The position numbers and the translations under genes were made by a program. A model generated the notes under the pieces. That model was not told the origin of the DNA. It saw nothing but the letters and a program-made list of their open reading frames with translations, and searched no databases. This document shows, piece after piece, positions 1 to 64,000 of a stretch of DNA of 64,000 bases. The DNA is from Bdellovibrio reynosensis (GTDB lineage Bacteria; Bdellovibrionota; Bdellovibrionia; Bdellovibrionales; Bdellovibrionaceae), in contig NZ_CP093442.1 in the NCBI RefSeq assembly GCF_022814725.1, positions 3,472,001 to 3,536,000 on the forward strand, written 5' to 3'. The first letter of the stretch is position 1; each line of letters starts with the position of its first letter.

Positions 1-841
1 AGTTAGTAGCAACAAACGGAGTCGAGAAGCCATCAGCTTTGATTGAAGAAAACGCGTCGTTGTAACGATCAGCAACGCGTTGACGTTGATCCAATTCCCA
101 ATCGTATCTGTCCATTTTGGCAAGAAGGATCGCGCATTGGATAGTATCAAGACGACCGTTGATGCCTAGACGAGTGTGATAGTAACGAGATTCAGAACCG
201 TGTTCACGAATTTCTTTGATTACTTTTACCAAGTTGTCGTCGTTTGTGAAGATCGCACCGCCGTCACCATAGCAACCAAGAGGCTTAGCAGGGAAGAAGC
301 TTGTACCAGTTGCGATAGACATGCTGCCGCTGCGATTGTTGTTGTATTTAGCACCGAAGCTTTGTGCAGCATCTTCAATCACGTGAAGGTTGTGCTTTTT
401 CGCGATAGCATTGATTTTATCCATGTCAGCCATTTGACCGTACAAAGACACCGGCATGATCGCTTTAGTTTTTGGAGTGATGGCTGCTTCAATTTTGTTA
501 ACGTCGATGTTGAAAGTTTTAGGATCGATATCTACGTAAACTGGTTTTGCGCCAGCAAGCACGATCACTTCCGCAGTTGCGATGAAAGAAAAAGCAGTTG
601 TGATAACTTCATCACCTTGGCCGATTCCCAAAGCCATCAACGGAACCCACAATGCATCTGTTCCATTGGCGATAGTTAAACAATGTTTTGTGCCGACATA
701 AGCAGCAAGAGCTTTTTCTAATTCAACAACCTCAGGTCCATTGACGTAAACACCATGTTCAAGAACTTGATGAATGCGGGAATCGATTGAAGTTTTTAGG
801 GCTTTGTATTGCGCTTTAAGATCGATAAAAGGAATGGACAT
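1..841 (-). CDS. DegT/DnrJ/EryC1-family PLP aminotransferase, 3' end cut by window edge
   Basis: The reverse strand reads MSIPFIDLKAQYKALK from an ATG at 841, preceded by GGAGG. About 280 residues are visible and the C-terminus lies outside the window. Family marks are visible in order: the NGTDAL cofactor-phosphate region, EDAAQSFGA, and FFPAKPLGCYGDGG, in which the Lys would carry pyridoxal phosphate. Enzymes of this family transaminate keto nucleotide sugars for O-antigen, capsule or glycan synthesis. The divergent neighbour is ManC, also a nucleotide-sugar gene, so a surface-polysaccharide role is likely. The exact sugar substrate cannot be read from this part. Confidence 0.93.
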   Translation of the reverse strand, partial: MSIPFIDLKAQYKALKTSIDSRIHQVLEHGVYVNGPEVVELEKALAAYVGTKHCLTIANGTDALWVPLMALGIGQGDEVITTAFSFIATAEVIVLAGAKPVYVDIDPKTFNIDVNKIEAAITPKTKAIMPVSLYGQMADMDKINAIAKKHNLHVIEDAAQSFGAKYNNNRSGSMSIATGTSFFPAKPLGCYGDGGAIFTNDDNLVKVIKEIREHGSESRYYHTRLGINGRLDTIQCAILLAKMDRYDWELDQRQRVADRYNDAFSSIKADGFSTPFVATN

Positions 842-1083
842 TGTGAAGGCCTCCAGTAGTTGATTACTAATGGGCAAAGTATGAACTTTTGCATATGAAA
901 AGTCCATCTACACACGCTTTTACGGCTTTGGGTCGAAACCTTTTAGGGCCAGTGTGGTTAAAGTAACACGGAAGATGTTTACAAAAAGCCTCATTTTTTT
1001 TGACGACTCGAGCCATGCTGTGACATTAATTACACCCTCACAAGCGAAAGTGCTAGAGATACGAACTTCATTCGGAGGTTGTT

Positions 1084-2460
1084 TTGATACCAGTTATTTT
1101 ATCAGGTGGCAGCGGCACAAGACTATGGCCCGTTTCGCGCCAAAACATGCCTAAACAATTTTGCGATATTTTCGGTCAGCCCTTGCAAACATTGACCCTG
1201 CAACGCTCGCTAAAGCTGGGTCAACCGTGGATTGTGACATCGAAGGCGCTAGAAACGCTGACAGAGCTTAATTTAAAACAAAATCAAGCCCAACAAGTCA
1301 GAGTTGTTTATGAGCCTGTTGGTAAAAACACCGCGCCTGCCATTGCAGCTTTGTGTAAGCTTTTGCAGTCGCAAGGTCACAATGACGAGATCGTCGCTAT
1401 TTTTCCATCGGACCATCTTATCAAAGAAGAAGAAGCCTTTTTGAAGGTTGTTCACTTTGCGGCAGAAGTGGCAGCTGAAAATCGCGTTGTTACTTTGGGC
1501 ATCACGCCTTCTTACCCGGAAACTGGGTATGGCTATATCCAAACTCGTGCCGTGGGTCTAAAAGAAAACGGAACTTTAAAAGCGTACTCGGTGGTAAAGT
1601 TTCACGAAAAACCAGATTTACAAAAAGCCAAAGAGTTTATTTCTCAAGGCAGTTTCAGTTGGAATGCCGGAATTTTTGTTTTCAAAGTTTCACACATGAT
1701 CAGTCTGTTTGAAAAGCATCAGCCCGAAATGTGGAAGCAGATTTCTAATCTTAAAGAAGACTCTTCAAATTTGGGCGAAATCTATAGCAAAGTGCAAAGC
1801 ATTTCCATCGACTATGCGATCATGGAAAAATTAAATGGCGAAGAGCTAGCATGTATTCCTGCAGAATTCGGCTGGAGTGACGTAGGTTCCTGGGATGCAG
1901 TGTCTTCACTGCAGAAGGGAAAAGATGTTTTGAATGTTCTTGGCCAAGAAAACTTTGTGTTTGGGGAGCAGGGTAAACACTACTCTATGATCGGCATGGA
2001 AGACGTGATTGTCGTGGACACCAAAGATGCCTTGATGCTGATTAAAAAAGGTCTTTCCCAGGATGTGCGCCATGTGGTGGATGCCTTGAACCAACAAAAA
2101 TCAGCGTTGGTCAAAGACCATGTTTTCGAATACCGCCCTTGGGGATATTTTGAGATTTTAAAAGATACAGAGACATTTAAATCAAAAGTGATTCGCGTAA
2201 ACCCACAGTCGCAATTGTCTTATCAGTCCCACGCCAAACGTGAAGAGCATTGGACCATCACAAAAGGCTCTGGCGAAGTGGTTTTAAACGATGAAGTCAT
2301 TCCTGTTTCGGCCGGGACGCATATTCATATCCCACTCGGAGCAAAACATCGTATGCGCAACACTAGCAATGAAATGCTAGAGTTCGTGGAAGTGCAACTA
2401 GGCACTTATTTCGGTGAAGATGATATCGTTCGATATCAAGACGATTATAAAAGAAATTAA
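1084..2460 (+). CDS. manC: Mannose-1-phosphate guanylyltransferase / mannose-6-phosphate isomerase (type II bifunctional)
   Basis: Makes GDP-mannose from mannose-1-phosphate and GTP in the cytoplasm. The C-terminal cupin domain resembles type II phosphomannose isomerase. The N-terminus carries the nucleotidyltransferase loop GGSGTRLWP (residues about 8-16), then PSDH and FHEKPD. The cupin part spans about 340-458 with EHWTITKGSGEV and an HIPLGAKHR segment. The total of 458 residues is normal for the AlgA/ManC/CpsB group. The start is a TTG at 1084 with GGAGG 5 bases upstream; no nearer ATG gives the conserved N-terminus. It is divergent from the aminotransferase and ends in a strong terminator shared with the converging gene. 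Confidence 0.93.
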   Translation: MIPVILSGGSGTRLWPVSRQNMPKQFCDIFGQPLQTLTLQRSLKLGQPWIVTSKALETLTELNLKQNQAQQVRVVYEPVGKNTAPAIAALCKLLQSQGHNDEIVAIFPSDHLIKEEEAFLKVVHFAAEVAAENRVVTLGITPSYPETGYGYIQTRAVGLKENGTLKAYSVVKFHEKPDLQKAKEFISQGSFSWNAGIFVFKVSHMISLFEKHQPEMWKQISNLKEDSSNLGEIYSKVQSISIDYAIMEKLNGEELACIPAEFGWSDVGSWDAVSSLQKGKDVLNVLGQENFVFGEQGKHYSMIGMEDVIVVDTKDALMLIKKGLSQDVRHVVDALNQQKSALVKDHVFEYRPWGYFEILKDTETFKSKVIRVNPQSQLSYQSHAKREEHWTITKGSGEVVLNDEVIPVSAGTHIHIPLGAKHRMRNTSNEMLEFVEVQLGTYFGEDDIVRYQDDYKRN

Positions 2461-2464
2461 AAAG

Positions 2465-2494
2465 AAAAAGGGATGCTTCAAGCATCCCTTTTTC
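2465..2494. terminator. Bidirectional intrinsic terminator
   Basis: A perfect 7-bp stem (GGGATGC / GCATCCC, 2470-2476 and 2482-2488) with a 5-base loop, an A-run on the left and a T-run on the right, lying between converging manC and the L,D-transpeptidase gene. It can serve both strands. Confidence 0.85.
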
Positions 2495-3288
2495 TATTTC
2501 GCAGCTTTGCGAACGGATTCTTCTTCTTCCGGTAAATCGATATCTTCATCGTCATTTTCAGGTTGGACTTCTTGAAGATCCGGATTTTTAACCGCCGATG
2601 AAATCAAATCTTTGTGATACGCATAAATCAAGCCGCCTTCTTTAAAGGTGGTGATAACTTTTTTGATAATCCCAGGGGCTACCGCCGGGCAGCCCCAGCT
2701 GCGTCCTAGGCGGCCTTGGCTTTTAACGTAATCTTCAGAAACATAGCTCGCTGCATGGATAACGATATCACGGGAAGCTGCATTGTTGTTTGAAGTTTCA
2801 AGTCCATGCAGATTCAAAGACTCTCCATGACCTCCGTAATAAGTGTTTCCCGCAATGTACAAGCCTAAGCTAGTCATCTTAGAGCCATCAATGTTTGAAA
2901 ACTTCGCAGCTACGCGCACGCCAGAACCTTTTCCGTGAGCAACGAAATGTTTTGAAACAGCGCCAGTTTTTAAATTCAAAATATAAAGACGACGCTCATT
3001 GGATGGTTTTGAAAAGTCAATGATAGCCATTGAATCTTCTTTAATAGTGATTTCACGTTCATCCATATAAGTCTTAGTTTTGGTACGGAACTTTGCGTTT
3101 ACGCGAATGGTTTTGCCGGCATTCACATCCAGGAATTCAAAACTTCGTTGTAAAGCAGCTTCAGGAACGCCTTGTTCTTTAAAGACATCATATAAAGAGA
3201 CATCTTTGATTTTCACATCATATAAAGATCCAGCAAAGCTTGATACGCTCAACAGAGTAGTCAGTACTGCACTCAAAACAGCTTTCAT
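2494..3288 (-). CDS. Secreted L,D-transpeptidase-like protein (YkuD_2-type murein transpeptidase domain)
   Basis: Likely periplasmic cysteine transpeptidase or hydrolase acting on peptidoglycan stem peptides. The N-terminus MKAVLSAVLTTLLSVSSFAG is a signal peptide. The catalytic region contains NLHGLE, IVIHAAS and GRSWGCPAV, with the nucleophile Cys in the SxGC motif typical of the family. The acidic tail (ENDDEDIDLPEEEE) is unusual. A TTG at 3300 would add four residues, but GGAG sits 6 bases before the ATG at 3288, so that ATG is preferred. In predators such enzymes can act on self or prey wall; which one applies is not visible here. Confidence 0.85.
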   Translation of the reverse strand: MKAVLSAVLTTLLSVSSFAGSLYDVKIKDVSLYDVFKEQGVPEAALQRSFEFLDVNAGKTIRVNAKFRTKTKTYMDEREITIKEDSMAIIDFSKPSNERRLYILNLKTGAVSKHFVAHGKGSGVRVAAKFSNIDGSKMTSLGLYIAGNTYYGGHGESLNLHGLETSNNNAASRDIVIHAASYVSEDYVKSQGRLGRSWGCPAVAPGIIKKVITTFKEGGLIYAYHKDLISSAVKNPDLQEVQPENDDEDIDLPEEEESVRKAAK

Positions 3289-3564
3289 GAAGGGCTCCAA
3301 TGTCTTTTAGTTCCGAGTCCTTGGTATACAAGGCATGTGCCAGCTCTTTTTGAGACGTCCTTGAATATATTGGTTCTTAGGGTGGGATCGGTGCCCGTGC
3401 GTGGCACTCTGGTGACAACTTCGACACCTCTTAGGACACGGGAATTTCTTAAGCGCCGGAAATCTTTGTTCTCTTTATTTAATCTCCACAGAGGGAAATC
3501 GCGTTGCCGCTCTAAAACTCCCTTAGTACGTTTTTATGCTTGTTAGCCAACAGGAGACAACTTT

Positions 3565-4143
3565 ATGGGAGTATTTAAGAAGATACTGATTTCAATGTTT
3601 ATCGCCTTGCATGTCACGGTGATGGTGACGGCGGGACTGCCCGATAAGAGTGCGGTAGGAAAGCGCATCCTGAAATCAATAGCATGGTACCAGATATTTT
3701 TTGGTTTGGATCAGACGTGGAGTATGTTTGCGCCCAATCCATCTGCCGTGAATTCTTATCTTGATGCCACTATCACCTTCAAAGATGGAACGTCAGAAAA
3801 GTGGACCTTTCCACGCTCATCGCACATGTCCAGTTGGGATCGTTTTACTTCGGGTGAAAGAATGCGCAAGTATCAACAAGAAAATCTTCGTTCATTGGAA
3901 CGCCAAGATTTATGGTTTGATCTTTCACGCTTTTTAGAAAGAGAAATAACTAAACTTGAAAAGCAGGGGGGGCGAGGCCGGGTTTTGGAAAGTGTCCAGT
4001 TCTTCCGTCATCACAACATTGTGAAGCCACCGACAGAAGTTTTCCTGGAACACGGAAAACCAAGTAACAACTATCAGACCGAATCAGTTTTTAAATACCA
4101 AGCCGCAGACGGAGTAAGACATGAAGCTAAAAACAATTACTAA
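3565..4143 (+). CDS. SdpA/DUF5819-like partner protein of HTTM module (copy 1)
   Basis: A 192-residue protein with one N-terminal hydrophobic segment (residues about 5-25) and the motif WSMFAPNP at about residues 50-57. The rest is soluble and probably faces the periplasm. No catalytic motif is recognised. The WSxFAPNP motif and the position directly before an HTTM-domain gene recall the SdpA/DUF5819-type companions of HTTM proteins; this assignment is by motif and context only. An AGGAG site precedes the ATG. Its last 23 bases overlap the HTTM gene, implying translational coupling. A diverged paralog lies at 6030-6638 on the other strand. Confidence 0.8.
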   Translation: MGVFKKILISMFIALHVTVMVTAGLPDKSAVGKRILKSIAWYQIFFGLDQTWSMFAPNPSAVNSYLDATITFKDGTSEKWTFPRSSHMSSWDRFTSGERMRKYQQENLRSLERQDLWFDLSRFLEREITKLEKQGGRGRVLESVQFFRHHNIVKPPTEVFLEHGKPSNNYQTESVFKYQAADGVRHEAKNNY

Positions 4144-5038
4144 ATCAGTTAATGATTTCTTTTTTCTGCCGCAACCGATTCATTCGGTCGCACTTTTGCG
4201 TATCGGCCTTGGCATTATTCTTTTACTGAATTGGTTTTCGATCTGGAAGCACCTGGAATTCTTCTGGGGTGTCGATGCCATTGTTTCCTTAGAAACTGCC
4301 GTCAAGATGGGGAACCCGTTACGTTTCAATATATTTGAGTTGCTGCCAAATGACCCTAAGATTGTGGCATTGATTGCAGTGATTCACTTAGTGGGCATTG
4401 TGGGGATGACTTTAGGTCTATACACCCGAACTTCGATTGTGCTGGCGTTTTTCACCCTGGTTTCTTTCCATAGTCGTAACCACTTTATTTTAAACAGTGC
4501 GGACGTGGTGATGAGAAACTTTCTATTCTTGCTGTTTTTTAGCCCCAGTGGAGAGATCTTTTCCGTTGATGCGTGGTTAAACCGCAAGAAAGAAAAGTCG
4601 TTAGAGTGTAGTCCATGGGCTTTACGCCTTATGCAGATCCAGTTTTCCATCATTTATATTTCGACTGTGATGTTCAAGATGAAGGGAAATTTGTGGGCTG
4701 ATGGTACGGCCATTTACATTGCGACTCGCTTGGACGAGTTTGTCAGAGTTCCGCTAAGTATTCTTAATAGTATACTGGTGATTAAGCTTCTTACTTGGTC
4801 AACCCTGGTAGTGGAGTTTGCTTTAGGGACGCTTATTTGGATCAAAGAGCTTCGCTATTGGGTTCTATTAGCCGGCCTGGGGCTTCATCTAGGGATTGAA
4901 ATTACGATGCATATTCCGCTGTTTGAGTGGATCATGATCGTGACAATGATTGTTATGGTGGATTCACGAGATATTCAAAAAGTCATAGAGGCAGCGAGAA
5001 TTTATCGCATGAAATGGAATCGACCTGCTCAGGCTTAA
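4121..5038 (+). CDS. HTTM-domain (vitamin-K carboxylase-like) multipass membrane protein, copy 1
   Basis: 305 residues with about six or seven hydrophobic segments and HTTM-type sequence features: the N-terminal VALLRIGLGIILLLNW, the central FHSRNHFILNSAD block, and LRLMQIQFSIIYISTVMFK. The HTTM family is related to the membrane part of gamma-glutamyl carboxylases and includes Bacillus SdpB, which matures a toxin peptide. The reaction of bacterial HTTM proteins is mostly unknown. The ATG at 4121 lies inside the upstream partner gene, with a 23-base overlap. The paralog at 5117-6052 shares long stretches such as IKELRYWVLLAG, so one module arose by duplication. Confidence 0.88.
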   Translation: MKLKTITKSVNDFFFLPQPIHSVALLRIGLGIILLLNWFSIWKHLEFFWGVDAIVSLETAVKMGNPLRFNIFELLPNDPKIVALIAVIHLVGIVGMTLGLYTRTSIVLAFFTLVSFHSRNHFILNSADVVMRNFLFLLFFSPSGEIFSVDAWLNRKKEKSLECSPWALRLMQIQFSIIYISTVMFKMKGNLWADGTAIYIATRLDEFVRVPLSILNSILVIKLLTWSTLVVEFALGTLIWIKELRYWVLLAGLGLHLGIEITMHIPLFEWIMIVTMIVMVDSRDIQKVIEAARIYRMKWNRPAQA

Positions 5039-5061
5039 TGATTTTTTCAAATGTTGAAAAT

Positions 5062-5097
5062 AAAAAAAACCACGGTTGAGGAAACCGTGGTTTTTTA
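5062..5097. terminator. Bidirectional intrinsic terminator between the HTTM modules
   Basis: A long stem AAAACCACGGTT / AACCGTGGTTTT with a short GAGGA loop, A-rich on the left and T-rich on the right. It separates the two converging HTTM genes and can end both transcripts. Confidence 0.9.
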
Positions 5098-5116
5098 TTT
5101 TTCTGAACTATCTTAT

Positions 5117-6052
5117 TTAAACAGTCACTTGCTTGCGGGAAAGTCTTTGCAGTTGTTTGTCTTTAAATGACTCCCAGACTTTCTTTAAATCGTGGGGATC
5201 TACCATGCTGATCATTAAGACGATCATCGCCCATTCAAAAACTGGAATGGCCATCGTGTATTCGATGCCTAAGTGCAGTCCAATCCCGGCTAGTAAAACC
5301 CAATAGCGAAGTTCCTTGATCCAAACCAAGGTTCCCAGGGCAATCTCAACGGCCAATGTTCCCCAGGTCATCCATTTTACTAATATTAAGTTATTCAACA
5401 GGGGAAACTCGAAGCGAACAAAATCATCAAGGCGGGTCGCTACATAGATTGCAGATCCATCAATCCACCGTTCACCTTTCAGCTTAAACATCACCGTAGC
5501 AATATAAATGATGCAGAACTGGATTTGAATCATGCGTAATGCCCAAGGACTTTTTTCTTCTGGCACAAGCGCAGCTTTGCCTTTTTGAAGTTTCATCCAT
5601 CGATCCACTGAAAACATATCAGCGCAATGAGTGAAAAACATAAGAAACAAAAATACACGCAGGACTGAATCGGCACTATTAAGGATAAAGCCATTACGGT
5701 GGTGGAACGAAATCAACGTGATAAATGCCACGGCGATAGATGTCTTTGTCCAAAAGCCAATAGTCATACCTACGACCGCAATTAGATTTATAATAGCCAG
5801 TGTAGTAGTGACCTTTTCAGTATGGGGTAAATAATCAAATAGCGAGAAGCGCAGTTGATTTCCGTACTGCTGAGCCGTGGATAATGAGATCAATCCATTG
5901 GGACCGAAGAAGGTATCCATATCGGCAAAGATCATGAACCAATTAAATAAAAGTAAAATCCCGAACCCAATTCTTAAGAAAGCAACGTTGTGCACGGGGG
6001 TTGGCTTAAATAAAAAATCATCAATGTATTTAATTAGAGTTGTTAGCTTCAT
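5117..6052 (-). CDS. HTTM-domain (vitamin-K carboxylase-like) multipass membrane protein, copy 2
   Basis: Paralog of the 4121-5038 protein, in opposite orientation. It keeps the same blocks: VAFLRIGFGILLLFNW, FHHRNGFILNSAD, IQIQFCIIYIATVMFK and IKELRYWVLLAG. An upstream ATG at 6103 would add 17 residues, but the ATG at 6052 has GGAG before it, gives the same MKL start as copy 1, and reproduces exactly the same 23-base overlap with its partner gene. The product is about 311 residues with several membrane spans. The reaction is unknown; a role in modifying an exported peptide, protein or lipid is an inference from the SdpB/VKGC relationship. Confidence 0.88.
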   Translation of the reverse strand: MKLTTLIKYIDDFLFKPTPVHNVAFLRIGFGILLLFNWFMIFADMDTFFGPNGLISLSTAQQYGNQLRFSLFDYLPHTEKVTTTLAIINLIAVVGMTIGFWTKTSIAVAFITLISFHHRNGFILNSADSVLRVFLFLMFFTHCADMFSVDRWMKLQKGKAALVPEEKSPWALRMIQIQFCIIYIATVMFKLKGERWIDGSAIYVATRLDDFVRFEFPLLNNLILVKWMTWGTLAVEIALGTLVWIKELRYWVLLAGIGLHLGIEYTMAIPVFEWAMIVLMISMVDPHDLKKVWESFKDKQLQRLSRKQVTV

Positions 6053-6638
6053 ATCGTTGCGTCTCCAGGTTTGGTTGGTATGCGAAAACAGGTTCTGATT
6101 CAAACGAAGTCGACAATTGGCCGTGCGGAATCAGCGGCCCTTGTGGAGGTGGAATCACGCGGCTGAATTTGCGATGGAAAGAAAGATTCTTTACAGTTCT
6201 GTTCTTTCCTTCTTTTTCTTTTAGCTGAACTTGATTGGTCACGAATTTAGAAAAGTCGAACCAGACAAGTTCATTGGTATTAGGAAGTAGTGTTTCCTGT
6301 CCTAATATACGATAGCGATCTGCTACAAGTCGCTGCCATCCCTTTGCATTTTGCGGGCGAGGTATTTGCCAAGTGTCGAAAGTTCCATCAGTGAACTCTA
6401 CTTGCGCTTCCACGAAAGCTGTCGTGTTCATCGGGTTAGGAGCGAACATCGCCCATGGCTGGTATAACATAGACCATGCCTGATATTGCGCGACCGATTT
6501 TAAAAAGCGACTGCCCAGAAGACTTTTATCTGGAAGTCCATCTACGATCATGATCGAAACATTCAGAGTGAAGAATGCAGTAATCACGATTTTTTTTCCG
6601 AGCGAACAATAACGAATGGCATTTTCGTTTTTTATCAC
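6030..6638 (-). CDS. SdpA/DUF5819-like partner protein of HTTM module (copy 2)
   Basis: A 202-residue paralog of the 3565-4143 protein: hydrophobic N-terminus, then DGLPDKSLLGSRFLKS (GLPDKS is shared with copy 1) and WAMFAPNP in place of WSMFAPNP. Both end in a similar RHEAKNNY / RYEANNSN tail, partly fixed by the overlap with the HTTM gene. The start is a GTG at 6638 with a strong AAGGAGG site. It is divergent from the large GNN-repeat gene. No catalytic residues can be named, and its function is inferred only from linkage to HTTM. Confidence 0.8.
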   Translation of the reverse strand: MIKNENAIRYCSLGKKIVITAFFTLNVSIMIVDGLPDKSLLGSRFLKSVAQYQAWSMLYQPWAMFAPNPMNTTAFVEAQVEFTDGTFDTWQIPRPQNAKGWQRLVADRYRILGQETLLPNTNELVWFDFSKFVTNQVQLKEKEGKNRTVKNLSFHRKFSRVIPPPQGPLIPHGQLSTSFESEPVFAYQPNLETQRYEANNSN

Positions 6639-6987
6639 GGTGATCCTCCTTAATTTTTGTTCTTTATGGTTATTAACATAAGACTTAAGGGAAGTTTCTT
6701 TACTGATGTGAAACTAACGTGAAGTGTTTTTGATTGATGATTTCTTGCCGGAAAGAATGTTTTTACAATTGTTTGTCGATCCGCACGCCAACTAATGTCA
6801 TTTCGCAGAAAATGTTAGGATTCAGCCCAGTGTCAATTAAAAGAAAGAAACTGTTGTTAATGTAAGGTGCCATCGTTCTCACCATCCAATCAAATTTTGA
6901 TCTGCAAATAAAAATTTGAACAAAAACTTAAGTACTTCTTTTTCTGAATTCATCAGTTCTTGAGGTACACAACAAAGGAGAATCACA
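6639..6987. other. Divergent intergenic region before the GNN-repeat gene
   Basis: 349 bases, AT-rich, holding no convincing gene. It must contain the promoters of the leftward HTTM module and of the rightward repeat-protein gene. The AAAGGAG ribosome site for the latter is near its right end. I could not pick unambiguous -35/-10 pairs. Confidence 0.6.
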
Positions 6988-9900
6988 ATGGTAGGGATGT
7001 CAAGAAAGATGGTTTTCTTGGCTGGGGTCTCATTGGTGGCAAATCTCGCATTCGCGAATAATCCATCGGGCTCTGGGAAGAAACCAATAGTAGATCTAGG
7101 CGGAAAAGGCGGATTTATTAATCTGAATTCTGCTGAGCAACGTGCCGACGGCATGTGTTTGATTAACAAACAATTAGTGAAGTGTGCGGACCTTAAAGGT
7201 AGCAAGCCATTCGCTGGAAACAGCGGCAATAACGGAAACAACGTTATTAACGGCAACAACGGCAATAACACTAATAACGGTAATAACGGAAATAACGTTA
7301 TTAGCGGCAGCTCTAGCAACGGCAGTAGCGGCAATAACGGAAACAACGTTAATAACGGTAACAATGGAAACAATACCAATAACGGCAATAACGGTAACAA
7401 CGTAGTTAGCGGTAATGGTAGCAGCGGTAGTAACGGAAATAACGTTATTAACGGCAACAACGGTAACAATACCAATAACGGTAATAACGGAAACAACGTT
7501 AATAACGGTAACAACGGTAACAATACCAACAACGGTAATAACGGTAACAACGTAATTAACGGCAACAATGGTAACAATACCAATAACGGTAATAACGGAA
7601 ACAACGTTAATAACGGTAACAACGGTAACAATACCAATAACGGAAATAACGGAAACAACGTTAATAACGGTAACAATGGTAACAACACCAATAACGGTAA
7701 TAACGGAAATAACGTAAACAACGGAAATAACGGAAATAACGGAAATAACGGAAATAACGTTAATAACGGCAACAACGGTAATAACGGAAATAACGTTAAT
7801 AACGGCAACAACGGTAACAACGGTAACAACGGTAATAACGTAAACAACGGTAATAACGGTAATAACGGTAATAACGGTAATAACGGTAATAACGGTAATA
7901 ACGGTAATAACGGAAATAACGGTAACAACGGAAATAACGGTAACAACGGAAATAACGGTAACAACGGAAATAACGGTAACAACGGAAATAACGGTAATAA
8001 CGGCAACAACGGTAACAACGGCAACAACGGAAATAACGGAAATAACGGAAATAACGGAAACAACGGCAACAACGGCACCCACGGTACTCACGGCAACAAC
8101 GGGAACAATGGGAATAACGGCAACAATGGTAACAACGGAAATAATGGAAACAACGGCAACAATGGGAACAACGGAAATAACGGTACCCATGGAACCCGCG
8201 GATCCACTACTCACGGTGATACCACGTTCGGTGACACAACATTCGGCGACACTACTTTCGGTGATACGACTACCACTGAAACTACTGCCGGGGACGACAC
8301 TGCAACGACCTTCGAGACTACTCAAGGTACTGACACAGTTTCAACATCTTCCAGTTCCTCAACAGGCGAAGAAACTACTGAAGGCGATACAACGTCTACA
8401 AGTACTTCAACTTCAACAAGCTCAACATCTACTACTGGCGACGATGACGACGACGGTAAAAAATTAAAAGCTAAGTTGAAACCTCTATTCCACCTTAAGT
8501 TCGACTACGGTTCTTATATCGTGAACTTAACTCCTCAGTTTAGAGACGTTCAGCCTTCTTCTATGGTGAAATACGACGTTAAACCATTGGCATCTTCGGA
8601 TTCATTGGTCTACGGCGACTACACAGATGGTTTCCAAAAAACTGTTTACGGTAGCATCGAAGTAGGTATTGGAGCTCAAGTTCAATTCTGGTTCGAAAAC
8701 GCCAGCGGACTTGCAGATCACTTCTGGGCATACGTTGGTGTATTACCAATTCTTGGTAAAGACACTGAGTCTGTTCGCTATGTCAGCAGCCTAGATAAAG
8801 CTTATGCTATCGGTGGCCGTTGGAGCGTACCTAAAGATGCAGGCACTCTTGATGGATGGGATCCAGGTGACAGCATCACATACATCGGTCACGGTGGTAT
8901 CATCTTCTCTGCTGGTGCAGGTGTTGGTCCAATCGGTGTGGGTGTAGCTAAACTTGCTCAAGGTACTTGGGAAACTTATGTTGAAAAAGTAGGTTCTGAT
9001 AAAGCGTACGTGAAAATGTCTAAAGGTAAACTAAGCAGCCTTAGCCTATTCACAAACGTTTCAATCCTTACTTTGAACATGAACGAGTTCAAATACGCGG
9101 ACGATGGATTCTCATTCCTATTCGATCTATCTACGGATACGGGTCGTAAGGCATACGAAGACATGATTCGTGGTAACGTGTACTCTTCAGAACAATTCGC
9201 AGCTAACAAACCAATGAACTTGGTTGAAAGAGCTCCGGTAGTGAAAGTAGAGACATTCAGAAACGTATCTACGGGCAGAATCGTCAGCAAGTCTTTAGCA
9301 ATTCCAATTCTTTGGGATAAGACTTACAGCAAAGGACGTATCAACTCGTTTACTTCATCTGACATTCACTTGGATCGCAACACAGCTCGCGTTCATTATG
9401 GTATCTTCTCAGACAGCGTAGATTCTCGCTTCTGGACGACTCATAAAGAAATGGCGACTATGTTCTACGGTGCTAAGTACTCTGTTGATAACTGGGATAC
9501 TAAATCTCACTTAGAAAGCATGTTCGGTACTTACAGCTACTCATTCAGACATGAGAAAGCGAACGGCAGCAAACTAAGAAAAGGTATGGCAGAACTTGTT
9601 AGAAAAACAGGTCTATCTACTTTGATGGTTGGTGTCCCTGACCGTGATCTTGGCTACGCTGGTTTAGAGTTCAACGTGAACTTCAGCGAAGAAAACACTA
9701 TGAGATTGATGTCTGCGGCTCAACGTATGTCGCAAGACGAGTTCATCGACGTATCTACTGATCAAATCAGCGGTTACTTCGCGAACAACGATCCATACAA
9801 ACTTTGCATGATCGATGCTGGCCCATGCGTAAGCAGAGTGACTAGAGCGACTGCAAACGCTGCAAGCAAAATGTACTACGCTCTAAGAAGCATGCACAGA

Positions 9901-10227
9901 CACATGACTTCAGATGCTAAAGCATTCGCTGCTGCATACGGTGCGTTCGGTGAAGGTATGGCAGAAAACTTATTCACATTCAGAGCAGCGATGAAACTTG
10001 CTGGTCCGAACGTGGGTGTTGACTACCTAATTGAAGGTACTCACGTATCTATGTACTTCCGTGAATGGAACGTAGACTCTAAAGGTCGCTGGGTTCCTGC
10101 AGTTGTGGCGCCTAAATACAAAGGCTTGCCATTTGAACCTGCAACTCGCCACTCAAGAGTGCGTGGTATGATCATCGGTAACTCAGATGCTGGCAAAGTT
10201 CCTCATCTGACTACTGTGAACTACTAA
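6988..10227 (+). CDS. Large secreted Gly-Asn-Asn repeat protein with unknown C-terminal domain
   Basis: 1079 residues. An AAAGGAG site precedes the ATG and a signal peptide (residues 1-23, ending LAFA) follows. After a short unique segment with a Cys pair (CLINKQLVKC), residues about 76-405 are a run of three-residue units, mostly GNN, with V, I or T replacing Gly at regular places. Residues about 406-485 are Thr/Ser-rich with TTFGD repeats, followed by an acidic DDDDDG cluster. The C-terminal 585 residues are complex, rich in aromatic residues, and look folded, with glycine-rich segments such as GIIFSAGAGVGPIGVGV. I do not recognise this domain. It is probably exported to the surface or periplasm, where the repeats may form a stalk. 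A terminator follows and the neighbour upstream is an HTTM module. Confidence 0.9.
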   Translation: MVGMSRKMVFLAGVSLVANLAFANNPSGSGKKPIVDLGGKGGFINLNSAEQRADGMCLINKQLVKCADLKGSKPFAGNSGNNGNNVINGNNGNNTNNGNNGNNVISGSSSNGSSGNNGNNVNNGNNGNNTNNGNNGNNVVSGNGSSGSNGNNVINGNNGNNTNNGNNGNNVNNGNNGNNTNNGNNGNNVINGNNGNNTNNGNNGNNVNNGNNGNNTNNGNNGNNVNNGNNGNNTNNGNNGNNVNNGNNGNNGNNGNNVNNGNNGNNGNNVNNGNNGNNGNNGNNVNNGNNGNNGNNGNNGNNGNNGNNGNNGNNGNNGNNGNNGNNGNNGNNGNNGNNGNNGNNGNNGNNGNNGNNGNNGNNGTHGTHGNNGNNGNNGNNGNNGNNGNNGNNGNNGNNGTHGTRGSTTHGDTTFGDTTFGDTTFGDTTTTETTAGDDTATTFETTQGTDTVSTSSSSSTGEETTEGDTTSTSTSTSTSSTSTTGDDDDDGKKLKAKLKPLFHLKFDYGSYIVNLTPQFRDVQPSSMVKYDVKPLASSDSLVYGDYTDGFQKTVYGSIEVGIGAQVQFWFENASGLADHFWAYVGVLPILGKDTESVRYVSSLDKAYAIGGRWSVPKDAGTLDGWDPGDSITYIGHGGIIFSAGAGVGPIGVGVAKLAQGTWETYVEKVGSDKAYVKMSKGKLSSLSLFTNVSILTLNMNEFKYADDGFSFLFDLSTDTGRKAYEDMIRGNVYSSEQFAANKPMNLVERAPVVKVETFRNVSTGRIVSKSLAIPILWDKTYSKGRINSFTSSDIHLDRNTARVHYGIFSDSVDSRFWTTHKEMATMFYGAKYSVDNWDTKSHLESMFGTYSYSFRHEKANGSKLRKGMAELVRKTGLSTLMVGVPDRDLGYAGLEFNVNFSEENTMRLMSAAQRMSQDEFIDVSTDQISGYFANNDPYKLCMIDAGPCVSRVTRATANAASKMYYALRSMHRHMTSDAKAFAAAYGAFGEGMAENLFTFRAAMKLAGPNVGVDYLIEGTHVSMYFREWNVDSKGRWVPAVVAPKYKGLPFEPATRHSRVRGMIIGNSDAGKVPHLTTVNY
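7213..8205 (+). repeat. Coding 9-bp tandem repeat array (Gly-Asn-Asn codons)
   Basis: About 110 units of the form GGN-AAY-AAY inside the secreted repeat protein. The first half has an 18-residue (54-bp) superperiod, GNNGNNTNNGNNGNNVNN, broken by short Ser-rich patches. The second half becomes nearly pure GNN, ending with GTHGTHG and GTHGTRG variants. The third bases vary (GGT, GGA, GGC; AAT, AAC), which argues for selection on the protein. The array is a likely site for replication slippage and length variation. Confidence 0.95.
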
Positions 10228-10250
10228 TCCTTTTGTCCTTAAAGGAAGAG

Positions 10251-10281
10251 AAGGCCGCTGGTGTACAGCGGCCTTTTTTTT
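10251..10281 (+). terminator. Intrinsic terminator of the GNN-repeat gene
   Basis: A perfect 10-bp GC-rich stem AAGGCCGCTG / CAGCGGCCTT with a 5-base loop followed by eight T residues, 23 bases after the stop codon. Confidence 0.92.
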
Positions 10282-10296
10282 ACCTGGGTCGTCGAT

Positions 10297-10401
10297 AAGC
10301 GGGCATCTGACTGCGTTGTGCGGTCCCGTGCTTCTCTCCGACGTACCCTACGGGTACGCCTGCGTTTCGCTCGGGATCCTCCGCCTTGCATATGCCCGCT
10401 T
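10297..10401. repeat. Structured intergenic repeat, copy 1
   Basis: Bounded by a perfect 10-bp inverted repeat (AAGCGGGCAT / ATGCCCGCTT). Inside are TCTGACTGCGTTGT near the left end, CCTCCGCCTTG near the right end, and a central hairpin CGTACCC-TA-CGGGTACG type stem around 10342-10358. The same architecture and the two conserved blocks recur at 58316-58438. It lies between two converging genes, just after a terminator. Confidence 0.85.
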
Positions 10402-10458
10402 CTCGCCAACCCGGGTTTTCCCGGTTGTTCGGGGGAGTTTTAGAAGTAGGCTTTTATT

Positions 10459-12009
10459 TTAAATTGCGTATTCGTACATTAAGTTTTCTGAGATTAGGTC
10501 GGCTACTGCGAATGCTAGTTTTCTTGCATGGGTTTCCCAGTCTTCGGGAGTTCCCTTTGATAGTTTGCTTAATATGTTTTGCAGGTTAGTGAATTTCTCA
10601 ACAAATGCCGGATTATTATCCTTCATTGATTTGCAGGTTTTGAAATACTCCATCAAGACGGGAAGAGCTTGTTCTTTTTCGAAAGCTCTTAGCATGTCTA
10701 AAGATAAAACGTTTGTTGTTCCTTCCCAGATTGAAAAGACCTGGGCATCTCTTAGCAATCTTGGTAGGCCTGTGTCTTCGACATAGCCTGCGCCACCGAA
10801 CATTTCTACTACTTCGCTTGAAATTTGGATGGCTTTTTTAGCTGTGTATAGTTTTAGGATCGGTGTAAGTGCTCTTAACAATATTTTTTGAGAAGCTGAA
10901 ATCTCGCCGACTTCTTCTTTCCCTAGTAAGTGGGATACGTACATGCAGAAAGTAAAAGATCTGCGGAAGTCTTCTTCTAGTTCTGCCAAAGTCACTCGGT
11001 GTAAAGGGTGATCCATTAGGATTTTGCCGAAGGCTTTTCTTTTCTTTGAATAGTCGGTTGCTAAATCAAGTGCTCGGCGCATGTGGCCTACGGCGCAGAT
11101 TGAATTGTAAATGCGAGTGATATTTAGAACGCTCGCGATTCTTTTAATTCCTTCACCTTCGCCGCCGATCATGCGGGCAGGGGTGCCTTGCAAACTTAGC
11201 TCAGCAGTTGGAAGGGCTTTTGTTCCCAGCTTGTCCTTTAGGCGGTGAATTTGGATATTGTTAAGCTGTTGTTGGTCGTTACGAAGTTCAAGGTAAAACA
11301 AGCTTAAACCCCGTGAACCTGCCGGTGCACCATCCGGTCTAGCCAAGGTCAGCGCCATCTGTGATGTCGTTGCCGATGTAAACCACTTCGTCCCATGAAG
11401 GGCATGGGTGGCGCCAAATGGGCTGCTTCCCGTGAATGGATGAGCATCGGTCGAAGTGCCGCTGACGTCTGATCCGCCAGTTCTTTCCGTCATCCATTGT
11501 CCTGCGGTCCAAAACTGACCGGATTTACGGGAAAGTAGGTGGGGAAGGGCGCGGGCTTTTAAATCATCTGGCGCATAAAGTTCTAAGGCTCTTGCTGCAC
11601 CATCGGTCATCGCTAACGGGCAAGAAAAGATCGCTGAGCTTGGGGAATATAAATACAGCAAAGACATTTGATAAACGCGGGAAAAGGCCCCTAGCTTACG
11701 ATCATAGGCCGTAGCTACGATACCTTCTTCTGCTGCTACTTTTTCAAGTTCTTTCCAACCATTCGAAGTGGCGATTTCGTCAATGCGACGGCCCCAAGGA
11801 TCAAAGGGAATATGGCGAGGAGGATTTGCCTCTGCCTCTTGGGCCCAAATGAGCATGTCCGTCACTGCTCTTTCGCCGAGATGGTCAAGATGGGAAAGTG
11901 CAGTTTTTTGCGCCTCTTCAGGTAAAAGTTTTTTTAAAACTTTTTGAAGTGTTTCATCAGAGCGGAAAGTGTTCGTGAGGACGGGGCCCTCTTGATAAAA
12001 GTTTTTCAT
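10459..12009 (-). CDS. Acyl-CoA dehydrogenase family flavoprotein, AidB-like
   Basis: 516 residues, close to E. coli AidB (541) in layout. Signatures include MTERTGGSDVSGTST, HRLKDKLGTKALPTAE, GGEGEGIKRI, and the C-terminal MFGGAGYVEDTGLPRLLRD followed by IWEGTTN. These form the FAD-binding and four-helix regions of the acyl-CoA dehydrogenase fold. AidB is tied to the alkylation response in E. coli, but many AidB-like proteins probably oxidise acyl-CoA substrates, so the physiological role stays open. It is a single gene, converging on the GNN-repeat gene with the structured repeat between them. Confidence 0.9.
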   Translation of the reverse strand: MKNFYQEGPVLTNTFRSDETLQKVLKKLLPEEAQKTALSHLDHLGERAVTDMLIWAQEAEANPPRHIPFDPWGRRIDEIATSNGWKELEKVAAEEGIVATAYDRKLGAFSRVYQMSLLYLYSPSSAIFSCPLAMTDGAARALELYAPDDLKARALPHLLSRKSGQFWTAGQWMTERTGGSDVSGTSTDAHPFTGSSPFGATHALHGTKWFTSATTSQMALTLARPDGAPAGSRGLSLFYLELRNDQQQLNNIQIHRLKDKLGTKALPTAELSLQGTPARMIGGEGEGIKRIASVLNITRIYNSICAVGHMRRALDLATDYSKKRKAFGKILMDHPLHRVTLAELEEDFRRSFTFCMYVSHLLGKEEVGEISASQKILLRALTPILKLYTAKKAIQISSEVVEMFGGAGYVEDTGLPRLLRDAQVFSIWEGTTNVLSLDMLRAFEKEQALPVLMEYFKTCKSMKDNNPAFVEKFTNLQNILSKLSKGTPEDWETHARKLAFAVADLISENLMYEYAI

Positions 12010-12137
12010 ACCCCTGAGTTTAGGCTTTCAGAGGGGCCAGGACAACAATATGTCAATCGACTCGCCTTTTTAGAAAAAAGTCTTGCTGTTTTGTAAGCTT
12101 ATATCTATAAGACCCCCTCGTTTTACAGGGAGGGATC

Positions 12138-13034
12138 TTGATCCGTTTTGCTTTGATTTTGAGCCTTGGTTTATTGGTTTCTTGCGCACCTAAAACTGGT
12201 ACGCAAATCGCAATTAAAAAATCTACGACAGGTATCATGGGTGGCACCATGGTTGCTGAAGAATCTCAGATTGCTTCTGTGATCGTCGGTATCTATGACA
12301 CTCAAGATAACGCTATCTGCACTGGTTCAATCATCGCAGAAAACTATATTTTAACTGCAGCTCACTGTGTGCAAACCAAGCCATCAAAGTTAAAATTGGT
12401 ATTCGGTCTTAATATCGACGAAGTTATGGCGACTCGCGAGCCAGACGTTCTTCAAATGTACACGCGTACAGTGACTCACATCCAAATCCACAAAAACTGG
12501 AAACCTGAAGAGCAAGAAACTAAAGAAACAGATTGGGGCGATATCGCTATCCTTAAGTTCTCAGGTGCTTTGCCTCCAGGATTTAAGGCAGTTCCAATGT
12601 TGAAAGATGACAGCATTATTCGTCGCGGTCTTTCTGTGATGGTGGCTGGTTACGGTGTTTCCCTTGTTCACGCTGAACCAGTTGAAGCTCGCAAAGTTAA
12701 AAACCTAGAAGAGGCCATGGAATATGGCGAAGTTATCTGTGACGATGACTTAAAAAATTGTCTGCAAATCGAAATGTCCGGGGACGGAGAGTTAAGAGAA
12801 ACGCAAGCGCCAGTGGGTTCAGTTCAAGAAACTGAATTCCGCCTTGATGAATCAAAAGGTCATGGCACTTGCTCTGGCGATTCTGGTGGTCCGGCTTACG
12901 TGAAAGTAAACGGTCAATTATTCTTGGCCGGTATCACAAGCAGAGGAAGTATCCTTTGCGATACAACGGGTGTTTACACCAACGTTGCAACTTATGTCCC
13001 TTGGGTGACAGAAGTTCTTAAAAAAGGACTTTAA
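12138..13034 (+). CDS. Trypsin-like serine protease (S1 family) lipoprotein
   Basis: A 298-residue exported protease. The N-terminus has a lipoprotein signal with the lipobox LLVSC, so it is probably membrane anchored. The S1 catalytic triad is visible: His in TAAHC, Asp in DWGDIAILK, Ser in GTCSGDSGGP. The activation-site-like IMGG lies at about residues 33-36. The Cys residues next to His and Ser fit conserved disulfides. The start is a TTG at 12138 with AGGGAGG upstream. Such secreted proteases are abundant in Bdellovibrio-like predators and may attack prey or periplasmic proteins; the target is unknown. Confidence 0.92.
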   Translation: MIRFALILSLGLLVSCAPKTGTQIAIKKSTTGIMGGTMVAEESQIASVIVGIYDTQDNAICTGSIIAENYILTAAHCVQTKPSKLKLVFGLNIDEVMATREPDVLQMYTRTVTHIQIHKNWKPEEQETKETDWGDIAILKFSGALPPGFKAVPMLKDDSIIRRGLSVMVAGYGVSLVHAEPVEARKVKNLEEAMEYGEVICDDDLKNCLQIEMSGDGELRETQAPVGSVQETEFRLDESKGHGTCSGDSGGPAYVKVNGQLFLAGITSRGSILCDTTGVYTNVATYVPWVTEVLKKGL

Positions 13035-13040
13035 AATTAA

Positions 13041-13066
13041 AAAGGACCCTAAGGGGTCCTTTTTTT
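13041..13066. terminator. Intrinsic terminator
   Basis: Stem AAGGACCC / GGGTCCTT with a TAAG-type loop, flanked by an A-run on the left and seven T residues on the right, between the protease gene and the converging DUF4383 gene. It could act in both directions. Confidence 0.85.
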
Positions 13067-13075
13067 ATTTCTTCA

Positions 13076-13612
13076 TTATGTCTTCGGGATGCGTCGTTTA
13101 AAGCTAACCATGGCTCCAATCAAAAATGCCCCGGCAATAAGTAAATGCAGAATGTGATCTGAAGTGCCGAACTCAAGCACCTCTGGCGCTGGCTTCCAAA
13201 GAAAGCGATCTGGGTGGATGGCGCCATGACTAGGAATTCCGGAAGTTCCAATAATAAAACCTAAAAGGCCTAAAGCACCATAGATCGCACCGAAAATAAC
13301 ACTGAAACGGCGAGCATTAGCTAAGCTATCAAAGCCAAACCACATCGCCGCAGCCCCTGATACAACGTGAATCACATTGTGGGTGTAGCTTAAGTGCGCG
13401 CCTAAAAAGTTATCAGCCACAAAACCAATTAAACCTATCACCACAGAAGAAGCTCCAAGGACCACGCAGACTTCCTGAGCATAGGATTTTTTCGTTGGTG
13501 CTGCCACCTGAGTGGAAGCAGCAGGTTTGTAAGCGCGGGATATCGAAGGTTCAGGGCGTTGAGCTTGGGGAGGAATAGTCGGTTTTCTTCTGGGTTCTCT
13601 TTCAAGTTCCAT
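13076..13612 (-). CDS. DUF4383-like small membrane protein
   Basis: 178 residues. The first 45 are Pro/Arg/Lys-rich and disordered. Four hydrophobic segments follow. The region THNVIHVVSGAAAMWFGF and the later HILHLLIAGAFLIGAM, with conserved His and Gly positions, resemble DUF4383 proteins. No enzymatic role is known to me. An AGAGGAG site precedes the ATG at 13612. It is a stand-alone gene converging on the protease gene. Confidence 0.75.
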   Translation of the reverse strand: MELEREPRRKPTIPPQAQRPEPSISRAYKPAASTQVAAPTKKSYAQEVCVVLGASSVVIGLIGFVADNFLGAHLSYTHNVIHVVSGAAAMWFGFDSLANARRFSVIFGAIYGALGLLGFIIGTSGIPSHGAIHPDRFLWKPAPEVLEFGTSDHILHLLIAGAFLIGAMVSFKRRIPKT

Positions 13613-13696
13613 AGGGCTCCTCTTTCGTGTCCTTTGATTATGGAGGGCCCGAATGGGGAAAGCATTTTTGAAGAAAACAAAGTGATAGAAAACAGG

Positions 13697-13721
13697 AAAA
13701 TAGCCCGGGGAGGGCTATTTT
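13697..13721 (-). terminator. Intrinsic terminator of the purine operon
   Basis: Stem AAAATAGCCC / GGGCTATTTT, whose downstream half continues into T residues on the reverse strand. It overlaps the stop codon of the adenine deaminase gene and closes the leftward operon. Confidence 0.75.
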
Positions 13722-15483
13722 AAGCTTCTTGAAAAAGCGAAATGAACTGAAACTTGCTTACGTCCACCAATCCACGATCAGTCAGCTTCAAGGTCGGAAT
13801 GACGGGTAATGCTAAGAATGCCATTTGAATAAATGGTTCATCCAAAACAACGCCTTGAGCACGGAATGCCACCTTTAGCTTTTCAATGCCTGATTTGATT
13901 TCTTCAGCACTGTCTAAGCTTAAAAGTCCTGCGATCGGTAGTTTGACAAGGGCTTGGATTTTTCCCTGATCAACGACAACAAAACCACCACCACATTCAA
14001 TCAAAGTATTAGCGGCAAAGGCCATATCAGCAGCATTGGTACCGATCACCATCAAGTTGTGGGAATCATGGGCTACGGAACTTGCAATCGCCCCTGATTG
14101 AAGGCCCAAACCTTTAACCAATCCTAAGCCCGCCGGCAGATTTTTTCCGTAGCGTTCAATGTTGGCCATGAATAGCACATCAGTTTCTGAAAAATTCTGT
14201 CCATCAAAGCCCACTAACAAATGCTTTGTGATAATCTCATTAGGAACGATTTCAATGACGTTGTAGCTTCCTTTTTTCAGATCGTATTGCAGATCTGTCG
14301 ATACCAGCGGTTTTCGTTTCATGGTGTTTTCTAAAGGCGGCTGGGATTTTGTTAGTTTTTCCTGAATATGGTTTTCTAACTTCAATTCAGAAACAAACTT
14401 CCCACCAATAAGAACATCTTTGATTGCGACCTGCTCAAGATTTTTAAGCAACACGATGTCTGCTTTTTTTCCAGGGGCGACCAAACCCAAGCGTTTCAAA
14501 CCAAAGTGTTTCGCTGCAGAGTAAGTGGCAAGTCGGTAAGCCACGTGCACGGGGACACTGTGCTTGTTTATAAGTTCTTTGATCAGAAAGTTAATGTGAC
14601 CTTCATGGGAAATTTCAAAGGGATTACGATCATCAGTGCACAATAGGCATTGAGCTGAAGAAAAATCATTCACAAGCGGAGCCAGAGTTTTTAAATTCTT
14701 CGCAACGCTGCCCTCGCGAATAATAAGCCCCATGCCTTTTTGAAGTTTTTCTTTTCCTTCATCCAAGGTCACAGTTTCATGGCAGTTCTGTATCCCGGCT
14801 AGCAGATAAGCATTAAGCTGTTTGCCGCGCAAAAGGGGAGCATGCCCATCAAGGTTTAAATCATCAAAGGCTTCCACTTTAGCTAAAACATTTTTGTCAG
14901 CGTAGATGACACCTGGGAAGTTCATCATTTCGGCTAAGCCTAAAACAGAAGGATGATCTTTAAATGATTTCATCTCGTCTAAAGTAAAATCACTGCCGGT
15001 GGTTTCAAAACCAGGCAAAGCTGGAACACACGAAGACATCTGAACAAAAAGGTTTTGTTCCATCAGTTCAGCCGAACGCAGAAACCAGGAAAATCCTTTA
15101 GCGCCAAGCACGTTCGTGATTTCATGGGGATCACAAATCGCTGTGGTTGTTCCTAATGGCAAAGTCGCTTTTTCAAATTCAAATGGCGACATCATAGATG
15201 ACTCAATGTGCAGGTGGCCGTCGATAAATCCAGGCGTTACGAAAGCACCTTCACCATCGATCATTCTTTTTGCTGGGCTGTCTAGATATTCTAACCCAAC
15301 ACCGACAATGTATTGGCCACCAACCGCAATCGCCGTCGGGTAAATTTCGCCAGTGATAACATCCAGCAACTGAACATTTGTGATCAGAAGATCTAACTCG
15401 GCATCGCCACGGGCTTGGGCTAAACGTTGTGGAAGTTCCAAAGAAGAAATTTTTTGAGTCTTTTTATTGCCCAGGGCTGCCAT
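13720..15483 (-). CDS. ade: Adenine deaminase
   Basis: Converts adenine to hypoxanthine and ammonia in the cytoplasm; an amidohydrolase with bound metals. 587 residues, normal for the AdeC type. The metal-binding region GFIDGHLHIESSMM and the CDPHEITNVLG block are diagnostic, followed by LDGHAPLL, the CTDDRNP aspartate and the C-terminal domain with SVAHDSHNL. It is the last gene of the xdhA-xdhB-xdhC operon, 15 bases after xdhC, so its hypoxanthine product can go directly to xanthine dehydrogenase. Confidence 0.95.
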   Translation of the reverse strand: MAALGNKKTQKISSLELPQRLAQARGDAELDLLITNVQLLDVITGEIYPTAIAVGGQYIVGVGLEYLDSPAKRMIDGEGAFVTPGFIDGHLHIESSMMSPFEFEKATLPLGTTTAICDPHEITNVLGAKGFSWFLRSAELMEQNLFVQMSSCVPALPGFETTGSDFTLDEMKSFKDHPSVLGLAEMMNFPGVIYADKNVLAKVEAFDDLNLDGHAPLLRGKQLNAYLLAGIQNCHETVTLDEGKEKLQKGMGLIIREGSVAKNLKTLAPLVNDFSSAQCLLCTDDRNPFEISHEGHINFLIKELINKHSVPVHVAYRLATYSAAKHFGLKRLGLVAPGKKADIVLLKNLEQVAIKDVLIGGKFVSELKLENHIQEKLTKSQPPLENTMKRKPLVSTDLQYDLKKGSYNVIEIVPNEIITKHLLVGFDGQNFSETDVLFMANIERYGKNLPAGLGLVKGLGLQSGAIASSVAHDSHNLMVIGTNAADMAFAANTLIECGGGFVVVDQGKIQALVKLPIAGLLSLDSAEEIKSGIEKLKVAFRAQGVVLDEPFIQMAFLALPVIPTLKLTDRGLVDVSKFQFISLFQEA

Positions 15484-15498
15484 GGTGATTTCCTTTAG

Positions 15499-16302
15499 TT
15501 ACTCGGTCTTAGCAGAAATTTCGTCTTTTGTTCTTAAAAGCTGTGCAATGATGCTAAATGCAATTTCTACGGGTGAATTGCTGCCAAAGCTTTCCCCCAT
15601 CGGACAATGAAATTGCGCAATGGTTTCATCACTTAGACCTGCACTTCGTAAATCATTTTTTAAGCGCACATGTTTCTGATCGCTGCCGATATTGCCGACA
15701 TAGCTAAAGCGATGACGCTGCTTCATAGTTTCAGTTAAAATTGGCAGGTCCGTCCCGTGCCCCATTGTCATGACTGTGACATAAGTGTTGTTTGGAAGTT
15801 TGCTTACTTGCCCCGCCATGTCTTCAGTACACATGGTCTTAAGCTTGTAAGAGCTAGGCATTTTTTCTAACCATTCCTGGCGTGAATCAAAACAAGAAAT
15901 GCGACAATCAAGTTTTAACAAGAGCGGAACGAATTCCTGGGCGATGTGGCCAGCACCAAATACAGCTACATGAAAGGGATGATCGACTTCAAAAAGTTCA
16001 AAAAAGAAACTGACAACCCCACCGCAGGTCATGCCGATATCTTTTTGCAGATTCCAGTCGACCAGCTCGTGATGTCTTTTTTCTTGCAGCATTTTTTGTG
16101 CTTCTTGAATGGCGCGATTTTCTACCTTGCCACCCCCGACAGTTCCATAGACAAGGCCTGTGTCAGTGACAATCGCCCGTGCCCCTACATCCTGCGGGGA
16201 AGAACCAATTTGTTTAACCAAAGTCACGACAACAAAATTTTTGCTGCCGGATTTCAGTTGAGTGATCGCGGATAAGAAATCTTCAAAGTTGCCTTTACTC
16301 AT
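15499..16302 (-). CDS. xdhC: XdhC/CoxI-family molybdenum cofactor insertion protein
   Basis: 267 residues. The N-terminal XdhC domain has VKQIGSSPQDVGARA and TVGGGKVENRA; the C-terminal Rossmann-like domain begins VAVFGAGHIAQEF. XdhC proteins bind the molybdopterin cofactor, help its sulfuration and insert it into xanthine dehydrogenase. The 5' end overlaps the end of xdhB by 8 bases, a sign of one operon with coupled translation. Confidence 0.93.
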   Translation of the reverse strand: MSKGNFEDFLSAITQLKSGSKNFVVVTLVKQIGSSPQDVGARAIVTDTGLVYGTVGGGKVENRAIQEAQKMLQEKRHHELVDWNLQKDIGMTCGGVVSFFFELFEVDHPFHVAVFGAGHIAQEFVPLLLKLDCRISCFDSRQEWLEKMPSSYKLKTMCTEDMAGQVSKLPNNTYVTVMTMGHGTDLPILTETMKQRHRFSYVGNIGSDQKHVRLKNDLRSAGLSDETIAQFHCPMGESFGSNSPVEIAFSIIAQLLRTKDEISAKTE

Positions 16303-18625
16303 AACTTGAAAGCTCCATAAGAACTTCTTCGGGTGTTGCGGGTGATTTGATATCTACAGTGTTAGGTGCTTTATAACGAAGGGCATCTTTTAACGCCGTC
16401 CATACGCTAATCCCTAATAAGAAGGGTGGTTCACCCACAGCTTTGCTGCGATGAACGTTTTGGGTGTTTTCGTGGTTTTCAATAAATTCGACATTGAACA
16501 CCCTTGGCGTATCTTGAACATTCGGGATTTTATAAGTGGTCGGTGAATGGCTTAGTAAACGACCGTCTTTATTGTAATAAAGTTTTTCAGACGTCACCCA
16601 GCCCATACCTTGAACGAAGGCGCCAGTCACTTGGCCCTTATCGATGCCAGGATTTAAGGGTCGTCCAAGATCCATAAGAATATCTGTTCTTAGAACTTTG
16701 TATTCGCCAGTCCAGATATCAATTTGCACTTCGCTTAAAGCCACACCATTGGTGAAGTAATTAAATGGAGTTCCCATGCTGCGGGCTTTATCAAAACCCA
16801 GGCCCTCGGTTTTAAAGTGGGCGTATTCACCTAAAGACATACGATTTAGGTAGGCGCGCTTCACTAGGTCTGCAAAAGGCAAAGATTTTTTAGATGGCAA
16901 ATGGGTCACTTGGCCGTTTTCAAAAAGATACTCTTCTAATTTTAATTTATCTTTTTCTAGCGGCGGGCATTCGGCGATATCGTTCATCGTCGTACCCATA
17001 ATGATGTGATGGAACAACCAGGCGATACGGTATTGAAGCTCCACGCAAGCTTTTAAAGCCGCGGCTCCGTTGATATCACTACCACTTGAAGCTGCCGTTG
17101 GTGAGGTGTTATGGTTTTTTTCTGTTGAAGTCGCCATCACTTTAACGTCTTGCGGGTTAATGCCAAACGCGTGGGCAACAATCTGTTGAATCTTGGTGTT
17201 GATCCCTTGACCCATTTCAGTAGCGCCCGTTGAAACTTGTACGGTTCCGTCTTTATGAACATTCACCAAGGCGTTACCTTGATTTAAAAAGCGGGCCGTA
17301 AAGGCAATACCAAATTTGGTAGCGGTGACAGAAAGACCTTTTAGTTTCCCAGTGGATTGATGATTTAAATTGAACTGATCAATTTCTTTGCGACGACTGT
17401 CATAAGCAGAATCATTTTTTAAACGCGCAAAAAGTTCCGGCAACGGATTGTGATCTAATTTCTGACCATAGTGGGTCACGTTGTTTTTTTCTTTGCCATA
17501 ACAGTTCAACTGGCGGATTTCGTAGGCATCTTTTTTAAGATAAGCCGCGATATCCTCGATAATGCTTTCAATAGTCATGGTTCCCTGGGGGCCACCAAAA
17601 CCACGGAAGGCCGTATTTGAATGAAAGTTCGTACGGCAGGCAAAACCCTCAATATGGGCATTTGCCAAATAGTAAGCGCCGTCAATATGAAACATCGCTC
17701 GATCTAGAATCGAACTTGAAAGATCGGCGTAAGCTCCACCATCGGCATAAAGTTGTGCTTTTAAAGCTAAGATACGACCGTCGTCATCAAAGCCGACTTC
17801 ATAGAAGTTTTTAAAGGGATGCCGTTTCCCAGTCATCACCATGTCGTCATCTTTAGTTAAACACAAGCGAGCAGGGCGTTGCATTTTTTGGGCAACCAAA
17901 GCAGCCATAGCAGCAAAAGGTGCCGCCTGACTTTCTTTACCACCAAAACCTCCGCCCATTCTTTTTACCACGCACACAACTTCATGCAGGTGCAGACCTA
18001 AAGCTTCGGCTACGACGTGTTGGGTTTCGCTAGGATGTTGAGAGCTCGAGTGAACCTCAACTTGGCCGTCTTCCATCGGGTAAACGACACAAGCTTGCGA
18101 TTCCATATAGAAGTGTTCTTGGCCCCCACATTCAAAGGCACCAGAAAGTTTATGCTTAGCTTGGCTTAACGCAGAATCAGCATCCCCGACGCGGAAGGCG
18201 TTAGCTTTATAAATAAAACTATTTTTTGCAATGGCTTCATCAATGCTTAGGATTGCCGGAGCTTTTTCAATCTCCATTTTTACGAAGGGCTTTGCACGAA
18301 ACAAAGCATCCATCGAGGTGCCCACTAGAATCACTGCGGGCTCATCGTAATAACCAATCTTATCTTGAACCAAAATAGGTTGCTCAGGGATGATCGTTCC
18401 CCAGTGGTTGTGGTGGAAATCCTTAGCGGTGAAAGCGGCAAGAACGCCGGGGCATTCTAAGGCTTTGCTAGCATCAATGGCCATCAAAGTTCCGGCAGCT
18501 GCAGGAACACCAATTGGCAAAACGAAAACTTCTTTTTGCGTCAGACCACGGTCGTCAATAAAAACGCTTCCCCCGGTCACATGACCGCGGGAAGAATCGT
18601 GGGGAATATTCTTACCGACCGACAT
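16295..18625 (-). CDS. xdhB: Xanthine dehydrogenase, molybdopterin-binding subunit
   Basis: Large catalytic subunit oxidising hypoxanthine and xanthine. 776 residues from the ATG at 18625. An open frame extends 28 codons further upstream into xdhA, but AGGAG sits just before 18625 and the protein there begins like other XdhB proteins (MSVGKNIPHDS). Family marks: GQEHFYMESQ, RMGGGFGGKE, FRGFGGPQG, and near the end KAVGEPPFLLG with the catalytic Glu. It overlaps xdhA by 14 bases and xdhC by 8. Confidence 0.95.
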   Translation of the reverse strand: MSVGKNIPHDSSRGHVTGGSVFIDDRGLTQKEVFVLPIGVPAAAGTLMAIDASKALECPGVLAAFTAKDFHHNHWGTIIPEQPILVQDKIGYYDEPAVILVGTSMDALFRAKPFVKMEIEKAPAILSIDEAIAKNSFIYKANAFRVGDADSALSQAKHKLSGAFECGGQEHFYMESQACVVYPMEDGQVEVHSSSQHPSETQHVVAEALGLHLHEVVCVVKRMGGGFGGKESQAAPFAAMAALVAQKMQRPARLCLTKDDDMVMTGKRHPFKNFYEVGFDDDGRILALKAQLYADGGAYADLSSSILDRAMFHIDGAYYLANAHIEGFACRTNFHSNTAFRGFGGPQGTMTIESIIEDIAAYLKKDAYEIRQLNCYGKEKNNVTHYGQKLDHNPLPELFARLKNDSAYDSRRKEIDQFNLNHQSTGKLKGLSVTATKFGIAFTARFLNQGNALVNVHKDGTVQVSTGATEMGQGINTKIQQIVAHAFGINPQDVKVMATSTEKNHNTSPTAASSGSDINGAAALKACVELQYRIAWLFHHIIMGTTMNDIAECPPLEKDKLKLEEYLFENGQVTHLPSKKSLPFADLVKRAYLNRMSLGEYAHFKTEGLGFDKARSMGTPFNYFTNGVALSEVQIDIWTGEYKVLRTDILMDLGRPLNPGIDKGQVTGAFVQGMGWVTSEKLYYNKDGRLLSHSPTTYKIPNVQDTPRVFNVEFIENHENTQNVHRSKAVGEPPFLLGISVWTALKDALRYKAPNTVDIKSPATPEEVLMELSSYE

Positions 18626-20108
18626 AGGCTTGCTCCTCAGAACTAGATACGGCTGTTTCATTTTCGTTGCGATATTCAATAAAGAATTTATGGAAAAGAT
18701 TTTCGACAACCTTTAAGCGGTATTCGTCGGTGGCTCTTAGATCAGACAAGGGCTTAATCAAAGCGCGAGCTTTTTGCCCCGCAGTTTTAAATAAGGCTTC
18801 AGTCATCGCTTGGCCTGTTAACATCTTTTCGATTTCTGGCATGCGCACAACCGTTGGGCCTACGCCCCCTAAAGCAATTCTAGCTTCTGTGATAAGACCG
18901 TCTTTTAGCTTAATTGCCGCTGCAAAGGTGACAGCAGAAATATCCAAGTCCTTACGTAAAGAAACTTTATAGTATTTCGTAAGCCAACTTTTATCTAAAA
19001 GCGGAACCGAAATATGCGTGGCAATTTCATCAGGCATTAAATCAAAAGTTTTATAAGCTTTGTAAAAGCTAGTAAGTGGGACCTGACGCTGACCTTGCGT
19101 CGACGCTAAATTTAACTGCGCATTTAAAACCAATAAAGCAGGAATCGAATCACCAATCGGAGAGCCATTTAAAACATTCCCAGCTAAAGTCCCTTGGTTT
19201 TTAATTTGCGGCGAAGCAAACACACGCAATAAGCGGCTTAGTTCCGCGTGATGATTTTCTGTGAAGTTTTCAAATTGTGTTAAAGAAACACCTGCTCCAA
19301 CTTCGATTGTTTGCGCATTCATTTCTAATTTAGATAATTCAGGGATGCGGTTTAACACCAAAACCTTATCAAGAAAGAATTTTCCCTTATTATGCAAAAC
19401 TCCAAGATCAGTGGCGCCAGAAACAATGCGAATGCCGGGAGATTGTTTTTTAAGTGTTAAGGCTTTAGCAAGCTCAGTAGGAACGTGCAGTTCCTTGTTA
19501 GTGCCTTGAATCGCGATGCTATCAGCAGCTAACTGCAGGCACACTTCTTTATTCGAAGTAGTTAGATATCTTTCAGCTAAAGAAATCCATTTGGTTAAAT
19601 CAACATTGATTGCTGCATTTAAGATCGGCTCATAGCCCGTACAACGGCACAGGTTTCCAGTTAAGTGATTGCGAGCTTTTTTCTCTGTGATCTGTTGGCC
19701 ACTCTTAGAGCAACTTTCAGCAAGGCCTGAAAGGGCGCAAACCATTCCCGGAGTGCAGTAACCGCATTGGCCACCGTGGAACTGCTGCATCTTTGTTTGA
19801 ACTTCATTCAACTCGTCTTCGAAGGTCAAACCTTCAACGGTTACTACAGAAGCTAAATCAAAAAGATAAACTGGCGCGATGCAGGAATTTAAAGTTTGAA
19901 AAGCAGACCAATTATTTTTATTCCACTTTGCTACGAGGGCCGTACAAGCCCCACAGTCGCCTTCAGCGCAAACTACTTTTGTTCCCGGAAGGTCCGCTTT
20001 TAAGCGCAGATATTGAGCCAGAGGAAGAAAAGCATCATCCCCGGAAATCTGGTGCTGGCGGCCGTTGATAAAGATATGAATTGATTGGCGTTCTGTCGAG
20101 TGAGTCAT
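18612..20108 (-). CDS. xdhA: Xanthine dehydrogenase, small subunit (2Fe-2S and FAD)
   Basis: 498 residues. The N-terminal ferredoxin-like domain binds two 2Fe-2S clusters: CAEGDCGACTALV, then GGQCGYCTPGM and NLCRCTGY. The FAD-binding domain follows at about 200-480, with IVSGATDLGV and GTLAGNVLNGSPIGDS. It passes electrons from the molybdenum centre of XdhB to FAD and NAD. It is the first gene of the xdhA-xdhB-xdhC-ade operon. No strong ribosome site is visible before the ATG at 20108. Confidence 0.95.
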   Translation of the reverse strand: MTHSTERQSIHIFINGRQHQISGDDAFLPLAQYLRLKADLPGTKVVCAEGDCGACTALVAKWNKNNWSAFQTLNSCIAPVYLFDLASVVTVEGLTFEDELNEVQTKMQQFHGGQCGYCTPGMVCALSGLAESCSKSGQQITEKKARNHLTGNLCRCTGYEPILNAAINVDLTKWISLAERYLTTSNKEVCLQLAADSIAIQGTNKELHVPTELAKALTLKKQSPGIRIVSGATDLGVLHNKGKFFLDKVLVLNRIPELSKLEMNAQTIEVGAGVSLTQFENFTENHHAELSRLLRVFASPQIKNQGTLAGNVLNGSPIGDSIPALLVLNAQLNLASTQGQRQVPLTSFYKAYKTFDLMPDEIATHISVPLLDKSWLTKYYKVSLRKDLDISAVTFAAAIKLKDGLITEARIALGGVGPTVVRMPEIEKMLTGQAMTEALFKTAGQKARALIKPLSDLRATDEYRLKVVENLFHKFFIEYRNENETAVSSSEEQAYVGR

Positions 20109-20167
20109 TTTAAATTGCTATCATAAAATGACTATCAATACTAGACTTATTCAGTTAGCTTGAGACT

Positions 20168-20617
20168 ATGGTACTTAATTTATTTCTTCCGATTTTAGCT
20201 GGTTGTTCCATTGTCTTGCAGGGTGTTTTAAACAGAAATTCTTCCTTCCACATTGGTCTTGTTTCCGCCATTTTTTTAAATGCTATTGTGTTTTCTGTGC
20301 TATCGGGAATCCTCTGGATTGCCTTTAAATATGAGTATCTCCCAGAGTTCGCTTCATTGTCCGCAAAGTCATTCACTGATTTGCAATGGTGGCAATTTCT
20401 TCCGGGCATTTGTGGTTTTGTGATTGTGTTGTGTACTCCACTAGCGATTAATTTTTTAGGTGCGAATTTAACTTTCGCCGCCGTGATCATCACGCAACTT
20501 GTGTTCAGTATGTTGTGGGATTCTTTTTCGAACAAATCGATTCCGTCGATTTCAAATCTTACGGGTGTAGGAATTATGATTGTGGGATTGATAGTTCTTA
20601 TGTCGGGGAAACGCTAG
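20168..20617 (+). CDS. DMT-superfamily inner membrane protein (YdcZ/DUF606-like)
   Basis: 149 residues with about five hydrophobic helices covering almost the whole chain, typical of the half-size DUF606 branch of the drug/metabolite transporter superfamily. A GILWIAFK segment and the C-terminal GVGIMIVGLIVLMSGKR fit that group. It would sit in the inner membrane, probably as a dimer. The substrate is unknown. It is divergent from the purine operon with only 59 bases between, so a purine-related role is possible but unproven. Confidence 0.8.
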   Translation: MVLNLFLPILAGCSIVLQGVLNRNSSFHIGLVSAIFLNAIVFSVLSGILWIAFKYEYLPEFASLSAKSFTDLQWWQFLPGICGFVIVLCTPLAINFLGANLTFAAVIITQLVFSMLWDSFSNKSIPSISNLTGVGIMIVGLIVLMSGKR

Positions 20618-20784
20618 ATTCCTTAGCTGCTCCTTAGCAAAGTCATTTCACACGTTACCAACTATGTCAGGAAAAAGTAACATCGTGGAACGTCCCTTGT
20701 ATGTCTTTCAACCGATGACTTGCCTCTAGGAAGTGAATGGTTCGTCATTAATGACAAGGACCATTTTACCAAAAGGAGTCACCT

Positions 20785-21306
20785 ATGAAGAAGTTAGCAC
20801 TCATTTTAGCGTTCAGCTTTGTGGGCATGTTTGCCCATGCAGACACAACTGATTTACAAACAAACCAAGATGAAGTTTCCGCTGCCGGAAGAACTTGGGT
20901 CTGCGGCCTTGCTTTCAAAGGCACATCGAAAGGTTTAAAAATCATCGTGGGACATTTCAAAACTGTCGCTTACGGCCATTTGAAATGTAAGGGCTTACTA
21001 GGCAAAACTTATTCTCAAAGAGTTATGGTCAGCATCGGCCATCACTGGATTGGCCCAACAGCAGGTATCGGCTATTTCAAAATGGCAGGGGTTTCATCTG
21101 AAATCAGCCTCTTCAATAAACATCCAGAAGCAATTCTAGGTAAATACCTTGTTGCTCAAGGCGAAGCAGCCATCATCGGTGGTGTGGGCGCATTCACGGC
21201 TGTAAAAGTCGGAGTTCCACAAATCGCAGCCAACGTGTCTTTGCAATTACTTAAAGGCTTCGGCGTGCAAGTGGGCATTGACGGATTACACATCTCTGCT
21301 TACTAA
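20785..21306 (+). CDS. Secreted protein of unknown function
   Basis: 173 residues with a clear signal peptide (MKKLALILAFSFVGMFAHA). The mature part is small-residue-rich with alternating hydrophobics, a VCG...LKC cysteine pair and a C-terminus GVQVGIDGLHISAY. The pattern is faintly like DUF992-type secreted proteins, but I would not assign it. An AAAAGGAG site precedes the ATG. The upstream region holds a 12-bp palindrome GTCATTAATGAC (20744-20755) that might be an operator. A strong terminator follows. Confidence 0.75.
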   Translation: MKKLALILAFSFVGMFAHADTTDLQTNQDEVSAAGRTWVCGLAFKGTSKGLKIIVGHFKTVAYGHLKCKGLLGKTYSQRVMVSIGHHWIGPTAGIGYFKMAGVSSEISLFNKHPEAILGKYLVAQGEAAIIGGVGAFTAVKVGVPQIAANVSLQLLKGFGVQVGIDGLHISAY

Positions 21307-21330
21307 GACACCTCATCTTTAAAAAGCAAA

Positions 21331-21359
21331 AAGCCCCTAAGAAAACTTAGGGGCTTTTT
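21331..21359. terminator. Bidirectional intrinsic terminator
   Basis: Stem AAGCCCCTAAG / CTTAGGGGCTT with an AAAA loop, preceded by A residues and followed by T residues, between two converging genes for secreted proteins. Confidence 0.92.
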
Positions 21360-21382
21360 CTTTTACTCATTTCAAGTTTGAT

Positions 21383-21814
21383 CTACTGCTTTTTCACATA
21401 AGCATTTAAACGCATCCCGCGAGCTTCTACGGTTACGTTGGTTCCGCGAACAAGATCCTCTGTCGTCTTATTAATAAATTCGATATTAAAGCTTTGCGTG
21501 CGTGAACGGTCGCTCGGACAGCTTACTAAGCCGCTAAAAGTTTTCCCGGCAGCCAAGGTCTCAAAGTCCGTCCATAGCAGAGTGGGGTTGATAGTGTATT
21601 TGCCGTTGCAAAGCTCATCAACTCGTCCATCCGTATAAGTGCGCTGCAATTCGAATTCCGAAGTGCTGACGACACGAAAATTGACATAGATTTTTTGGAA
21701 GCCCGCACGAGCTTCTACTTTATATTTTCCGATCAGATTCTCTGGAGTGATTGGCGCTGCAAAAACTTGAGAAGTCGAAAATAGAATAAGTGCACTTGCT
21801 AATAATGATTTCAT
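21383..21814 (-). CDS. Small secreted protein of unknown function
   Basis: 143 residues. The signal peptide ends SQVFAAP. The mature part is about 120 residues, probably beta-rich, with two cysteines (ELCNGKY and LVSCPSD) that could form a disulfide. GKYKVEAR and NFRVVSTSEFELQRTY recall small lipocalin-like or META-like folds, but no family is clearly matched. An AGGG-type site lies just before the ATG. It converges on the other secreted protein gene and shares its terminator. Confidence 0.75.
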   Translation of the reverse strand: MKSLLASALILFSTSQVFAAPITPENLIGKYKVEARAGFQKIYVNFRVVSTSEFELQRTYTDGRVDELCNGKYTINPTLLWTDFETLAAGKTFSGLVSCPSDRSRTQSFNIEFINKTTEDLVRGTNVTVEARGMRLNAYVKKQ

Positions 21815-21960
21815 AGAACCCTCCGTTGGTTTGTCGTGATTTTTTATACCGACCTTGCGGTTTCAGCGACAAAGCAAAACAGGGTTGACTGAATATTTAC
21901 AGAGCGTCCCTTATTATGAACGCTCTTTTAACATTGTTTTTCCGGATTCCGGATTTTTAA

Positions 21961-22350
21961 TTAATGAGCTGCCATTTTGCTGCAGCTTTCCGCACAGCGA
22001 CGGCAAACTTCTGCACAGTGTTTCATCATCGGGTCGTTGGGCCCCAGTTTTTCGCAATCCACAGCGCAGGCGATGCAAATATCTGCACAAATGCGGCACA
22101 TGTCGCTATGAAATTCTGAATTGATAAGCATAAGTTTGGAGCTTGTTTCGCAGACGTAGGAGCAGGCCTGAAGCACGCCAATATGAAATGGCTCGGCATG
22201 TTCGCCGCCCATTCCTAAGCAATGCTGAACAAGTGATGTGCAGGTTTGAAAGCACTCCATACAGTTTTTAATACATTCTTGCATGATGGTTGAAGCCATC
22301 TCTTCCGTTCGAACTTGTCTTCCTTGAACCTGCGATGAACGATTCCCCAT
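21961..22350 (-). CDS. Csp/DUF326 four-helix-bundle copper-binding protein
   Basis: 129 residues with about 14 Cys, arranged as CxxxC, CxxC and similar helix-face motifs: ECIKNCMECFQTC, QACSYVC, MCRICADICIACAVDC, CAEVCRRCAESC. This matches cytosolic copper storage proteins, which hold many Cu(I) ions inside a four-helix bundle. No signal peptide is present, so it should be cytoplasmic. AAGGAG stands 5 bases before the ATG. A copper regulon starts 8.7 kb away, but no CueR box is seen upstream of this gene, so its control may differ. Confidence 0.88.
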   Translation of the reverse strand: MGNRSSQVQGRQVRTEEMASTIMQECIKNCMECFQTCTSLVQHCLGMGGEHAEPFHIGVLQACSYVCETSSKLMLINSEFHSDMCRICADICIACAVDCEKLGPNDPMMKHCAEVCRRCAESCSKMAAH

Positions 22351-22434
22351 AAAAGCTCCTTCTTTTATTGATCCTTTATTGCAATTTTATCATGTTCTGT
22401 TCTGCTGTCGGTATGTTTGTTATCACTGGTTGCC

Positions 22435-22463
22435 TTGACGTTTGGCAAAATTGGGCTTTAAAT
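22435..22463 (+). promoter_or_regulatory. Candidate sigma-70 promoter of the GH13 gene
   Basis: TTGACG at 22435-22440, a 17-base spacer, then TTAAAT at 22458-22463, 25 bases before the ATG of the glucosidase gene. Good -35, weaker -10; assignment by consensus and spacing only. Confidence 0.45.
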
Positions 22464-22488
22464 TCTGTCAACGTTTCTTGGAGGTCCC

Positions 22489-24156
22489 ATGAATTCCCAC
22501 ATCTGGTGGAAAGAAGCCGTCGTTTATCAAATTTATCCCCGCAGTTTTATGGATTCAAACGGCGATGGAGTGGGTGATCTTCAAGGCATCATTTCGAAAT
22601 TGGATTATCTCAAAAACCTAGGGATCAATGTTATCTGGATTTGTCCTATGTACAAATCTCCTCAGGATGATAACGGCTATGACATCAGTGACTACCAAGA
22701 TATCCACGATGAATTCGGAACGATGGCAGACTTTGACCAATTGTTAACCGAAGTTCACCGCCGTGGAATGAAACTGATTATCGATCTAGTGATCAACCAC
22801 ACCAGCGATGAACATCCATGGTTTATTGAGTCCCGCAGTTCATTAAACAATCCAAAACGTGATTGGTATATCTGGCGCGATGGAAAAGACGGCAAAGAGC
22901 CCAACAACTGGGAAAGTATTTTCGGCGGTTCTGCTTGGAAGTACGATGAATTGACGAAGCAATATTTTATGCACGTCTTTTCAAGCCGCCAGCCTGATCT
23001 GAACTGGGAAAACTTGGACATGCGAAAGTCCGTTTATTCCATGATCAATTGGTGGATGGATAAGGGGATTGATGGCTTCCGTATCGATGCTATCAGCCAC
23101 ATGAAAAAAGAGCCGGGATTGGCCGATATGCCGAACCCTCAGAACCTTGAGTACGTTCCTTCCTATGATAAACACATGAATGTCCCTGGTATCATGGAAT
23201 ATCTGACTGACATCTGTAAGAACACTTTCGTGAAATACGACATCATGACGGTGGGTGAGGCGAACGGAGTTTCTACAAAAGATGCTTATCAGTGGGTGGG
23301 GGAGGATCAAAAGAAACTGAATATGATCATTCAGTTTGAACACGTCGGTCTTTGGGATACGAATCCCGAAAAACGCATTGATCTATCAAAGGTGAAAGAA
23401 GTCTTCACTCGTTGGCAAAAAGGTTTAGAAAATCGCGGATGGAATGCGTTGTTCGTTGAAAACCACGACGTTCCAAGAATTATTTCTAAATGGGGAGATG
23501 TCGGTACCTTCTGGAAAGAAAGCGCCACCTCTATAGCGACTATGTATTTTATGATGCAAGGAACTCCGTTTATCTATCAAGGCCAAGAAATCGGAATGAC
23601 CAATACAGTCTTCGGTGGCCCAGAGGATTTTAACGATGTGTCTGCTAAAAACACTTTCACAATTAAACGTAAACAGGGGGTCAGCGATGCCGCGATCACT
23701 GCGGAACTCACGCCTCTAAGCCGTGACAATGCAAGGACTCCGATGCAGTGGAATGGTGAAACCAATGCAGGGTTTACCACAGGCAAACCCTGGTTGAAGG
23801 TGAATCCTAACTTTGCGAAGATCAATGTGCAGTCTCAAATCGAAGATCAAAGCTCTATTTTTCAGTTTTATAAAAAGCTAATTCAGCTTAGAAAAGACAA
23901 CCCGGTTTTTATCTATGGCAGCTACGACCTTTTAATGGCTGAAGATCCGCAAGTTTATGCCTATACTCGCTCTTATCAAGGTAAGAAGATGCTAGTGATA
24001 AGCAACCTTTCTAACAAATCAGCGTTCTTTAAAGAATCGGGGATGGAGTTGAATGGTGACAACCTGCTATTAGCTAACCACCCAGTTCCCAAACATGGAA
24101 TTTTACAGATTATTGAGCTTAAGCCGTTTGAAAGCCGTATTTATCGTCTTTCTTAG
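22489..24156 (+). CDS. Alpha-glucosidase / oligo-1,6-glucosidase, GH13 family
   Basis: 555 residues, standard length for the MalL-type GH13 group. It should hydrolyse alpha-glucosidic bonds at non-reducing ends of short sugars. GH13 motifs are present in order: DLVINHTSDEHPWF, GFRIDAIS (catalytic Asp), VGEANG (catalytic Glu) and VENHDVPR (transition-state Asp). No signal peptide, so it works in the cytoplasm. TTGGAGG precedes the ATG. The specificity (maltose, isomaltose, sucrose or trehalose derivatives) cannot be fixed from motifs alone. It is a single gene with no sugar transporter nearby. Confidence 0.92.
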   Translation: MNSHIWWKEAVVYQIYPRSFMDSNGDGVGDLQGIISKLDYLKNLGINVIWICPMYKSPQDDNGYDISDYQDIHDEFGTMADFDQLLTEVHRRGMKLIIDLVINHTSDEHPWFIESRSSLNNPKRDWYIWRDGKDGKEPNNWESIFGGSAWKYDELTKQYFMHVFSSRQPDLNWENLDMRKSVYSMINWWMDKGIDGFRIDAISHMKKEPGLADMPNPQNLEYVPSYDKHMNVPGIMEYLTDICKNTFVKYDIMTVGEANGVSTKDAYQWVGEDQKKLNMIIQFEHVGLWDTNPEKRIDLSKVKEVFTRWQKGLENRGWNALFVENHDVPRIISKWGDVGTFWKESATSIATMYFMMQGTPFIYQGQEIGMTNTVFGGPEDFNDVSAKNTFTIKRKQGVSDAAITAELTPLSRDNARTPMQWNGETNAGFTTGKPWLKVNPNFAKINVQSQIEDQSSIFQFYKKLIQLRKDNPVFIYGSYDLLMAEDPQVYAYTRSYQGKKMLVISNLSNKSAFFKESGMELNGDNLLLANHPVPKHGILQIIELKPFESRIYRLS

Positions 24157-24191
24157 GTAGCTAACTTCTGCTCCGAGTGCCTCCGAGCAAT

Positions 24192-24237
24192 CCCGTAAGA
24201 GCGAACTGTCAAAAGTTTTTACGGGAAATTTTTTTTA
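24192..24237 (+). terminator. Probable terminator of the GH13 gene
   Basis: CCCGTAA (24192-24198) pairs with TTACGGG (24219-24225) across a 20-base loop that can itself pair weakly, followed by AAATTTTTTTT. Confidence 0.55.
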
Positions 24238-24303
24238 TTTTGCCGGTCGAACTTTAAAAAAAATCCGGCTTCCATTACAACAGAGGGATATTCAGGACGT
24301 CGT

Positions 24304-24951
24304 ATGGAAGTTGTATTAGCCAGTACAGATGCTCAGTTGCATCTATTTAGAAATCAATTAGAAGAGCTTGCAGGTCTTTTAAGCTGCTATGGTTATAATG
24401 TAATCCCGTACCACCATGCCTCTTTGCCAGAGTTTCAAAAATTGACCGTCGAACAAAAAGCTGAAGTTCTTCGGACTTTAACTGCCTACGCACAAACCTT
24501 GAAATCCGAATACTTAGGCAAAGATTTTTCAAATGAACGTTTTGTCGTGCAGTTTCTATTCCGTATTGGACTAGTGCCTTCTGATGAAGTTTCTGAAACT
24601 GTTAGCAATGAAAAGTACATCCAGATATTTAATCGCGAACAGTTCCAAGTCTTCCGCAGCCTGAATTGCTTTGATAAGTGTTCATTTACATTAGAACAGC
24701 TAACTACACGTCCCTGGTATGATCTATGGGAACGCGAAAGCCTTTTTTATTACGCTCTTTATGGCTTAGCGACGACGGCTTTAAAGCTTATTAAGTTCAC
24801 CAAGATCCGCTTAGACTTTCCTTATCATCGGGTGACCGAAGTAAACTCCCGACAAAAGCTATCGTTTGATTATAAGATCAAAACTTTAAGTGCCCTGACA
24901 CGCCAAGGACGTCTAGAGGCTGCTCTTACTATCGAAGACTGGAAGTGCTAG
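24304..24951 (+). CDS. Protein of unknown family, paralog of the 53.6 kb gene (copy A)
   Basis: 215 residues, no signal peptide or membrane segment. I do not recognise the family. It shares clear blocks with the product of 53608-54249: PYxxASLxxFxxLT, then KAEVLxxL, and the segment QVFRSLNCFDKCSFTLEQL followed by WYDLWER (in the other copy QMFRSLLFFDVCSYTLEDL, WYSLYER). The lengths agree (215 and 213). The sequences are Leu/Tyr/Glu-rich and probably mostly alpha-helical. AGGA lies before the ATG. It stands between the GH13 gene and a hybrid kinase gene, giving no functional clue. Confidence 0.8.
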   Translation: MEVVLASTDAQLHLFRNQLEELAGLLSCYGYNVIPYHHASLPEFQKLTVEQKAEVLRTLTAYAQTLKSEYLGKDFSNERFVVQFLFRIGLVPSDEVSETVSNEKYIQIFNREQFQVFRSLNCFDKCSFTLEQLTTRPWYDLWERESLFYYALYGLATTALKLIKFTKIRLDFPYHRVTEVNSRQKLSFDYKIKTLSALTRQGRLEAALTIEDWKC

Positions 24952-25057
24952 TTCCATCCTGCATAATTACATTTCGAGAATTCAAATATCGCCTGTGATG
25001 GCCGCTCTATCTTAAACTAATCTATGTTAACTACCTTAGTTGGCAGGAGATGAAAGA

Positions 25058-27655
25058 GTGGACTTTAAAACTCTGTTTGAACAGGCACCAGATTTATACT
25101 GTGTACTTCTTCCTGATTTTACCGTCATTGCTGTTTCGGATGCCTACAATCGCGCTACTAAAACCCGTCGTGAGGAAATGATCGGAAAAACCATGTTCGA
25201 AGTTTTTCCAGATAATCCCGATGATCCGAACGCTACAGGCGTCACGAATCTTCGCCATTCATTAGAAACGGCCTTACGTACAAAACAACCTGATTCGATG
25301 GCGGTGCAAAAATATGACATCCGCCGACCTCAAGAAGAAGGCGGTGGTTTTGAAGAGCGATACTGGAGCCCTGTCAACACGCCAATCTTAAATGAACAGG
25401 GCGAGGTCATTTATCTTCTTCATAAAGCGCAAGATGTTACTGACTTTATCAACCTAAAAAAACAAGAGCAGTGGCGCACCCAAGAGTCCGAGCAGTGGCG
25501 CAGTCGTGCCATTCAAGTTGAGTCTGACATTTATGAGCGAGCTCAAGAGATACAAAAAGCCAATAAAGAATTGGCGGCAAAAGAACGGGAGCTGCGCAAA
25601 TTATATGAAAAACTGACAGAGCTTGATCGTCAGAAAACGCAATTTTTTGCAAACGTCAGTCACGAACTACGAACCCCGCTGACACTAATAATTGGCCCTG
25701 TGGACCAGCTTTTAAAGTCGCCAGAAATAACCGCCAAGACTAAAGAACTTTTAGAACTGATTCGTAAAAATGCCATGGCTCTTTTAAGGCAAGTTAATGA
25801 CTTGCTGGATATAGCGAAATTTGATGCTGGGGAGTTAGCGGCCCATTATGAACAAATTCAACTTAATGAATTCGTAAAACGTATTGCTGATAACTTTAGC
25901 GTCTTAGCTCAGGAAAAAAATATTCAGTTTACTTTGGATCTTCCGGAAGAGTTAAAAGTCGAAGTGGATCCAGATAAGCTGCAAAAAATAGTGATGAATT
26001 TATTGGGTAATGCTTTTAAGTTCACTCCTGCTAACGGTAAAATTCGTATTTCGCTTGAAAACAAGGTGAAGGAAGGTCGACCGTATTTTGTATTAAGCGT
26101 GGCGGATAGCGGACCAGGGATTCCTGAAAATCAGCGTAAAAATATTTTTGAACGATTCTTTCAAATTGAGGATTCAAAGGTACGGCAAAAAGGTGGAACT
26201 GGGTTGGGCCTTTCTATTGTTAAAGACTTCACCGACCTTTTACAAGGTAAGGTCGAAGTGTCCCAAGCCCAGGAAGGTGGGGCTCAATTTATCATTGAAA
26301 TTCCAATGATTGCCCCTGAAAAAACTGAAGTCTTTACTTCGATTCATGAAGGCAGCCAAGAACTGACTCAGCAACAAATGATTTCAGAATTAATTGAAGA
26401 AAAATCAGAAACGACTCCTGAATTCTATAAGGATGAAGAATCTGATCAGGCCGTGATTTTAGTGGTCGAAGATAATTCAGCCCTTAGAAATTTTGTCGCG
26501 AGCTGCTTAAGTGCGGAATTTCGCTGCGTCACTGCGGGCGATGGCCTTGAAGGCTATCGGCAAGCGCAATTGATTAAGCCTGATTTAATCCTGACGGACT
26601 TAATGATGCCTAAATACGATGGAACCTACTTAATTGATCATCTGCGTTTGGATCAAGAGATTAAAGATATTCCCGTCATCGTGCTTACCGCACGCGCAGA
26701 TGATAAGTTAAGAATGGATCTATTATCCCGCGGGGCTGCTGATTATCTTTTAAAACCATTTCCGCCTGAAGAGCTGCTTGTGCGCGTGCGTAATCATGTC
26801 AGTTATTATCGTGCTAAAAGACTTTTGCAAACAGAACTTGAAATGCAAGGTGAAGACCTAGACGAAATGGTGCGTGAACTGGCCTCTGCCAATCAGGAAC
26901 TAAAACGTCTTAGTAAAATGAAGGATGAATTCTTGGCGACCCTGTCCCATGAGCTTAGAACTCCGGCAAGTATCATTTTCAGTTATTCAGAAATGTTAAA
27001 AGAAGAAGAATTAGAAAGTGAATTTATGATAGAAGCAATCGAGGCTGTGAATCGTAACGCCAAAATGCAGCTTCGCTTAGTGTCTGATTTGCTTGATATC
27101 GCTCGTAGTATGAAAGGAAAAATTTCCCTGGCTCGAGAAAAGATACTTTTTGAAGACGTGCTTCAAGAAGTGCTGCAGTCACAAAACTATTTTGCAAAAG
27201 AAAAAGGCGTGGAGCTTAAATTTAAAACGGGTCCAGCCTTGCCACCGATATGGGCCGACCCAGTGCGGCTGTCACAGATTTTAGGCAACTTGATTTCTAA
27301 CGCTATTAAATTTACCCATCCTGGGGGACACATCCTAATAGAAGCAGTTCAGAATAAAGGTTTTATTAATGTCTCTGTGATTGATGACGGCGAAGGAATC
27401 ACTCCAGATTACTTACCCCACATTTTTAAGCCGTTTACGCAGCAGAACTCTACGTTGGCTAGATCCCATACAGGCTTAGGACTGGGACTTTCCATCGTCC
27501 AACATTTGGTGCAACTTCATGGTGGCACTATTTCAGCCCACAGCGAAGGTTTAAACAGAGGCTCTAAGTTCCTATTAAGTTTACCTGTGTTTGATGAAAA
27601 GTTGATTTCAAACTTTGATAGCATCCAACGGCAGGACGGGGACTTGCACCACTAA
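25058..27655 (+). CDS. Hybrid sensor histidine kinase with two kinase cores
   Basis: 865 residues from the GTG at 25058, which has AGGAG 8 bases upstream; an in-frame TTG at 25040 lacks one. Domains in order: PAS (about 5-130), coiled coil (140-190), HisKA with SHELRTPLT (about 198), HATPase with DSGPGIP, receiver with LTDLMMPKYDG (Asp near 511), a second HisKA with SHELRTPAS (about 629) and a second HATPase with DDGEGITPDY. No membrane segment is seen, so sensing is cytoplasmic. Two complete kinase cores around one receiver is unusual. No response regulator is adjacent. The next gene starts 22 bases downstream and may be co-transcribed. Confidence 0.92.
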   Translation: MDFKTLFEQAPDLYCVLLPDFTVIAVSDAYNRATKTRREEMIGKTMFEVFPDNPDDPNATGVTNLRHSLETALRTKQPDSMAVQKYDIRRPQEEGGGFEERYWSPVNTPILNEQGEVIYLLHKAQDVTDFINLKKQEQWRTQESEQWRSRAIQVESDIYERAQEIQKANKELAAKERELRKLYEKLTELDRQKTQFFANVSHELRTPLTLIIGPVDQLLKSPEITAKTKELLELIRKNAMALLRQVNDLLDIAKFDAGELAAHYEQIQLNEFVKRIADNFSVLAQEKNIQFTLDLPEELKVEVDPDKLQKIVMNLLGNAFKFTPANGKIRISLENKVKEGRPYFVLSVADSGPGIPENQRKNIFERFFQIEDSKVRQKGGTGLGLSIVKDFTDLLQGKVEVSQAQEGGAQFIIEIPMIAPEKTEVFTSIHEGSQELTQQQMISELIEEKSETTPEFYKDEESDQAVILVVEDNSALRNFVASCLSAEFRCVTAGDGLEGYRQAQLIKPDLILTDLMMPKYDGTYLIDHLRLDQEIKDIPVIVLTARADDKLRMDLLSRGAADYLLKPFPPEELLVRVRNHVSYYRAKRLLQTELEMQGEDLDEMVRELASANQELKRLSKMKDEFLATLSHELRTPASIIFSYSEMLKEEELESEFMIEAIEAVNRNAKMQLRLVSDLLDIARSMKGKISLAREKILFEDVLQEVLQSQNYFAKEKGVELKFKTGPALPPIWADPVRLSQILGNLISNAIKFTHPGGHILIEAVQNKGFINVSVIDDGEGITPDYLPHIFKPFTQQNSTLARSHTGLGLGLSIVQHLVQLHGGTISAHSEGLNRGSKFLLSLPVFDEKLISNFDSIQRQDGDLHH

Positions 27656-27677
27656 GATCTAACTGTCAACATGGGGT

Positions 27678-29801
27678 ATGCGTTTAATTTTAATTTTTAG
27701 CTCGTTGTTCTTGGTTCAGTGTACAAGCCCTTCTATCAAAAATTTTCCAGCGGTGCGTACTACGGCTGGAAGTAATTTGGTTTTAGATAAAAGCGGATAT
27801 CTTTATGATCCCTTAGATACTTCATGTGATGGATATCCTAGGGTGCAGGTGGAAACAATGCCTGGTACATGTTTGGGCTTGGTGCTGCCACGAGAACGCG
27901 CCTTAGACCGGGCAACTGATAAAGGATTTATTAAACCTCGCACGATTGTGCAAATTCCTGGGACACCGAATTTTTTAGTGGTGGATATGGGCGGATGGTC
28001 CCCTAAAAACGGTCGGTTGTTTTTGTTAAAAAAATCAGCAAAAGGTCCCTATGAAATTCAGTTGTTAAAAGCACAACTTGAAACGCCCCATGGTTTGGCT
28101 TTAGGGCCGGATAAATACTTTTACATCGGCGAGCGTACCCAGATTTCAAAATTCCAATTAAATGCAAATTTGCAACCCGCGGACTGGCAGCTCGTGATTG
28201 GGAACCTAGTGCGAAAAGAAGGGTACATGCATCCCTTATCTCAATTCGTTTTTGATCCCCGGAATGGCGATCTTTATATTAACTCCGGGTCACCCAGTGA
28301 TCATTGCGTAGTTCAAGGAACGGGCGCATATAAAACTTGTCCCGAGGATTCTGCCCAAGGTAATGGCGCCATTTATCGCATTCCAGCTCAGCTTCTAAAA
28401 AAAGTTCCGCCAGGGGGGATCAAGTATTTTGAAGTGTCTGCTTTAGGTCTTAGGAATTCCATGGCCATGGCTGTTTCCGATGCAGGTGTTTTAGTGCAAG
28501 GTGAAAATAGCCGCGACTTCCCTGAACTTGATGAACCCTATGAAGAAATGAACGTCATTCATTTAGATCAGCATCGTGGTTTCCACTACGGTTGGCCCTA
28601 CTGCTATGATTTTCATGCGACTTCGCCAGAATGGTTGTTTCCTGAAAACAAAGATCTTCCTTTGCATAAGCAATTCACTAAACCCGTTGATTGTAATTTA
28701 AAAAATCCTTCAACCGTGGGGGAATATCAAGCACCTTGGTTGTTGATGCCCCCGCATGTGGCGCCTTTACATATGGCCTACTATAAAGGGTCCTTGTTTA
28801 AAGACCTTTTTGGCGGTCGGTTGATCGTTAGCTGGCATGGTTATCAACCCGCAGGGCAAAGACTTGTGGCTTATTCCGTTGATGAAAAAGGTTTACCCTT
28901 AGAGCAGAAGTCAGCAACGTCATCGACATATAATTTCAATGTCGCTGGAGCATGTCCGGTGAAGAAACCTTTCCAACCCCATGGCGGGATGGATCGTCAC
29001 GGGGAATATTTAGAAATCATTTCGAAATGGAATGAAGTCAAAGGCGTTCGACCTAAAGGGGCGCCGGTGGGATTTACCGAAGCGGAAGATGGATCTATCT
29101 GGATTGTTGAAGATCGCGAAAGTCGCACGATCTTACGTTTGGCCAGAAGTCAAAAAGCGAATTACAAAGAAAGTTGTGACTCAAGAGCAGATGCCGTGGA
29201 TCCCCAAGTGCAATTGTTAGCATGGCGATCCATCGTGCGCAGTCAGCCGGCTTTAGAGCAAGGCTATAAAGAAGTGGTTTCTGAAGTTATTCAAAAAAAC
29301 TGCATGGGTTGTCACGGCAATGTGCAAAGTAACGACATCGTTCAAGATCGTTTTAGCACTTTGGATTTCTTAGTTAAGAATGAATGGGTTGTGCCTAAAA
29401 ACCTAGAGCATAGTAAACTTTATGGCTCCATCGCACGCATAGAGGGTTACACTCCAATGCCTCCAGCAGATAAACCCCAGTTTTTCGGAACAGCGGAAGG
29501 GGTGCGTTTAAATAAGATTGTTGAAAAGTGGCTGAACCTGTTGCCAGCAAATATTGAAAGTATCCACAGCAGATTTACCTTAAAAGAAAAACGCAATGTT
29601 CGCCAGGTTCCGGGTACCCAAGGGAAAGTATGTGGTCAGCTATTATCTGGTGATATTATTTCAATTGATCCGCGTGCGAATGCAACAGTGACTAAAGACG
29701 GCTACACCTGGTATCGAGTTTATCTAGTGCCTTCCCACAGTCGATTATTTAAAGACGAGTGCCGTTGGCCAGAAGATGGCGTTTTCTATATCGCGAAGTA
29801 A
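27678..29801 (+). CDS. Lipoprotein PQQ-type sugar dehydrogenase fused to a cytochrome c domain
   Basis: 707 residues. A lipoprotein signal (LFLVQC) anchors it to a membrane. Residues about 70-480 look like a beta-propeller of the glucose/sorbosone dehydrogenase type (TPHGLALGPDKYFYIGE, then GENSRDFPELDEPYEEMN and HYGWPYCYD). A single heme c motif CMGCH follows near residue 541, with a PMPPADKP segment that could supply the axial Met. A short C-terminal domain (about 630-707) is unassigned. The likely role is oxidation of a sugar or aldose with electrons passed to the heme. The substrate and the use of PQQ are inferred from the family. Confidence 0.82.
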   Translation: MRLILIFSSLFLVQCTSPSIKNFPAVRTTAGSNLVLDKSGYLYDPLDTSCDGYPRVQVETMPGTCLGLVLPRERALDRATDKGFIKPRTIVQIPGTPNFLVVDMGGWSPKNGRLFLLKKSAKGPYEIQLLKAQLETPHGLALGPDKYFYIGERTQISKFQLNANLQPADWQLVIGNLVRKEGYMHPLSQFVFDPRNGDLYINSGSPSDHCVVQGTGAYKTCPEDSAQGNGAIYRIPAQLLKKVPPGGIKYFEVSALGLRNSMAMAVSDAGVLVQGENSRDFPELDEPYEEMNVIHLDQHRGFHYGWPYCYDFHATSPEWLFPENKDLPLHKQFTKPVDCNLKNPSTVGEYQAPWLLMPPHVAPLHMAYYKGSLFKDLFGGRLIVSWHGYQPAGQRLVAYSVDEKGLPLEQKSATSSTYNFNVAGACPVKKPFQPHGGMDRHGEYLEIISKWNEVKGVRPKGAPVGFTEAEDGSIWIVEDRESRTILRLARSQKANYKESCDSRADAVDPQVQLLAWRSIVRSQPALEQGYKEVVSEVIQKNCMGCHGNVQSNDIVQDRFSTLDFLVKNEWVVPKNLEHSKLYGSIARIEGYTPMPPADKPQFFGTAEGVRLNKIVEKWLNLLPANIESIHSRFTLKEKRNVRQVPGTQGKVCGQLLSGDIISIDPRANATVTKDGYTWYRVYLVPSHSRLFKDECRWPEDGVFYIAK

Positions 29802-29804
29802 GAT

Positions 29805-30839
29805 TTAAACGTTAGTCTCAGGGGGACGTTCGTCGTCGGTCATAACTTTAGGTTGTGTCTTATGCAGATCCGATACGTCCCTGGCCGTTGCATAAATGCT
29901 GTGACCCACGGGCGCGGCAATCCAACTTAGCCAAATCACTTTGCCATCTTTGGCGATGTAGCGATTTTCAAAATGGATCACAGGTTCCCCTGTTGCAAGT
30001 TTGTTCGCTTCTATGCGAGTCGATTCAAGATCGTCCGGATGGATAAAGTTAAAGAAAGTTTTTGAAGTCAGTTCAAACGCTGAATATCCTAGCAATCTTT
30101 CAAATGCCGGATTTACTTTTGTAAAGTTGCCATTCATGTCAGCTAAGACATGCAGATCCAGTGAAAATTCAAAAAATTTGTCCAGTTCATTTTCAGCGCG
30201 CTGTCTGCGAGTGCTATCGCGGTAGACTACGTAAGCTGCGATATTCATTAAAACTAAAACCAAAGTTCCACCGGCAGTTACGATTGAAAAGGTGCGGGTG
30301 CTAAGGCGGTTTGATTCTTCCATACGCGCAGCAAGTATATTTTCTTCGGTTTGTAACATGCCCGCAAACAGGGTCTGAATTTTATGCTCATGGCTTTTAA
30401 AAATTTTCACGTTTTCAGCAGTAAAGATGTCACCTTCTTTTTTCTGTGACACGTGTTTGACTACGGAATCCAATTGACCAATTCGCACATATAGAACTGT
30501 TTCTAATTCTCGCAACTGTGCAATTTGTTGTGGGTTACTTTTAATTAATTCCTCTAAGCGGCGAATGTTAGTAGATAGCTTTCTTTTTTCTGCCTGGTAT
30601 TCGTCAAGAAAAGCCGATTGGTGAGTAATGTAATAACCGCGAGTATGGGTTTGTGCATTGGAGATGTTTAAGGCCAGTCGTTCTATTTCCCGTTGGATAT
30701 GATAAGAGGAAACAATCCCGTGGGAGCTTTCTAAAAGCTTTTTTGTACTACGGTCTGAACTTATAGTGATGAACGCAACCAGCAAACTCGCTATTAAGAA
30801 CCCCACATAAAATCGAACACGTATAATAGGTTTTTTCAC
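29805..30839 (-). CDS. CHASE3 and PAS sensor protein without an output domain
   Basis: 344 residues: a first membrane helix (about 10-30), a CHASE3-like four-helix sensor (about 35-180, with HTRGYYITHQ), a second membrane helix (about 188-210), and a PAS/PAC domain (about 220-330, with NPAFERLLGYSAFEL, FNFIHPDD and ENRYIAKDGKVIWLSW). After PAS only about 15 residues remain. HisKA, HATPase, GGDEF and MCP domains are all absent. The stop codon is clean, so it may be a natural receptor that works through a partner, or a shortened kinase. It converges on the lipoprotein dehydrogenase gene with a 3-base gap. Confidence 0.85.
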   Translation of the reverse strand: MKKPIIRVRFYVGFLIASLLVAFITISSDRSTKKLLESSHGIVSSYHIQREIERLALNISNAQTHTRGYYITHQSAFLDEYQAEKRKLSTNIRRLEELIKSNPQQIAQLRELETVLYVRIGQLDSVVKHVSQKKEGDIFTAENVKIFKSHEHKIQTLFAGMLQTEENILAARMEESNRLSTRTFSIVTAGGTLVLVLMNIAAYVVYRDSTRRQRAENELDKFFEFSLDLHVLADMNGNFTKVNPAFERLLGYSAFELTSKTFFNFIHPDDLESTRIEANKLATGEPVIHFENRYIAKDGKVIWLSWIAAPVGHSIYATARDVSDLHKTQPKVMTDDERPPETNV

Positions 30840-30985
30840 CTAAATAGACTTTTATTATTTGGTACCAATAGCAAGCTGGTTTTAGGCGAGCTGTATTTGT
30901 GCAGAGAAATTAATTACTTAGCGAATGTGGGTCGTTGGGTTTTAGTTTAGTTGCGTTGCCAGACTATAAATCTGTGTTGAAAGTC

Positions 30986-31016
30986 TTGACCCTCCAATGA
31001 TTGGAGGGTTTAGGAT
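30986..31016 (+). promoter_or_regulatory. CueR-type operator/promoter of copA
   Basis: TTGACC (-35, 30986-30991) and TAGGAT (-10, 31011-31016) are separated by 19 bases, the long spacer typical of MerR-family promoters. The spacer region holds the dyad ACCCTCC-N7-GGAGGGT (30989-31009), matching the CueR box pattern ACCTTCC-N7-GGAAGGT. Copper-bound CueR would twist this DNA to activate transcription. Confidence 0.92.
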
Positions 31017-31036
31017 AGTCTTATAGGAAGGCCAGT

Positions 31037-33313
31037 ATGAATACAAACGAACATAACCACCACAATCACGGAAGCCAGGAACACTCTAAGGAACTTCATT
31101 TAGAAATCGAAGGAATGAACTGTGCCTCTTGTGTTAATAAAGTTCAAAAGGCGCTAAAATCTGTCGACGGCGTAGAAGACGTTGCTGTCAATCTTGCCAC
31201 TGAAAAAGCTAAAGTCACTTTTAAAGGGCATGGACCTGGGCATAAAGATCTGTCTGAGGCCGTTAAAAAAGCGGGCTATTCAGTAAAGTTTAAAAATGAA
31301 GATCGTCATACAGAAAATCACATGCACCATGGCGAAGTGCCAGGTGAAGACAAACAAAAAAGTTTGCGCCGTCAGGGACTAAAAGTTCTTATTGCTTTTG
31401 GCCTAGTGGCGCCCTTGGTTTTGCCTATGATTTTGCAACCCTTCGGAATTTCGTTTCATTGGTCACCGTTTGTTCAATTTATATTGGCAGCACCAATTCA
31501 ATTTTGGTTAGGCGCAAGATTTTACGGAACGGGCCTAAAAGCTATTAAGAATTTTTCCGGCAACATGGATTTGTTAGTTGCTTTGGGAACTTCTGCAGCG
31601 TTTGGTCTAAGTCTTTATATATGGTTGTTCTCAGGAAGCGAACACGTCGCGGAAAAACTTTATTTTGAAGCTGCGGCGGTCATCGTCACTTTAGTCCTTT
31701 TCGGGAAATATTTAGAAGCTAAAGCAAAACTGCAAACTTCTGAAGCCATTCGTGCCCTACAATCGATTCGGCCGGAAACGGCGCGAATTAAAACGGCTGA
31801 AGAAGAAAAAGAAATACCAATTAACGCAGTTAAAGTGGGCGATGTCGTCATCGTCCGGCCTGGGGAAAAAATCCCCACAGATGGAACAGTCCTTCACGGA
31901 AACAGTGAAGTCGATGAGTCATTGTTAACAGGTGAAAGTCTGCCTGTTGCTAAAACACCTGACAGTAAAGTTATTGGTGGGTCTATAAACTCCTTTGGGG
32001 TGTTGCATGTTAAAACCACGGCCATTGGCGCAGAAAGTACTTTGGAAAGAATCGTTCGTTTGGTTGAAAATGCCCAAGCCGCAAAAGCCCCGGTAGAGCG
32101 ACTTGTTGATAAAGTAAGCGCTGTCTTTGTGCCGGTAGTGATGCTTTTAGCTTTAATTACTATTCTTGCTTGGGGACTCTCTACGGGGAATTGGGAGCAA
32201 GCCATTATTAATGGTGTTGCTGTCCTAGTAATAGCATGTCCGTGTGCTTTGGGGCTTGCAACTCCCGCCGCCATTATTGTGGGTACGGGCGTGGCCGCTA
32301 AGGTGGGTATCTTAATCAAGGATGCGGAGGCTTTAGAGATTGCTCACTCAGTAACTAAAATTGCTTTTGATAAAACGGGTACGTTGACTGAAGGAAAGCC
32401 TCAAGTCAGCAATTTCGTTAGTGTTGAGGGTAGTGACAGTGCCGTGTTTGCTCAGTTAGCAAGTGTGCAATCAGGAAGTGAACATCCTTTGGCTAAAGTG
32501 ACTTTAGCTTGGGCGAAAAATCATGGAATAAAATATGAACCTGCGCAAAACATCAAAGCAATTCCAGGCAAAGGTTTAGAAGGTGTCGTGAATGGTGAAA
32601 ACATCATTGTAGGAACTTTCAAATTAATGGCAGAACGAAATATTGATTTAGGTTCGTTACAGCAGCGTTTTGAACAGCGAATGAATGAAGGCGAAACTGT
32701 ATCGTTTATCGCCAATACCAGCAGCGGAAAAATTTTAGGTATGATTTCTTTCAGCGATCAACCTAAAGCTGAAAGTAAAGAAAGTATCGCGAAGCTTCAT
32801 GAGCTTAACATCAAAACCATGATGGTAACCGGAGATAACGAAGGAAGTGCTTTAAAAGTAGCAAAAGCTCTTGGTATTGATGAAGTTAAAGCCCAAGTCT
32901 TGCCTGGTGAAAAAGCCCAGGTGGTGGAAAGTTTAAAAGTCCAAGGCGAAAGAGTGGCTATGGTGGGGGACGGTGTTAATGATGCTCCGGCGCTTGCTGC
33001 GGCCCATGTTGGAATCGCCATGGCTACTGGAACTGACGTAGCCATGCACACTGCGGGAATTACTTTGATGCGAGGTAATCCATTACTGATTGCTGATGCC
33101 ATCGAGATTTCACGAAGAACCTATAGCAAAATTAAACAGAACTTATTCTGGGCCTTTATTTATAATATTATTGGAATTCCATTGGCGGCGGCCGGATATT
33201 TAAGTCCAGTGCTTGCGGGTGCAGCCATGGCCTTTAGCAGCGTGAGTGTTATCTCAAATGCATTATTATTGCGTCGATGGAAACCAGCCAGTCAGAAAAG
33301 GGTGGAAAAATAA
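31037..33313 (+). CDS. copA: Copper-exporting P1B-type ATPase
   Basis: 758 residues. A His-rich N-terminus (HNHHNHGSQEH) is followed by one heavy-metal-associated domain with GMNCASC. The membrane core has the metal-binding CPCALG, the phosphorylation motif DKTGTLTEG, the HP-loop GSEHPLA and the hinge MVGDGVNDAPAL. It pumps Cu(I) out of the cytoplasm using ATP. AGGAAGG precedes the ATG. cueR follows after one base, so pump and regulator share one transcript driven by the CueR-type promoter upstream. Confidence 0.96.
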   Translation: MNTNEHNHHNHGSQEHSKELHLEIEGMNCASCVNKVQKALKSVDGVEDVAVNLATEKAKVTFKGHGPGHKDLSEAVKKAGYSVKFKNEDRHTENHMHHGEVPGEDKQKSLRRQGLKVLIAFGLVAPLVLPMILQPFGISFHWSPFVQFILAAPIQFWLGARFYGTGLKAIKNFSGNMDLLVALGTSAAFGLSLYIWLFSGSEHVAEKLYFEAAAVIVTLVLFGKYLEAKAKLQTSEAIRALQSIRPETARIKTAEEEKEIPINAVKVGDVVIVRPGEKIPTDGTVLHGNSEVDESLLTGESLPVAKTPDSKVIGGSINSFGVLHVKTTAIGAESTLERIVRLVENAQAAKAPVERLVDKVSAVFVPVVMLLALITILAWGLSTGNWEQAIINGVAVLVIACPCALGLATPAAIIVGTGVAAKVGILIKDAEALEIAHSVTKIAFDKTGTLTEGKPQVSNFVSVEGSDSAVFAQLASVQSGSEHPLAKVTLAWAKNHGIKYEPAQNIKAIPGKGLEGVVNGENIIVGTFKLMAERNIDLGSLQQRFEQRMNEGETVSFIANTSSGKILGMISFSDQPKAESKESIAKLHELNIKTMMVTGDNEGSALKVAKALGIDEVKAQVLPGEKAQVVESLKVQGERVAMVGDGVNDAPALAAAHVGIAMATGTDVAMHTAGITLMRGNPLLIADAIEISRRTYSKIKQNLFWAFIYNIIGIPLAAAGYLSPVLAGAAMAFSSVSVISNALLLRRWKPASQKRVEK

Positions 33314-33314
33314 G

Positions 33315-33713
33315 ATGAAACAAATGAGTATCGGCGATGCCGCCAAAATTTCTGGAGTCAGCGACAAATTGATTCGACATTATGAATCCATAGGCATCAT
33401 ACCTAAAGCGCAAAGAAGTGAATCAGGTTATAGAATTTATTCTGAAAACGATGTTCATATCCTATCATTCGTAAAAAGATCACGAACCCTCGGATTTTCT
33501 ATGAAGGAAATAAAGAAGCTGGTTAGTCTATGGCGCAATAAAAACCGCGCCAGTGGAGAAGTAAAAGCTCTGGCTACGAAGCATATCGAAGAAATGGAAC
33601 AGAAAATTAAAGAGCTTGAGGAAATGGTTAAGACCCTCAAGCATTTAGCGCGTCACTGTCACGGTGATGGCCGCCCCGACTGTCCAATTTTAGATGATTT
33701 AGCGGGACACTAG
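33315..33713 (+). CDS. cueR: MerR-family copper-responsive activator CueR
   Basis: 132 residues. The N-terminal winged helix has KISGVSDKLIRHYESIGI, then a long dimerisation helix, and the metal loop near the C-terminus is CHGDGRPDCPILDDL. The two Cys, eight residues apart, match the Cu(I)-binding pair of E. coli CueR. The ATG at 33315 follows the copA stop after one base; a longer frame starting at 33246 inside copA would not match the family. It should bind both dyads described at 30989-31009 and 33717-33737. Confidence 0.95.
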   Translation: MKQMSIGDAAKISGVSDKLIRHYESIGIIPKAQRSESGYRIYSENDVHILSFVKRSRTLGFSMKEIKKLVSLWRNKNRASGEVKALATKHIEEMEQKIKELEEMVKTLKHLARHCHGDGRPDCPILDDLAGH

Positions 33714-33744
33714 TTGACCTTCCAAATATGGGAAGGTTTATCGT
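33714..33744 (+). promoter_or_regulatory. CueR-type operator/promoter of the multicopper oxidase gene
   Basis: TTGACC (-35, 33714-33719) and TATCGT (-10, 33739-33744) lie 19 bases apart. The dyad ACCTTCC-N7-GGAAGGT (33717-33737) is the exact E. coli CueR half-site pair. It begins at the base after the cueR stop codon. Confidence 0.92.
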
Positions 33745-33760
33745 GGTACTAAGAGGATAT

Positions 33761-35929
33761 ATGGAATCTAAGAATTTAAAACTGTTTTCACTTATTGCAG
33801 CGTTCACAGCTTTCTTGTTATTAAGCACTGTTCACGCAAAAACTGTTCGCTATGAGCTGGTTATTGAAAATAAAAAAGTAAATATCACTGGCAAGGAAGT
33901 GGACTTTTCTTTGACGGTGAACGGCGGTATTCCCGCGCCGACTTTAGAATTCACGGAAGGTGACGATGCTGAAATCACGGTTCACAATAAACTTTCTGAC
34001 GAAGAAGTGTCCTTGCATTGGCATGGTATCTTGCTTCCGCCTGAAGAAGACGGTGTTGCTTATGTAAATACTCCGCCCATCTTTCCGGGTAAGTCCCATA
34101 CCTTTAAATTTCGCTTAAGACAAAGTGGTACGTATTGGTATCACTCCCACACCATGGTGCAGGAACAAAAGGGTGTCTATGGTGGTCTAATCATTCACCC
34201 GAAAAAGCCAACGGTTAAGGCTGATAAAGAGGCCGTTTTAGTTTTAAGTGATTGGTCCGATGAAGATGCGGATCAGATTATTAAGAATTTGCGCAAAGAC
34301 GGTGACTATTATCTTTATAAGAAAAATTCCATTCGTTCTATCGTCGGTGCTGCAAAAGCCGGCGAGCTGAAAACTTATTTTAAAAATGAGTGGGACCGCA
34401 TGGGTGGCATGGACTTATCGGATGTAGGTTATGATGCCTTTCTTATTAATGGTAAAAAGAATCTGCAATTAATTGAAGCGCACCCGGGTGAAACCATTCG
34501 CCTGCGTATCATTAATGCAGCGGCTTCCAGCTATTTCTATGTTTCGCTAGCGGGTTTACCGATGAAAGTTATTTCAGCGGACGGGTTGGATATTGCGCCC
34601 ATTCATACGAATGAAATTTTGATGGGCATGGCAGAAACCTATGACGTTCTTTTCACCGTACCTGAACATAAGAATTATGAATTGCGTGCGACAGTTCAAG
34701 ACGTGACTGGGTATGCTTCTGCTTGGATTGGAATGGGAGAAAAAGTACATGCTAAAGACAAACCACTCCCGGACCTATATGCCCCCATGGATCATAGTGC
34801 GCATAGTGGGCACGGTGAGCATGGTAAGGTAGATCACCCAGCTCATGGTGAACATGCAAATCACAATGATCATTCAAACCATGGAACGCATCAAAATCAT
34901 CAAACCGCAAAAACTGAGGAGTATCACGCTCATCATGGTCATGCGGCCCATGCTGCTGCTCCTAAAGTACAAAGTGCTGATGTCGAAACTTTGACAGTGG
35001 ATGAGTTTAAATCTCCTGCGCCCACCACGCTACCAAAAGGAAAAGTTGTAGATTTAAAACTAGTACTTGGTGGCGACATGGAACGCTATGTTTGGCACAT
35101 CAATGGGAAAGCCATACACGAAGATAGAAACATCATTATTAACGAAAATGATGTGGTTCGCTTTACCTTCGTGAATGATACGATGATGCATCATCCGATG
35201 CATCTGCATGGTCATTTCTTCCGCGTCTTAAACAAACACGGCGAATACTCACCACTAAAACACACGGTCGATGTTCCGCCAATGGGAACTCGTACTATCG
35301 AATTCTATGCAAATGAACCCGGTCAATGGATGCTTCATTGCCATAACTTGTACCATATGAAAACCGGTATGGCGCGAGTGGTGAAGTATATGACCTATAA
35401 GCCAAGCCCTAAGATGGCGGTTTGGGATAAGCAAGATCCTCACTTGCATGATCACTGGTATCAAGCAGGAAGCTTGCAAGCGGCGACTAATATTGTTGAA
35501 GCAAAGTATCGCCTTACCCAAACTTGGAATGAACTTACATTCAAAGCGGAAGCCCGCAAAGATGAAGAGTGGGACGGTTCAGGTGATCTATTCTATCATC
35601 GCTGGTTCAATAACTATCTAAACCTAATCGTAGGTGCTTCGGCAGTTCACCACGATTATCGTGCGGAATTGGGTGTTGGTTATTTATTGCCTATGCTTCT
35701 TGAATCCAAATTATTGGTGGACTCAAAAGGCAAGCTAAGAATTGACCTAGAAAAACGCTTCCAATGGACCAGCACTCTATTCACCGAGGCTGAATATATC
35801 TGGCGCCAGGATGAAGAGTTAGGAAATGAATATTCTGTGAATCTGATGTATGGCAAGAACTGGCATTGGGCAGCGGGACTTCGTTATACCGGTGAAAGTA
35901 TTGGGGTCGGATTCCAATACCAGTTCTAG
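33761..35929 (+). CDS. Multicopper oxidase fused to a predicted outer-membrane beta-barrel domain
   Basis: 722 residues from the ATG at 33761, which has AGAGGA upstream; a start at 33728 would lie inside the promoter. Signal peptide ending STVHA. The oxidase part (to about residue 550) has all copper sites: LHWHG, WYHSHT, HHPMHLHGHFF and HCHNLYHMKTGM. A His-rich linker of about 60 residues lies before the third cupredoxin domain. Typical CopA/PcoA oxidases stop after the last site. Here about 165 more residues follow with alternating strands (AELGVGYLLP, WHWAAGLRY) and a terminal aromatic (FQYQF), like the CopB/PcoB barrel. It would oxidise Cu(I) at the cell surface or in the periplasm. Confidence 0.88.
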   Translation: MESKNLKLFSLIAAFTAFLLLSTVHAKTVRYELVIENKKVNITGKEVDFSLTVNGGIPAPTLEFTEGDDAEITVHNKLSDEEVSLHWHGILLPPEEDGVAYVNTPPIFPGKSHTFKFRLRQSGTYWYHSHTMVQEQKGVYGGLIIHPKKPTVKADKEAVLVLSDWSDEDADQIIKNLRKDGDYYLYKKNSIRSIVGAAKAGELKTYFKNEWDRMGGMDLSDVGYDAFLINGKKNLQLIEAHPGETIRLRIINAAASSYFYVSLAGLPMKVISADGLDIAPIHTNEILMGMAETYDVLFTVPEHKNYELRATVQDVTGYASAWIGMGEKVHAKDKPLPDLYAPMDHSAHSGHGEHGKVDHPAHGEHANHNDHSNHGTHQNHQTAKTEEYHAHHGHAAHAAAPKVQSADVETLTVDEFKSPAPTTLPKGKVVDLKLVLGGDMERYVWHINGKAIHEDRNIIINENDVVRFTFVNDTMMHHPMHLHGHFFRVLNKHGEYSPLKHTVDVPPMGTRTIEFYANEPGQWMLHCHNLYHMKTGMARVVKYMTYKPSPKMAVWDKQDPHLHDHWYQAGSLQAATNIVEAKYRLTQTWNELTFKAEARKDEEWDGSGDLFYHRWFNNYLNLIVGASAVHHDYRAELGVGYLLPMLLESKLLVDSKGKLRIDLEKRFQWTSTLFTEAEYIWRQDEELGNEYSVNLMYGKNWHWAAGLRYTGESIGVGFQYQF

Positions 35930-36687
35930 TCAGCAAAAATGTTCTTGCAAAGTCCGCGATGGGATTTCTGTGCCCACAGATCCTCCGCGATTTGGGCAAA
36001 GGACTGTTTCTTATGGGCATTGCTGGATGATAGAGCTTCTTCAAGCAATGCCTGCCACATCAAAGCTTTATCCCGTTCTGCGCGCCACTCTTCCTTAGAC
36101 TTCGGGAAATAGGCTTCATTGGCTTTAGAAGCATCAAATTCTTTTTGAAAATTAAAGACCCCCAGGGATGCAACGGCTTTCCACGGTTTCACACTAAAGT
36201 TCACCTGGTCATCTACTAAAATGGTTCTTTCAGCCGTGGCTCCAGGCAAAATGCCAGCCATGGATTTCTTATATCTTTCAGAAAACCCCAAAGAAGCATC
36301 TTCAGAAACAGTGGTTAAGTTTTCCTTCGACAATACTTTGTAAGCGATGTCATAAGCGCTGCGACCCGATGGCAATTTGAAGGCTTTCAATAAAGTTTCA
36401 TTGCGCGAGCGCTCGCCACCGCTAAAAAAACTAATGCGAACATCGGGACGTGAAGAAATCTTTTCAAGCACTTCACCTAAATGATCTGTGGGACGATAGG
36501 CTTTGCCTTCGACAATAATAACTTTGTCATCACCTTGATTTGGTTTGTCTGGATGAGCGGTATAAAAGGTCGTCCAATCGATATCAAAAACGATATCAAT
36601 AGGTGCAGTGGGGGAGGCAAAGGCCACTGAAGCCATTGTGATCAGCAAGGCTGATATTAAGAATGAAAAACAGGCTTTGATCTTCAT
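35926..36687 (-). CDS. Secreted HAD-superfamily phosphatase-like protein
   Basis: 253 residues from the ATG at 36687 (GGAGG upstream), starting with a signal peptide (ITMASVAFA). HAD motifs are visible: VFDIDWTTFY (motif I, DxDxT), FFSGGERS (motif II) and ILVDDQVNFS (motif IV, DD). It is probably a periplasmic phosphatase; the substrate is unknown. An upstream ATG at 36726 would place 13 polar residues before the signal and is less likely. Its 3' end overlaps the oxidase-barrel gene by 4 bases on the opposite strand. Confidence 0.82.
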   Translation of the reverse strand: MKIKACFSFLISALLITMASVAFASPTAPIDIVFDIDWTTFYTAHPDKPNQGDDKVIIVEGKAYRPTDHLGEVLEKISSRPDVRISFFSGGERSRNETLLKAFKLPSGRSAYDIAYKVLSKENLTTVSEDASLGFSERYKKSMAGILPGATAERTILVDDQVNFSVKPWKAVASLGVFNFQKEFDASKANEAYFPKSKEEWRAERDKALMWQALLEEALSSSNAHKKQSFAQIAEDLWAQKSHRGLCKNIFAD

Positions 36688-36791
36688 AGTCCTCCGCAGG
36701 TGTTTTAACTGCGAAGGAAGTGCCATTTTCTAAGTCGATCAATGCGAATTTAAGGGATTTATACAGAATTAGGCTGTTTAAGAAATAGACA

Positions 36792-36809
36792 GGCGGCCCG
36801 AAGGCCGCC
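36792..36809 (-). terminator. Hairpin terminator after the charged secreted protein gene
   Basis: On the reverse strand GGCGGCC-TTCG-GGCCGCC forms a very stable stem with a UUCG tetraloop 10 bases after the stop. The following tract TGTCTATTT is only moderately T-rich, so efficiency is uncertain. Confidence 0.6.
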
Positions 36810-36818
36810 CCAAAGAGG

Positions 36819-37337
36819 CTATTGCACTTTTTTATCTTTTTTCTGAGAGCGAGATTCTTTGCGTGCCTCTTTACGGTCTTGCTTTTTTTCAGCACGCATT
36901 TGCTTACGCTCTTCCTTTCTGGCTTCGCGCATTTCTTTTTTCTCTGCATGCTTTTCATGGGCTTTTTCGTCTTGGCGGTGCATGCCTGACACGGCCTGGC
37001 CGATTTCTTTCGGGGCTACACCCAGTTCTTTGGCGATTTTACCCCAACCCATTTTATCTTCAGTGCGCATCTTTAAAATTTCATCCACGGTTTTGCCAGA
37101 AGCTTTACTTAAGGCTCCGACCACAGCAAATTGCGACTCCGAGATTTTAGAATCTTTCATCGCCTGAAGCTGTTCATCAGTCAGACTGTATTTTTCTTTT
37201 AAGCGCGCTTCATAGTCCGGCTTGGTTGCTTCTTCCGTAATCTGCGTTTCTGCTGCTGTGATTTCATCCTCAGCTTTGGCAAGCAGGGGATTCGTCAAAG
37301 CTACTAGTAAGACGGAAAGAACTAATTTCTTGTTCAT
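36819..37337 (-). CDS. Secreted charged protein of unknown function
   Basis: 172 residues. Signal peptide (VLLVALTNPLLAKA), a folded middle part (about 40-110) with KMGWGKIAKELGVAPKEIG, a segment that looks like a short helix-turn-helix-like repeat seen in other secreted bacterial proteins, and a C-terminal 50-residue helix made almost only of K, R, E and D (EARKEERKQMRAEKKQ). The tail may bind nucleic acid, surface polymers or form a coiled coil. No specific function can be given. It is followed on the same strand, upstream, by the outer-membrane protein gene 14 bases away, so both are probably one transcript. Confidence 0.8.
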   Translation of the reverse strand: MNKKLVLSVLLVALTNPLLAKAEDEITAAETQITEEATKPDYEARLKEKYSLTDEQLQAMKDSKISESQFAVVGALSKASGKTVDEILKMRTEDKMGWGKIAKELGVAPKEIGQAVSGMHRQDEKAHEKHAEKKEMREARKEERKQMRAEKKQDRKEARKESRSQKKDKKVQ

Positions 37338-37351
37338 TTAACACTCCTTCG

Positions 37352-38275
37352 TTAGAAAGTGACCAACCACTTCGCTATAATTTCGTTTTCGGTATAATCT
37401 TGATAACCGCTGCGCGAGTTCTGTTTAAAAGATCGCAAACCAATACCCGCAGTATGATCTAAGGAAACGGTGTAATTGCCCTCGAAAGATAAATACAAAG
37501 CATTATACGTTTCTTTAGAAGTATCCACCAAGCTCACAGTTCTGCCATTTCGGCGAGTCACTGTGGTTTCCGTTGTTAAGTCACGGTTTAAGAAGACCGT
37601 TTGTTTTACCCCAAGCTCGCCCGTCATTGTCCAATTTCTATCAACTGCGTATTCTGCCATACCCGAAATATCGAAATACATCAGGCTGTATTCACTGGCA
37701 GATGAAATCACCAAACCACTTTCGCCATTGGCTTCTAAGTAAAGCAATGTCGTCGCATCGTAACCCAAAGTCGCACGGAAATAAGCGGTGGTGTCTAAGC
37801 GATTTAAAGAGGGGTAGTTTCGCACTTCCGCAGCCGCCGTTAAATCAAGATCCATGTTTCTTTTAAGACCCTGAGTTTTAGTCACAGCACCCGCTAAAGC
37901 ATAATTAGTAAAAGAATAGTCCGTGGTCGCAGGTTCGCCATAAACATACTCTTGACCCTTAAATTCAAACTCACAGGTCTTATCACCAAGACATTTCATT
38001 TCGTCAGAAATTCCATAGGACAAAACGTCGTTGGGATTTTCATTACTATAATCCTGATATTTTAATCTCAAACCCAACACATGACCGGGCATAGTGAAGC
38101 GATTTGAAGTACCCAGAGCGAAAAAGAAATCACTCTCTTTATTTGCATCTGTCCGTTGTGCATTGTCCGTCATCCCGACTTCCAACCTATTTCGCGAACT
38201 CCATTCCGCACGTCCAAAAGAAGTTAGTCCTAGGAAGAAAACAAAGAAGACCCAAAGCTGTCGTGAATATTCCAT
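37352..38275 (-). CDS. Predicted outer-membrane beta-barrel protein
   Basis: 307 residues: signal peptide (FFLGLTSFGRA), then many amphipathic strands (RNRLEVGM, LGLRLKYQDY, AYFRATLGYD, ALYLSFEGNY, AGIGLRSFK) and a C-terminal Phe (AKWLVTF), the usual barrel-insertion signal. One Cys pair (KCLGDKTC) sits in a loop. No family is recognised. It is the first gene of a probable two-gene transcript with the charged secreted protein. Confidence 0.8.
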   Translation of the reverse strand: MEYSRQLWVFFVFFLGLTSFGRAEWSSRNRLEVGMTDNAQRTDANKESDFFFALGTSNRFTMPGHVLGLRLKYQDYSNENPNDVLSYGISDEMKCLGDKTCEFEFKGQEYVYGEPATTDYSFTNYALAGAVTKTQGLKRNMDLDLTAAAEVRNYPSLNRLDTTAYFRATLGYDATTLLYLEANGESGLVISSASEYSLMYFDISGMAEYAVDRNWTMTGELGVKQTVFLNRDLTTETTVTRRNGRTVSLVDTSKETYNALYLSFEGNYTVSLDHTAGIGLRSFKQNSRSGYQDYTENEIIAKWLVTF

Positions 38276-38444
38276 AGAACTTATTATAGAAATGCAGATA
38301 CGAATGAACAGTTGAATTCACCAGACCAGTTTTAAGAATGCCACCATGATACGCTGACACGATTAAAGACTGTGCCGTTCCGCAATTATCATTAAAATGG
38401 CAATCTTTTGGACATTTTCATTCAAACCACTTAAATGGCCTTTT

Positions 38445-40526
38445 TTAATGCTGCAAATAAGACTGAATGGTTTGCAGAAGAACTTTTGAATTAATAGGTT
38501 TGGTTAGATGATCAGCAAAGCCAGCAGCCAATGCCTTCGCTTTATCTTCTTTCATGGCATGGGCCGTTAAGGCCAAGATCGGTTCTTCAAAACCGCTTTT
38601 GCGAAGCTCAGACAAAGTCCCATAGCCATCAAGACCAGGCATTTGGATATCCATTAGGACAAGATCGAAGTGTTTTTGCTTTGCCAGGTTTAAAGCTTCT
38701 TCACCACTATCAACCACTGTCACATCAAGACCGGCTTTTTTCAAAATCGCCTTAATGAGTTCGCGGTTATCAGGGGCATCATCAACAGCTAGTACGCTAA
38801 AACCAGCAAAAGGATTTTGCTTTTCAACGGTCGCAGTTTCTGTCGACGTAGGTGCCGCAAGTTTGTTGGCATCTTCCGCTTCAAATGAAAATTCAAAGAT
38901 ACAGCCCTTATCCGGTTCACAGTGAACGATGCGAACATCGCCACCTAAAGCGTGGGCGAGATTTTTTGAAAGTGCTAAGCCTAAGCCCGTACCACCAAAG
39001 CGGCGAGTGGAGGTAACATCTGCCTGAGTAAACGGTTTAAACAATCGTTCTGCTTGCTCAGCAGTCATGCCTATACCAGTATCTTCAATTCTAAAAGTTA
39101 CATTCATGCGTGCTCCAGTCACTTGTTCCGCCCGCGAAGAAATCTTCACAAGGCCTTCAGAAGTAAATTTAACCGCGTTGCCAATAAGATTTAACAAAAC
39201 CTGGCGAATACGAACGGCATCGGTCACAACACTTAGGTCAGCGATTCCGTTTAGATCATATTTCAGTTGAATATTTTTTTCCGCAGCGTGATCCAAATAC
39301 ATGGCCACAACTTCCTGAAGCAGAATCTTAAGTCGGACCGGGGCCAACTCTGTTTGGAATTTACCAGCTTCAATTTTTGATAAATCCAAGATGTCATCAA
39401 TGATACGAGTAAGCGAAACACCGTTGCGACGAACTATCTCAAGATATTTTTCTCTTTCCGAAGATTCTAGTTCTTGGGTCCCGATCATTTCAGAAAAGCC
39501 AAGAATGGCCCCAAGGGGAGTGCGAATCTCATGGGACATATTTGCAAGGAAGTTCGATTTAGCATGATTGGCATTTTCAGCAGCGTCTTTAGCGGATTGC
39601 AAAGCTCGCTCTGCCTTCACGCGGTCGGTGACATCATTAATTGCAATAACGATACCCTCGATCTGATCATTGACGTCGTAAACGGGCTGATAAACAAAAT
39701 CTAGAAAAGCTGAATAGGTGACACCGTCAGCGCGACGATCATGCACCTCAAAATTTTTGCCTTCAAATGTTTTGCCGGTACGATAGATGTCATCAAGGTC
39801 AGCAAGCATGCCAATCTTTTCCATGATCGGAAAAACGTCCTTAATTCGTTGTCCGCTTACATCGGTACTGCCAAGGAAAAGTCCACGATAAAGATCATTC
39901 ACCATTGAAAAACGATGTTCAGGCCCATCAAGAACCGCCATGGCAATAGGAGCTTTTTCTAAAATCATACGAAGTTTTCTGCGCTCTGCTTTCACAATTT
40001 CATTAGAGCGAGCCAAACTTTCTTCAGCCGCCCGATTGCGAAGAACCGAAGTCGTCGTATCTAGGATTGTACAAAGCATCCCCGAAATTTTTCCTTCAGC
40101 ATTAAATAGCGGGGAATTTCCGTAAGTAAAATAATTCCCTTGAGGCTTCCCATCGACATCAATGTCGAACTGCACGTCAGCCTCACGAACCACACCACCA
40201 GCTTCAACCTTCGAAGCAATAGCATCTACCTGATCCCAAACCTCAGGCCAAACTTCAGAAAGCTTAGACCCAAGCGCTCGAGGATGACGATGTTTTAAAA
40301 TAGGAATATAGGCATCATTATAAAAGACACGACGCTGGGGACCCCAAGTACAATACATTCCAATCGGACAACTAAAAACAAGACGTAAAGAATTGATTAA
40401 ACCAATATCCCAATTTTCAATAGGACCCAACTCAGTTTGCGACCAATCAAATTTCAAAGTGGTTTGAACCATAAAACTGGTCCGAGCAAGCTCACCAAAT
40501 GGATTTACCGAATAATCAAATTCCAC
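38445..40526 (-). CDS. Hybrid histidine kinase (PAS-PAS-HisKA-HATPase-REC)
   Basis: 693 residues. Two PAS-type sensors (about 15-165 and 185-305), the first of the type starting with FDWSQTELGPIENW. HisKA with SHEIRTPLG (His near 329), HATPase with EDTGIGMTAEQ and GGTGLGLALS, and a C-terminal receiver (about 570-690) with the phospho-acceptor in LVLMDIQMPGLDGYG. No membrane span, so it senses cytoplasmic signals. It is an orphan: no response regulator is next to it. The C-terminal receiver suggests a phosphorelay through a separate Hpt protein not present in this window. Confidence 0.93.
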   Translation of the reverse strand: MEFDYSVNPFGELARTSFMVQTTLKFDWSQTELGPIENWDIGLINSLRLVFSCPIGMYCTWGPQRRVFYNDAYIPILKHRHPRALGSKLSEVWPEVWDQVDAIASKVEAGGVVREADVQFDIDVDGKPQGNYFTYGNSPLFNAEGKISGMLCTILDTTTSVLRNRAAEESLARSNEIVKAERRKLRMILEKAPIAMAVLDGPEHRFSMVNDLYRGLFLGSTDVSGQRIKDVFPIMEKIGMLADLDDIYRTGKTFEGKNFEVHDRRADGVTYSAFLDFVYQPVYDVNDQIEGIVIAINDVTDRVKAERALQSAKDAAENANHAKSNFLANMSHEIRTPLGAILGFSEMIGTQELESSEREKYLEIVRRNGVSLTRIIDDILDLSKIEAGKFQTELAPVRLKILLQEVVAMYLDHAAEKNIQLKYDLNGIADLSVVTDAVRIRQVLLNLIGNAVKFTSEGLVKISSRAEQVTGARMNVTFRIEDTGIGMTAEQAERLFKPFTQADVTSTRRFGGTGLGLALSKNLAHALGGDVRIVHCEPDKGCIFEFSFEAEDANKLAAPTSTETATVEKQNPFAGFSVLAVDDAPDNRELIKAILKKAGLDVTVVDSGEEALNLAKQKHFDLVLMDIQMPGLDGYGTLSELRKSGFEEPILALTAHAMKEDKAKALAAGFADHLTKPINSKVLLQTIQSYLQH

Positions 40527-40625
40527 AATAAATCTTTACAGGACCCCAACCATCTAGAAAAGCCTTTTCTAAAAAGCCCCCCACACCAACACCAGACTGC
40601 AACCCAACAATACTCTGTCAGCGAA

Positions 40626-40666
40626 GTCGCAAAGCGACCAGCCTCGTAGCGTCGCCTAGCGACCAG
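40626..40666. repeat. Two tandem GTCGC-palindromes downstream of tRNA-Arg
   Basis: GTCGCAAAGCGACCAG (40626-40641) and GTCGCCTAGCGACCAG (40651-40666) are spaced by 25 bases. Each forms a 5-bp hairpin with a 3-base loop. This kind of short paired palindrome resembles REP-type elements. The surrounding 40527-40821 stretch (295 bases) holds no gene I can support. Confidence 0.7.
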
Positions 40667-40681
40667 ACCCCCCAAGCCCAG

Positions 40682-40827
40682 TCACCATTTCCTTCTCTTT
40701 TGCGAGTTCCACAGGAATGATCAACAGATACGAAGGCAAGAATCCCCATCGAACCACGAAATCAACTTAACTGAATTTGTAAACAAAGAGCGAGGACTGT
40801 CTGAAGCAAAAGAGAAGGAAATGGTGA
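40682..40827. repeat. 22-bp perfect inverted repeat that includes the tRNA-Arg 3' end
   Basis: The left arm at 40682-40703 reads TCACCATTTCCTTCTCTTTT followed by GC; the right arm at 40806-40827 is its exact reverse complement. The right arm covers the last six bases of the tRNA gene (TCACCA on the reverse strand) plus 16 bases downstream. The arms are 102 bases apart. No integrase gene is nearby. Confidence 0.85.
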
Positions 40828-40898
40828 TCGCGGTACGACTCGAACGTACGACCTATTGCTTAGAAGGCAATTGCTCTATCCAGCTGAGCTACGCGACC
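40822..40898 (-). tRNA. tRNA-Arg (anticodon TCT)
   Basis: A 77-base cloverleaf on the reverse strand: acceptor GGTCGCG / CGCGATC, D-arm GCTC-AGCTGGATA-GAGC, anticodon stem ATTGC / GCAAT with loop CTTCTAA giving TCT, T-arm GTACG-TTCGAGT-CGTAC, and an encoded CCA end. It reads AGA and AGG codons. Confidence 0.96.
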
Positions 40899-40980
40899 AC
40901 TGCAAGAAAGTATCTTAGAAGAGGCACAAACTAGCAAATCTAATTCAAAATTCCAAGACTGCGCGTCCGAAAAAGTTAAA

Positions 40981-41799
40981 TTACGCAACGTGTCGTTTCT
41001 GAAGGGAGGCGCAAAGAGCGACGCCACCCAGGATCACATACCAAAGAGTCAAAATCCAAAGCAGCAATAGCGGTAAAGCGGCGAAGGAACCATAGATTTT
41101 CGAGTAATTGAAAAACCGCAAAGCCATGGCTGCATAGGTCTTATGCACTCCATACAAGGCAACATAAGCAACCAGCGCACTAATAAACGCCGCCTTCGAG
41201 TGAACCTTCACATCCGGAACAAATTTGTAAATTAAGAAAAGCGAGCCAATCAAAACAGTCGAGTTCGCAAATCCCGCCGGCAATAGTAGCACCACAAACT
41301 GAAATTGATCCAACGTCATAATACCGACGTAAATTGCTAAGAACACCGGGATCGCCAAAATCAAAGCCCATTGATAAATCAAACGCTTATAAAACGGACG
41401 GGTATTGCGCTGATTCCACACGCGATGAATACCCACTTCCATATCATGCAAAAGACGCAAAGAAGTGATGAATAAAAACACCGCGCCCGTTCCACCCATG
41501 CGACCGGCGTTGATGTTCTGTAAAAAGATGCGCATGAATTTTGTTACATCACTGCCGGCGGCCTCGCGCATGTTTCGTAGCAACAATGCTTCCACTTTGG
41601 GATAAAGAACTTCTAAGCCGCCGATGGACTGAAAAGTTGCCAGTACCACGGCTAAAAAGGGGACTAAGGCAATGGCCGTAGAAAAAGCCAAAGAAGCCGC
41701 TACCAATTGCAACTCTCCATCATTCATCTGCTGAAGAGTATCTTTGGTAACGCTTTTTAATTTTTCAAAACGAATTTTGCCGCTGAATCGCCAAGCCAT
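40981..41799 (-). CDS. YihY/BrkB-family inner membrane protein
   Basis: 272 residues with about six hydrophobic helices. The N-terminal ELQLVAASLAFSTAIALVPFLA and the C-terminal YGSFAALPLLLLWILTLWYVILGG blocks are typical of the YihY/BrkB family. The family is inner-membrane and its molecular function is not settled. It is the last gene of the operon that begins with the sigma-54 activator, 27 bases after the MBL hydrolase gene and about 80 bases before the tRNA gene. Confidence 0.9.
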   Translation of the reverse strand: MAWRFSGKIRFEKLKSVTKDTLQQMNDGELQLVAASLAFSTAIALVPFLAVVLATFQSIGGLEVLYPKVEALLLRNMREAAGSDVTKFMRIFLQNINAGRMGGTGAVFLFITSLRLLHDMEVGIHRVWNQRNTRPFYKRLIYQWALILAIPVFLAIYVGIMTLDQFQFVVLLLPAGFANSTVLIGSLFLIYKFVPDVKVHSKAAFISALVAYVALYGVHKTYAAMALRFFNYSKIYGSFAALPLLLLWILTLWYVILGGVALCASLQKRHVA

Positions 41800-41826
41800 G
41801 GTTCGAACATACCATGGTTGAAGCTT

Positions 41827-42729
41827 TTATAACCAGAATCTTTTTTGCACGCTGAAATCGTGTCCACTTCGTTCAATCAAAGCAGCATCACAATAAGGAT
41901 CGTGCTCAAAAAACAAATACCATTTTTGGTCAGCAGCTTGGCTTAGAAATTTCTGTTTTTCTTCCATCAACATCAATGGATGTAAGTCGTAACCCATCAA
42001 CCAAGGAACTTTCACGTGGGAGCTGGTTGGCACCATGTCTCCGCAATACAACAATGTGTTCGTACCGTCAGTCACGCGAATCACTTGTTGACCTTGGGTG
42101 TGACCATTCGAAATCTCGGCAAAAACGCCTGGCAGGATTTCTTGGGGACCATCGATCACTTTCAATACACCGCTATCTAATAAAGGCTGATAATTAGCAG
42201 GTAGGTAGCTTGCGCGTTCACGCAAGTTGGGTTTACTTGCCGTTTCAAGATTGTTTTTCTGAACCCAGTACTGTGCATTCGGGAAAGTCGGAACGATCTT
42301 GCCATCTTTTTCCGTCGTCGCTCCGCCCGCATGATCAAAATGCAAATGAGTCAAGATCACGTGGTGGATGTCTTCGGGCTTAATACCGTTTCTATCTAAA
42401 GAGCCTAATAACGAAGGTCCTTTATCATGAATATTGTAAAGCTCAGCAAACTTGCCACCCAGCTTATCGCCGTACTTCGCAATAAAATCTTTACCGTTCC
42501 CTGTGTCGATCAAAATGTTGCAACCAGAAGACTTTAATAACAAAGCGCGAGCTTCCATTTCGATGCGATTTTTATCGTCGGTAGGATTTGATTTTTCCCA
42601 AAGAACCTTAGGAACAGTCCCAAACATCGCGCCACCATCTAAACCAAATATTCCAGTAGGAATAGGGCAGACTTCAAAGCTACCAATTCTTAGGTGAGTT
42701 TTTTCGACTTCAAAATTATTCTTGCTCAT
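41827..42729 (-). CDS. Metallo-beta-lactamase-fold hydrolase
   Basis: 300 residues from the ATG at 42729, which overlaps the end of plsC by 14 bases; an open frame extends upstream to 42801 but would start deep inside plsC. Metal motif THLHFDHAGG, then a GHTQGQQ His, the CGD Asp and FFEHDPY His complete the di-zinc site. It resembles quorum-quenching lactonase-like MBL proteins (ALLLKSSGCNILIDTGNG near the N-terminus). Substrate unknown. No signal peptide. Membership of the lipid operon suggests a metabolic substrate, perhaps an ester. Confidence 0.88.
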   Translation of the reverse strand: MSKNNFEVEKTHLRIGSFEVCPIPTGIFGLDGGAMFGTVPKVLWEKSNPTDDKNRIEMEARALLLKSSGCNILIDTGNGKDFIAKYGDKLGGKFAELYNIHDKGPSLLGSLDRNGIKPEDIHHVILTHLHFDHAGGATTEKDGKIVPTFPNAQYWVQKNNLETASKPNLRERASYLPANYQPLLDSGVLKVIDGPQEILPGVFAEISNGHTQGQQVIRVTDGTNTLLYCGDMVPTSSHVKVPWLMGYDLHPLMLMEEKQKFLSQAADQKWYLFFEHDPYCDAALIERSGHDFSVQKRFWL

Positions 42730-43471
42730 TTGATGGCTCACTTGGAATGGCTTGGAAAGCATCAGGATTGATCGTAACCACCCACTCTTTATAAGCAGCA
42801 TACACCTGTTGAATCGGACCTGGCGGGTGCACAGGACCTACGTGCAAAACTAATTTCCCTGGTAACGGAATCGGCTGACCCTTAGGCCAAAGTTCCGCAT
42901 TTCCCTCTAGGTAGGTGAATAAAAGCGGGGTTTGCGTGCGCTCTGAAAATATAGAAACGCCTCGCTTAAATTCCTGAATTTTTCCGTCTTTAGACCGTGT
43001 GCCTTCTGGAAAAATAATTAACCACATGCGTGGAAGTTCGGTAAGTAATTTCAAAATCAGGTTGATCGCTTCGCCTTTGCGATCTTTACGATCAATGGGA
43101 ATAGCACCTAGGCAGTGCTTTGAAAAGAATGTGAACAGCGCATTCGTAAAGAAATAGTCTTTGGCAGCAGCAATATAAAGACTTAACCAAAAGCGACGAG
43201 GGATTGAAGCCGCAATGGATACGGCATCTAAGTGGCTTGCGTGGTTACTGATAATAATCAACTTAGGTTGCGTGCGATAAATTTCTTTAAACGGCGTGCC
43301 TTTTACTTTAAGGCGAATATAAAACTTAAAAACGATATTCTTTAAAAACACCGACCACACAAAACGCATGGCCACGCTGAACAGATCAATGTGGCGGGTA
43401 AAAAGGGGCAGGTGTTTCAAATACGTCGGCAGTTTGGTCCACTGCTCGTTATCGTAGTTCCAATCCTTCAT
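42716..43471 (-). CDS. plsC: 1-acyl-sn-glycerol-3-phosphate acyltransferase
   Basis: 251 residues. Transfers an acyl group to lysophosphatidate, making phosphatidate, at the inner membrane. The acyltransferase motifs NHASHLD (His/Asp catalytic pair) and FPEGTRSKDG are present, with the intermediate IPIDRKDR block. The gene overlaps cdsA by 4 bases and the MBL gene by 14. Its phosphatidate product is the direct substrate of the neighbouring CdsA. Confidence 0.93.
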   Translation of the reverse strand: MKDWNYDNEQWTKLPTYLKHLPLFTRHIDLFSVAMRFVWSVFLKNIVFKFYIRLKVKGTPFKEIYRTQPKLIIISNHASHLDAVSIAASIPRRFWLSLYIAAAKDYFFTNALFTFFSKHCLGAIPIDRKDRKGEAINLILKLLTELPRMWLIIFPEGTRSKDGKIQEFKRGVSIFSERTQTPLLFTYLEGNAELWPKGQPIPLPGKLVLHVGPVHPPGPIQQVYAAYKEWVVTINPDAFQAIPSEPSNEQE

Positions 43472-44412
43472 AGAATAACCGTCATGACATAATAATAAAT
43501 CGGGGCAGCAAAGATCATTCTATCCACGCGATTTAAAAAGTCCCCGCGGCCTAGAATGAACGGACCGACAGTTTTCATGCCCGCATCACGACGTAAAACT
43601 GTCATGATTAGATCGCCCAAGAAACCACCCAATGAAGCCACTAATCCCGATGCTAACCAGTACTTGTCAGATCCATCTGGCAAAAGGAAACGCATTGAGC
43701 CCGCAAGGAAGATAGTCAAAGCGGCAGCAACAGCCGTACTTCCGACAGTACGGCGAGGATTGATTCCAGGGAACAACTTCCAGCCGCCGACATAACGACC
43801 CACGGCTAAGTTCGTGTTATCGCAAAACTCAGTCAAGATGATCAAATACATCACTTGGTAAACGCCATTCGGGAATTTTAAAATCAAACCCAAATGCATG
43901 AACGACCAACCCAAGAAGATAAATCCTAAAAGGGTTAAGGACATATATTGAATCATGCGCTTATAGGAATTACGAATCAGCGGTACTAAGCACGCTGCGC
44001 CTAAAACGATCATCGGCATGAAGTTATAAATATCTAAGCGGTCATACCAAGTCGCAACCCCCAAACCCACGATCCCGGCATAACAGATCAAAACAAAGTA
44101 ACTGCGATGAAACATTCCCATGATCTGAAAGAAGATTTTCGCTCCCAGAATCGCCAGCAAAGTTAGAAATACTAAAGGCCAAGGCTCTGGCATCCCCATC
44201 ACGATAAACATCAACGGGGCGGCAATCAGCCAGCTTTTAATGCTCGCCCAAGATTGAACGAAGTAATAGTTCTTATTTCTAAAAAAGAAAACGATGGCGC
44301 CAGAAACAAAGATGATAGAAAGAACAATCAAAACGGTCTGGCGATAAATATGACTTTCCCACGCCGTAGGCATCGCGATGCGAATGGGAAAAGTAAAATC
44401 AAAAAAATCCAT
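43468..44412 (-). CDS. cdsA: Phosphatidate cytidylyltransferase
   Basis: 314 residues with about eight membrane helices. It makes CDP-diacylglycerol from phosphatidate and CTP. The C-terminal signature region GDLIMTVLRRDAGMKTVG followed by GRGDFLNRVDRM matches the CdsA family, slightly diverged in the KD positions (RRDAGMKT instead of the usual KRxxxxKD). It overlaps the upstream regulator gene by one base and plsC by 4, so translation of the three is coupled. Confidence 0.9.
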   Translation of the reverse strand: MDFFDFTFPIRIAMPTAWESHIYRQTVLIVLSIIFVSGAIVFFFRNKNYYFVQSWASIKSWLIAAPLMFIVMGMPEPWPLVFLTLLAILGAKIFFQIMGMFHRSYFVLICYAGIVGLGVATWYDRLDIYNFMPMIVLGAACLVPLIRNSYKRMIQYMSLTLLGFIFLGWSFMHLGLILKFPNGVYQVMYLIILTEFCDNTNLAVGRYVGGWKLFPGINPRRTVGSTAVAAALTIFLAGSMRFLLPDGSDKYWLASGLVASLGGFLGDLIMTVLRRDAGMKTVGPFILGRGDFLNRVDRMIFAAPIYYYVMTVIL

Positions 44413-45767
44413 TAAGGTACGTCCTCGTCCAATTTATAGTCTTTAATCTTTTTATAAAGATTAGAGCGAGAGATTTGCAAAACCTTAGCGGCCTGCTCGA
44501 TGTCAGCGGTTTCCTTTAAACACGTGCGAATCACATGGGCCTCAAAATCTTCCACCAATGTGTTTAAGCCCTTGTTGAAATCAATCATTGTGTATGAGGG
44601 GGCTCCTGCGGGTGTCGCTGCCGGTTTAAGCCAAGAGTTCACGTCTTCTTCGCGAATAAACGGTAAAGGCGAAGTTAAGCTAAGTTGTTCACATACGCGT
44701 TTCAGTTCACGCACGTTTCCGGGCCAGTTGTATTTTTTTAGCGCTTCTAAGCCATCGTCAGCAATGGACTTATTGCGACGAGGTCTTTCCGCTGCCAAGA
44801 AATGTTTTGCTAACTCGTCGATATCTTCAAGACGATCTCTTAACGGAGTCAGTTCAATGCGCTGAGAAGCCAGACGGTACAATAAGTCTTCACGGAATTC
44901 CCCAGCGGCGACCATTTTGTCTAGCGGCTTATTACTGGCAACGATCACGCGGGTTTTTACTTGGGTGCTTTCTTTAGCCCCTACGCGACGTACTTCGCCA
45001 GTTTCTAGGAAACGAAGAAGTTTTGCTTGTTGCGAAAGTGGCAAAGCCTCGATTTCATCCAAGAACAAATCACCACCGTGGGCCGCTTCAGTTAGACCGA
45101 CCTTGTTTTGATCAGCGCCAGTGAACGCACCCTTAATATGACCAAACATTTCTGACTCAAAAAGATTTTCAGGGATGCTGGCTAAATTCACGGCGATAAA
45201 AGGACGGTCACCTTCTTGTTCATGTAAAAGGCGGGCCGCAACTTCTTTACCACAGCCCGTTTCGCCTTCGATTAAAACAGGATTTGTTTCGCCACGAAGA
45301 TCCGCGATACGTTTTTTAATTTTTTGCGAAGCTGAAGAATTTCCAACCCAGCGAATAGTTCCGCGATTGGAAGCAGGATCAACGCTGCGTAAATCCCAAA
45401 GCGCTTCAATCTTTTCTAAGATCAAAAGAATTTCTTCAGGCATCAATGGCTTTGCTAAAAATCTTTGCGCACCGGCTTTAAGACAGCTTTCCATTAAAGC
45501 GCGGCTTAAATCACCCGACATCGCAACGACTTCAAGTTGGTTGTTGTGCTTAACCAGTTTTTCAATGATCTGTGGACCAACGGCTTTAGCGCCTGGCTCT
45601 AGATGCATATCTACGAAAGCGGCGTGATAGAATCTTTCATATTGGATGGCTTCTAATTTAGAAGCTGAAAACACCTTCCAGTGATTCGGAAGACTCATTT
45701 TTAGAGCTTGGTGCACAAGTTGATCATCGTCGACGATTAATAGAGAAAATACTCGAGTGTTTTTCAT
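44412..45767 (-). CDS. NtrC-family sigma-54-dependent response regulator
   Basis: 451 residues. Receiver (about 8-120; phospho-Asp in AAFVDMHLEPG), AAA+ domain (about 140-370) with Walker A GETGCGKE, the sigma-54 contact loop GAFTGAD and Walker B GGDLFLDEIEAL, and a Fis-type C-terminal helix-turn-helix (QAAKVLQISRSNLYKKI). It should activate sigma-54 promoters after phosphorylation. It is the first gene of a five-gene operon with cdsA, plsC, the MBL and YihY genes. No sensor kinase is adjacent. Confidence 0.94.
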   Translation of the reverse strand: MKNTRVFSLLIVDDDQLVHQALKMSLPNHWKVFSASKLEAIQYERFYHAAFVDMHLEPGAKAVGPQIIEKLVKHNNQLEVVAMSGDLSRALMESCLKAGAQRFLAKPLMPEEILLILEKIEALWDLRSVDPASNRGTIRWVGNSSASQKIKKRIADLRGETNPVLIEGETGCGKEVAARLLHEQEGDRPFIAVNLASIPENLFESEMFGHIKGAFTGADQNKVGLTEAAHGGDLFLDEIEALPLSQQAKLLRFLETGEVRRVGAKESTQVKTRVIVASNKPLDKMVAAGEFREDLLYRLASQRIELTPLRDRLEDIDELAKHFLAAERPRRNKSIADDGLEALKKYNWPGNVRELKRVCEQLSLTSPLPFIREEDVNSWLKPAATPAGAPSYTMIDFNKGLNTLVEDFEAHVIRTCLKETADIEQAAKVLQISRSNLYKKIKDYKLDEDVP

Positions 45768-45875
45768 AGGCTTTAAGTCTCTCTCTTAGCTTCTTCTTTG
45801 ACTAGGATTGGTGCGCATAGTCAGTAGTGACGAATACAAAGTTTATGTTTAAGCTTTAAGAAGCTGGAGGTGCCT

Positions 45876-47081
45876 TTGAGTGCACTACGAATTCTTCTTG
45901 TTGAAAACATTCATCCCGTAGCCAAAGAAACGTTGCTAAGTGAAGGGTTCCAAGTGGATCTGATCACCCACGCTCCCTCTGAAGACGAGCTTCTTAAGCT
46001 TCTTCCGAACTATGATGTCTTAGGCATTCGCTCTAAAACGGAACTGACGGCGAACGTTTTAAAAAACAATCCTCATCTCACTTCGGTGGGCTGTTTTTGT
46101 ATCGGTACAAATCAAGTTGATTTAGTGACTGCAAGAGAAATGGGAATCCCCGTATTCAATGCTCCTCACTCAAATACCCGGTCTGTCGCGGAACTTGTGA
46201 TTGCAGAGATGATTTCCCTATCTCGTCAGCTAGGCGATAGAAACACCAAAGCCCATGTCGGGGAGTGGATTAAGTCAGCCGATGGATCCCGCGAAGTGCG
46301 TGGAAAAACAGTGGGCATTGTGGGCTACGGTCATATCGGAAGCCAAGTCAGCGTTCTTGCTGAAGCCCTTGGTTTGAAAGTTGTATTTTACGATGTGATT
46401 AAAAAACTTCCGCTGGGAAATGCGGTGGTAAAATCTTCGTTAGAAGAACTTTTAAAAGTGTCAGACTTTGTTACCCTGCACGTGCCTGAAACACTTGAAA
46501 CCAAAGATATGATCACTAAAAAAGAACTACAGGCGATGAAAAAAGGCAGCTACTTAATCAATGCCAGTCGCGGTTCTGTGGTCGTGATTGAAGATTTAGT
46601 AGAGGCTTTGAAGTCCAAACACATCGCCGGTTGTGCCATTGACGTCTTTCCCGAAGAACCAGCATCAAATAAAGAAAAGTTTAAAAGTCCCCTTCAAGGA
46701 CTTTCTAATGTCATTTTGACTCCGCATATTGGTGGCAGTACGGAGGAAGCTCAGTACGCTATCGGGATGGAGGTTGCCGAAAGTTTCAGAAGATACTTAA
46801 AAATTGGGTCTTCTTCAGGAGCCGTGAATTTTCCGAATGTGGATTTACCGGTAAAACAAGGCGCTTCACGCATCTTAAATGTGCATAAAAATGAGCCCGG
46901 TGTGCTTGGAGAAATCAACAGCCTTATCTCTAAGGCGGGTGCCAACATCGAAGGTCAATATTTATCAACAGACGAAAAGATCGGTTATCTGATCATGGAC
47001 GTTCATTCTGATCATGCCAAAGAACTTGCGGCTGACATAGGTCAACTGAAACGATCGATCCGAACTCGAGTGGTGTACTAA
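45876..47081 (+). CDS. serA: D-3-phosphoglycerate dehydrogenase
   Basis: First step of serine synthesis: oxidises 3-phosphoglycerate with NAD. About 401 residues. NAD-binding GIVGYGHIGSQVSVLAEALG, the catalytic His in LTPHIGGSTEEAQ, the Arg in NASRG, and a C-terminal ACT domain (about 330-401) that often senses serine. GGAGG (45866-45870) fits a TTG start at 45876; the GTG at 45870 overlaps the ribosome site and is rejected. SerA also reduces 2-oxoglutarate to D-2-hydroxyglutarate in other bacteria, of interest given the converging gene. Confidence 0.93.
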   Translation: MSALRILLVENIHPVAKETLLSEGFQVDLITHAPSEDELLKLLPNYDVLGIRSKTELTANVLKNNPHLTSVGCFCIGTNQVDLVTAREMGIPVFNAPHSNTRSVAELVIAEMISLSRQLGDRNTKAHVGEWIKSADGSREVRGKTVGIVGYGHIGSQVSVLAEALGLKVVFYDVIKKLPLGNAVVKSSLEELLKVSDFVTLHVPETLETKDMITKKELQAMKKGSYLINASRGSVVVIEDLVEALKSKHIAGCAIDVFPEEPASNKEKFKSPLQGLSNVILTPHIGGSTEEAQYAIGMEVAESFRRYLKIGSSSGAVNFPNVDLPVKQGASRILNVHKNEPGVLGEINSLISKAGANIEGQYLSTDEKIGYLIMDVHSDHAKELAADIGQLKRSIRTRVVY

Positions 47082-47110
47082 AAAAAGCCCGGGCGCCGGG
47101 CTTTTTTTTA
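47081..47110. terminator. Bidirectional intrinsic terminator
   Basis: Stem AGCCCGG / CCGGGCT with a GCG loop, A6 before and T8 after. It ends serA and, on the other strand, overlaps the stop of the 2-hydroxyacid dehydrogenase gene. Confidence 0.9.
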
Positions 47111-48490
47111 AATCACTTTTCCAGGATTCATAATGTTATCAGGATCGAAGGCCGCTTTGATTTGTTTCATCAAGCCGATTTCTGCTTCAGATCGGGTGTA
47201 GGTTAGGAATGACTTTTTCGTTAAACCCACACCGTGTTCAGCAGAAATACTGCCTTTATATTTTTTCACAGTATCAAAAACCATCACGTCCACTTTGCGG
47301 CATTCTTTGACGAACTCTTCTTTGCTCATGCCTTCTGGGCGCAAGATATTGATGTGCAAGTTGCCATCACCGATATGCCCGAACCACACCACTTCCCAAG
47401 TAGGGTAGGCTGTCGAAAGAACTTTATCAAGATCCGCCATGAATGGTGGAACTTTAGAAATAGTCACCGCAATATCGTTTTTGTACGGGGAATACTTAGC
47501 TAAAGATTCAGAGATGTCTTCGCGATAGCGCCAGAAAGTTGTCGCTTGCACGTCGGACTGGCTAAGAACACCGTCAACAACCCAACCTTCTTCCAAACAT
47601 TTTTCAAACACACCTAAAACATGTTCTTCATCTTGTTCGTTTCTAGTTTCAACTTCAGATAGAACATAAAATGGAGATTGAGTTTCCAAAGGAGCAGGCA
47701 AGCCTGTATTTTCTAAAACTTTTGCTAAGGCTTTATCAGAAAACATTTCAAATGCGACAAGCGAGGTTTTGGTTTTAAACTCTGCAAAGATTTTCATGAC
47801 GGCATCTAAACCACTCACTGCCATGACCAACACTTTCATCGGCGGCGGCACTGGCGCAAGTTTGATAGTCGCTTCAGTGATGAAACCTAAAGTACCTTCA
47901 GACCCGATGAACAAGTGGCGTAGATCGTAACCAGTGGCATTTTTAACAAGACCGTTGTTCAATTCTAAAACTTCACCAGTTCCAGTAACCACTTTAAGAC
48001 CCGCAACCCAGTCGCGAGTTAAACCATAACGAACCACTTTAATACCGCCCGCATTCGTTGCGATATTTCCGCCCATTTGCGAAGAGCCCGTAGCAGCAAA
48101 GTCTACGGGATAGAAAAGTTGATTTTTGTGCGCAAACTCTTGCAAGGCTTCAGTCACAACGCCTGGTTCAATGATGACACTTTGATCGATGGGACTGAAA
48201 TCTTTGATCTTATTCATTTGATCAAACGACACAACAACTTCACCTTGAGTCGCAGCTGCAGATCCCGAAAGACCCGTGCGCCCCCCTGAAGGCACAAGGG
48301 CGATTTTATTTTTGCGCGCCCATTTTACTAAAGCGACAACATCTTCAGTGGATCTTGGAAAAACAATCGCAGAGGCTTTGATATCAAAATAAGTCGTCCA
48401 ATCCTTACCCCAGTATTTGAGGCTTTCCTCGTCAGTTTTGATTTGGTCTTTTTGTAAAAAGCTTTCAAGTTCGAGGAGTTGGTTCGACAT
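47108..48490 (-). CDS. FAD-linked 2-hydroxyacid dehydrogenase (D2HGDH/GlcD-like)
   Basis: 460 residues. FAD-binding PCMH domain with PSGGRTGLSGSA, GGNIATNAGGIKVVRYG and IGSEGTLGFITEA; the C-terminal domain has the substrate-site WFGHIGDGNLHINIL and ends SAEHGVGLTKK. Enzymes of this group oxidise D-lactate, glycolate or D-2-hydroxyglutarate. The gene converges on serA, and in some bacteria D-2-hydroxyglutarate dehydrogenase works with SerA, so that substrate is a reasonable inference but not shown by sequence. It is the last gene of the bolA operon. Confidence 0.88.
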   Translation of the reverse strand: MSNQLLELESFLQKDQIKTDEESLKYWGKDWTTYFDIKASAIVFPRSTEDVVALVKWARKNKIALVPSGGRTGLSGSAAATQGEVVVSFDQMNKIKDFSPIDQSVIIEPGVVTEALQEFAHKNQLFYPVDFAATGSSQMGGNIATNAGGIKVVRYGLTRDWVAGLKVVTGTGEVLELNNGLVKNATGYDLRHLFIGSEGTLGFITEATIKLAPVPPPMKVLVMAVSGLDAVMKIFAEFKTKTSLVAFEMFSDKALAKVLENTGLPAPLETQSPFYVLSEVETRNEQDEEHVLGVFEKCLEEGWVVDGVLSQSDVQATTFWRYREDISESLAKYSPYKNDIAVTISKVPPFMADLDKVLSTAYPTWEVVWFGHIGDGNLHINILRPEGMSKEEFVKECRKVDVMVFDTVKKYKGSISAEHGVGLTKKSFLTYTRSEAEIGLMKQIKAAFDPDNIMNPGKVI

Positions 48491-48500
48491 TTTTTAAACC

Positions 48501-48707
48501 TTATTCGTTGTGAGTCGCGCGATGATAATCTTTCAGAGTTCTGATTCTAAAGAACCCATAAACAGGACACAAGCCCCAAGCTGAAGTGATGAGGCCATAA
48601 ATACCAACGTAGGCCCAAAAAGGACCGCCGGCAAAAGCGTAGGCGGTTAAACCCACACCCAAAATAAACCGTAAAATGCGATCCCACAGGGCTACGTTGC
48701 ATCTCAT
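48501..48707 (-). CDS. DUF2892 small inner membrane protein
   Basis: 68 residues: N-terminal MRCNVALWDRILRFILGVGL, two hydrophobic helices, and GLCPVYGFFRI between helix and tail, all typical of the DUF2892 family (related to the membrane part of YgaP). Function unknown. It starts 2 bases after the glutaredoxin stop and precedes the dehydrogenase by 10 bases, so it belongs to the same operon. Confidence 0.88.
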   Translation of the reverse strand: MRCNVALWDRILRFILGVGLTAYAFAGGPFWAYVGIYGLITSAWGLCPVYGFFRIRTLKDYHRATHNE

Positions 48708-48708
48708 A

Positions 48709-49014
48709 TTATGCTTTTAACAATTCTTGAAGTTCACCAGATTGATACATTTCCATCATGATGTCGCTGCCGCCAACAAGTTGCTTGTTAACGTAAAGTT
48801 GTGGAATCGTCGGCCAGTTGCCGTAATCTTTGATGCCTTGGCGGATGCCTTCATCATCAAGAACATTCACGTCATGGAATTTTACGCCGATGTCTTGCAA
48901 GATAGCGCAAGCGCGAGCTGAAAATCCGCACATAGGGAACTGTTGAGTTCCTTTCATGAAAAGAACAACTTTATTTGTAGTGACGATGGAATCAATTTTT
49001 TCGTGTGTAGTCAT
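48709..49014 (-). CDS. grxD: Monothiol glutaredoxin (Grx4/GrxD type)
   Basis: 101 residues with the monothiol active site CGFS (in QFPMCGFSARAC) and the WPTIPQLYVN glutathione-binding motif. Such proteins carry 2Fe-2S clusters between subunits and partner with BolA in iron-sulfur delivery and iron sensing. A bolA gene lies 17 bases upstream in the same operon, supporting the pair. Confidence 0.95.
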   Translation of the reverse strand: MTTHEKIDSIVTTNKVVLFMKGTQQFPMCGFSARACAILQDIGVKFHDVNVLDDEGIRQGIKDYGNWPTIPQLYVNKQLVGGSDIMMEMYQSGELQELLKA

Positions 49015-49030
49015 TATGGATACCTCTTAC

Positions 49031-49261
49031 TTAGGCTTTGATTTTAGTCTTAATTGAGAGAGCGTGAACCTCGCCGGTCTTTAATTCTGGACCAAAGCAA
49101 GCCATCACATGCTGGTGTTGTTGAATACGAGTCATTCCCGCAAACACCGGGCTTTCTACGTAAACTTCCCAGTGATCTTGAGTGCCGGTCAGATCGTAAA
49201 CTTCGATCTTAGCCTCGGAATAATTCTGCTCTAAACGTTCTTTCATTTGTTCTGCTGTCAT
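49031..49261 (-). CDS. bolA: BolA-family protein
   Basis: 76 residues from the ATG at 49261. The BolA core is seen as MKERLEQNYSEAKIEVYDLT and the FAGMTRIQQHQHVMACFG helix with the HQ motif, then VHALSIKT. An open frame reaches upstream to 49336, but that start would overlap the divergent phosphotransferase gene, so 49261 is preferred despite a weak ribosome site. It is the first gene of the bolA-grxD-DUF2892-dehydrogenase operon and likely forms a 2Fe-2S-binding heterodimer with GrxD. Confidence 0.9.
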   Translation of the reverse strand: MTAEQMKERLEQNYSEAKIEVYDLTGTQDHWEVYVESPVFAGMTRIQQHQHVMACFGPELKTGEVHALSIKTKIKA

Positions 49262-49334
49262 AGGCGCGGAAATTATCAGATCATGCACCGGAAGTCGACT
49301 TGAATGACGCAAGTAGTCGCTGTAGTATGATCCC

Positions 49335-51263
49335 ATGTTTGGACCCTCGTTTCGTTTAGTAAAGCTTTGTGCCCTGATTTTGGTTGCTATGGTTTTTTAC
49401 ACCCTTGCGCGGGTGGAGTTTTTAGCTTGGAACTGGAACCTATTTAGCACAAAGCCCTTCGCTGATATTTTGTGGTCCTTCGTGGTGGGCTGGCGCTTTG
49501 ACATTTCAGCCATCCTGATGATGGCGTCTCCGCTTTTACTTCTTTCTTTTTTACCGTGGCCCAAGGCCTGGGAAAAATACTATTCAACAACAACTTGGAT
49601 TTTATTCAGCGTGCTGCAGACGCCATTTTTAATTTTAAATCTGATCGACACAGAGTTTATTAACTTCGTAGGGCGTAGAACGACCTATGACAGTTTGTTC
49701 GTGGTAAATGAAGCCCAAGGAAAGTTCCTTAATTTCTTCACCAGCTACTGGATTTTATTTGTAGCGAACACCATCATCGTGGGTCTTTTTATTTTCTCTG
49801 TTCGTTGGATGATGAAAAAGACCTTGCAGACTCAGACCCTGCAGTGGTCGGAAAAAGGGAAGCGTTTAAAGCTGTGGTTCGCCCACGGTTTCCTGTGCTT
49901 TGTTGCCTTAGTTCTAGCGGTCGTTGGAATTCGCGGCGGTTTGCAAGGTAAGCCGATCAGCTTTGTAAATGCCAATGTCTTCACCGTGCCACTTTTAAAC
50001 AACCTGATCCTTAATTCCACTTTCACTTTTGTGAAAAGTTTTGGAACAGAAAAATTAGTACGTGCCCAGTATTTCTCGGATAAAAACGAGATGCTTAAAA
50101 ACCTGAATGGCGTCAATAAAACATCTTCTTTAGATGGTAGGCGTCCTATTAAACCCCAAAACGTCGTGATCATCATCCTTGAAAGCTTTGGCGAAGAATA
50201 TCTGGGACCGGTGGCGGGGAAGCCTTCCTACACGCCGTTTTTAGATTCGCTTCAGCAAAGATCTTTGAACTTTAAAAATGCCTACGCCAACGGACGCCGA
50301 TCTATTGAAGGGGTGGGGGCCGTAATGGCAGGAATTCCTGCATTAATGGCAGAGCCTTTTATCTCGTCCCACTTTACCGCAAACTATTTCGTGGGTTTGG
50401 GAACATTGCTTGATCAAAAAAATTATTCCTCAGCCTTTTTCCATGGCGGGCATAACGGCACGATGTTCTTTGACTCCTTCATGCAAAGTGCTGGGGTTGA
50501 AAAGTATTTTGGTTCTAAAGAGTACGGTAACAGCGCTGATGATGACGGTGTTTGGGGAATTTGGGACGAGCCGTTCTTACAATGGATGGTGGCGCAGATG
50601 GATTCAATACCACAGCCATTCATGACTTCGGTCTTCACTTTAACGTCCCATCAGCCCTACAAAATTCCGGAAAAGTACAAAGCGCAGTTCCCAGAAGGTC
50701 CAATTGAAATTCTGAAAACTGTTTCTTATACGGACTTTGCTTTAAAAAAATTCTTTGAAGAGGCTGAAAAAAAGCCGTGGTTTAAGGACACTTTATTCAT
50801 AATCACCGCGGACCACGCATCAATGCATTATCGTGAGGAGTATAAGAACGATATTGGTTCTTACCGCATTCCGTTAATGCTTTATCATCCGACATTCAAA
50901 TTCCCTGAAACCGACACTGAAATGATCGTTCAACAAATTGATATTCTGCCGACGGTTTTAGACTTTTTAGGTATCCCCGAAAAAGAAAAGAACTATCTAG
51001 GCAGCTCTTTGTTTGCGGTCGCCGACAAAGTGGCGGTGAATTTTAACGATGGCCGCTATCTGCTTTTTGCAAAGGACCATTACCTGCGTTGGGTCCCCGG
51101 GGAGCCTGAAGCAAAGATGTACGCTATCAATGATCGTGAAAGCACAAAAGAAATTATTGAAAACGGAGTGCGTAAGTCAGAACTTACAAGCAAGCTTAAA
51201 GCCACGGTTCAATATTTTAATGAAGGGATGTGGGACAATAAACTTTATTATCCCACCAGATAA
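49335..51263 (+). CDS. LTA-synthase-like membrane phosphotransferase (sulfatase fold)
   Basis: 642 residues. Four or five N-terminal helices (to about 210) then an extracytoplasmic alkaline-phosphatase/sulfatase domain (about 270-600). Metal and catalytic motifs: ILESFGEEY, the nucleophile region ANGRRSIEG near residue 320 with Ser where LtaS has Thr, FFHGGHNGTMFFD, and ADHASMHY. In Gram-negative cells such proteins add phosphoglycerol or phosphoethanolamine to glycans or lipids; the substrate here is unknown. It is divergent from bolA, and the next gene on the opposite strand ends 2 bases downstream. Confidence 0.9.
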   Translation: MFGPSFRLVKLCALILVAMVFYTLARVEFLAWNWNLFSTKPFADILWSFVVGWRFDISAILMMASPLLLLSFLPWPKAWEKYYSTTTWILFSVLQTPFLILNLIDTEFINFVGRRTTYDSLFVVNEAQGKFLNFFTSYWILFVANTIIVGLFIFSVRWMMKKTLQTQTLQWSEKGKRLKLWFAHGFLCFVALVLAVVGIRGGLQGKPISFVNANVFTVPLLNNLILNSTFTFVKSFGTEKLVRAQYFSDKNEMLKNLNGVNKTSSLDGRRPIKPQNVVIIILESFGEEYLGPVAGKPSYTPFLDSLQQRSLNFKNAYANGRRSIEGVGAVMAGIPALMAEPFISSHFTANYFVGLGTLLDQKNYSSAFFHGGHNGTMFFDSFMQSAGVEKYFGSKEYGNSADDDGVWGIWDEPFLQWMVAQMDSIPQPFMTSVFTLTSHQPYKIPEKYKAQFPEGPIEILKTVSYTDFALKKFFEEAEKKPWFKDTLFIITADHASMHYREEYKNDIGSYRIPLMLYHPTFKFPETDTEMIVQQIDILPTVLDFLGIPEKEKNYLGSSLFAVADKVAVNFNDGRYLLFAKDHYLRWVPGEPEAKMYAINDRESTKEIIENGVRKSELTSKLKATVQYFNEGMWDNKLYYPTR

Positions 51264-51264
51264 A

Positions 51265-51948
51265 CTAAGCCGCTTTACGGAAATAAACTTCCCGTTGCAG
51301 GTCGGTTATGGAAGACACAATCTTATCTTCACTGGCTGCGGCCATATGATTGAATTTCACACCTAATACCAATGAATTATCGCTTTTAAGGCGAATATTT
51401 TTAATTAAGCCCTGTACTAGAATCGGTTCACGATCACCTAAGTGTACGAAGGCTTTAATTTCATCTTCCAAATTGCAGCTAAGGGCATCGTGAGTCACCT
51501 CCACCGCGCACCCCTCGGTGCTTAGATCCAATAATCGGCAATGAACCTGGCAGGCGGTTTCATTTACAAATGAAAGCGCAAACGCAGCAGGGTAGTCAGA
51601 CGGAAGAACGTAACGATAGTTAAGACGTTTCTGTAAGTGGAAAAGATTTAAAAGCGAAACTATGACCTCTTTACCGTGGGCCACGGGGCGTGTTTCAAAA
51701 ATGTATTTGTCGCCACCGAATTGAAAGCTTCCCATGAAAAGTTCAGTGCCAGGAAGATTCATGGCAGCTTCTTCTGAAAATTCACAAGTAAGGCTGGTGC
51801 CATTGGTTGTGACAGCTTTTAGTATAATCAAGCGATCATATTTATCCTTAAGCGTGATGCATTCTTTTGATTGCAGCAAACGCTGAAGAAGTTTTTCTTG
51901 TTCAGCACTGTCGTTTATGGACTTAAAGATAACTAATGCTTCACTCAT
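51265..51948 (-). CDS. PilZ-domain protein (c-di-GMP receptor)
   Basis: 227 residues. The C-terminal half is PilZ: QKRLNYRY gives the RxxxR motif and DLSTEGCAVE the DxSxxG motif, both present, so c-di-GMP binding is likely. The N-terminal half (1-105) is a YcgR-N-like beta domain without clear motifs. Its ATG overlaps the stop of the CNB-domain gene by one base, so the two proteins are translationally coupled and may act in the same signalling path. Confidence 0.9.
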   Translation of the reverse strand: MSEALVIFKSINDSAEQEKLLQRLLQSKECITLKDKYDRLIILKAVTTNGTSLTCEFSEEAAMNLPGTELFMGSFQFGGDKYIFETRPVAHGKEVIVSLLNLFHLQKRLNYRYVLPSDYPAAFALSFVNETACQVHCRLLDLSTEGCAVEVTHDALSCNLEDEIKAFVHLGDREPILVQGLIKNIRLKSDNSLVLGVKFNHMAAASEDKIVSSITDLQREVYFRKAA

Positions 51949-53090
51949 TACGCCGCCATAACTAGTTTATGCCCGCATTCATGACAGAATTTAGCGCCGG
52001 CTTGCACTTCAACAGCGCAGCCAGGGCAGCACGGGCCACCAGATTTTTTCTTAGGTTTTTCTTCTTTTTCATCCATATCGACAAAGCCTTTTTCATTCCA
52101 CTTGTCGATTTCTTTAATCATCTTCCAGCTTTGGAAGATGGAACGGAACTCTTTCACTTCAAACTGAAGTAAAACGCCAGTTCCTGCATTTTTTCTTTTC
52201 ATTAACACGCCTTTAGATTCAAGGCGGTTGAAATGGTCATTATTCATATTAAGACCGATTTCGTTTTTGCACATTTCAGAAAATTTCGTGAAGTCGACGC
52301 TGACAATGCCAAAGCGATCCGGTTGCTCGGTTTCAGCCAGTTTTAACAGGCAATCCAACATCTGACTGCAAAGTTCATCCACTTTAAGGATTTCAGAGCG
52401 CCCACTTTTAAAATAATAATATTGATAGAATTCAAAAAAGCTTTCCACCAAAGGAAGATCTAAGAAGTGCACTCTTTGAATCTCGTCTGGTCCATCTGGA
52501 TTATCTGGAGCTTTACCCATTTCATACAGGGCCATTTTAAGTTTCACCAGAATGTTAATCGCTTGCTCCATGCGCTTTGGTGATTCGCCAAACACACGTT
52601 GAGAGTACTGTTTCATCATGCTCCATTCTAAAATCACGCGACCCGCTTGCGAGCGATCGCCTTTGTGATTTGCAGTATGGAAAACAGCACCAAAAGTTTT
52701 AGCAACTTGGTCCTCAGGACACGGTGAAGAATCTTTTTCTAACTTACCAGAACGCACATCATTCATCGCCAAACGCAAACGATCTGCTAGCGACTTAATA
52801 ATCACCTTTAGCATTTGCGGGGCCCCTTCGTACTGCTGTTTTAAAGCATCCACGGGGATTTCAAGAACCTTAGTTTCAGTCGTGGCAATCGCAGAGGTCG
52901 GGTGGGTGCTTTGTCCTAAGATCACTTGATCGCCAAGGATGTGGGAAGCTCCCAATTGATATAAATCGATGGTCTTCTTACCGCGAATTAGACACTGATT
53001 GGCACCGCCGGATTGAATCAGGAAAACGGAAGTGATTTTGTCTCCGTCTTTAAAGATAACTTCGCCTTTTTTAAAGGTTTTTACCGACAT
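51948..53090 (-). CDS. Cyclic-nucleotide-binding-domain protein with C-terminal zinc ribbon
   Basis: 380 residues. The N-terminal Crp-like cNMP domain (about 1-115) begins KKGEVIFKDGDKITSVFLI, with HILGDQVILGQSTHPTSA around the binding pocket. The canonical phosphate-loop Glu-Arg pair is not clear, so ligand binding is uncertain. A helical middle part has a wHTH-like segment (FSEMCKNEIGLNMNNDHFNRLESKGVL read in two parts). The tail is a double-CxxC zinc ribbon: CCPGC and CHECG. It is coupled to the PilZ gene downstream, so it may join cyclic nucleotide and c-di-GMP control. Confidence 0.85.
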   Translation of the reverse strand: MSVKTFKKGEVIFKDGDKITSVFLIQSGGANQCLIRGKKTIDLYQLGASHILGDQVILGQSTHPTSAIATTETKVLEIPVDALKQQYEGAPQMLKVIIKSLADRLRLAMNDVRSGKLEKDSSPCPEDQVAKTFGAVFHTANHKGDRSQAGRVILEWSMMKQYSQRVFGESPKRMEQAINILVKLKMALYEMGKAPDNPDGPDEIQRVHFLDLPLVESFFEFYQYYYFKSGRSEILKVDELCSQMLDCLLKLAETEQPDRFGIVSVDFTKFSEMCKNEIGLNMNNDHFNRLESKGVLMKRKNAGTGVLLQFEVKEFRSIFQSWKMIKEIDKWNEKGFVDMDEKEEKPKKKSGGPCCPGCAVEVQAGAKFCHECGHKLVMAA

Positions 53091-53262
53091 GAAAAGCCCT
53101 CGCTCTGAATTGATTTTCTCAACGCTTTATCGGTTAAAAAGCCGGGGTTTTTAATGCTTTGGCGTGGTTCTTTTACAGCTTTAATCAATTTCAGCGACGA
53201 GATTCCTAAGCTTTGGTCTGGCAAACTGGACTTTTCCGCGGGTTTTAAGCTATAACTCCCCT

Positions 53263-53607
53263 ATGGATTACTTCTTTTCCCCAGCTTCTTCAGAACACCA
53301 AAAGCGCGAAAAAGCCAAGGCTCGCGAATTACGCTTAAGCCAGTGGTGGAAGCAAGAGCTAGGAAAAGGACTTTGTTACCACTGTGGTTTGCGCTTTAAG
53401 CCGGCAGAACTAACAATGGACCATTTAATTCCCATCGCTCGCGGGGGAAAATCTAATAAAAATAACTGCGTTACGTCTTGCAAGGACTGCAATTCTAAAA
53501 AGGGTTATAAAACCCGGGCTGAAATGGCTTTAGAAGAATTAACCAGTTCAACGGCTGTCAGCGAAGATCCATTGACCACAGATAATAGCGAAGATTCAGG
53601 CGATTAA
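53263..53607 (+). CDS. HNH endonuclease-like protein
   Basis: 114 residues. CYHCG, then DHLIPIARGGKSNKNN (the HNH His and the second-part Asn) and CKDCNSKKG: a zinc-binding HNH module. The tail is disordered and acidic. It would cleave DNA in the cytoplasm; the role (repair, restriction or mobile element related) is not clear from context. There is no integrase or partner. It is a single gene, with its stop codon abutting that of the converging paralog gene. Confidence 0.85.
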   Translation: MDYFFSPASSEHQKREKAKARELRLSQWWKQELGKGLCYHCGLRFKPAELTMDHLIPIARGGKSNKNNCVTSCKDCNSKKGYKTRAEMALEELTSSTAVSEDPLTTDNSEDSGD

Positions 53608-54249
53608 TTAAGGCAGCACCACAGTAGAGATAAGTAGCATCGCTACGTCTTTTTGATCCTTATATAAAGGCACCAGCCATAGCATTTTATTAATGATTGA
53701 AAGTCGCTCTAAAGAGTCTTTTTCTTTGATTACGTGCTGGGGATTTTCTACCTCTATAGGCACTTTCTTTTCAGCACCCATGTACTTAACAACTAAATTT
53801 TCGACAAGTTTATGGTCTTCCGGAGTGCGCTCATAAAGTGAATACCATTTGCGACAGTACAGATCTTCAAGCGTGTAGCTGCAGACATCAAAAAATAAAA
53901 GGCTGCGGAACATCTGCGTCTGGGAATAACTATATATTTCTACTAGATGGTGATCTTCGATTTCATCTAGCATCTTTGGATCTACTGTATAACCCAGGTT
54001 CTTAAGGGCACATTCGGTGAAATAGCGGGTATCACGCAAACTGCGCGACGCTTTTTTTACGTCTAAGCAAATCTGGTAGTAACTTTCTAAATTGTGCAGG
54101 ACTTCGGCTTTTTCACCTTCAGTCAGCACATTGAAGTAGGATAAAGACGCGTTTGCATAGGGGCGAATGATAACGCCTTCGTTTTCAATTAAGCCGCAGA
54201 TTTTATGGCTATAGTGTTTAAATAGGTCTTCGGGGCGTTGGCTATTCAC
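53608..54249 (-). CDS. Protein of unknown family, paralog of the 24.3 kb gene (copy B)
   Basis: 213 residues, no signal peptide or membrane span. It shares with copy A (24304-24951) PYANASLSYFNVLTEGEKAE near residue 30 and FRSLLFFDVCSYTLEDL with WYSLYER near residue 120. The family is unrecognised. It starts with GTG at 54249, after AAGGCGG. The stop lies next to the HNH stop on the opposite strand, and the topoisomerase VI operon begins 257 bases away in divergent orientation. Confidence 0.8.
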   Translation of the reverse strand: MNSQRPEDLFKHYSHKICGLIENEGVIIRPYANASLSYFNVLTEGEKAEVLHNLESYYQICLDVKKASRSLRDTRYFTECALKNLGYTVDPKMLDEIEDHHLVEIYSYSQTQMFRSLLFFDVCSYTLEDLYCRKWYSLYERTPEDHKLVENLVVKYMGAEKKVPIEVENPQHVIKEKDSLERLSIINKMLWLVPLYKDQKDVAMLLISTVVLP

Positions 54250-54506
54250 CGGTGGCCGCCTTATAATGAGACGCTTTTAATGATCCACATACGTTCAGAC
54301 TCATATCCAAAAGTATCAGTCAAAATGCTGTAAAAGTGGAGTTGTAAAGGGATGATGGCGCCATTTGAAACAATTTGAACTTTCTCATATTCACTTTTAC
54401 GCCAAGCAGCGTTGAGCCTTTAGTCTTGCTTTGACTCTATGCGTTCGCGTTAACCTATCAAAGTTATTCATTAAAATTAGTTAACATCTCGTGAAGGTAA
54501 GCGACC

Positions 54507-56252
54507 GTGAGTAAGATTACTAAAAGTAGTACCGCTGAATATTTTGCGAAGAACCTGCAACAGGTGGGTTTTTCTTCGCCTTTAAAGGCCGTTTTAACGA
54601 CTTTAAAAGAGGCTGTGGACAACTCTTTAGATGCCTGTGAGCAGGCGGGAATTCTTCCTGACCTTTTAGTTGAAGTTTCTAAAGTAGGAACGGGTTCAAC
54701 CAAAAATACTGATTTAATTCGCATCGTTGTTGAAGATAACGGCCCTGGTATCGAAGGTGAAGACTTAGCGAAGGTTTACGGGGAGTATCTAGCTTCCTCT
54801 AAATTCGGTCGTGGTCAGTGTTCACGCGGTCAACAAGGTATCGGTATCTCTGCAGCAACTACTTGGGCACAAATGACCAATGCCCGCGGTGTAAACGTTG
54901 TTTCTAAGACTAAAAAGATGCGTAAAGCGATCTCGGCGCAAGTCGACGTCGATATCAAATCCAACACAGGTATTCTTAAAAACAAAGAGACTTTTGATTG
55001 GGATCGCGATCACGGAACTCGCGTTGAATTCGTTTTAGACGGCCGTATCCAGTTAAATGGTGACGGTGGTTTAGTGACTTATTTAGAAGGAACTATCCTT
55101 GTAAATCCGCACATGACCATCACTTACAAGTTGATGGAAAATGATTTCGTCACAGTGAATCGTGTTAGCCAAGAAGTGCCGCAAATTCCGGAAGCTTCTT
55201 TGCCACATCCTCATACGTTTAAACTCGGTGAGTTCATCACTCACTCGACTTTATTCGGTAAAATCAGCCTTTCTAAGTTCTTAAAAACGGGTTTTTCCCG
55301 TATTTCTGATCAATCTATCAGTGATTTTACTAAGCAAGGATTGCCAAAATCCCTGCTTGAAAAGCCAATCACTTCACTGAATGAAGATGATTTCAAAAAA
55401 GCGTTCATGGCGGTTCAAAATACTCAGCTTATGGCGCCTTCGACGAAGTCAGTTTTAACTGTGGGTGAGGAATCTTTATCCAAATCCATCACTCGTTTGG
55501 GTGAGATCGACTTCTTCGCTGTTGTGACTCGTAAACCGACTATTTGTGACTTTAAACCTGTTGTGGTTGAAGTTGCACTGGCCCGTTTTAAAGATCGCAA
55601 TCAAGAAGCAGATTCTCCAGTGACTTTACTTCGTTTTGCAAACCGTGTTCCTTTGCAATTTGATAAATCAGGTTGCGCGATCACGTGGGCGATTGAGTCT
55701 GTAAACTGGAAATCTTACGGTTTAGCACAACCGAAAGACAGCTTGCCACTAGGCCAATATGTCTTCGCGGTGTCTATCGTCAGTCCATTCATTAAGTTTA
55801 AAAATGCTTCTAAAGAAACAATCGATGCTTCTGAAGAGCTAGTAGCTGAAATTCGTCTAGCTTTGATCCAAGCGGGTCAAAAACTTTCTCGTCACATCAA
55901 AAAAGAAGTGAAAGAGGCAGATCTAGAAAGAAAACTAGCGCACATCGAACAATTCGGTCCAATCCTTGTTGAAGGTTTAGCAAGAATTATCAAAGCTCCG
56001 GATTCTCGTAAGAAAAAAGCCGAAGAAGGTTTAAGAAAACTTCTAGGCCGTGATTCTGAAGAGGCGATGGCAGATCTAGAAGCAGCGGAAACGAAGCTTT
56101 TAGAGCAGAAGAAACGTGAAAAGAAAAAAGGTATTGATCACGATGATATCGAAGAAGATGTCATTCGCAGTGAAGACCTGGTCGAAGAAGCCTCAGTTCC
56201 CCAAGGAACTAAGAAAACAACGACTAAAAAAACAACCGGTAAAAAGAAATAG
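54507..56252 (+). CDS. top6B: DNA topoisomerase VI subunit B (ATPase)
   Basis: 581 residues. GHKL ATPase: LKEAVDNSLDAC (residues about 33-44), VEDNGPGI (75-82) and SRGQQGIGISAA (106-117), with GEYLASSKFGRGQ in the ATP lid, as in archaeal Top6B. A transducer domain follows. The C-terminal 40 residues are Lys/Thr-rich and disordered. Top6B binds ATP and clamps DNA in an A2B2 type IIB topoisomerase that relaxes and decatenates DNA. The start is a GTG at 54507 with a GAAGG site. The A-subunit gene follows 12 bases after the stop. This enzyme is mainly archaeal and plant; bacterial occurrences are scattered. Confidence 0.96.
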   Translation: MSKITKSSTAEYFAKNLQQVGFSSPLKAVLTTLKEAVDNSLDACEQAGILPDLLVEVSKVGTGSTKNTDLIRIVVEDNGPGIEGEDLAKVYGEYLASSKFGRGQCSRGQQGIGISAATTWAQMTNARGVNVVSKTKKMRKAISAQVDVDIKSNTGILKNKETFDWDRDHGTRVEFVLDGRIQLNGDGGLVTYLEGTILVNPHMTITYKLMENDFVTVNRVSQEVPQIPEASLPHPHTFKLGEFITHSTLFGKISLSKFLKTGFSRISDQSISDFTKQGLPKSLLEKPITSLNEDDFKKAFMAVQNTQLMAPSTKSVLTVGEESLSKSITRLGEIDFFAVVTRKPTICDFKPVVVEVALARFKDRNQEADSPVTLLRFANRVPLQFDKSGCAITWAIESVNWKSYGLAQPKDSLPLGQYVFAVSIVSPFIKFKNASKETIDASEELVAEIRLALIQAGQKLSRHIKKEVKEADLERKLAHIEQFGPILVEGLARIIKAPDSRKKKAEEGLRKLLGRDSEEAMADLEAAETKLLEQKKREKKKGIDHDDIEEDVIRSEDLVEEASVPQGTKKTTTKKTTGKKK

Positions 56253-56264
56253 GCTGGTGTGTAG

Positions 56265-57428
56265 ATGGCAAAACTTTTAAGTATCCGTGAATTAAAAATT
56301 GATATCCCAAAAGAGGCCCGCATCTTGGCTGACAAGATGTTGAAGGACCTTGAAAACTCAAAACGCCCGGTTTTAGAAGCGGTAAAAACTTCTTTAGACA
56401 ACTCTCTTTATAACGCCAAAGTGGGTTACCTGACTCCTGGTGATAAAGTCGTTCGTACAGAGTTGAACGTGTCTTCGGTACAAAAGCTGGCGCGTGTGGT
56501 GTTCATGCTTGAAATCCTTTTGCGTAACATGGACATCGGTTCCGTGAATACAAAAAGGGAGTTGTACTATATCTGTAAGGGCTTGATTAAAGGGAACTCT
56601 CGTTTAAAGCCTTTGGATTTTGAAGATCAGCCAGAATCTGATGCGATCATCGATTTCATCGGCGATATGCTTGAAGTGTATCGTGAAGAATTAAACTGTT
56701 TTGCCAATGAACGTGGTGGACAGACTTATTCTCAACAATTGATCGTAACTGAAACGATGCCGGATGGTGATAAAGCCACTGTTGATCTTTCAACTTTAGG
56801 TACGGCTGCTTTCCAACCGAAAAACAGACCTCAAGCTTTGAAATTGAAAGCTAAAAAGAAAATCGATTTCTGCTTGATCGTGGAATCAGAAGGTACAGCA
56901 AATACGCTTGTGAGCATGGGTTTCACAAAACGTAACAACTGTATCCTAATGGGTGCCGGGGGCGTTCCATCAAATGGTGTTCGTGGATGGTGTAAACTGA
57001 TCCAAAACGAATTAGATGTGCCTTTGTACTTCTTCGGGGATCTGGATGCGTACACGATGCAAAATATCTATCGTACGTTGAAAGCGGGATCTGCAGCTTC
57101 TTTGGTAAGAAATGCCGATTTCTCTGCACCAGAAGTAAAATTCTTGGGCGTATTGCCTGAAGACGTTAAGAAATACGATTTGCCTCACTACAAAGTGAAA
57201 GAATCAGATCCAGCTGAAGCCCGCGCTTTGAAAAAAGCCAAGGATGCCTTAGAAAACGATCCGTTCTTCTTGGATAAAAAGAACAAAAACTTGGCGGATA
57301 TTTTGCGCTGGTTGATCAAAGAAAAAGTACGTTGCGAGCAACAGTCGTTCTTCTCAGTAGATCCTAACGATCCAATTAAGACTGAAAAGTTGATTCTTGA
57401 GAAGATCAAACGCGGAAGCTACGTTTAA
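56265..57428 (+). CDS. top6A: DNA topoisomerase VI subunit A (Spo11-like)
   Basis: 387 residues. The winged-helix part has NTKRELYYICKG, whose second Tyr (about residue 102) matches the catalytic tyrosine that attaches to DNA. The Toprim domain has the metal-binding Glu in DFCLIVESEG (about 207) and the Asp pair in YFFGDLDAYT (about 259 and 261). All catalytic elements are intact. It cuts DNA as the A subunit of A2B2 topoisomerase VI. It follows top6B by 12 bases, so both form one operon. A strong terminator lies 80 bases after the stop. Confidence 0.96.
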   Translation: MAKLLSIRELKIDIPKEARILADKMLKDLENSKRPVLEAVKTSLDNSLYNAKVGYLTPGDKVVRTELNVSSVQKLARVVFMLEILLRNMDIGSVNTKRELYYICKGLIKGNSRLKPLDFEDQPESDAIIDFIGDMLEVYREELNCFANERGGQTYSQQLIVTETMPDGDKATVDLSTLGTAAFQPKNRPQALKLKAKKKIDFCLIVESEGTANTLVSMGFTKRNNCILMGAGGVPSNGVRGWCKLIQNELDVPLYFFGDLDAYTMQNIYRTLKAGSAASLVRNADFSAPEVKFLGVLPEDVKKYDLPHYKVKESDPAEARALKKAKDALENDPFFLDKKNKNLADILRWLIKEKVRCEQQSFFSVDPNDPIKTEKLILEKIKRGSYV

Positions 57429-57507
57429 GGCGCGGAGGCGCGCAGAGTGCAGCGGCCTCGGGCCGCGGAACTGAAGCAGCTCTGGTTTTTAAAGAAAATT
57501 TTCAAAA

Positions 57508-57532
57508 CAAAGGGGCCTCTAAGGCCCCTTTG
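57508..57532 (+). terminator. Intrinsic terminator of the topoisomerase VI operon
   Basis: Stem AAAGGGGCC / GGCCCCTTT with a TCTAA-like loop. The T-run is short (three T), so activity is moderately certain. The preceding 57430-57480 bases are GC-rich with small palindromes. Confidence 0.7.
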
Positions 57533-57654
57533 TCGTATCAATTACCTCTTATTTCGATTTGATCTCAAACCTATCCCACTTAAGCAGTTTTCGTCGAGCC
57601 CGGGTTGAATTTTCCCTCTGAAACTCTTATAAACAATCTTGAAAGCCAAAGCCG

Positions 57655-58314
57655 ATGAAAATAAGTGAGTTATCTCTCAATTCTAAAAGCTCCGTAAGTC
57701 TGTCTGCATTTCTGCACGCAGGGCTTTTACTATTGGCTTTCACACTTACAGCTCCGCAAATTATCAAAGCGCCAATTGGGGTTGAACTGATGATGGGCGA
57801 TTCCGCAGCTCCCAAATCTTCGGCACCTGTCGCTGCTCCACAGATTGAACAAGCACAAACGACGACGGTGGTTGATAATTCCGATGGCCCTGCGATTAAA
57901 GAAGAAGTGAAACCAGTTGCGGTTCAACCGGTTCAAGCATCACAAACAGCAGGCAGTGCTGAAGGAAGTTCTTCAAAAGGAGCTGTATCGGGTCGTGAAG
58001 GTGTAGCAGATGGTGCAGAAGTCAGTCCTGAAGATCGTTACTTGTATGAACTAAAAAAATTGTTAGAGCGTCGCAAACGTTATCCCATGATGGCAAAAAG
58101 AATGGGCCAATCAGGAAAAGTAACGATGCGATTTACTTTGAATGCTGACGGGTCTTTGTCTGCAAGTGAGATCATTGAAAAATCACCATTTGATACTTTA
58201 AATCAAGCCGCCGTTGAATTAGTAAAAGGCATCGACGGCATGAAGCCCTTCCCGAAAGAAATCCAACGCGGCAGTTGGTCCATCACAGTACCTATCGAAT
58301 ACGTCTTAAATTAA
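57655..58314 (+). CDS. tonB: TonB-family energy transducer
   Basis: 219 residues: one N-terminal membrane anchor (about 17-37), a Pro/Ala/Gln/Thr-rich periplasmic linker (about 50-125), and the TonB C-terminal domain (about 130-219) with RYPMMAKRMGQSGKVTMRF and the IDGMKPFPKEIQ end. It carries proton-motive energy from ExbBD to outer-membrane receptors. No exbB or exbD is adjacent in this window, and no siderophore receptor gene is seen. It ends just before the second structured repeat. Confidence 0.9.
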   Translation: MKISELSLNSKSSVSLSAFLHAGLLLLAFTLTAPQIIKAPIGVELMMGDSAAPKSSAPVAAPQIEQAQTTTVVDNSDGPAIKEEVKPVAVQPVQASQTAGSAEGSSSKGAVSGREGVADGAEVSPEDRYLYELKKLLERRKRYPMMAKRMGQSGKVTMRFTLNADGSLSASEIIEKSPFDTLNQAAVELVKGIDGMKPFPKEIQRGSWSITVPIEYVLN

Positions 58315-58315
58315 A

Positions 58316-58438
58316 CGGTTGTTGAAAAGCGGCAATCTGACTGCGTTGTCGGCGCTTGTCCTCGATCCGACGTGGCGCTGCCACGCCTCCTCTGCGGGAA
58401 GCACCTCCGCCTTGTATATTGCCACTTTTGAACAACCG
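58316..58438. repeat. Structured intergenic repeat, copy 2
   Basis: A 123-base element with 21-base terminal arms that pair at 19 of 21 positions (58316-58336 with 58418-58438), the block TCTGACTGCGTTGT, a central CGTGGC-GCT-GCCACG hairpin (58371-58385), and CCTCCGCCTTG near the right arm. Copy 1 at 10297-10401 shares these blocks but has different stem sequences. It fills the entire gap between the tonB stop and the converging glycosyltransferase stop, and may act as a bidirectional terminator. Confidence 0.88.
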
Positions 58439-59986
58439 CTACTGGATGATGCCCTGGAAGTTTTTGCAGTAATAAATGTTAAACGTTCGGGCGTGAATGC
58501 CGTGACGGAAGGTTTTTAATTCTTCCTTTTCACAGGAATCCCAGGCCGCCCATTCGGTTGCAATGGCAGGATATTTTTCTGTGCTGATAAAAATTGCGTC
58601 TTGGCCTTTAAGATTATTCATCTCTTCTGGAGTTTGCATCACAGTGTAGTGGCTCACTGTTGAGCTGAGCATGTACACTTTTTGTTTTGTTCCCCAGGTT
58701 GTCTGAGCTGTTGTTTCATAACGATGAGCTGCTAAGAAGGGCTTTCTTCCACTTTCAGCGTGGATTTCTCTTTGACGGCGATTTAGGTAAGTTCCTAATT
58801 CCTCCCAGCCCGTAAATTCATTACTGAAGTCATAAGTGGTTTTCCATTCACCGTTAGGATTAAAAAGTTTGTACGCTTTTGGAATCCACGGATAAGCAAA
58901 TGGCGTGTAAGTGATTAGCGCCAATGGAACAAAGAAAGCCAAAATTCCGTAAGTGTAAACTTTGCTTCGTGCTTTTACGATCTGGCGTTGCCCCCAGGTT
59001 AAACCCTGCGACCAAATGTGACCAGCTCCCATCAATAAAAGCGTCACTGCAGCGCCACTCCAGTGAGGTTTATATTCAGCAAATAATGGCTGTGGATAGA
59101 ATATGAAGATAGATGGAGCCGCTAAGCAGAATAGAAATCTCCAGCGCGGATCTTTGAATCTTAAGAATGAAGTGATGAAGGTTAATCCAACTAATACGTA
59201 TAAAAACGGAGTATAGAATAATAGCTGTGCAGCAAAGAACACCGACCAGCGATTCAGACTAAAAGTGCTGCCTTGGTGGCGATCGTGGAATTGGTATTTA
59301 AACCCTGGCCATTCATGCAAGTGATTCCAAACAAAGATGGGCATTGAGATCGCTGTCGCGATTAAGAATCCAATCCATGGCCACGGGCTTAAAAGATCCT
59401 TACGGTGACCGGGCGTGCTTAGCAAATAAAGCGCAAAACCCGGCGCCAGAAGTGCGATGATAAACTTGGAATTTAATCCAAGACCCATGATCACACCTAG
59501 ATACAGCCAAGTTTTTTTGATCGTCCAAGCTTTATGATCTTCACGAACGCCTTGCCAGAATACGTAAGCCGCAGCCACCCAAGTCAGCATGAAAGGTGGT
59601 TCAGGTGATGCGACATAACCGCCAAAGCCCCAGAACGGGGACCACAGCAGAATGAAGCCGACAAAGATCGCAGCCCATTCATCAAAAAGATCTTTAGTAA
59701 GTTTATAAAGTAAAACGACTGTTCCGATGAAACATAGGAAGCCAGGCAGGCGGACCCCTAAATAGGTGTCGCCGAAAATTTGCGTGGTGATGGCTTCCAT
59801 CCATGCGATCATTGCCGGGTGATCGAAATAAGAAAGTTCCAACCACTTTGCCCAAGACCAGTGGTAAGCCTCATCATCGATCAGACCGATGTTTAAAGAA
59901 AAAAAGGCTCTAAAAAAAATAGTTAGAATAAATAAGATCGTAACTTTTTGCGAAAGATTTTGCTGTTTCCAAAAATCGCGAATCAC
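58439..59986 (-). CDS. ArnT-like membrane glycosyltransferase (GT39/PMT type)
   Basis: 515 residues from a GTG at 59986, which has AAGGA 7 bases upstream; alternatives are an ATG at 60025 and a GTG at 60076, both with weaker sites. About 11 membrane helices. The first extracytoplasmic loop has LIDDEAYHWSWAKWL, matching the acidic catalytic motif DDEAYHW of the PMT/ArnT fold. These enzymes use a polyprenyl-linked sugar and transfer it to lipid A, lipid or protein. The acceptor is not evident from sequence. Confidence 0.88.
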   Translation of the reverse strand: MIRDFWKQQNLSQKVTILFILTIFFRAFFSLNIGLIDDEAYHWSWAKWLELSYFDHPAMIAWMEAITTQIFGDTYLGVRLPGFLCFIGTVVLLYKLTKDLFDEWAAIFVGFILLWSPFWGFGGYVASPEPPFMLTWVAAAYVFWQGVREDHKAWTIKKTWLYLGVIMGLGLNSKFIIALLAPGFALYLLSTPGHRKDLLSPWPWIGFLIATAISMPIFVWNHLHEWPGFKYQFHDRHQGSTFSLNRWSVFFAAQLLFYTPFLYVLVGLTFITSFLRFKDPRWRFLFCLAAPSIFIFYPQPLFAEYKPHWSGAAVTLLLMGAGHIWSQGLTWGQRQIVKARSKVYTYGILAFFVPLALITYTPFAYPWIPKAYKLFNPNGEWKTTYDFSNEFTGWEELGTYLNRRQREIHAESGRKPFLAAHRYETTAQTTWGTKQKVYMLSSTVSHYTVMQTPEEMNNLKGQDAIFISTEKYPAIATEWAAWDSCEKEELKTFRHGIHARTFNIYYCKNFQGIIQ

Positions 59987-60105
59987 TGTTGCATCCTTAG
60001 TTTCATTGGCAATTGGCAGGAACATAGCACATTTCCCGCTAATGACAGAATGTGTAATTTCTAGGCTTCTTGCCACTAAGCTTTGCTGGTGAGAACCTCC
60101 AGGTC

Positions 60106-61149
60106 ATGAAAGCGATCTTAATAGCACTAGCGGGATTATTTGTGACATCGGGCTGCCAAAGTTTTAAATATTACGACCCAGCGAAGCCTCATCATGGCGA
60201 AAAGTCTTTTTTAAATAACTACGACAATTCTGAAAAACAAAGCTTTTGGAAGTGGCAGTGGGAACGATTCATTAAAGACAAACCAAAAGAACCTGAGTTT
60301 GAACCCGAAATTTTAAAAACAGATTCGGCCTTTTTAAAATCAAATCAGTCCCAAAACACTTTCACCTGGATTGGTCATGCGACAGCCTTGCTGCAAGCCG
60401 GGGGTGCTAATGTTTTAACCGATCCTGTTTTCAGTGAACGAGTTTCACCGGTTTCTTTTGCCGGTCCTAGCCGCGTCGTGAAGCTTCCGATGCAGATGGA
60501 AGATTTGCCGCCGATAGACGCCGTAGTTGTTTCCCATGGTCATTATGATCATTTGGATTTACCAACTTTGAAAGAATTAGCGAAAAGAAATCCCCAAACA
60601 TTGTTTTTAGTTCCCTTAGGAAACGCAGAACTTTTGCAAGGTGAAGGCATAAAGAACGTCAAAGAATTGGATTGGTGGGAAAACGTGACGGTCAAAGGTT
60701 TGACGATCACTTTCACTCCGGCACAACATTGGTCAGCGCGTTCGCTGTTTGATCGCAACCAAACTTTATGGGGTGGCTGGTATGTTCGTTCCGCGAATTT
60801 CAGTTTTCTTTATACCGGGGACACGGGCTATTCAAAAGACTTCCTGGATATTGCAGAAAAGTTGGGCGCTGTTGATATTGCCTTTATTCCCATTGGTGCC
60901 TATGAACCACGCTGGTTTATGAAGCAGCAGCACGTTAATCCTGAAGAGGCTGTGCAAATCCACTTAGACGTTAAAGCGAAGCTTTCCATCGGTGGTCATT
61001 GGGGAACCTTTAGACTTAGTGATGAGGCGATGGCTGCTCCGCCGCAGGATTTAGAAAAAGCCCTGGCGCATAAAAATGTGAAGCCTTCTGAATTCCGTGT
61101 TATGAAGCACGGTGAAATATTGATCTACACGCCGACTTCGTCGAAATAA
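60106..61149 (+). CDS. NAPE-PLD-like metallo-hydrolase lipoprotein
   Basis: 347 residues from the ATG at 60106. An N-terminal lipoprotein signal (LFVTSGC). The metallo-beta-lactamase core has IGHATALLQ, VVVSHGHYDHLDLPT (HxHxDH), AQHWSARS, TGDTGYS and GGHWGTF. These residues match the NAPE-PLD/RomA-like group. It would cleave a phospholipid or nucleotide ester at the cell envelope; the substrate is inferred. A start 36 bases upstream would place 12 residues before the signal peptide, so it is rejected. aspA follows 15 bases downstream. Confidence 0.88.
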   Translation: MKAILIALAGLFVTSGCQSFKYYDPAKPHHGEKSFLNNYDNSEKQSFWKWQWERFIKDKPKEPEFEPEILKTDSAFLKSNQSQNTFTWIGHATALLQAGGANVLTDPVFSERVSPVSFAGPSRVVKLPMQMEDLPPIDAVVVSHGHYDHLDLPTLKELAKRNPQTLFLVPLGNAELLQGEGIKNVKELDWWENVTVKGLTITFTPAQHWSARSLFDRNQTLWGGWYVRSANFSFLYTGDTGYSKDFLDIAEKLGAVDIAFIPIGAYEPRWFMKQQHVNPEEAVQIHLDVKAKLSIGGHWGTFRLSDEAMAAPPQDLEKALAHKNVKPSEFRVMKHGEILIYTPTSSK

Positions 61150-61164
61150 GGGAAAGAAGCGCAA

Positions 61165-62586
61165 ATGGAAAACTATAGAATTGAAAAAGACCTGCTTGGC
61201 GAAATGAAAGTCCCTGCCGAAGCCTATTATGGAATTCATACGGTACGCGCCATCGATAACTTTCAGATTTCAAACCAAACCATCGGCGACAATGCTTTAT
61301 TCATTCGTGGCTTGGCTTTAGTTAAAAAAGCCTGTGCTTTAGCCAACCGTGATTTAAAAACGTTATCTAAAGAAACTGTCGATGCCATTGTTGATGCCTG
61401 TGACGAAATCATCAACGATCCAAAAAAATGGGGAAAACAGTTTCCTTCCGATGTCTATCAAGGCGGGGCGGGAACTTCGGTTAACATGAATGCCAATGAA
61501 GTTATCGCCAATATTGCTTTAGAGAAAAAAGGTCTGGTGAAAGGGACTTACGACGTTATCAATCCTAACGATGACGTGAATAAATGCCAATCTACCAACG
61601 ACGTTTATCCGACAGCTTTTCGTGTGGCTTTGTATGAAAGCCTTGATGTGGTGATTAAAGCCGTTTCGGATTTGGCGAAGGTTTTTGAAGCCAAGGGGAA
61701 AGAATTTTCTGACGTTTTGAAAATGGGGCGCACGCAGTTGCAAGATGCGGTTCCTATGTCTTTAGGCCAAGAGTTTAATGCCTTTGCTACTTTGTTAAAA
61801 GAGGATGTGAAGCTTATAGCCTCTGTGCAAAAACTAATTCTTGAAGTGAACTTGGGGGCGACGGCGATTGGAACTGGAGTCAATGCGCCTGAGGGTTACC
61901 CAAAGACCGTCGTCAAACGTCTGGTGCAAGTCACAGGTCATCCTTTTGTAGAAACTGAAGATCTGATTGAAGCTACCAGCGATTGCGGTGCTTACATCAT
62001 TATATCAAGTGCTCTGAAGCGCACGGCTGTTAAGGTTTCGAAAATTTGTAATGACCTAAGACTTTTAAGTTCTGGTCCTCGCGCAGGTTTAAAAGAAATC
62101 AATCTTCCAGCGATGCAGGCCGGTTCTTCCATTATGCCTGCGAAGGTAAATCCCGTAATTCCTGAAGTCGTAAACGAAGTTTGTTTTAAAATTATAGGTA
62201 ATGACTTGGCGATCACCCTGGCCGCTGAAGCAGGACAGCTTCAGTTGAATGTCATGGAACCAGTGATTGCTTCTTCTATTTTTGAATCCATCAGTCTACT
62301 GACAAATGCTTGCAACACTTTAACTACGAAGTGTGTAACAGGAATCACGGCGAATAAAGAACGTTGTCGCAATTACGTGATGAACAGTATTGGTATCGTC
62401 ACTTACCTTGATCCAATTATTGGTCATGAAGAAGGTGATAAGATAGGAAAGATCTGCGCTGCCACAGGCCGCAACGTCGCAGAAGTGGCGTTAGAGCGTG
62501 GTGTAGTGACGCAAGAACAACTTGATGAAATCTTCTCGACTGAAAATCTGTTAAATCCTAAATACATCGGGTTTTTAGAACATTAG
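61165..62586 (+). CDS. aspA: Aspartate ammonia-lyase
   Basis: 473 residues, standard for aspartase/fumarase class lyases. Reversible L-aspartate to fumarate and ammonia. The signature [11 protein letters not shown] (about residue 315) holds the catalytic Ser, with [14 protein letters not shown] and STNDVYPTA blocks; the [17 protein letters not shown] start is that of aspartases rather than fumarases. GGGAAAGAAGCG precedes the ATG. It can feed prey amino acids into the TCA cycle. It may share a transcript with the NAPE-PLD-like gene upstream. Confidence 0.95.
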
Positions 62587-62627
62587 TCCTGAAAAAGGCG
62601 TGAAATTGCAGCTCTTGCGTCGATGCG

Positions 62628-62636
62628 TGGTATACT
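62628..62636 (+). promoter_or_regulatory. Candidate extended -10 promoter of rtcB
   Basis: TGGTATACT at 62628-62636 is an extended -10 element, 28 bases before the ATG. A TTGCAG at 62606-62611 could be a -35, but the spacer is 19 bases, so the assignment is tentative. Confidence 0.4.
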
Positions 62637-62664
62637 GAACTGCTTGATCGATGGAGGGAATAAT

Positions 62665-63849
62665 ATGCCAGTGCTCACAAGTGTGACCTCGCCCCATGTG
62701 CCTGTAAAAATCTGGTCGCCTGAACAAGAAGTTGAAGTTCAGGCTCTGCAACAACTAAAAAACGTAGCCTCATTGCCCTTCGTATTTAAACACGTGGCTG
62801 CCATGCCGGATGTGCATTTAGGTATTGGCGCTACTGTGGGGTCTGTCGTTGCAACGAAAGGGGCTGTGATCCCTGCTGCCGTAGGTGTTGATATCGGCTG
62901 CGGTATGATCGCTGCGCGCTTAAACATTGAACCTGCAAGAATCCTTCATGACCTTGATCGCTTAAGAACTTTAATTGAAAGAGAAATTCCCGTTGGTACT
63001 GAATCCAATGACCACCTTACGCAATCAGTGAAAGACTGGGCGGGCTGGAAAACTATGCCTGAACAAGTGTCTTTGATGCGTTTAAAAGATAAAGCGGCCC
63101 ACCAGCTTGGAACACTGGGCGGTGGGAACCACTTTATTGAAATCTGCACGGACGAGGATGGTTCGGTGTGGGTGATGCTTCACTCTGGTTCGCGCAATGT
63201 CGGTAAAAGTTTAGCTGAAGAACACATTCGCCACGCGAAAAGTGATTTAGCACGACTGGCTACAAAACTTCCAGATCCGGATCTTGCTTATTACGTGGAA
63301 GGGACAGACGAGTACCAAAACTATATGCGCGATTTAGAATGGGCGCAAAGTTATGCCCTGGAAAATCGTGAAGAAATGTTAAGACGAGTGTTGCATGCAG
63401 TTTCACTTCATGTGGGATTAAAAGGAGCACCACTTCCTTATTCCTTGAAGGTGAACTGTCACCATAACTATGCGACGCGCGAAGTTCACTATGGCGAAAA
63501 CGTTTTAGTGACTCGTAAAGGTGCAGTGCGCGCACAGCGTGGAGATATGGGAATCATCCCTGGCTCTATGGGAGCTAGATCCTACATCGTGCGAGGCAAA
63601 GGCAATCCAGAATCTTTTAATTCTTGCGCCCATGGTGCCGGGCGCAGAATGTCTCGCTCGGAAGCCAAACGTCGTTTTACGATCAATGATCTACGCGAAC
63701 AAACTGCCGGTGTTGAATGTAGAAAAGATGCGGGTGTTATTGATGAGATACCTAGCGCTTACAAGGATATCGATAAAGTTATGGAAAATCAGAATGATCT
63801 GGTCGAAGTGGTTGCGATTTTAAAACAGGTGCTTTGTGTGAAGGGGTAA
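62665..63849 (+). CDS. rtcB: RtcB-family RNA ligase
   Basis: 394 residues from the ATG at 62665, preceded by GGAGGG; an in-frame earlier start at 62623 is rejected because it lies in the promoter region. RtcB ligates 2',3'-cyclic phosphate or 3'-phosphate RNA ends to 5'-OH ends, using GTP and manganese. Metal and guanylylation motifs are visible: MPDVHLGIGATVGSV, GVDIGCGM, GGGNHFIE, HSGSRNVG, HHNYA, and CAHGAGRRMSRSEAKRRF with the catalytic His. The length fits the short bacterial RtcB group. No RNA repair partner (RtcA, RtcR, PrfH) is in the window. Confidence 0.94.
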   Translation: MPVLTSVTSPHVPVKIWSPEQEVEVQALQQLKNVASLPFVFKHVAAMPDVHLGIGATVGSVVATKGAVIPAAVGVDIGCGMIAARLNIEPARILHDLDRLRTLIEREIPVGTESNDHLTQSVKDWAGWKTMPEQVSLMRLKDKAAHQLGTLGGGNHFIEICTDEDGSVWVMLHSGSRNVGKSLAEEHIRHAKSDLARLATKLPDPDLAYYVEGTDEYQNYMRDLEWAQSYALENREEMLRRVLHAVSLHVGLKGAPLPYSLKVNCHHNYATREVHYGENVLVTRKGAVRAQRGDMGIIPGSMGARSYIVRGKGNPESFNSCAHGAGRRMSRSEAKRRFTINDLREQTAGVECRKDAGVIDEIPSAYKDIDKVMENQNDLVEVVAILKQVLCVKG

Positions 63850-64000
63850 GGGGGAAGTCAACCCTGAAGCGAAACATTAAGAGCCAAAAAATTTGCCCGG
63901 GTTGCTTGGCCTTTGATCCAGAACCAGAAACAGGGAATGTGTAGTCCTCATGTAATTTCTGAATGAGGAATTAAAACTAAAGTCTTCTGATTTAAAAATT

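Follow-up and report, generated by a model that had tools for sequence, protein, structure and literature searches.

What does a complete DNA topoisomerase VI (topo VI) do in a Bdellovibrio cell? The presence of topo VI in bacteria has been called puzzling (PMC11302465), and the organism studied here is a genetically tractable predator with topo VI as its only type II topoisomerase besides gyrase. We analysed a 64,000-nt stretch of the Bdellovibrio reynosensis genome (the window), for which a sequence-only reading had reported an intact two-subunit topo VI and asked what it does beside gyrase and topo IV. Our results indicate a genuine topo VI that most likely holds the job of topo IV in a cell that has gyrase and lacks topo IV.

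By open reading frame analysis, top6B is followed by top6A on the forward strand, both intact and 12 nt apart (window positions 54507-57428; Table 1). Top6B scored 528 bits against the NCBIfam equivalog NF003218 (cut-off 274) and 381.8 against TIGR01052 (cut-off 380.7), and Top6A scored 468 bits against the equivalog NF003335 (cut-off 424), in line with the two whole subunits described earlier. Pfam searches found the transducer domain PF09239 (3.6e-46) as well as PF02518/PF13589 in Top6B, and the Toprim domain PF21180 (1.2e-38) and PF04406 (3.2e-13) in Top6A. The best PDB matches by sequence were likewise solved topo VI subunits, 2q2e_B for Top6B (7e-85) and 1d3y for Top6A (3e-36).

Alignments with archaeal and other bacterial enzymes further showed that the GHKL motifs, the catalytic tyrosine and the Toprim acidic residues named in the sequence-only reading are present and unchanged. 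In Top6B, E35, N39 and D77 are invariant, and RGQQGIG (residues 107-113) is invariant across the bacterial set and common to M. mazei. K436 aligns with the archaeal Top6B switch lysine, whose function we take it to share. In Top6A, R98, YY101-102, E207, D259 and D261 are all invariant; the second tyrosine of the pair, Y102, aligns with the catalytic tyrosine of M. jannaschii Top6A and is presumably the catalytic residue here. The B subunit thus combines a GHKL ATPase with a topo VI-B transducer, by profile score and by fold match, and the A subunit has the catalytic tyrosine, Toprim glutamate and DxD motif of its family.

An AlphaFold model of Top6B (pLDDT 78) had M. mazei and Saccharolobus Top6B as its top structure matches. 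About 500 columns aligned with Top6B chains, and helices 240-305 lay in the place expected for an H2TH domain between GHKL and transducer, which they may represent. The Top6A model was poor (pLDDT 66.8) and served as a fold check only; its sole significant PDB matches were Top6A chains. The last ∼40 residues of Top6B are predicted to be disordered, and neither sequence nor model contains an Ig-like C-terminal domain, which is likewise missing from the bacterial topo VI enzymes in PMC11302465. Judged from its sequence, the gene pair encodes a genuine type IIB topoisomerase of the A2B2 type, an ordinary member of the family, and we infer that it is enzymatically active and assembles as the heterotetramer typical of topo VI, an enzyme defined by ATP-dependent strand passage with 2-nt overhangs.

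Table 1. Positions of the features discussed in the text; numbers without a locus name refer to the window
Feature	Position	Strand	Remarks or basis
top6B, DNA topoisomerase VI subunit B	54507..56252	+	581 aa, GTG start
top6A, DNA topoisomerase VI subunit A	56265..57428	+	387 aa, ATG start
GHKL ATP-binding motifs of Top6B: KEAVDNSLDAC (E35, N39), DNGPG (D77), RGQQGIG (107-113)	54606..54845	+	alignment
Transducer lysine K436 of Top6B (NASKETI)	55812..55814	+	invariant alignment column
C-terminal tail of Top6B (residues ~541-581), charged, lysine-rich	56127..56249	+	sequence; pLDDT < 50 over 540-581
YY101-102 of Top6A (KRELYYICK), putative active-site tyrosine	56565..56570	+	invariant in alignment
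Toprim glutamate E207 of Top6A	56883..56885	+	invariant in alignment
Toprim DxD of Top6A (D259, D261; GDLDAY)	57039..57047	+	invariant in alignment
10-bp GC-rich hairpin CAAAGGGGCC-TCTAA-GGCCCCTTTG after top6A, possible terminator	57510..57535	+	sequence
Small HNH-nuclease gene	53263..53607	+	114 aa; PF14279/PF01844 match
Divergent type IIA pair of family f14	L060:1402-2844, L160:691-2838 (G008); also L055/L155, L059/L158
Topo VI loci of families f11/f15	L003-L007, L197-L199
Topo VI loci of f20/f23, nested in the order of the window	L177 (G061), L019 (G114)

Because the topo VI family is chiefly archaeal, the pair might stem from archaeal contamination or from misassembly. The genome, however, consists of one contig of 3,582,323 bases (3.58 Mb). 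A 16S primer for Bdellovibrio (PMC11350732) has two exact matches in it; this primer likewise matches genomes of the same family, and it has no match in four genomes from two other families. In addition, the base composition of the pair is ordinary for the region (GC 0.42 versus 0.435 for the window). Codon usage correlates with that of the neighbouring genes at 0.81 for top6B and 0.67 for top6A, inside the range of the neighbours among themselves (0.67-0.93), as had been described from the sequence. Furthermore, every genus member sampled has the same top6B-top6A pair, and the topo VI of this type forms one clade of 35 rows, all from the same phylum (support 100), that is separate from every archaeal and other bacterial sequence in the sample. 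The archaeal contig that the sequence-only reading had raised against itself is therefore not what we found; the chance of contamination is negligible, and a complete topo VI in a Bdellovibrio-type bacterium is supported. The expression signals agreed less well with the earlier description of normal ribosome sites and a terminator: the two genes are indeed adjacent, but the ribosome site preceding top6A is weak by eye, and the hairpin after top6A lacks a clear T-run and is not among the calls of the terminator scan.

Across the complete genome, protein-family searches of the contig (PF00521 and PF00204) identified a single homologue of GyrA/ParC next to a single homologue of GyrB/ParE. The sole PF00521 homologue carries the canonical GyrA box QKRGGKG and scored 1173.5 bits against the gyrA equivalog (cut-off 902). 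Because there is only this one homologue of each kind, with a GyrA box, and no second GyrA/ParC or GyrB/ParE homologue without one in the complete genome, we conclude that topo IV is absent, and the premise that topo VI works beside both gyrase and topo IV has to be dropped. The same combination, with gyrase and topo VI present and topo IV missing, has been reported for B. bacteriovorus (PMC11302465). Another study names Bd2864 topo VI, Bd2865 'Top II' and Bd0005 'Top IV' (PMC11318664); by analogy with the genome studied here, Bd2865 is probably Top6B and Bd0005 probably GyrA. The absence of topo IV also bears on a review's annotation-based statement that Bdellovibrio has this enzyme.

The mechanism of topo VI is established as closure of the Top6B clamp by ATP, cleavage by Top6A and passage of a second duplex. 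In the window's enzyme, ATP binding would shut the clamp around one DNA duplex, Top6A, by means of its tyrosine and the metal site of its Toprim domain, would cleave a second duplex, and one duplex would then go through the other. Topo VI would in this way unlink replicated sister chromosomes and relax excess supercoils, with gyrase supplying negative supercoils beside it. As the cell has no type II enzyme besides these two, topo VI is the obvious candidate for the decatenase of sister chromosomes, and we infer that it decatenates in the cell and is essential. In line with such a role, topo VI is called a preferential decatenase in the title of PMC8837201, and, according to unpublished data quoted in PMC11302465, the M. 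mazei enzyme can rescue a parE(ts) mutant of E. coli by complementation. In the literature we found no biochemical or genetic work on topo VI from any Bdellovibrio, and the word 'topoisomerase' is absent from the main text of published Tn-seq work (PMC6561027).

Globally, topo VI, scored by the topo VI-B transducer, was present in 124 out of 192 genomes of the phylum (≥85% complete), among them each of the 62 sampled from the order, and it occurs in most other families. Exactly one PF00521 gene was found in 120 of the 124 genomes with topo VI. In three of the four with more than one match (G191, G002 and G043), the matches belong to a single gene that is frameshifted or broken across contig ends. 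The remaining genome, G020, is a draft assembly with contamination of 5%, whose second type IIA set differs in GC content, and at most this one of the 124 may also hold a second type IIA set. The reverse was seen in family f14, where topo VI was detected in none of 57 genomes and a second PF00521 match in 55. The second type IIA pair of this family, examined in four genomes (each subunit in two to four of them), consists of a GyrB/ParE-like subunit of ∼700 aa adjoining a ParC-like subunit of ∼480 aa without a C-terminal domain. The pair of G008, the only one scored, was far below the NCBIfam cut-offs and possibly represents an unusual topo IV; it is likely that the f14 pair is the alternative holder of the decatenase role. 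Four topo VI-negative genomes (G039, G129, G152 and G164) are incomplete drafts from families that otherwise have topo VI.

Topo VI and an additional type IIA enzyme thus almost exclude each other, a strong association that fits replacement of one by the other, through few independent events. The GyrA tree requires a minimum of four state changes between the two, with its deep nodes unresolved, so that the exclusion does not amount to a test over numerous independent events.

The sequence-only reading had speculated that predatory growth as a filament with many chromosome copies explains the enzyme. A Bacteriovorax 16S primer matched eight genomes of the phylum sample, all in f14. Because this Bacteriovorax-containing family has a second type IIA enzyme in place of topo VI, and many other families of the phylum do have topo VI, predation by itself does not appear to explain its presence, although a demand for decatenation from many chromosome copies may exist in the filament. 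The same distribution bears on the alternative that topo VI is accessory, with gyrase decatenating and topo VI serving a special task such as the predatory multi-copy filament or DNA repair. In six sampled genomes (G003, G012 and G031 of f10, G018 and G025 of f17, and one of f8), both topo VI and a second type IIA set were missing, and gyrase alone may suffice there as the only type II topoisomerase; some Pseudomonadota and Terrabacteria, moreover, have topo VI alongside topo IV (PMC11302465); both observations would suit an accessory role. We nevertheless consider such a role unlikely, given that topo VI pervades the order and most families without tracking predation and is missing from precisely the large family that holds a second type IIA enzyme. 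Replacement of topo IV by topo VI remains our preferred reading.

We placed the enzyme in trees of bacterial and archaeal sequences (96 rows for Top6A, 122 for Top6B). The Bdellovibrio-type clade has a long stem, with 3.41 changes per site in Top6A and 1.84 in Top6B; long branches meet at the root of the Top6B tree, which makes the deep placement uncertain. Such stems would allow an altered function, for example subunits that no longer carry out strand passage and instead work as a regulated, Spo11-like DNA-breaking complex or a nuclease, and the linkage of an HNH-nuclease gene in the order could be read in the same way. This is very improbable, however, as the B subunit is whole, GHKL motifs, transducer and switch lysine are kept across families, and top6A and top6B are adjacent in every clade locus long enough to span both. 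As for the HNH gene, a homologue of ∼100 aa lies upstream of top6B on the same strand in families f1-f7, often <200 bases away, and is the most widespread top6B-linked neighbour outside the genus. It sits just upstream of top6B at loci L009, L010, L016, L183, L185, L196 and L200; in the window, a reverse-strand gene separates the two. The HNH nuclease is possibly an old operon partner of top6B.

In the same phylum, f11 and f15 have a different topo VI, with only 32-37% identity to the Bdellovibrio type, which groups with sequences from Gemmatimonadota, Acidobacteriota and Planctomycetota. It represents a separate acquisition, so that topo VI was gained at least twice in the phylum. Within the Bdellovibrio type, f20 and f23 are outside the order by taxonomy and GyrA, yet their topo VI is nested inside it. 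An AU test rejected the order as a single topo VI clade (p = 0.0005; the group tested was the taxonomic order, but the idea was prompted by the single-gene trees, which makes the value somewhat optimistic). Therefore, the two-gene cassette has been transferred within the phylum. No source outside the phylum was seen for the clade among the matches listed (best 80 loci, led by the f11/f15 type), and a closer relative outside the phylum may exist. Mobile carriage of the window's topo VI was rejected: there was no phage match, and plasmid matches were limited to haloarchaeal top6B at ∼33% identity. One IMG/VR contig of 482 kb (L233) encodes a Top6A 71% identical to that of the window; this contig is probably bacterial rather than viral. 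Tentatively, and with a good measure of doubt, the Bdellovibrio type can be pictured as a deeply diverged type IIB lineage that stably holds the topo IV role across most of the phylum and has spread between families as a two-gene cassette, possibly with a linked HNH nuclease.

For B. bacteriovorus, which by the 16S primer belongs to the same family or genus, topo VI is already published (PMC11302465, PMC11318664), as is the missing topo IV (PMC11302465), and as far as we found the phylum-wide pattern extends this work. What our analysis adds is the near-exclusion across the phylum, an isolated lineage with internal transfer, a second independent topo VI and evidence against a link to predation. 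The topo VI enzymes of M. mazei and Saccharolobus shibatae (PDB 2q2e, 9o0g, 2zbk) resemble that of the window in having two subunits with conserved catalytic residues, in the GHKL, middle helical and transducer regions of B and in the Tyr-containing and Toprim domains of A, at about 20-35% identity. M. mazei Top6B, in contrast, ends in an Ig-like domain, in place of which the window's Top6B has its lysine-rich tail. Topo VIII, also a type IIB enzyme and known from free and integrated plasmids (PMC11302465), was ruled out by two separate full-length chromosomal top6 genes that are vertically widespread in the order, and Spo11 or topo VI-like systems, in which the A subunit lacks a true topo VI-B, by the true top6B adjoining top6A. 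The f11/f15 enzymes share the B-A gene order and the lack of a second type IIA set but fall in the other clade. The divergent f14 pair is type IIA, unlike the type IIB enzyme of the window, and with relatives in its own phylum that use type IIA instead, the predator is well suited to experiments in which topo VI is swapped or depleted.
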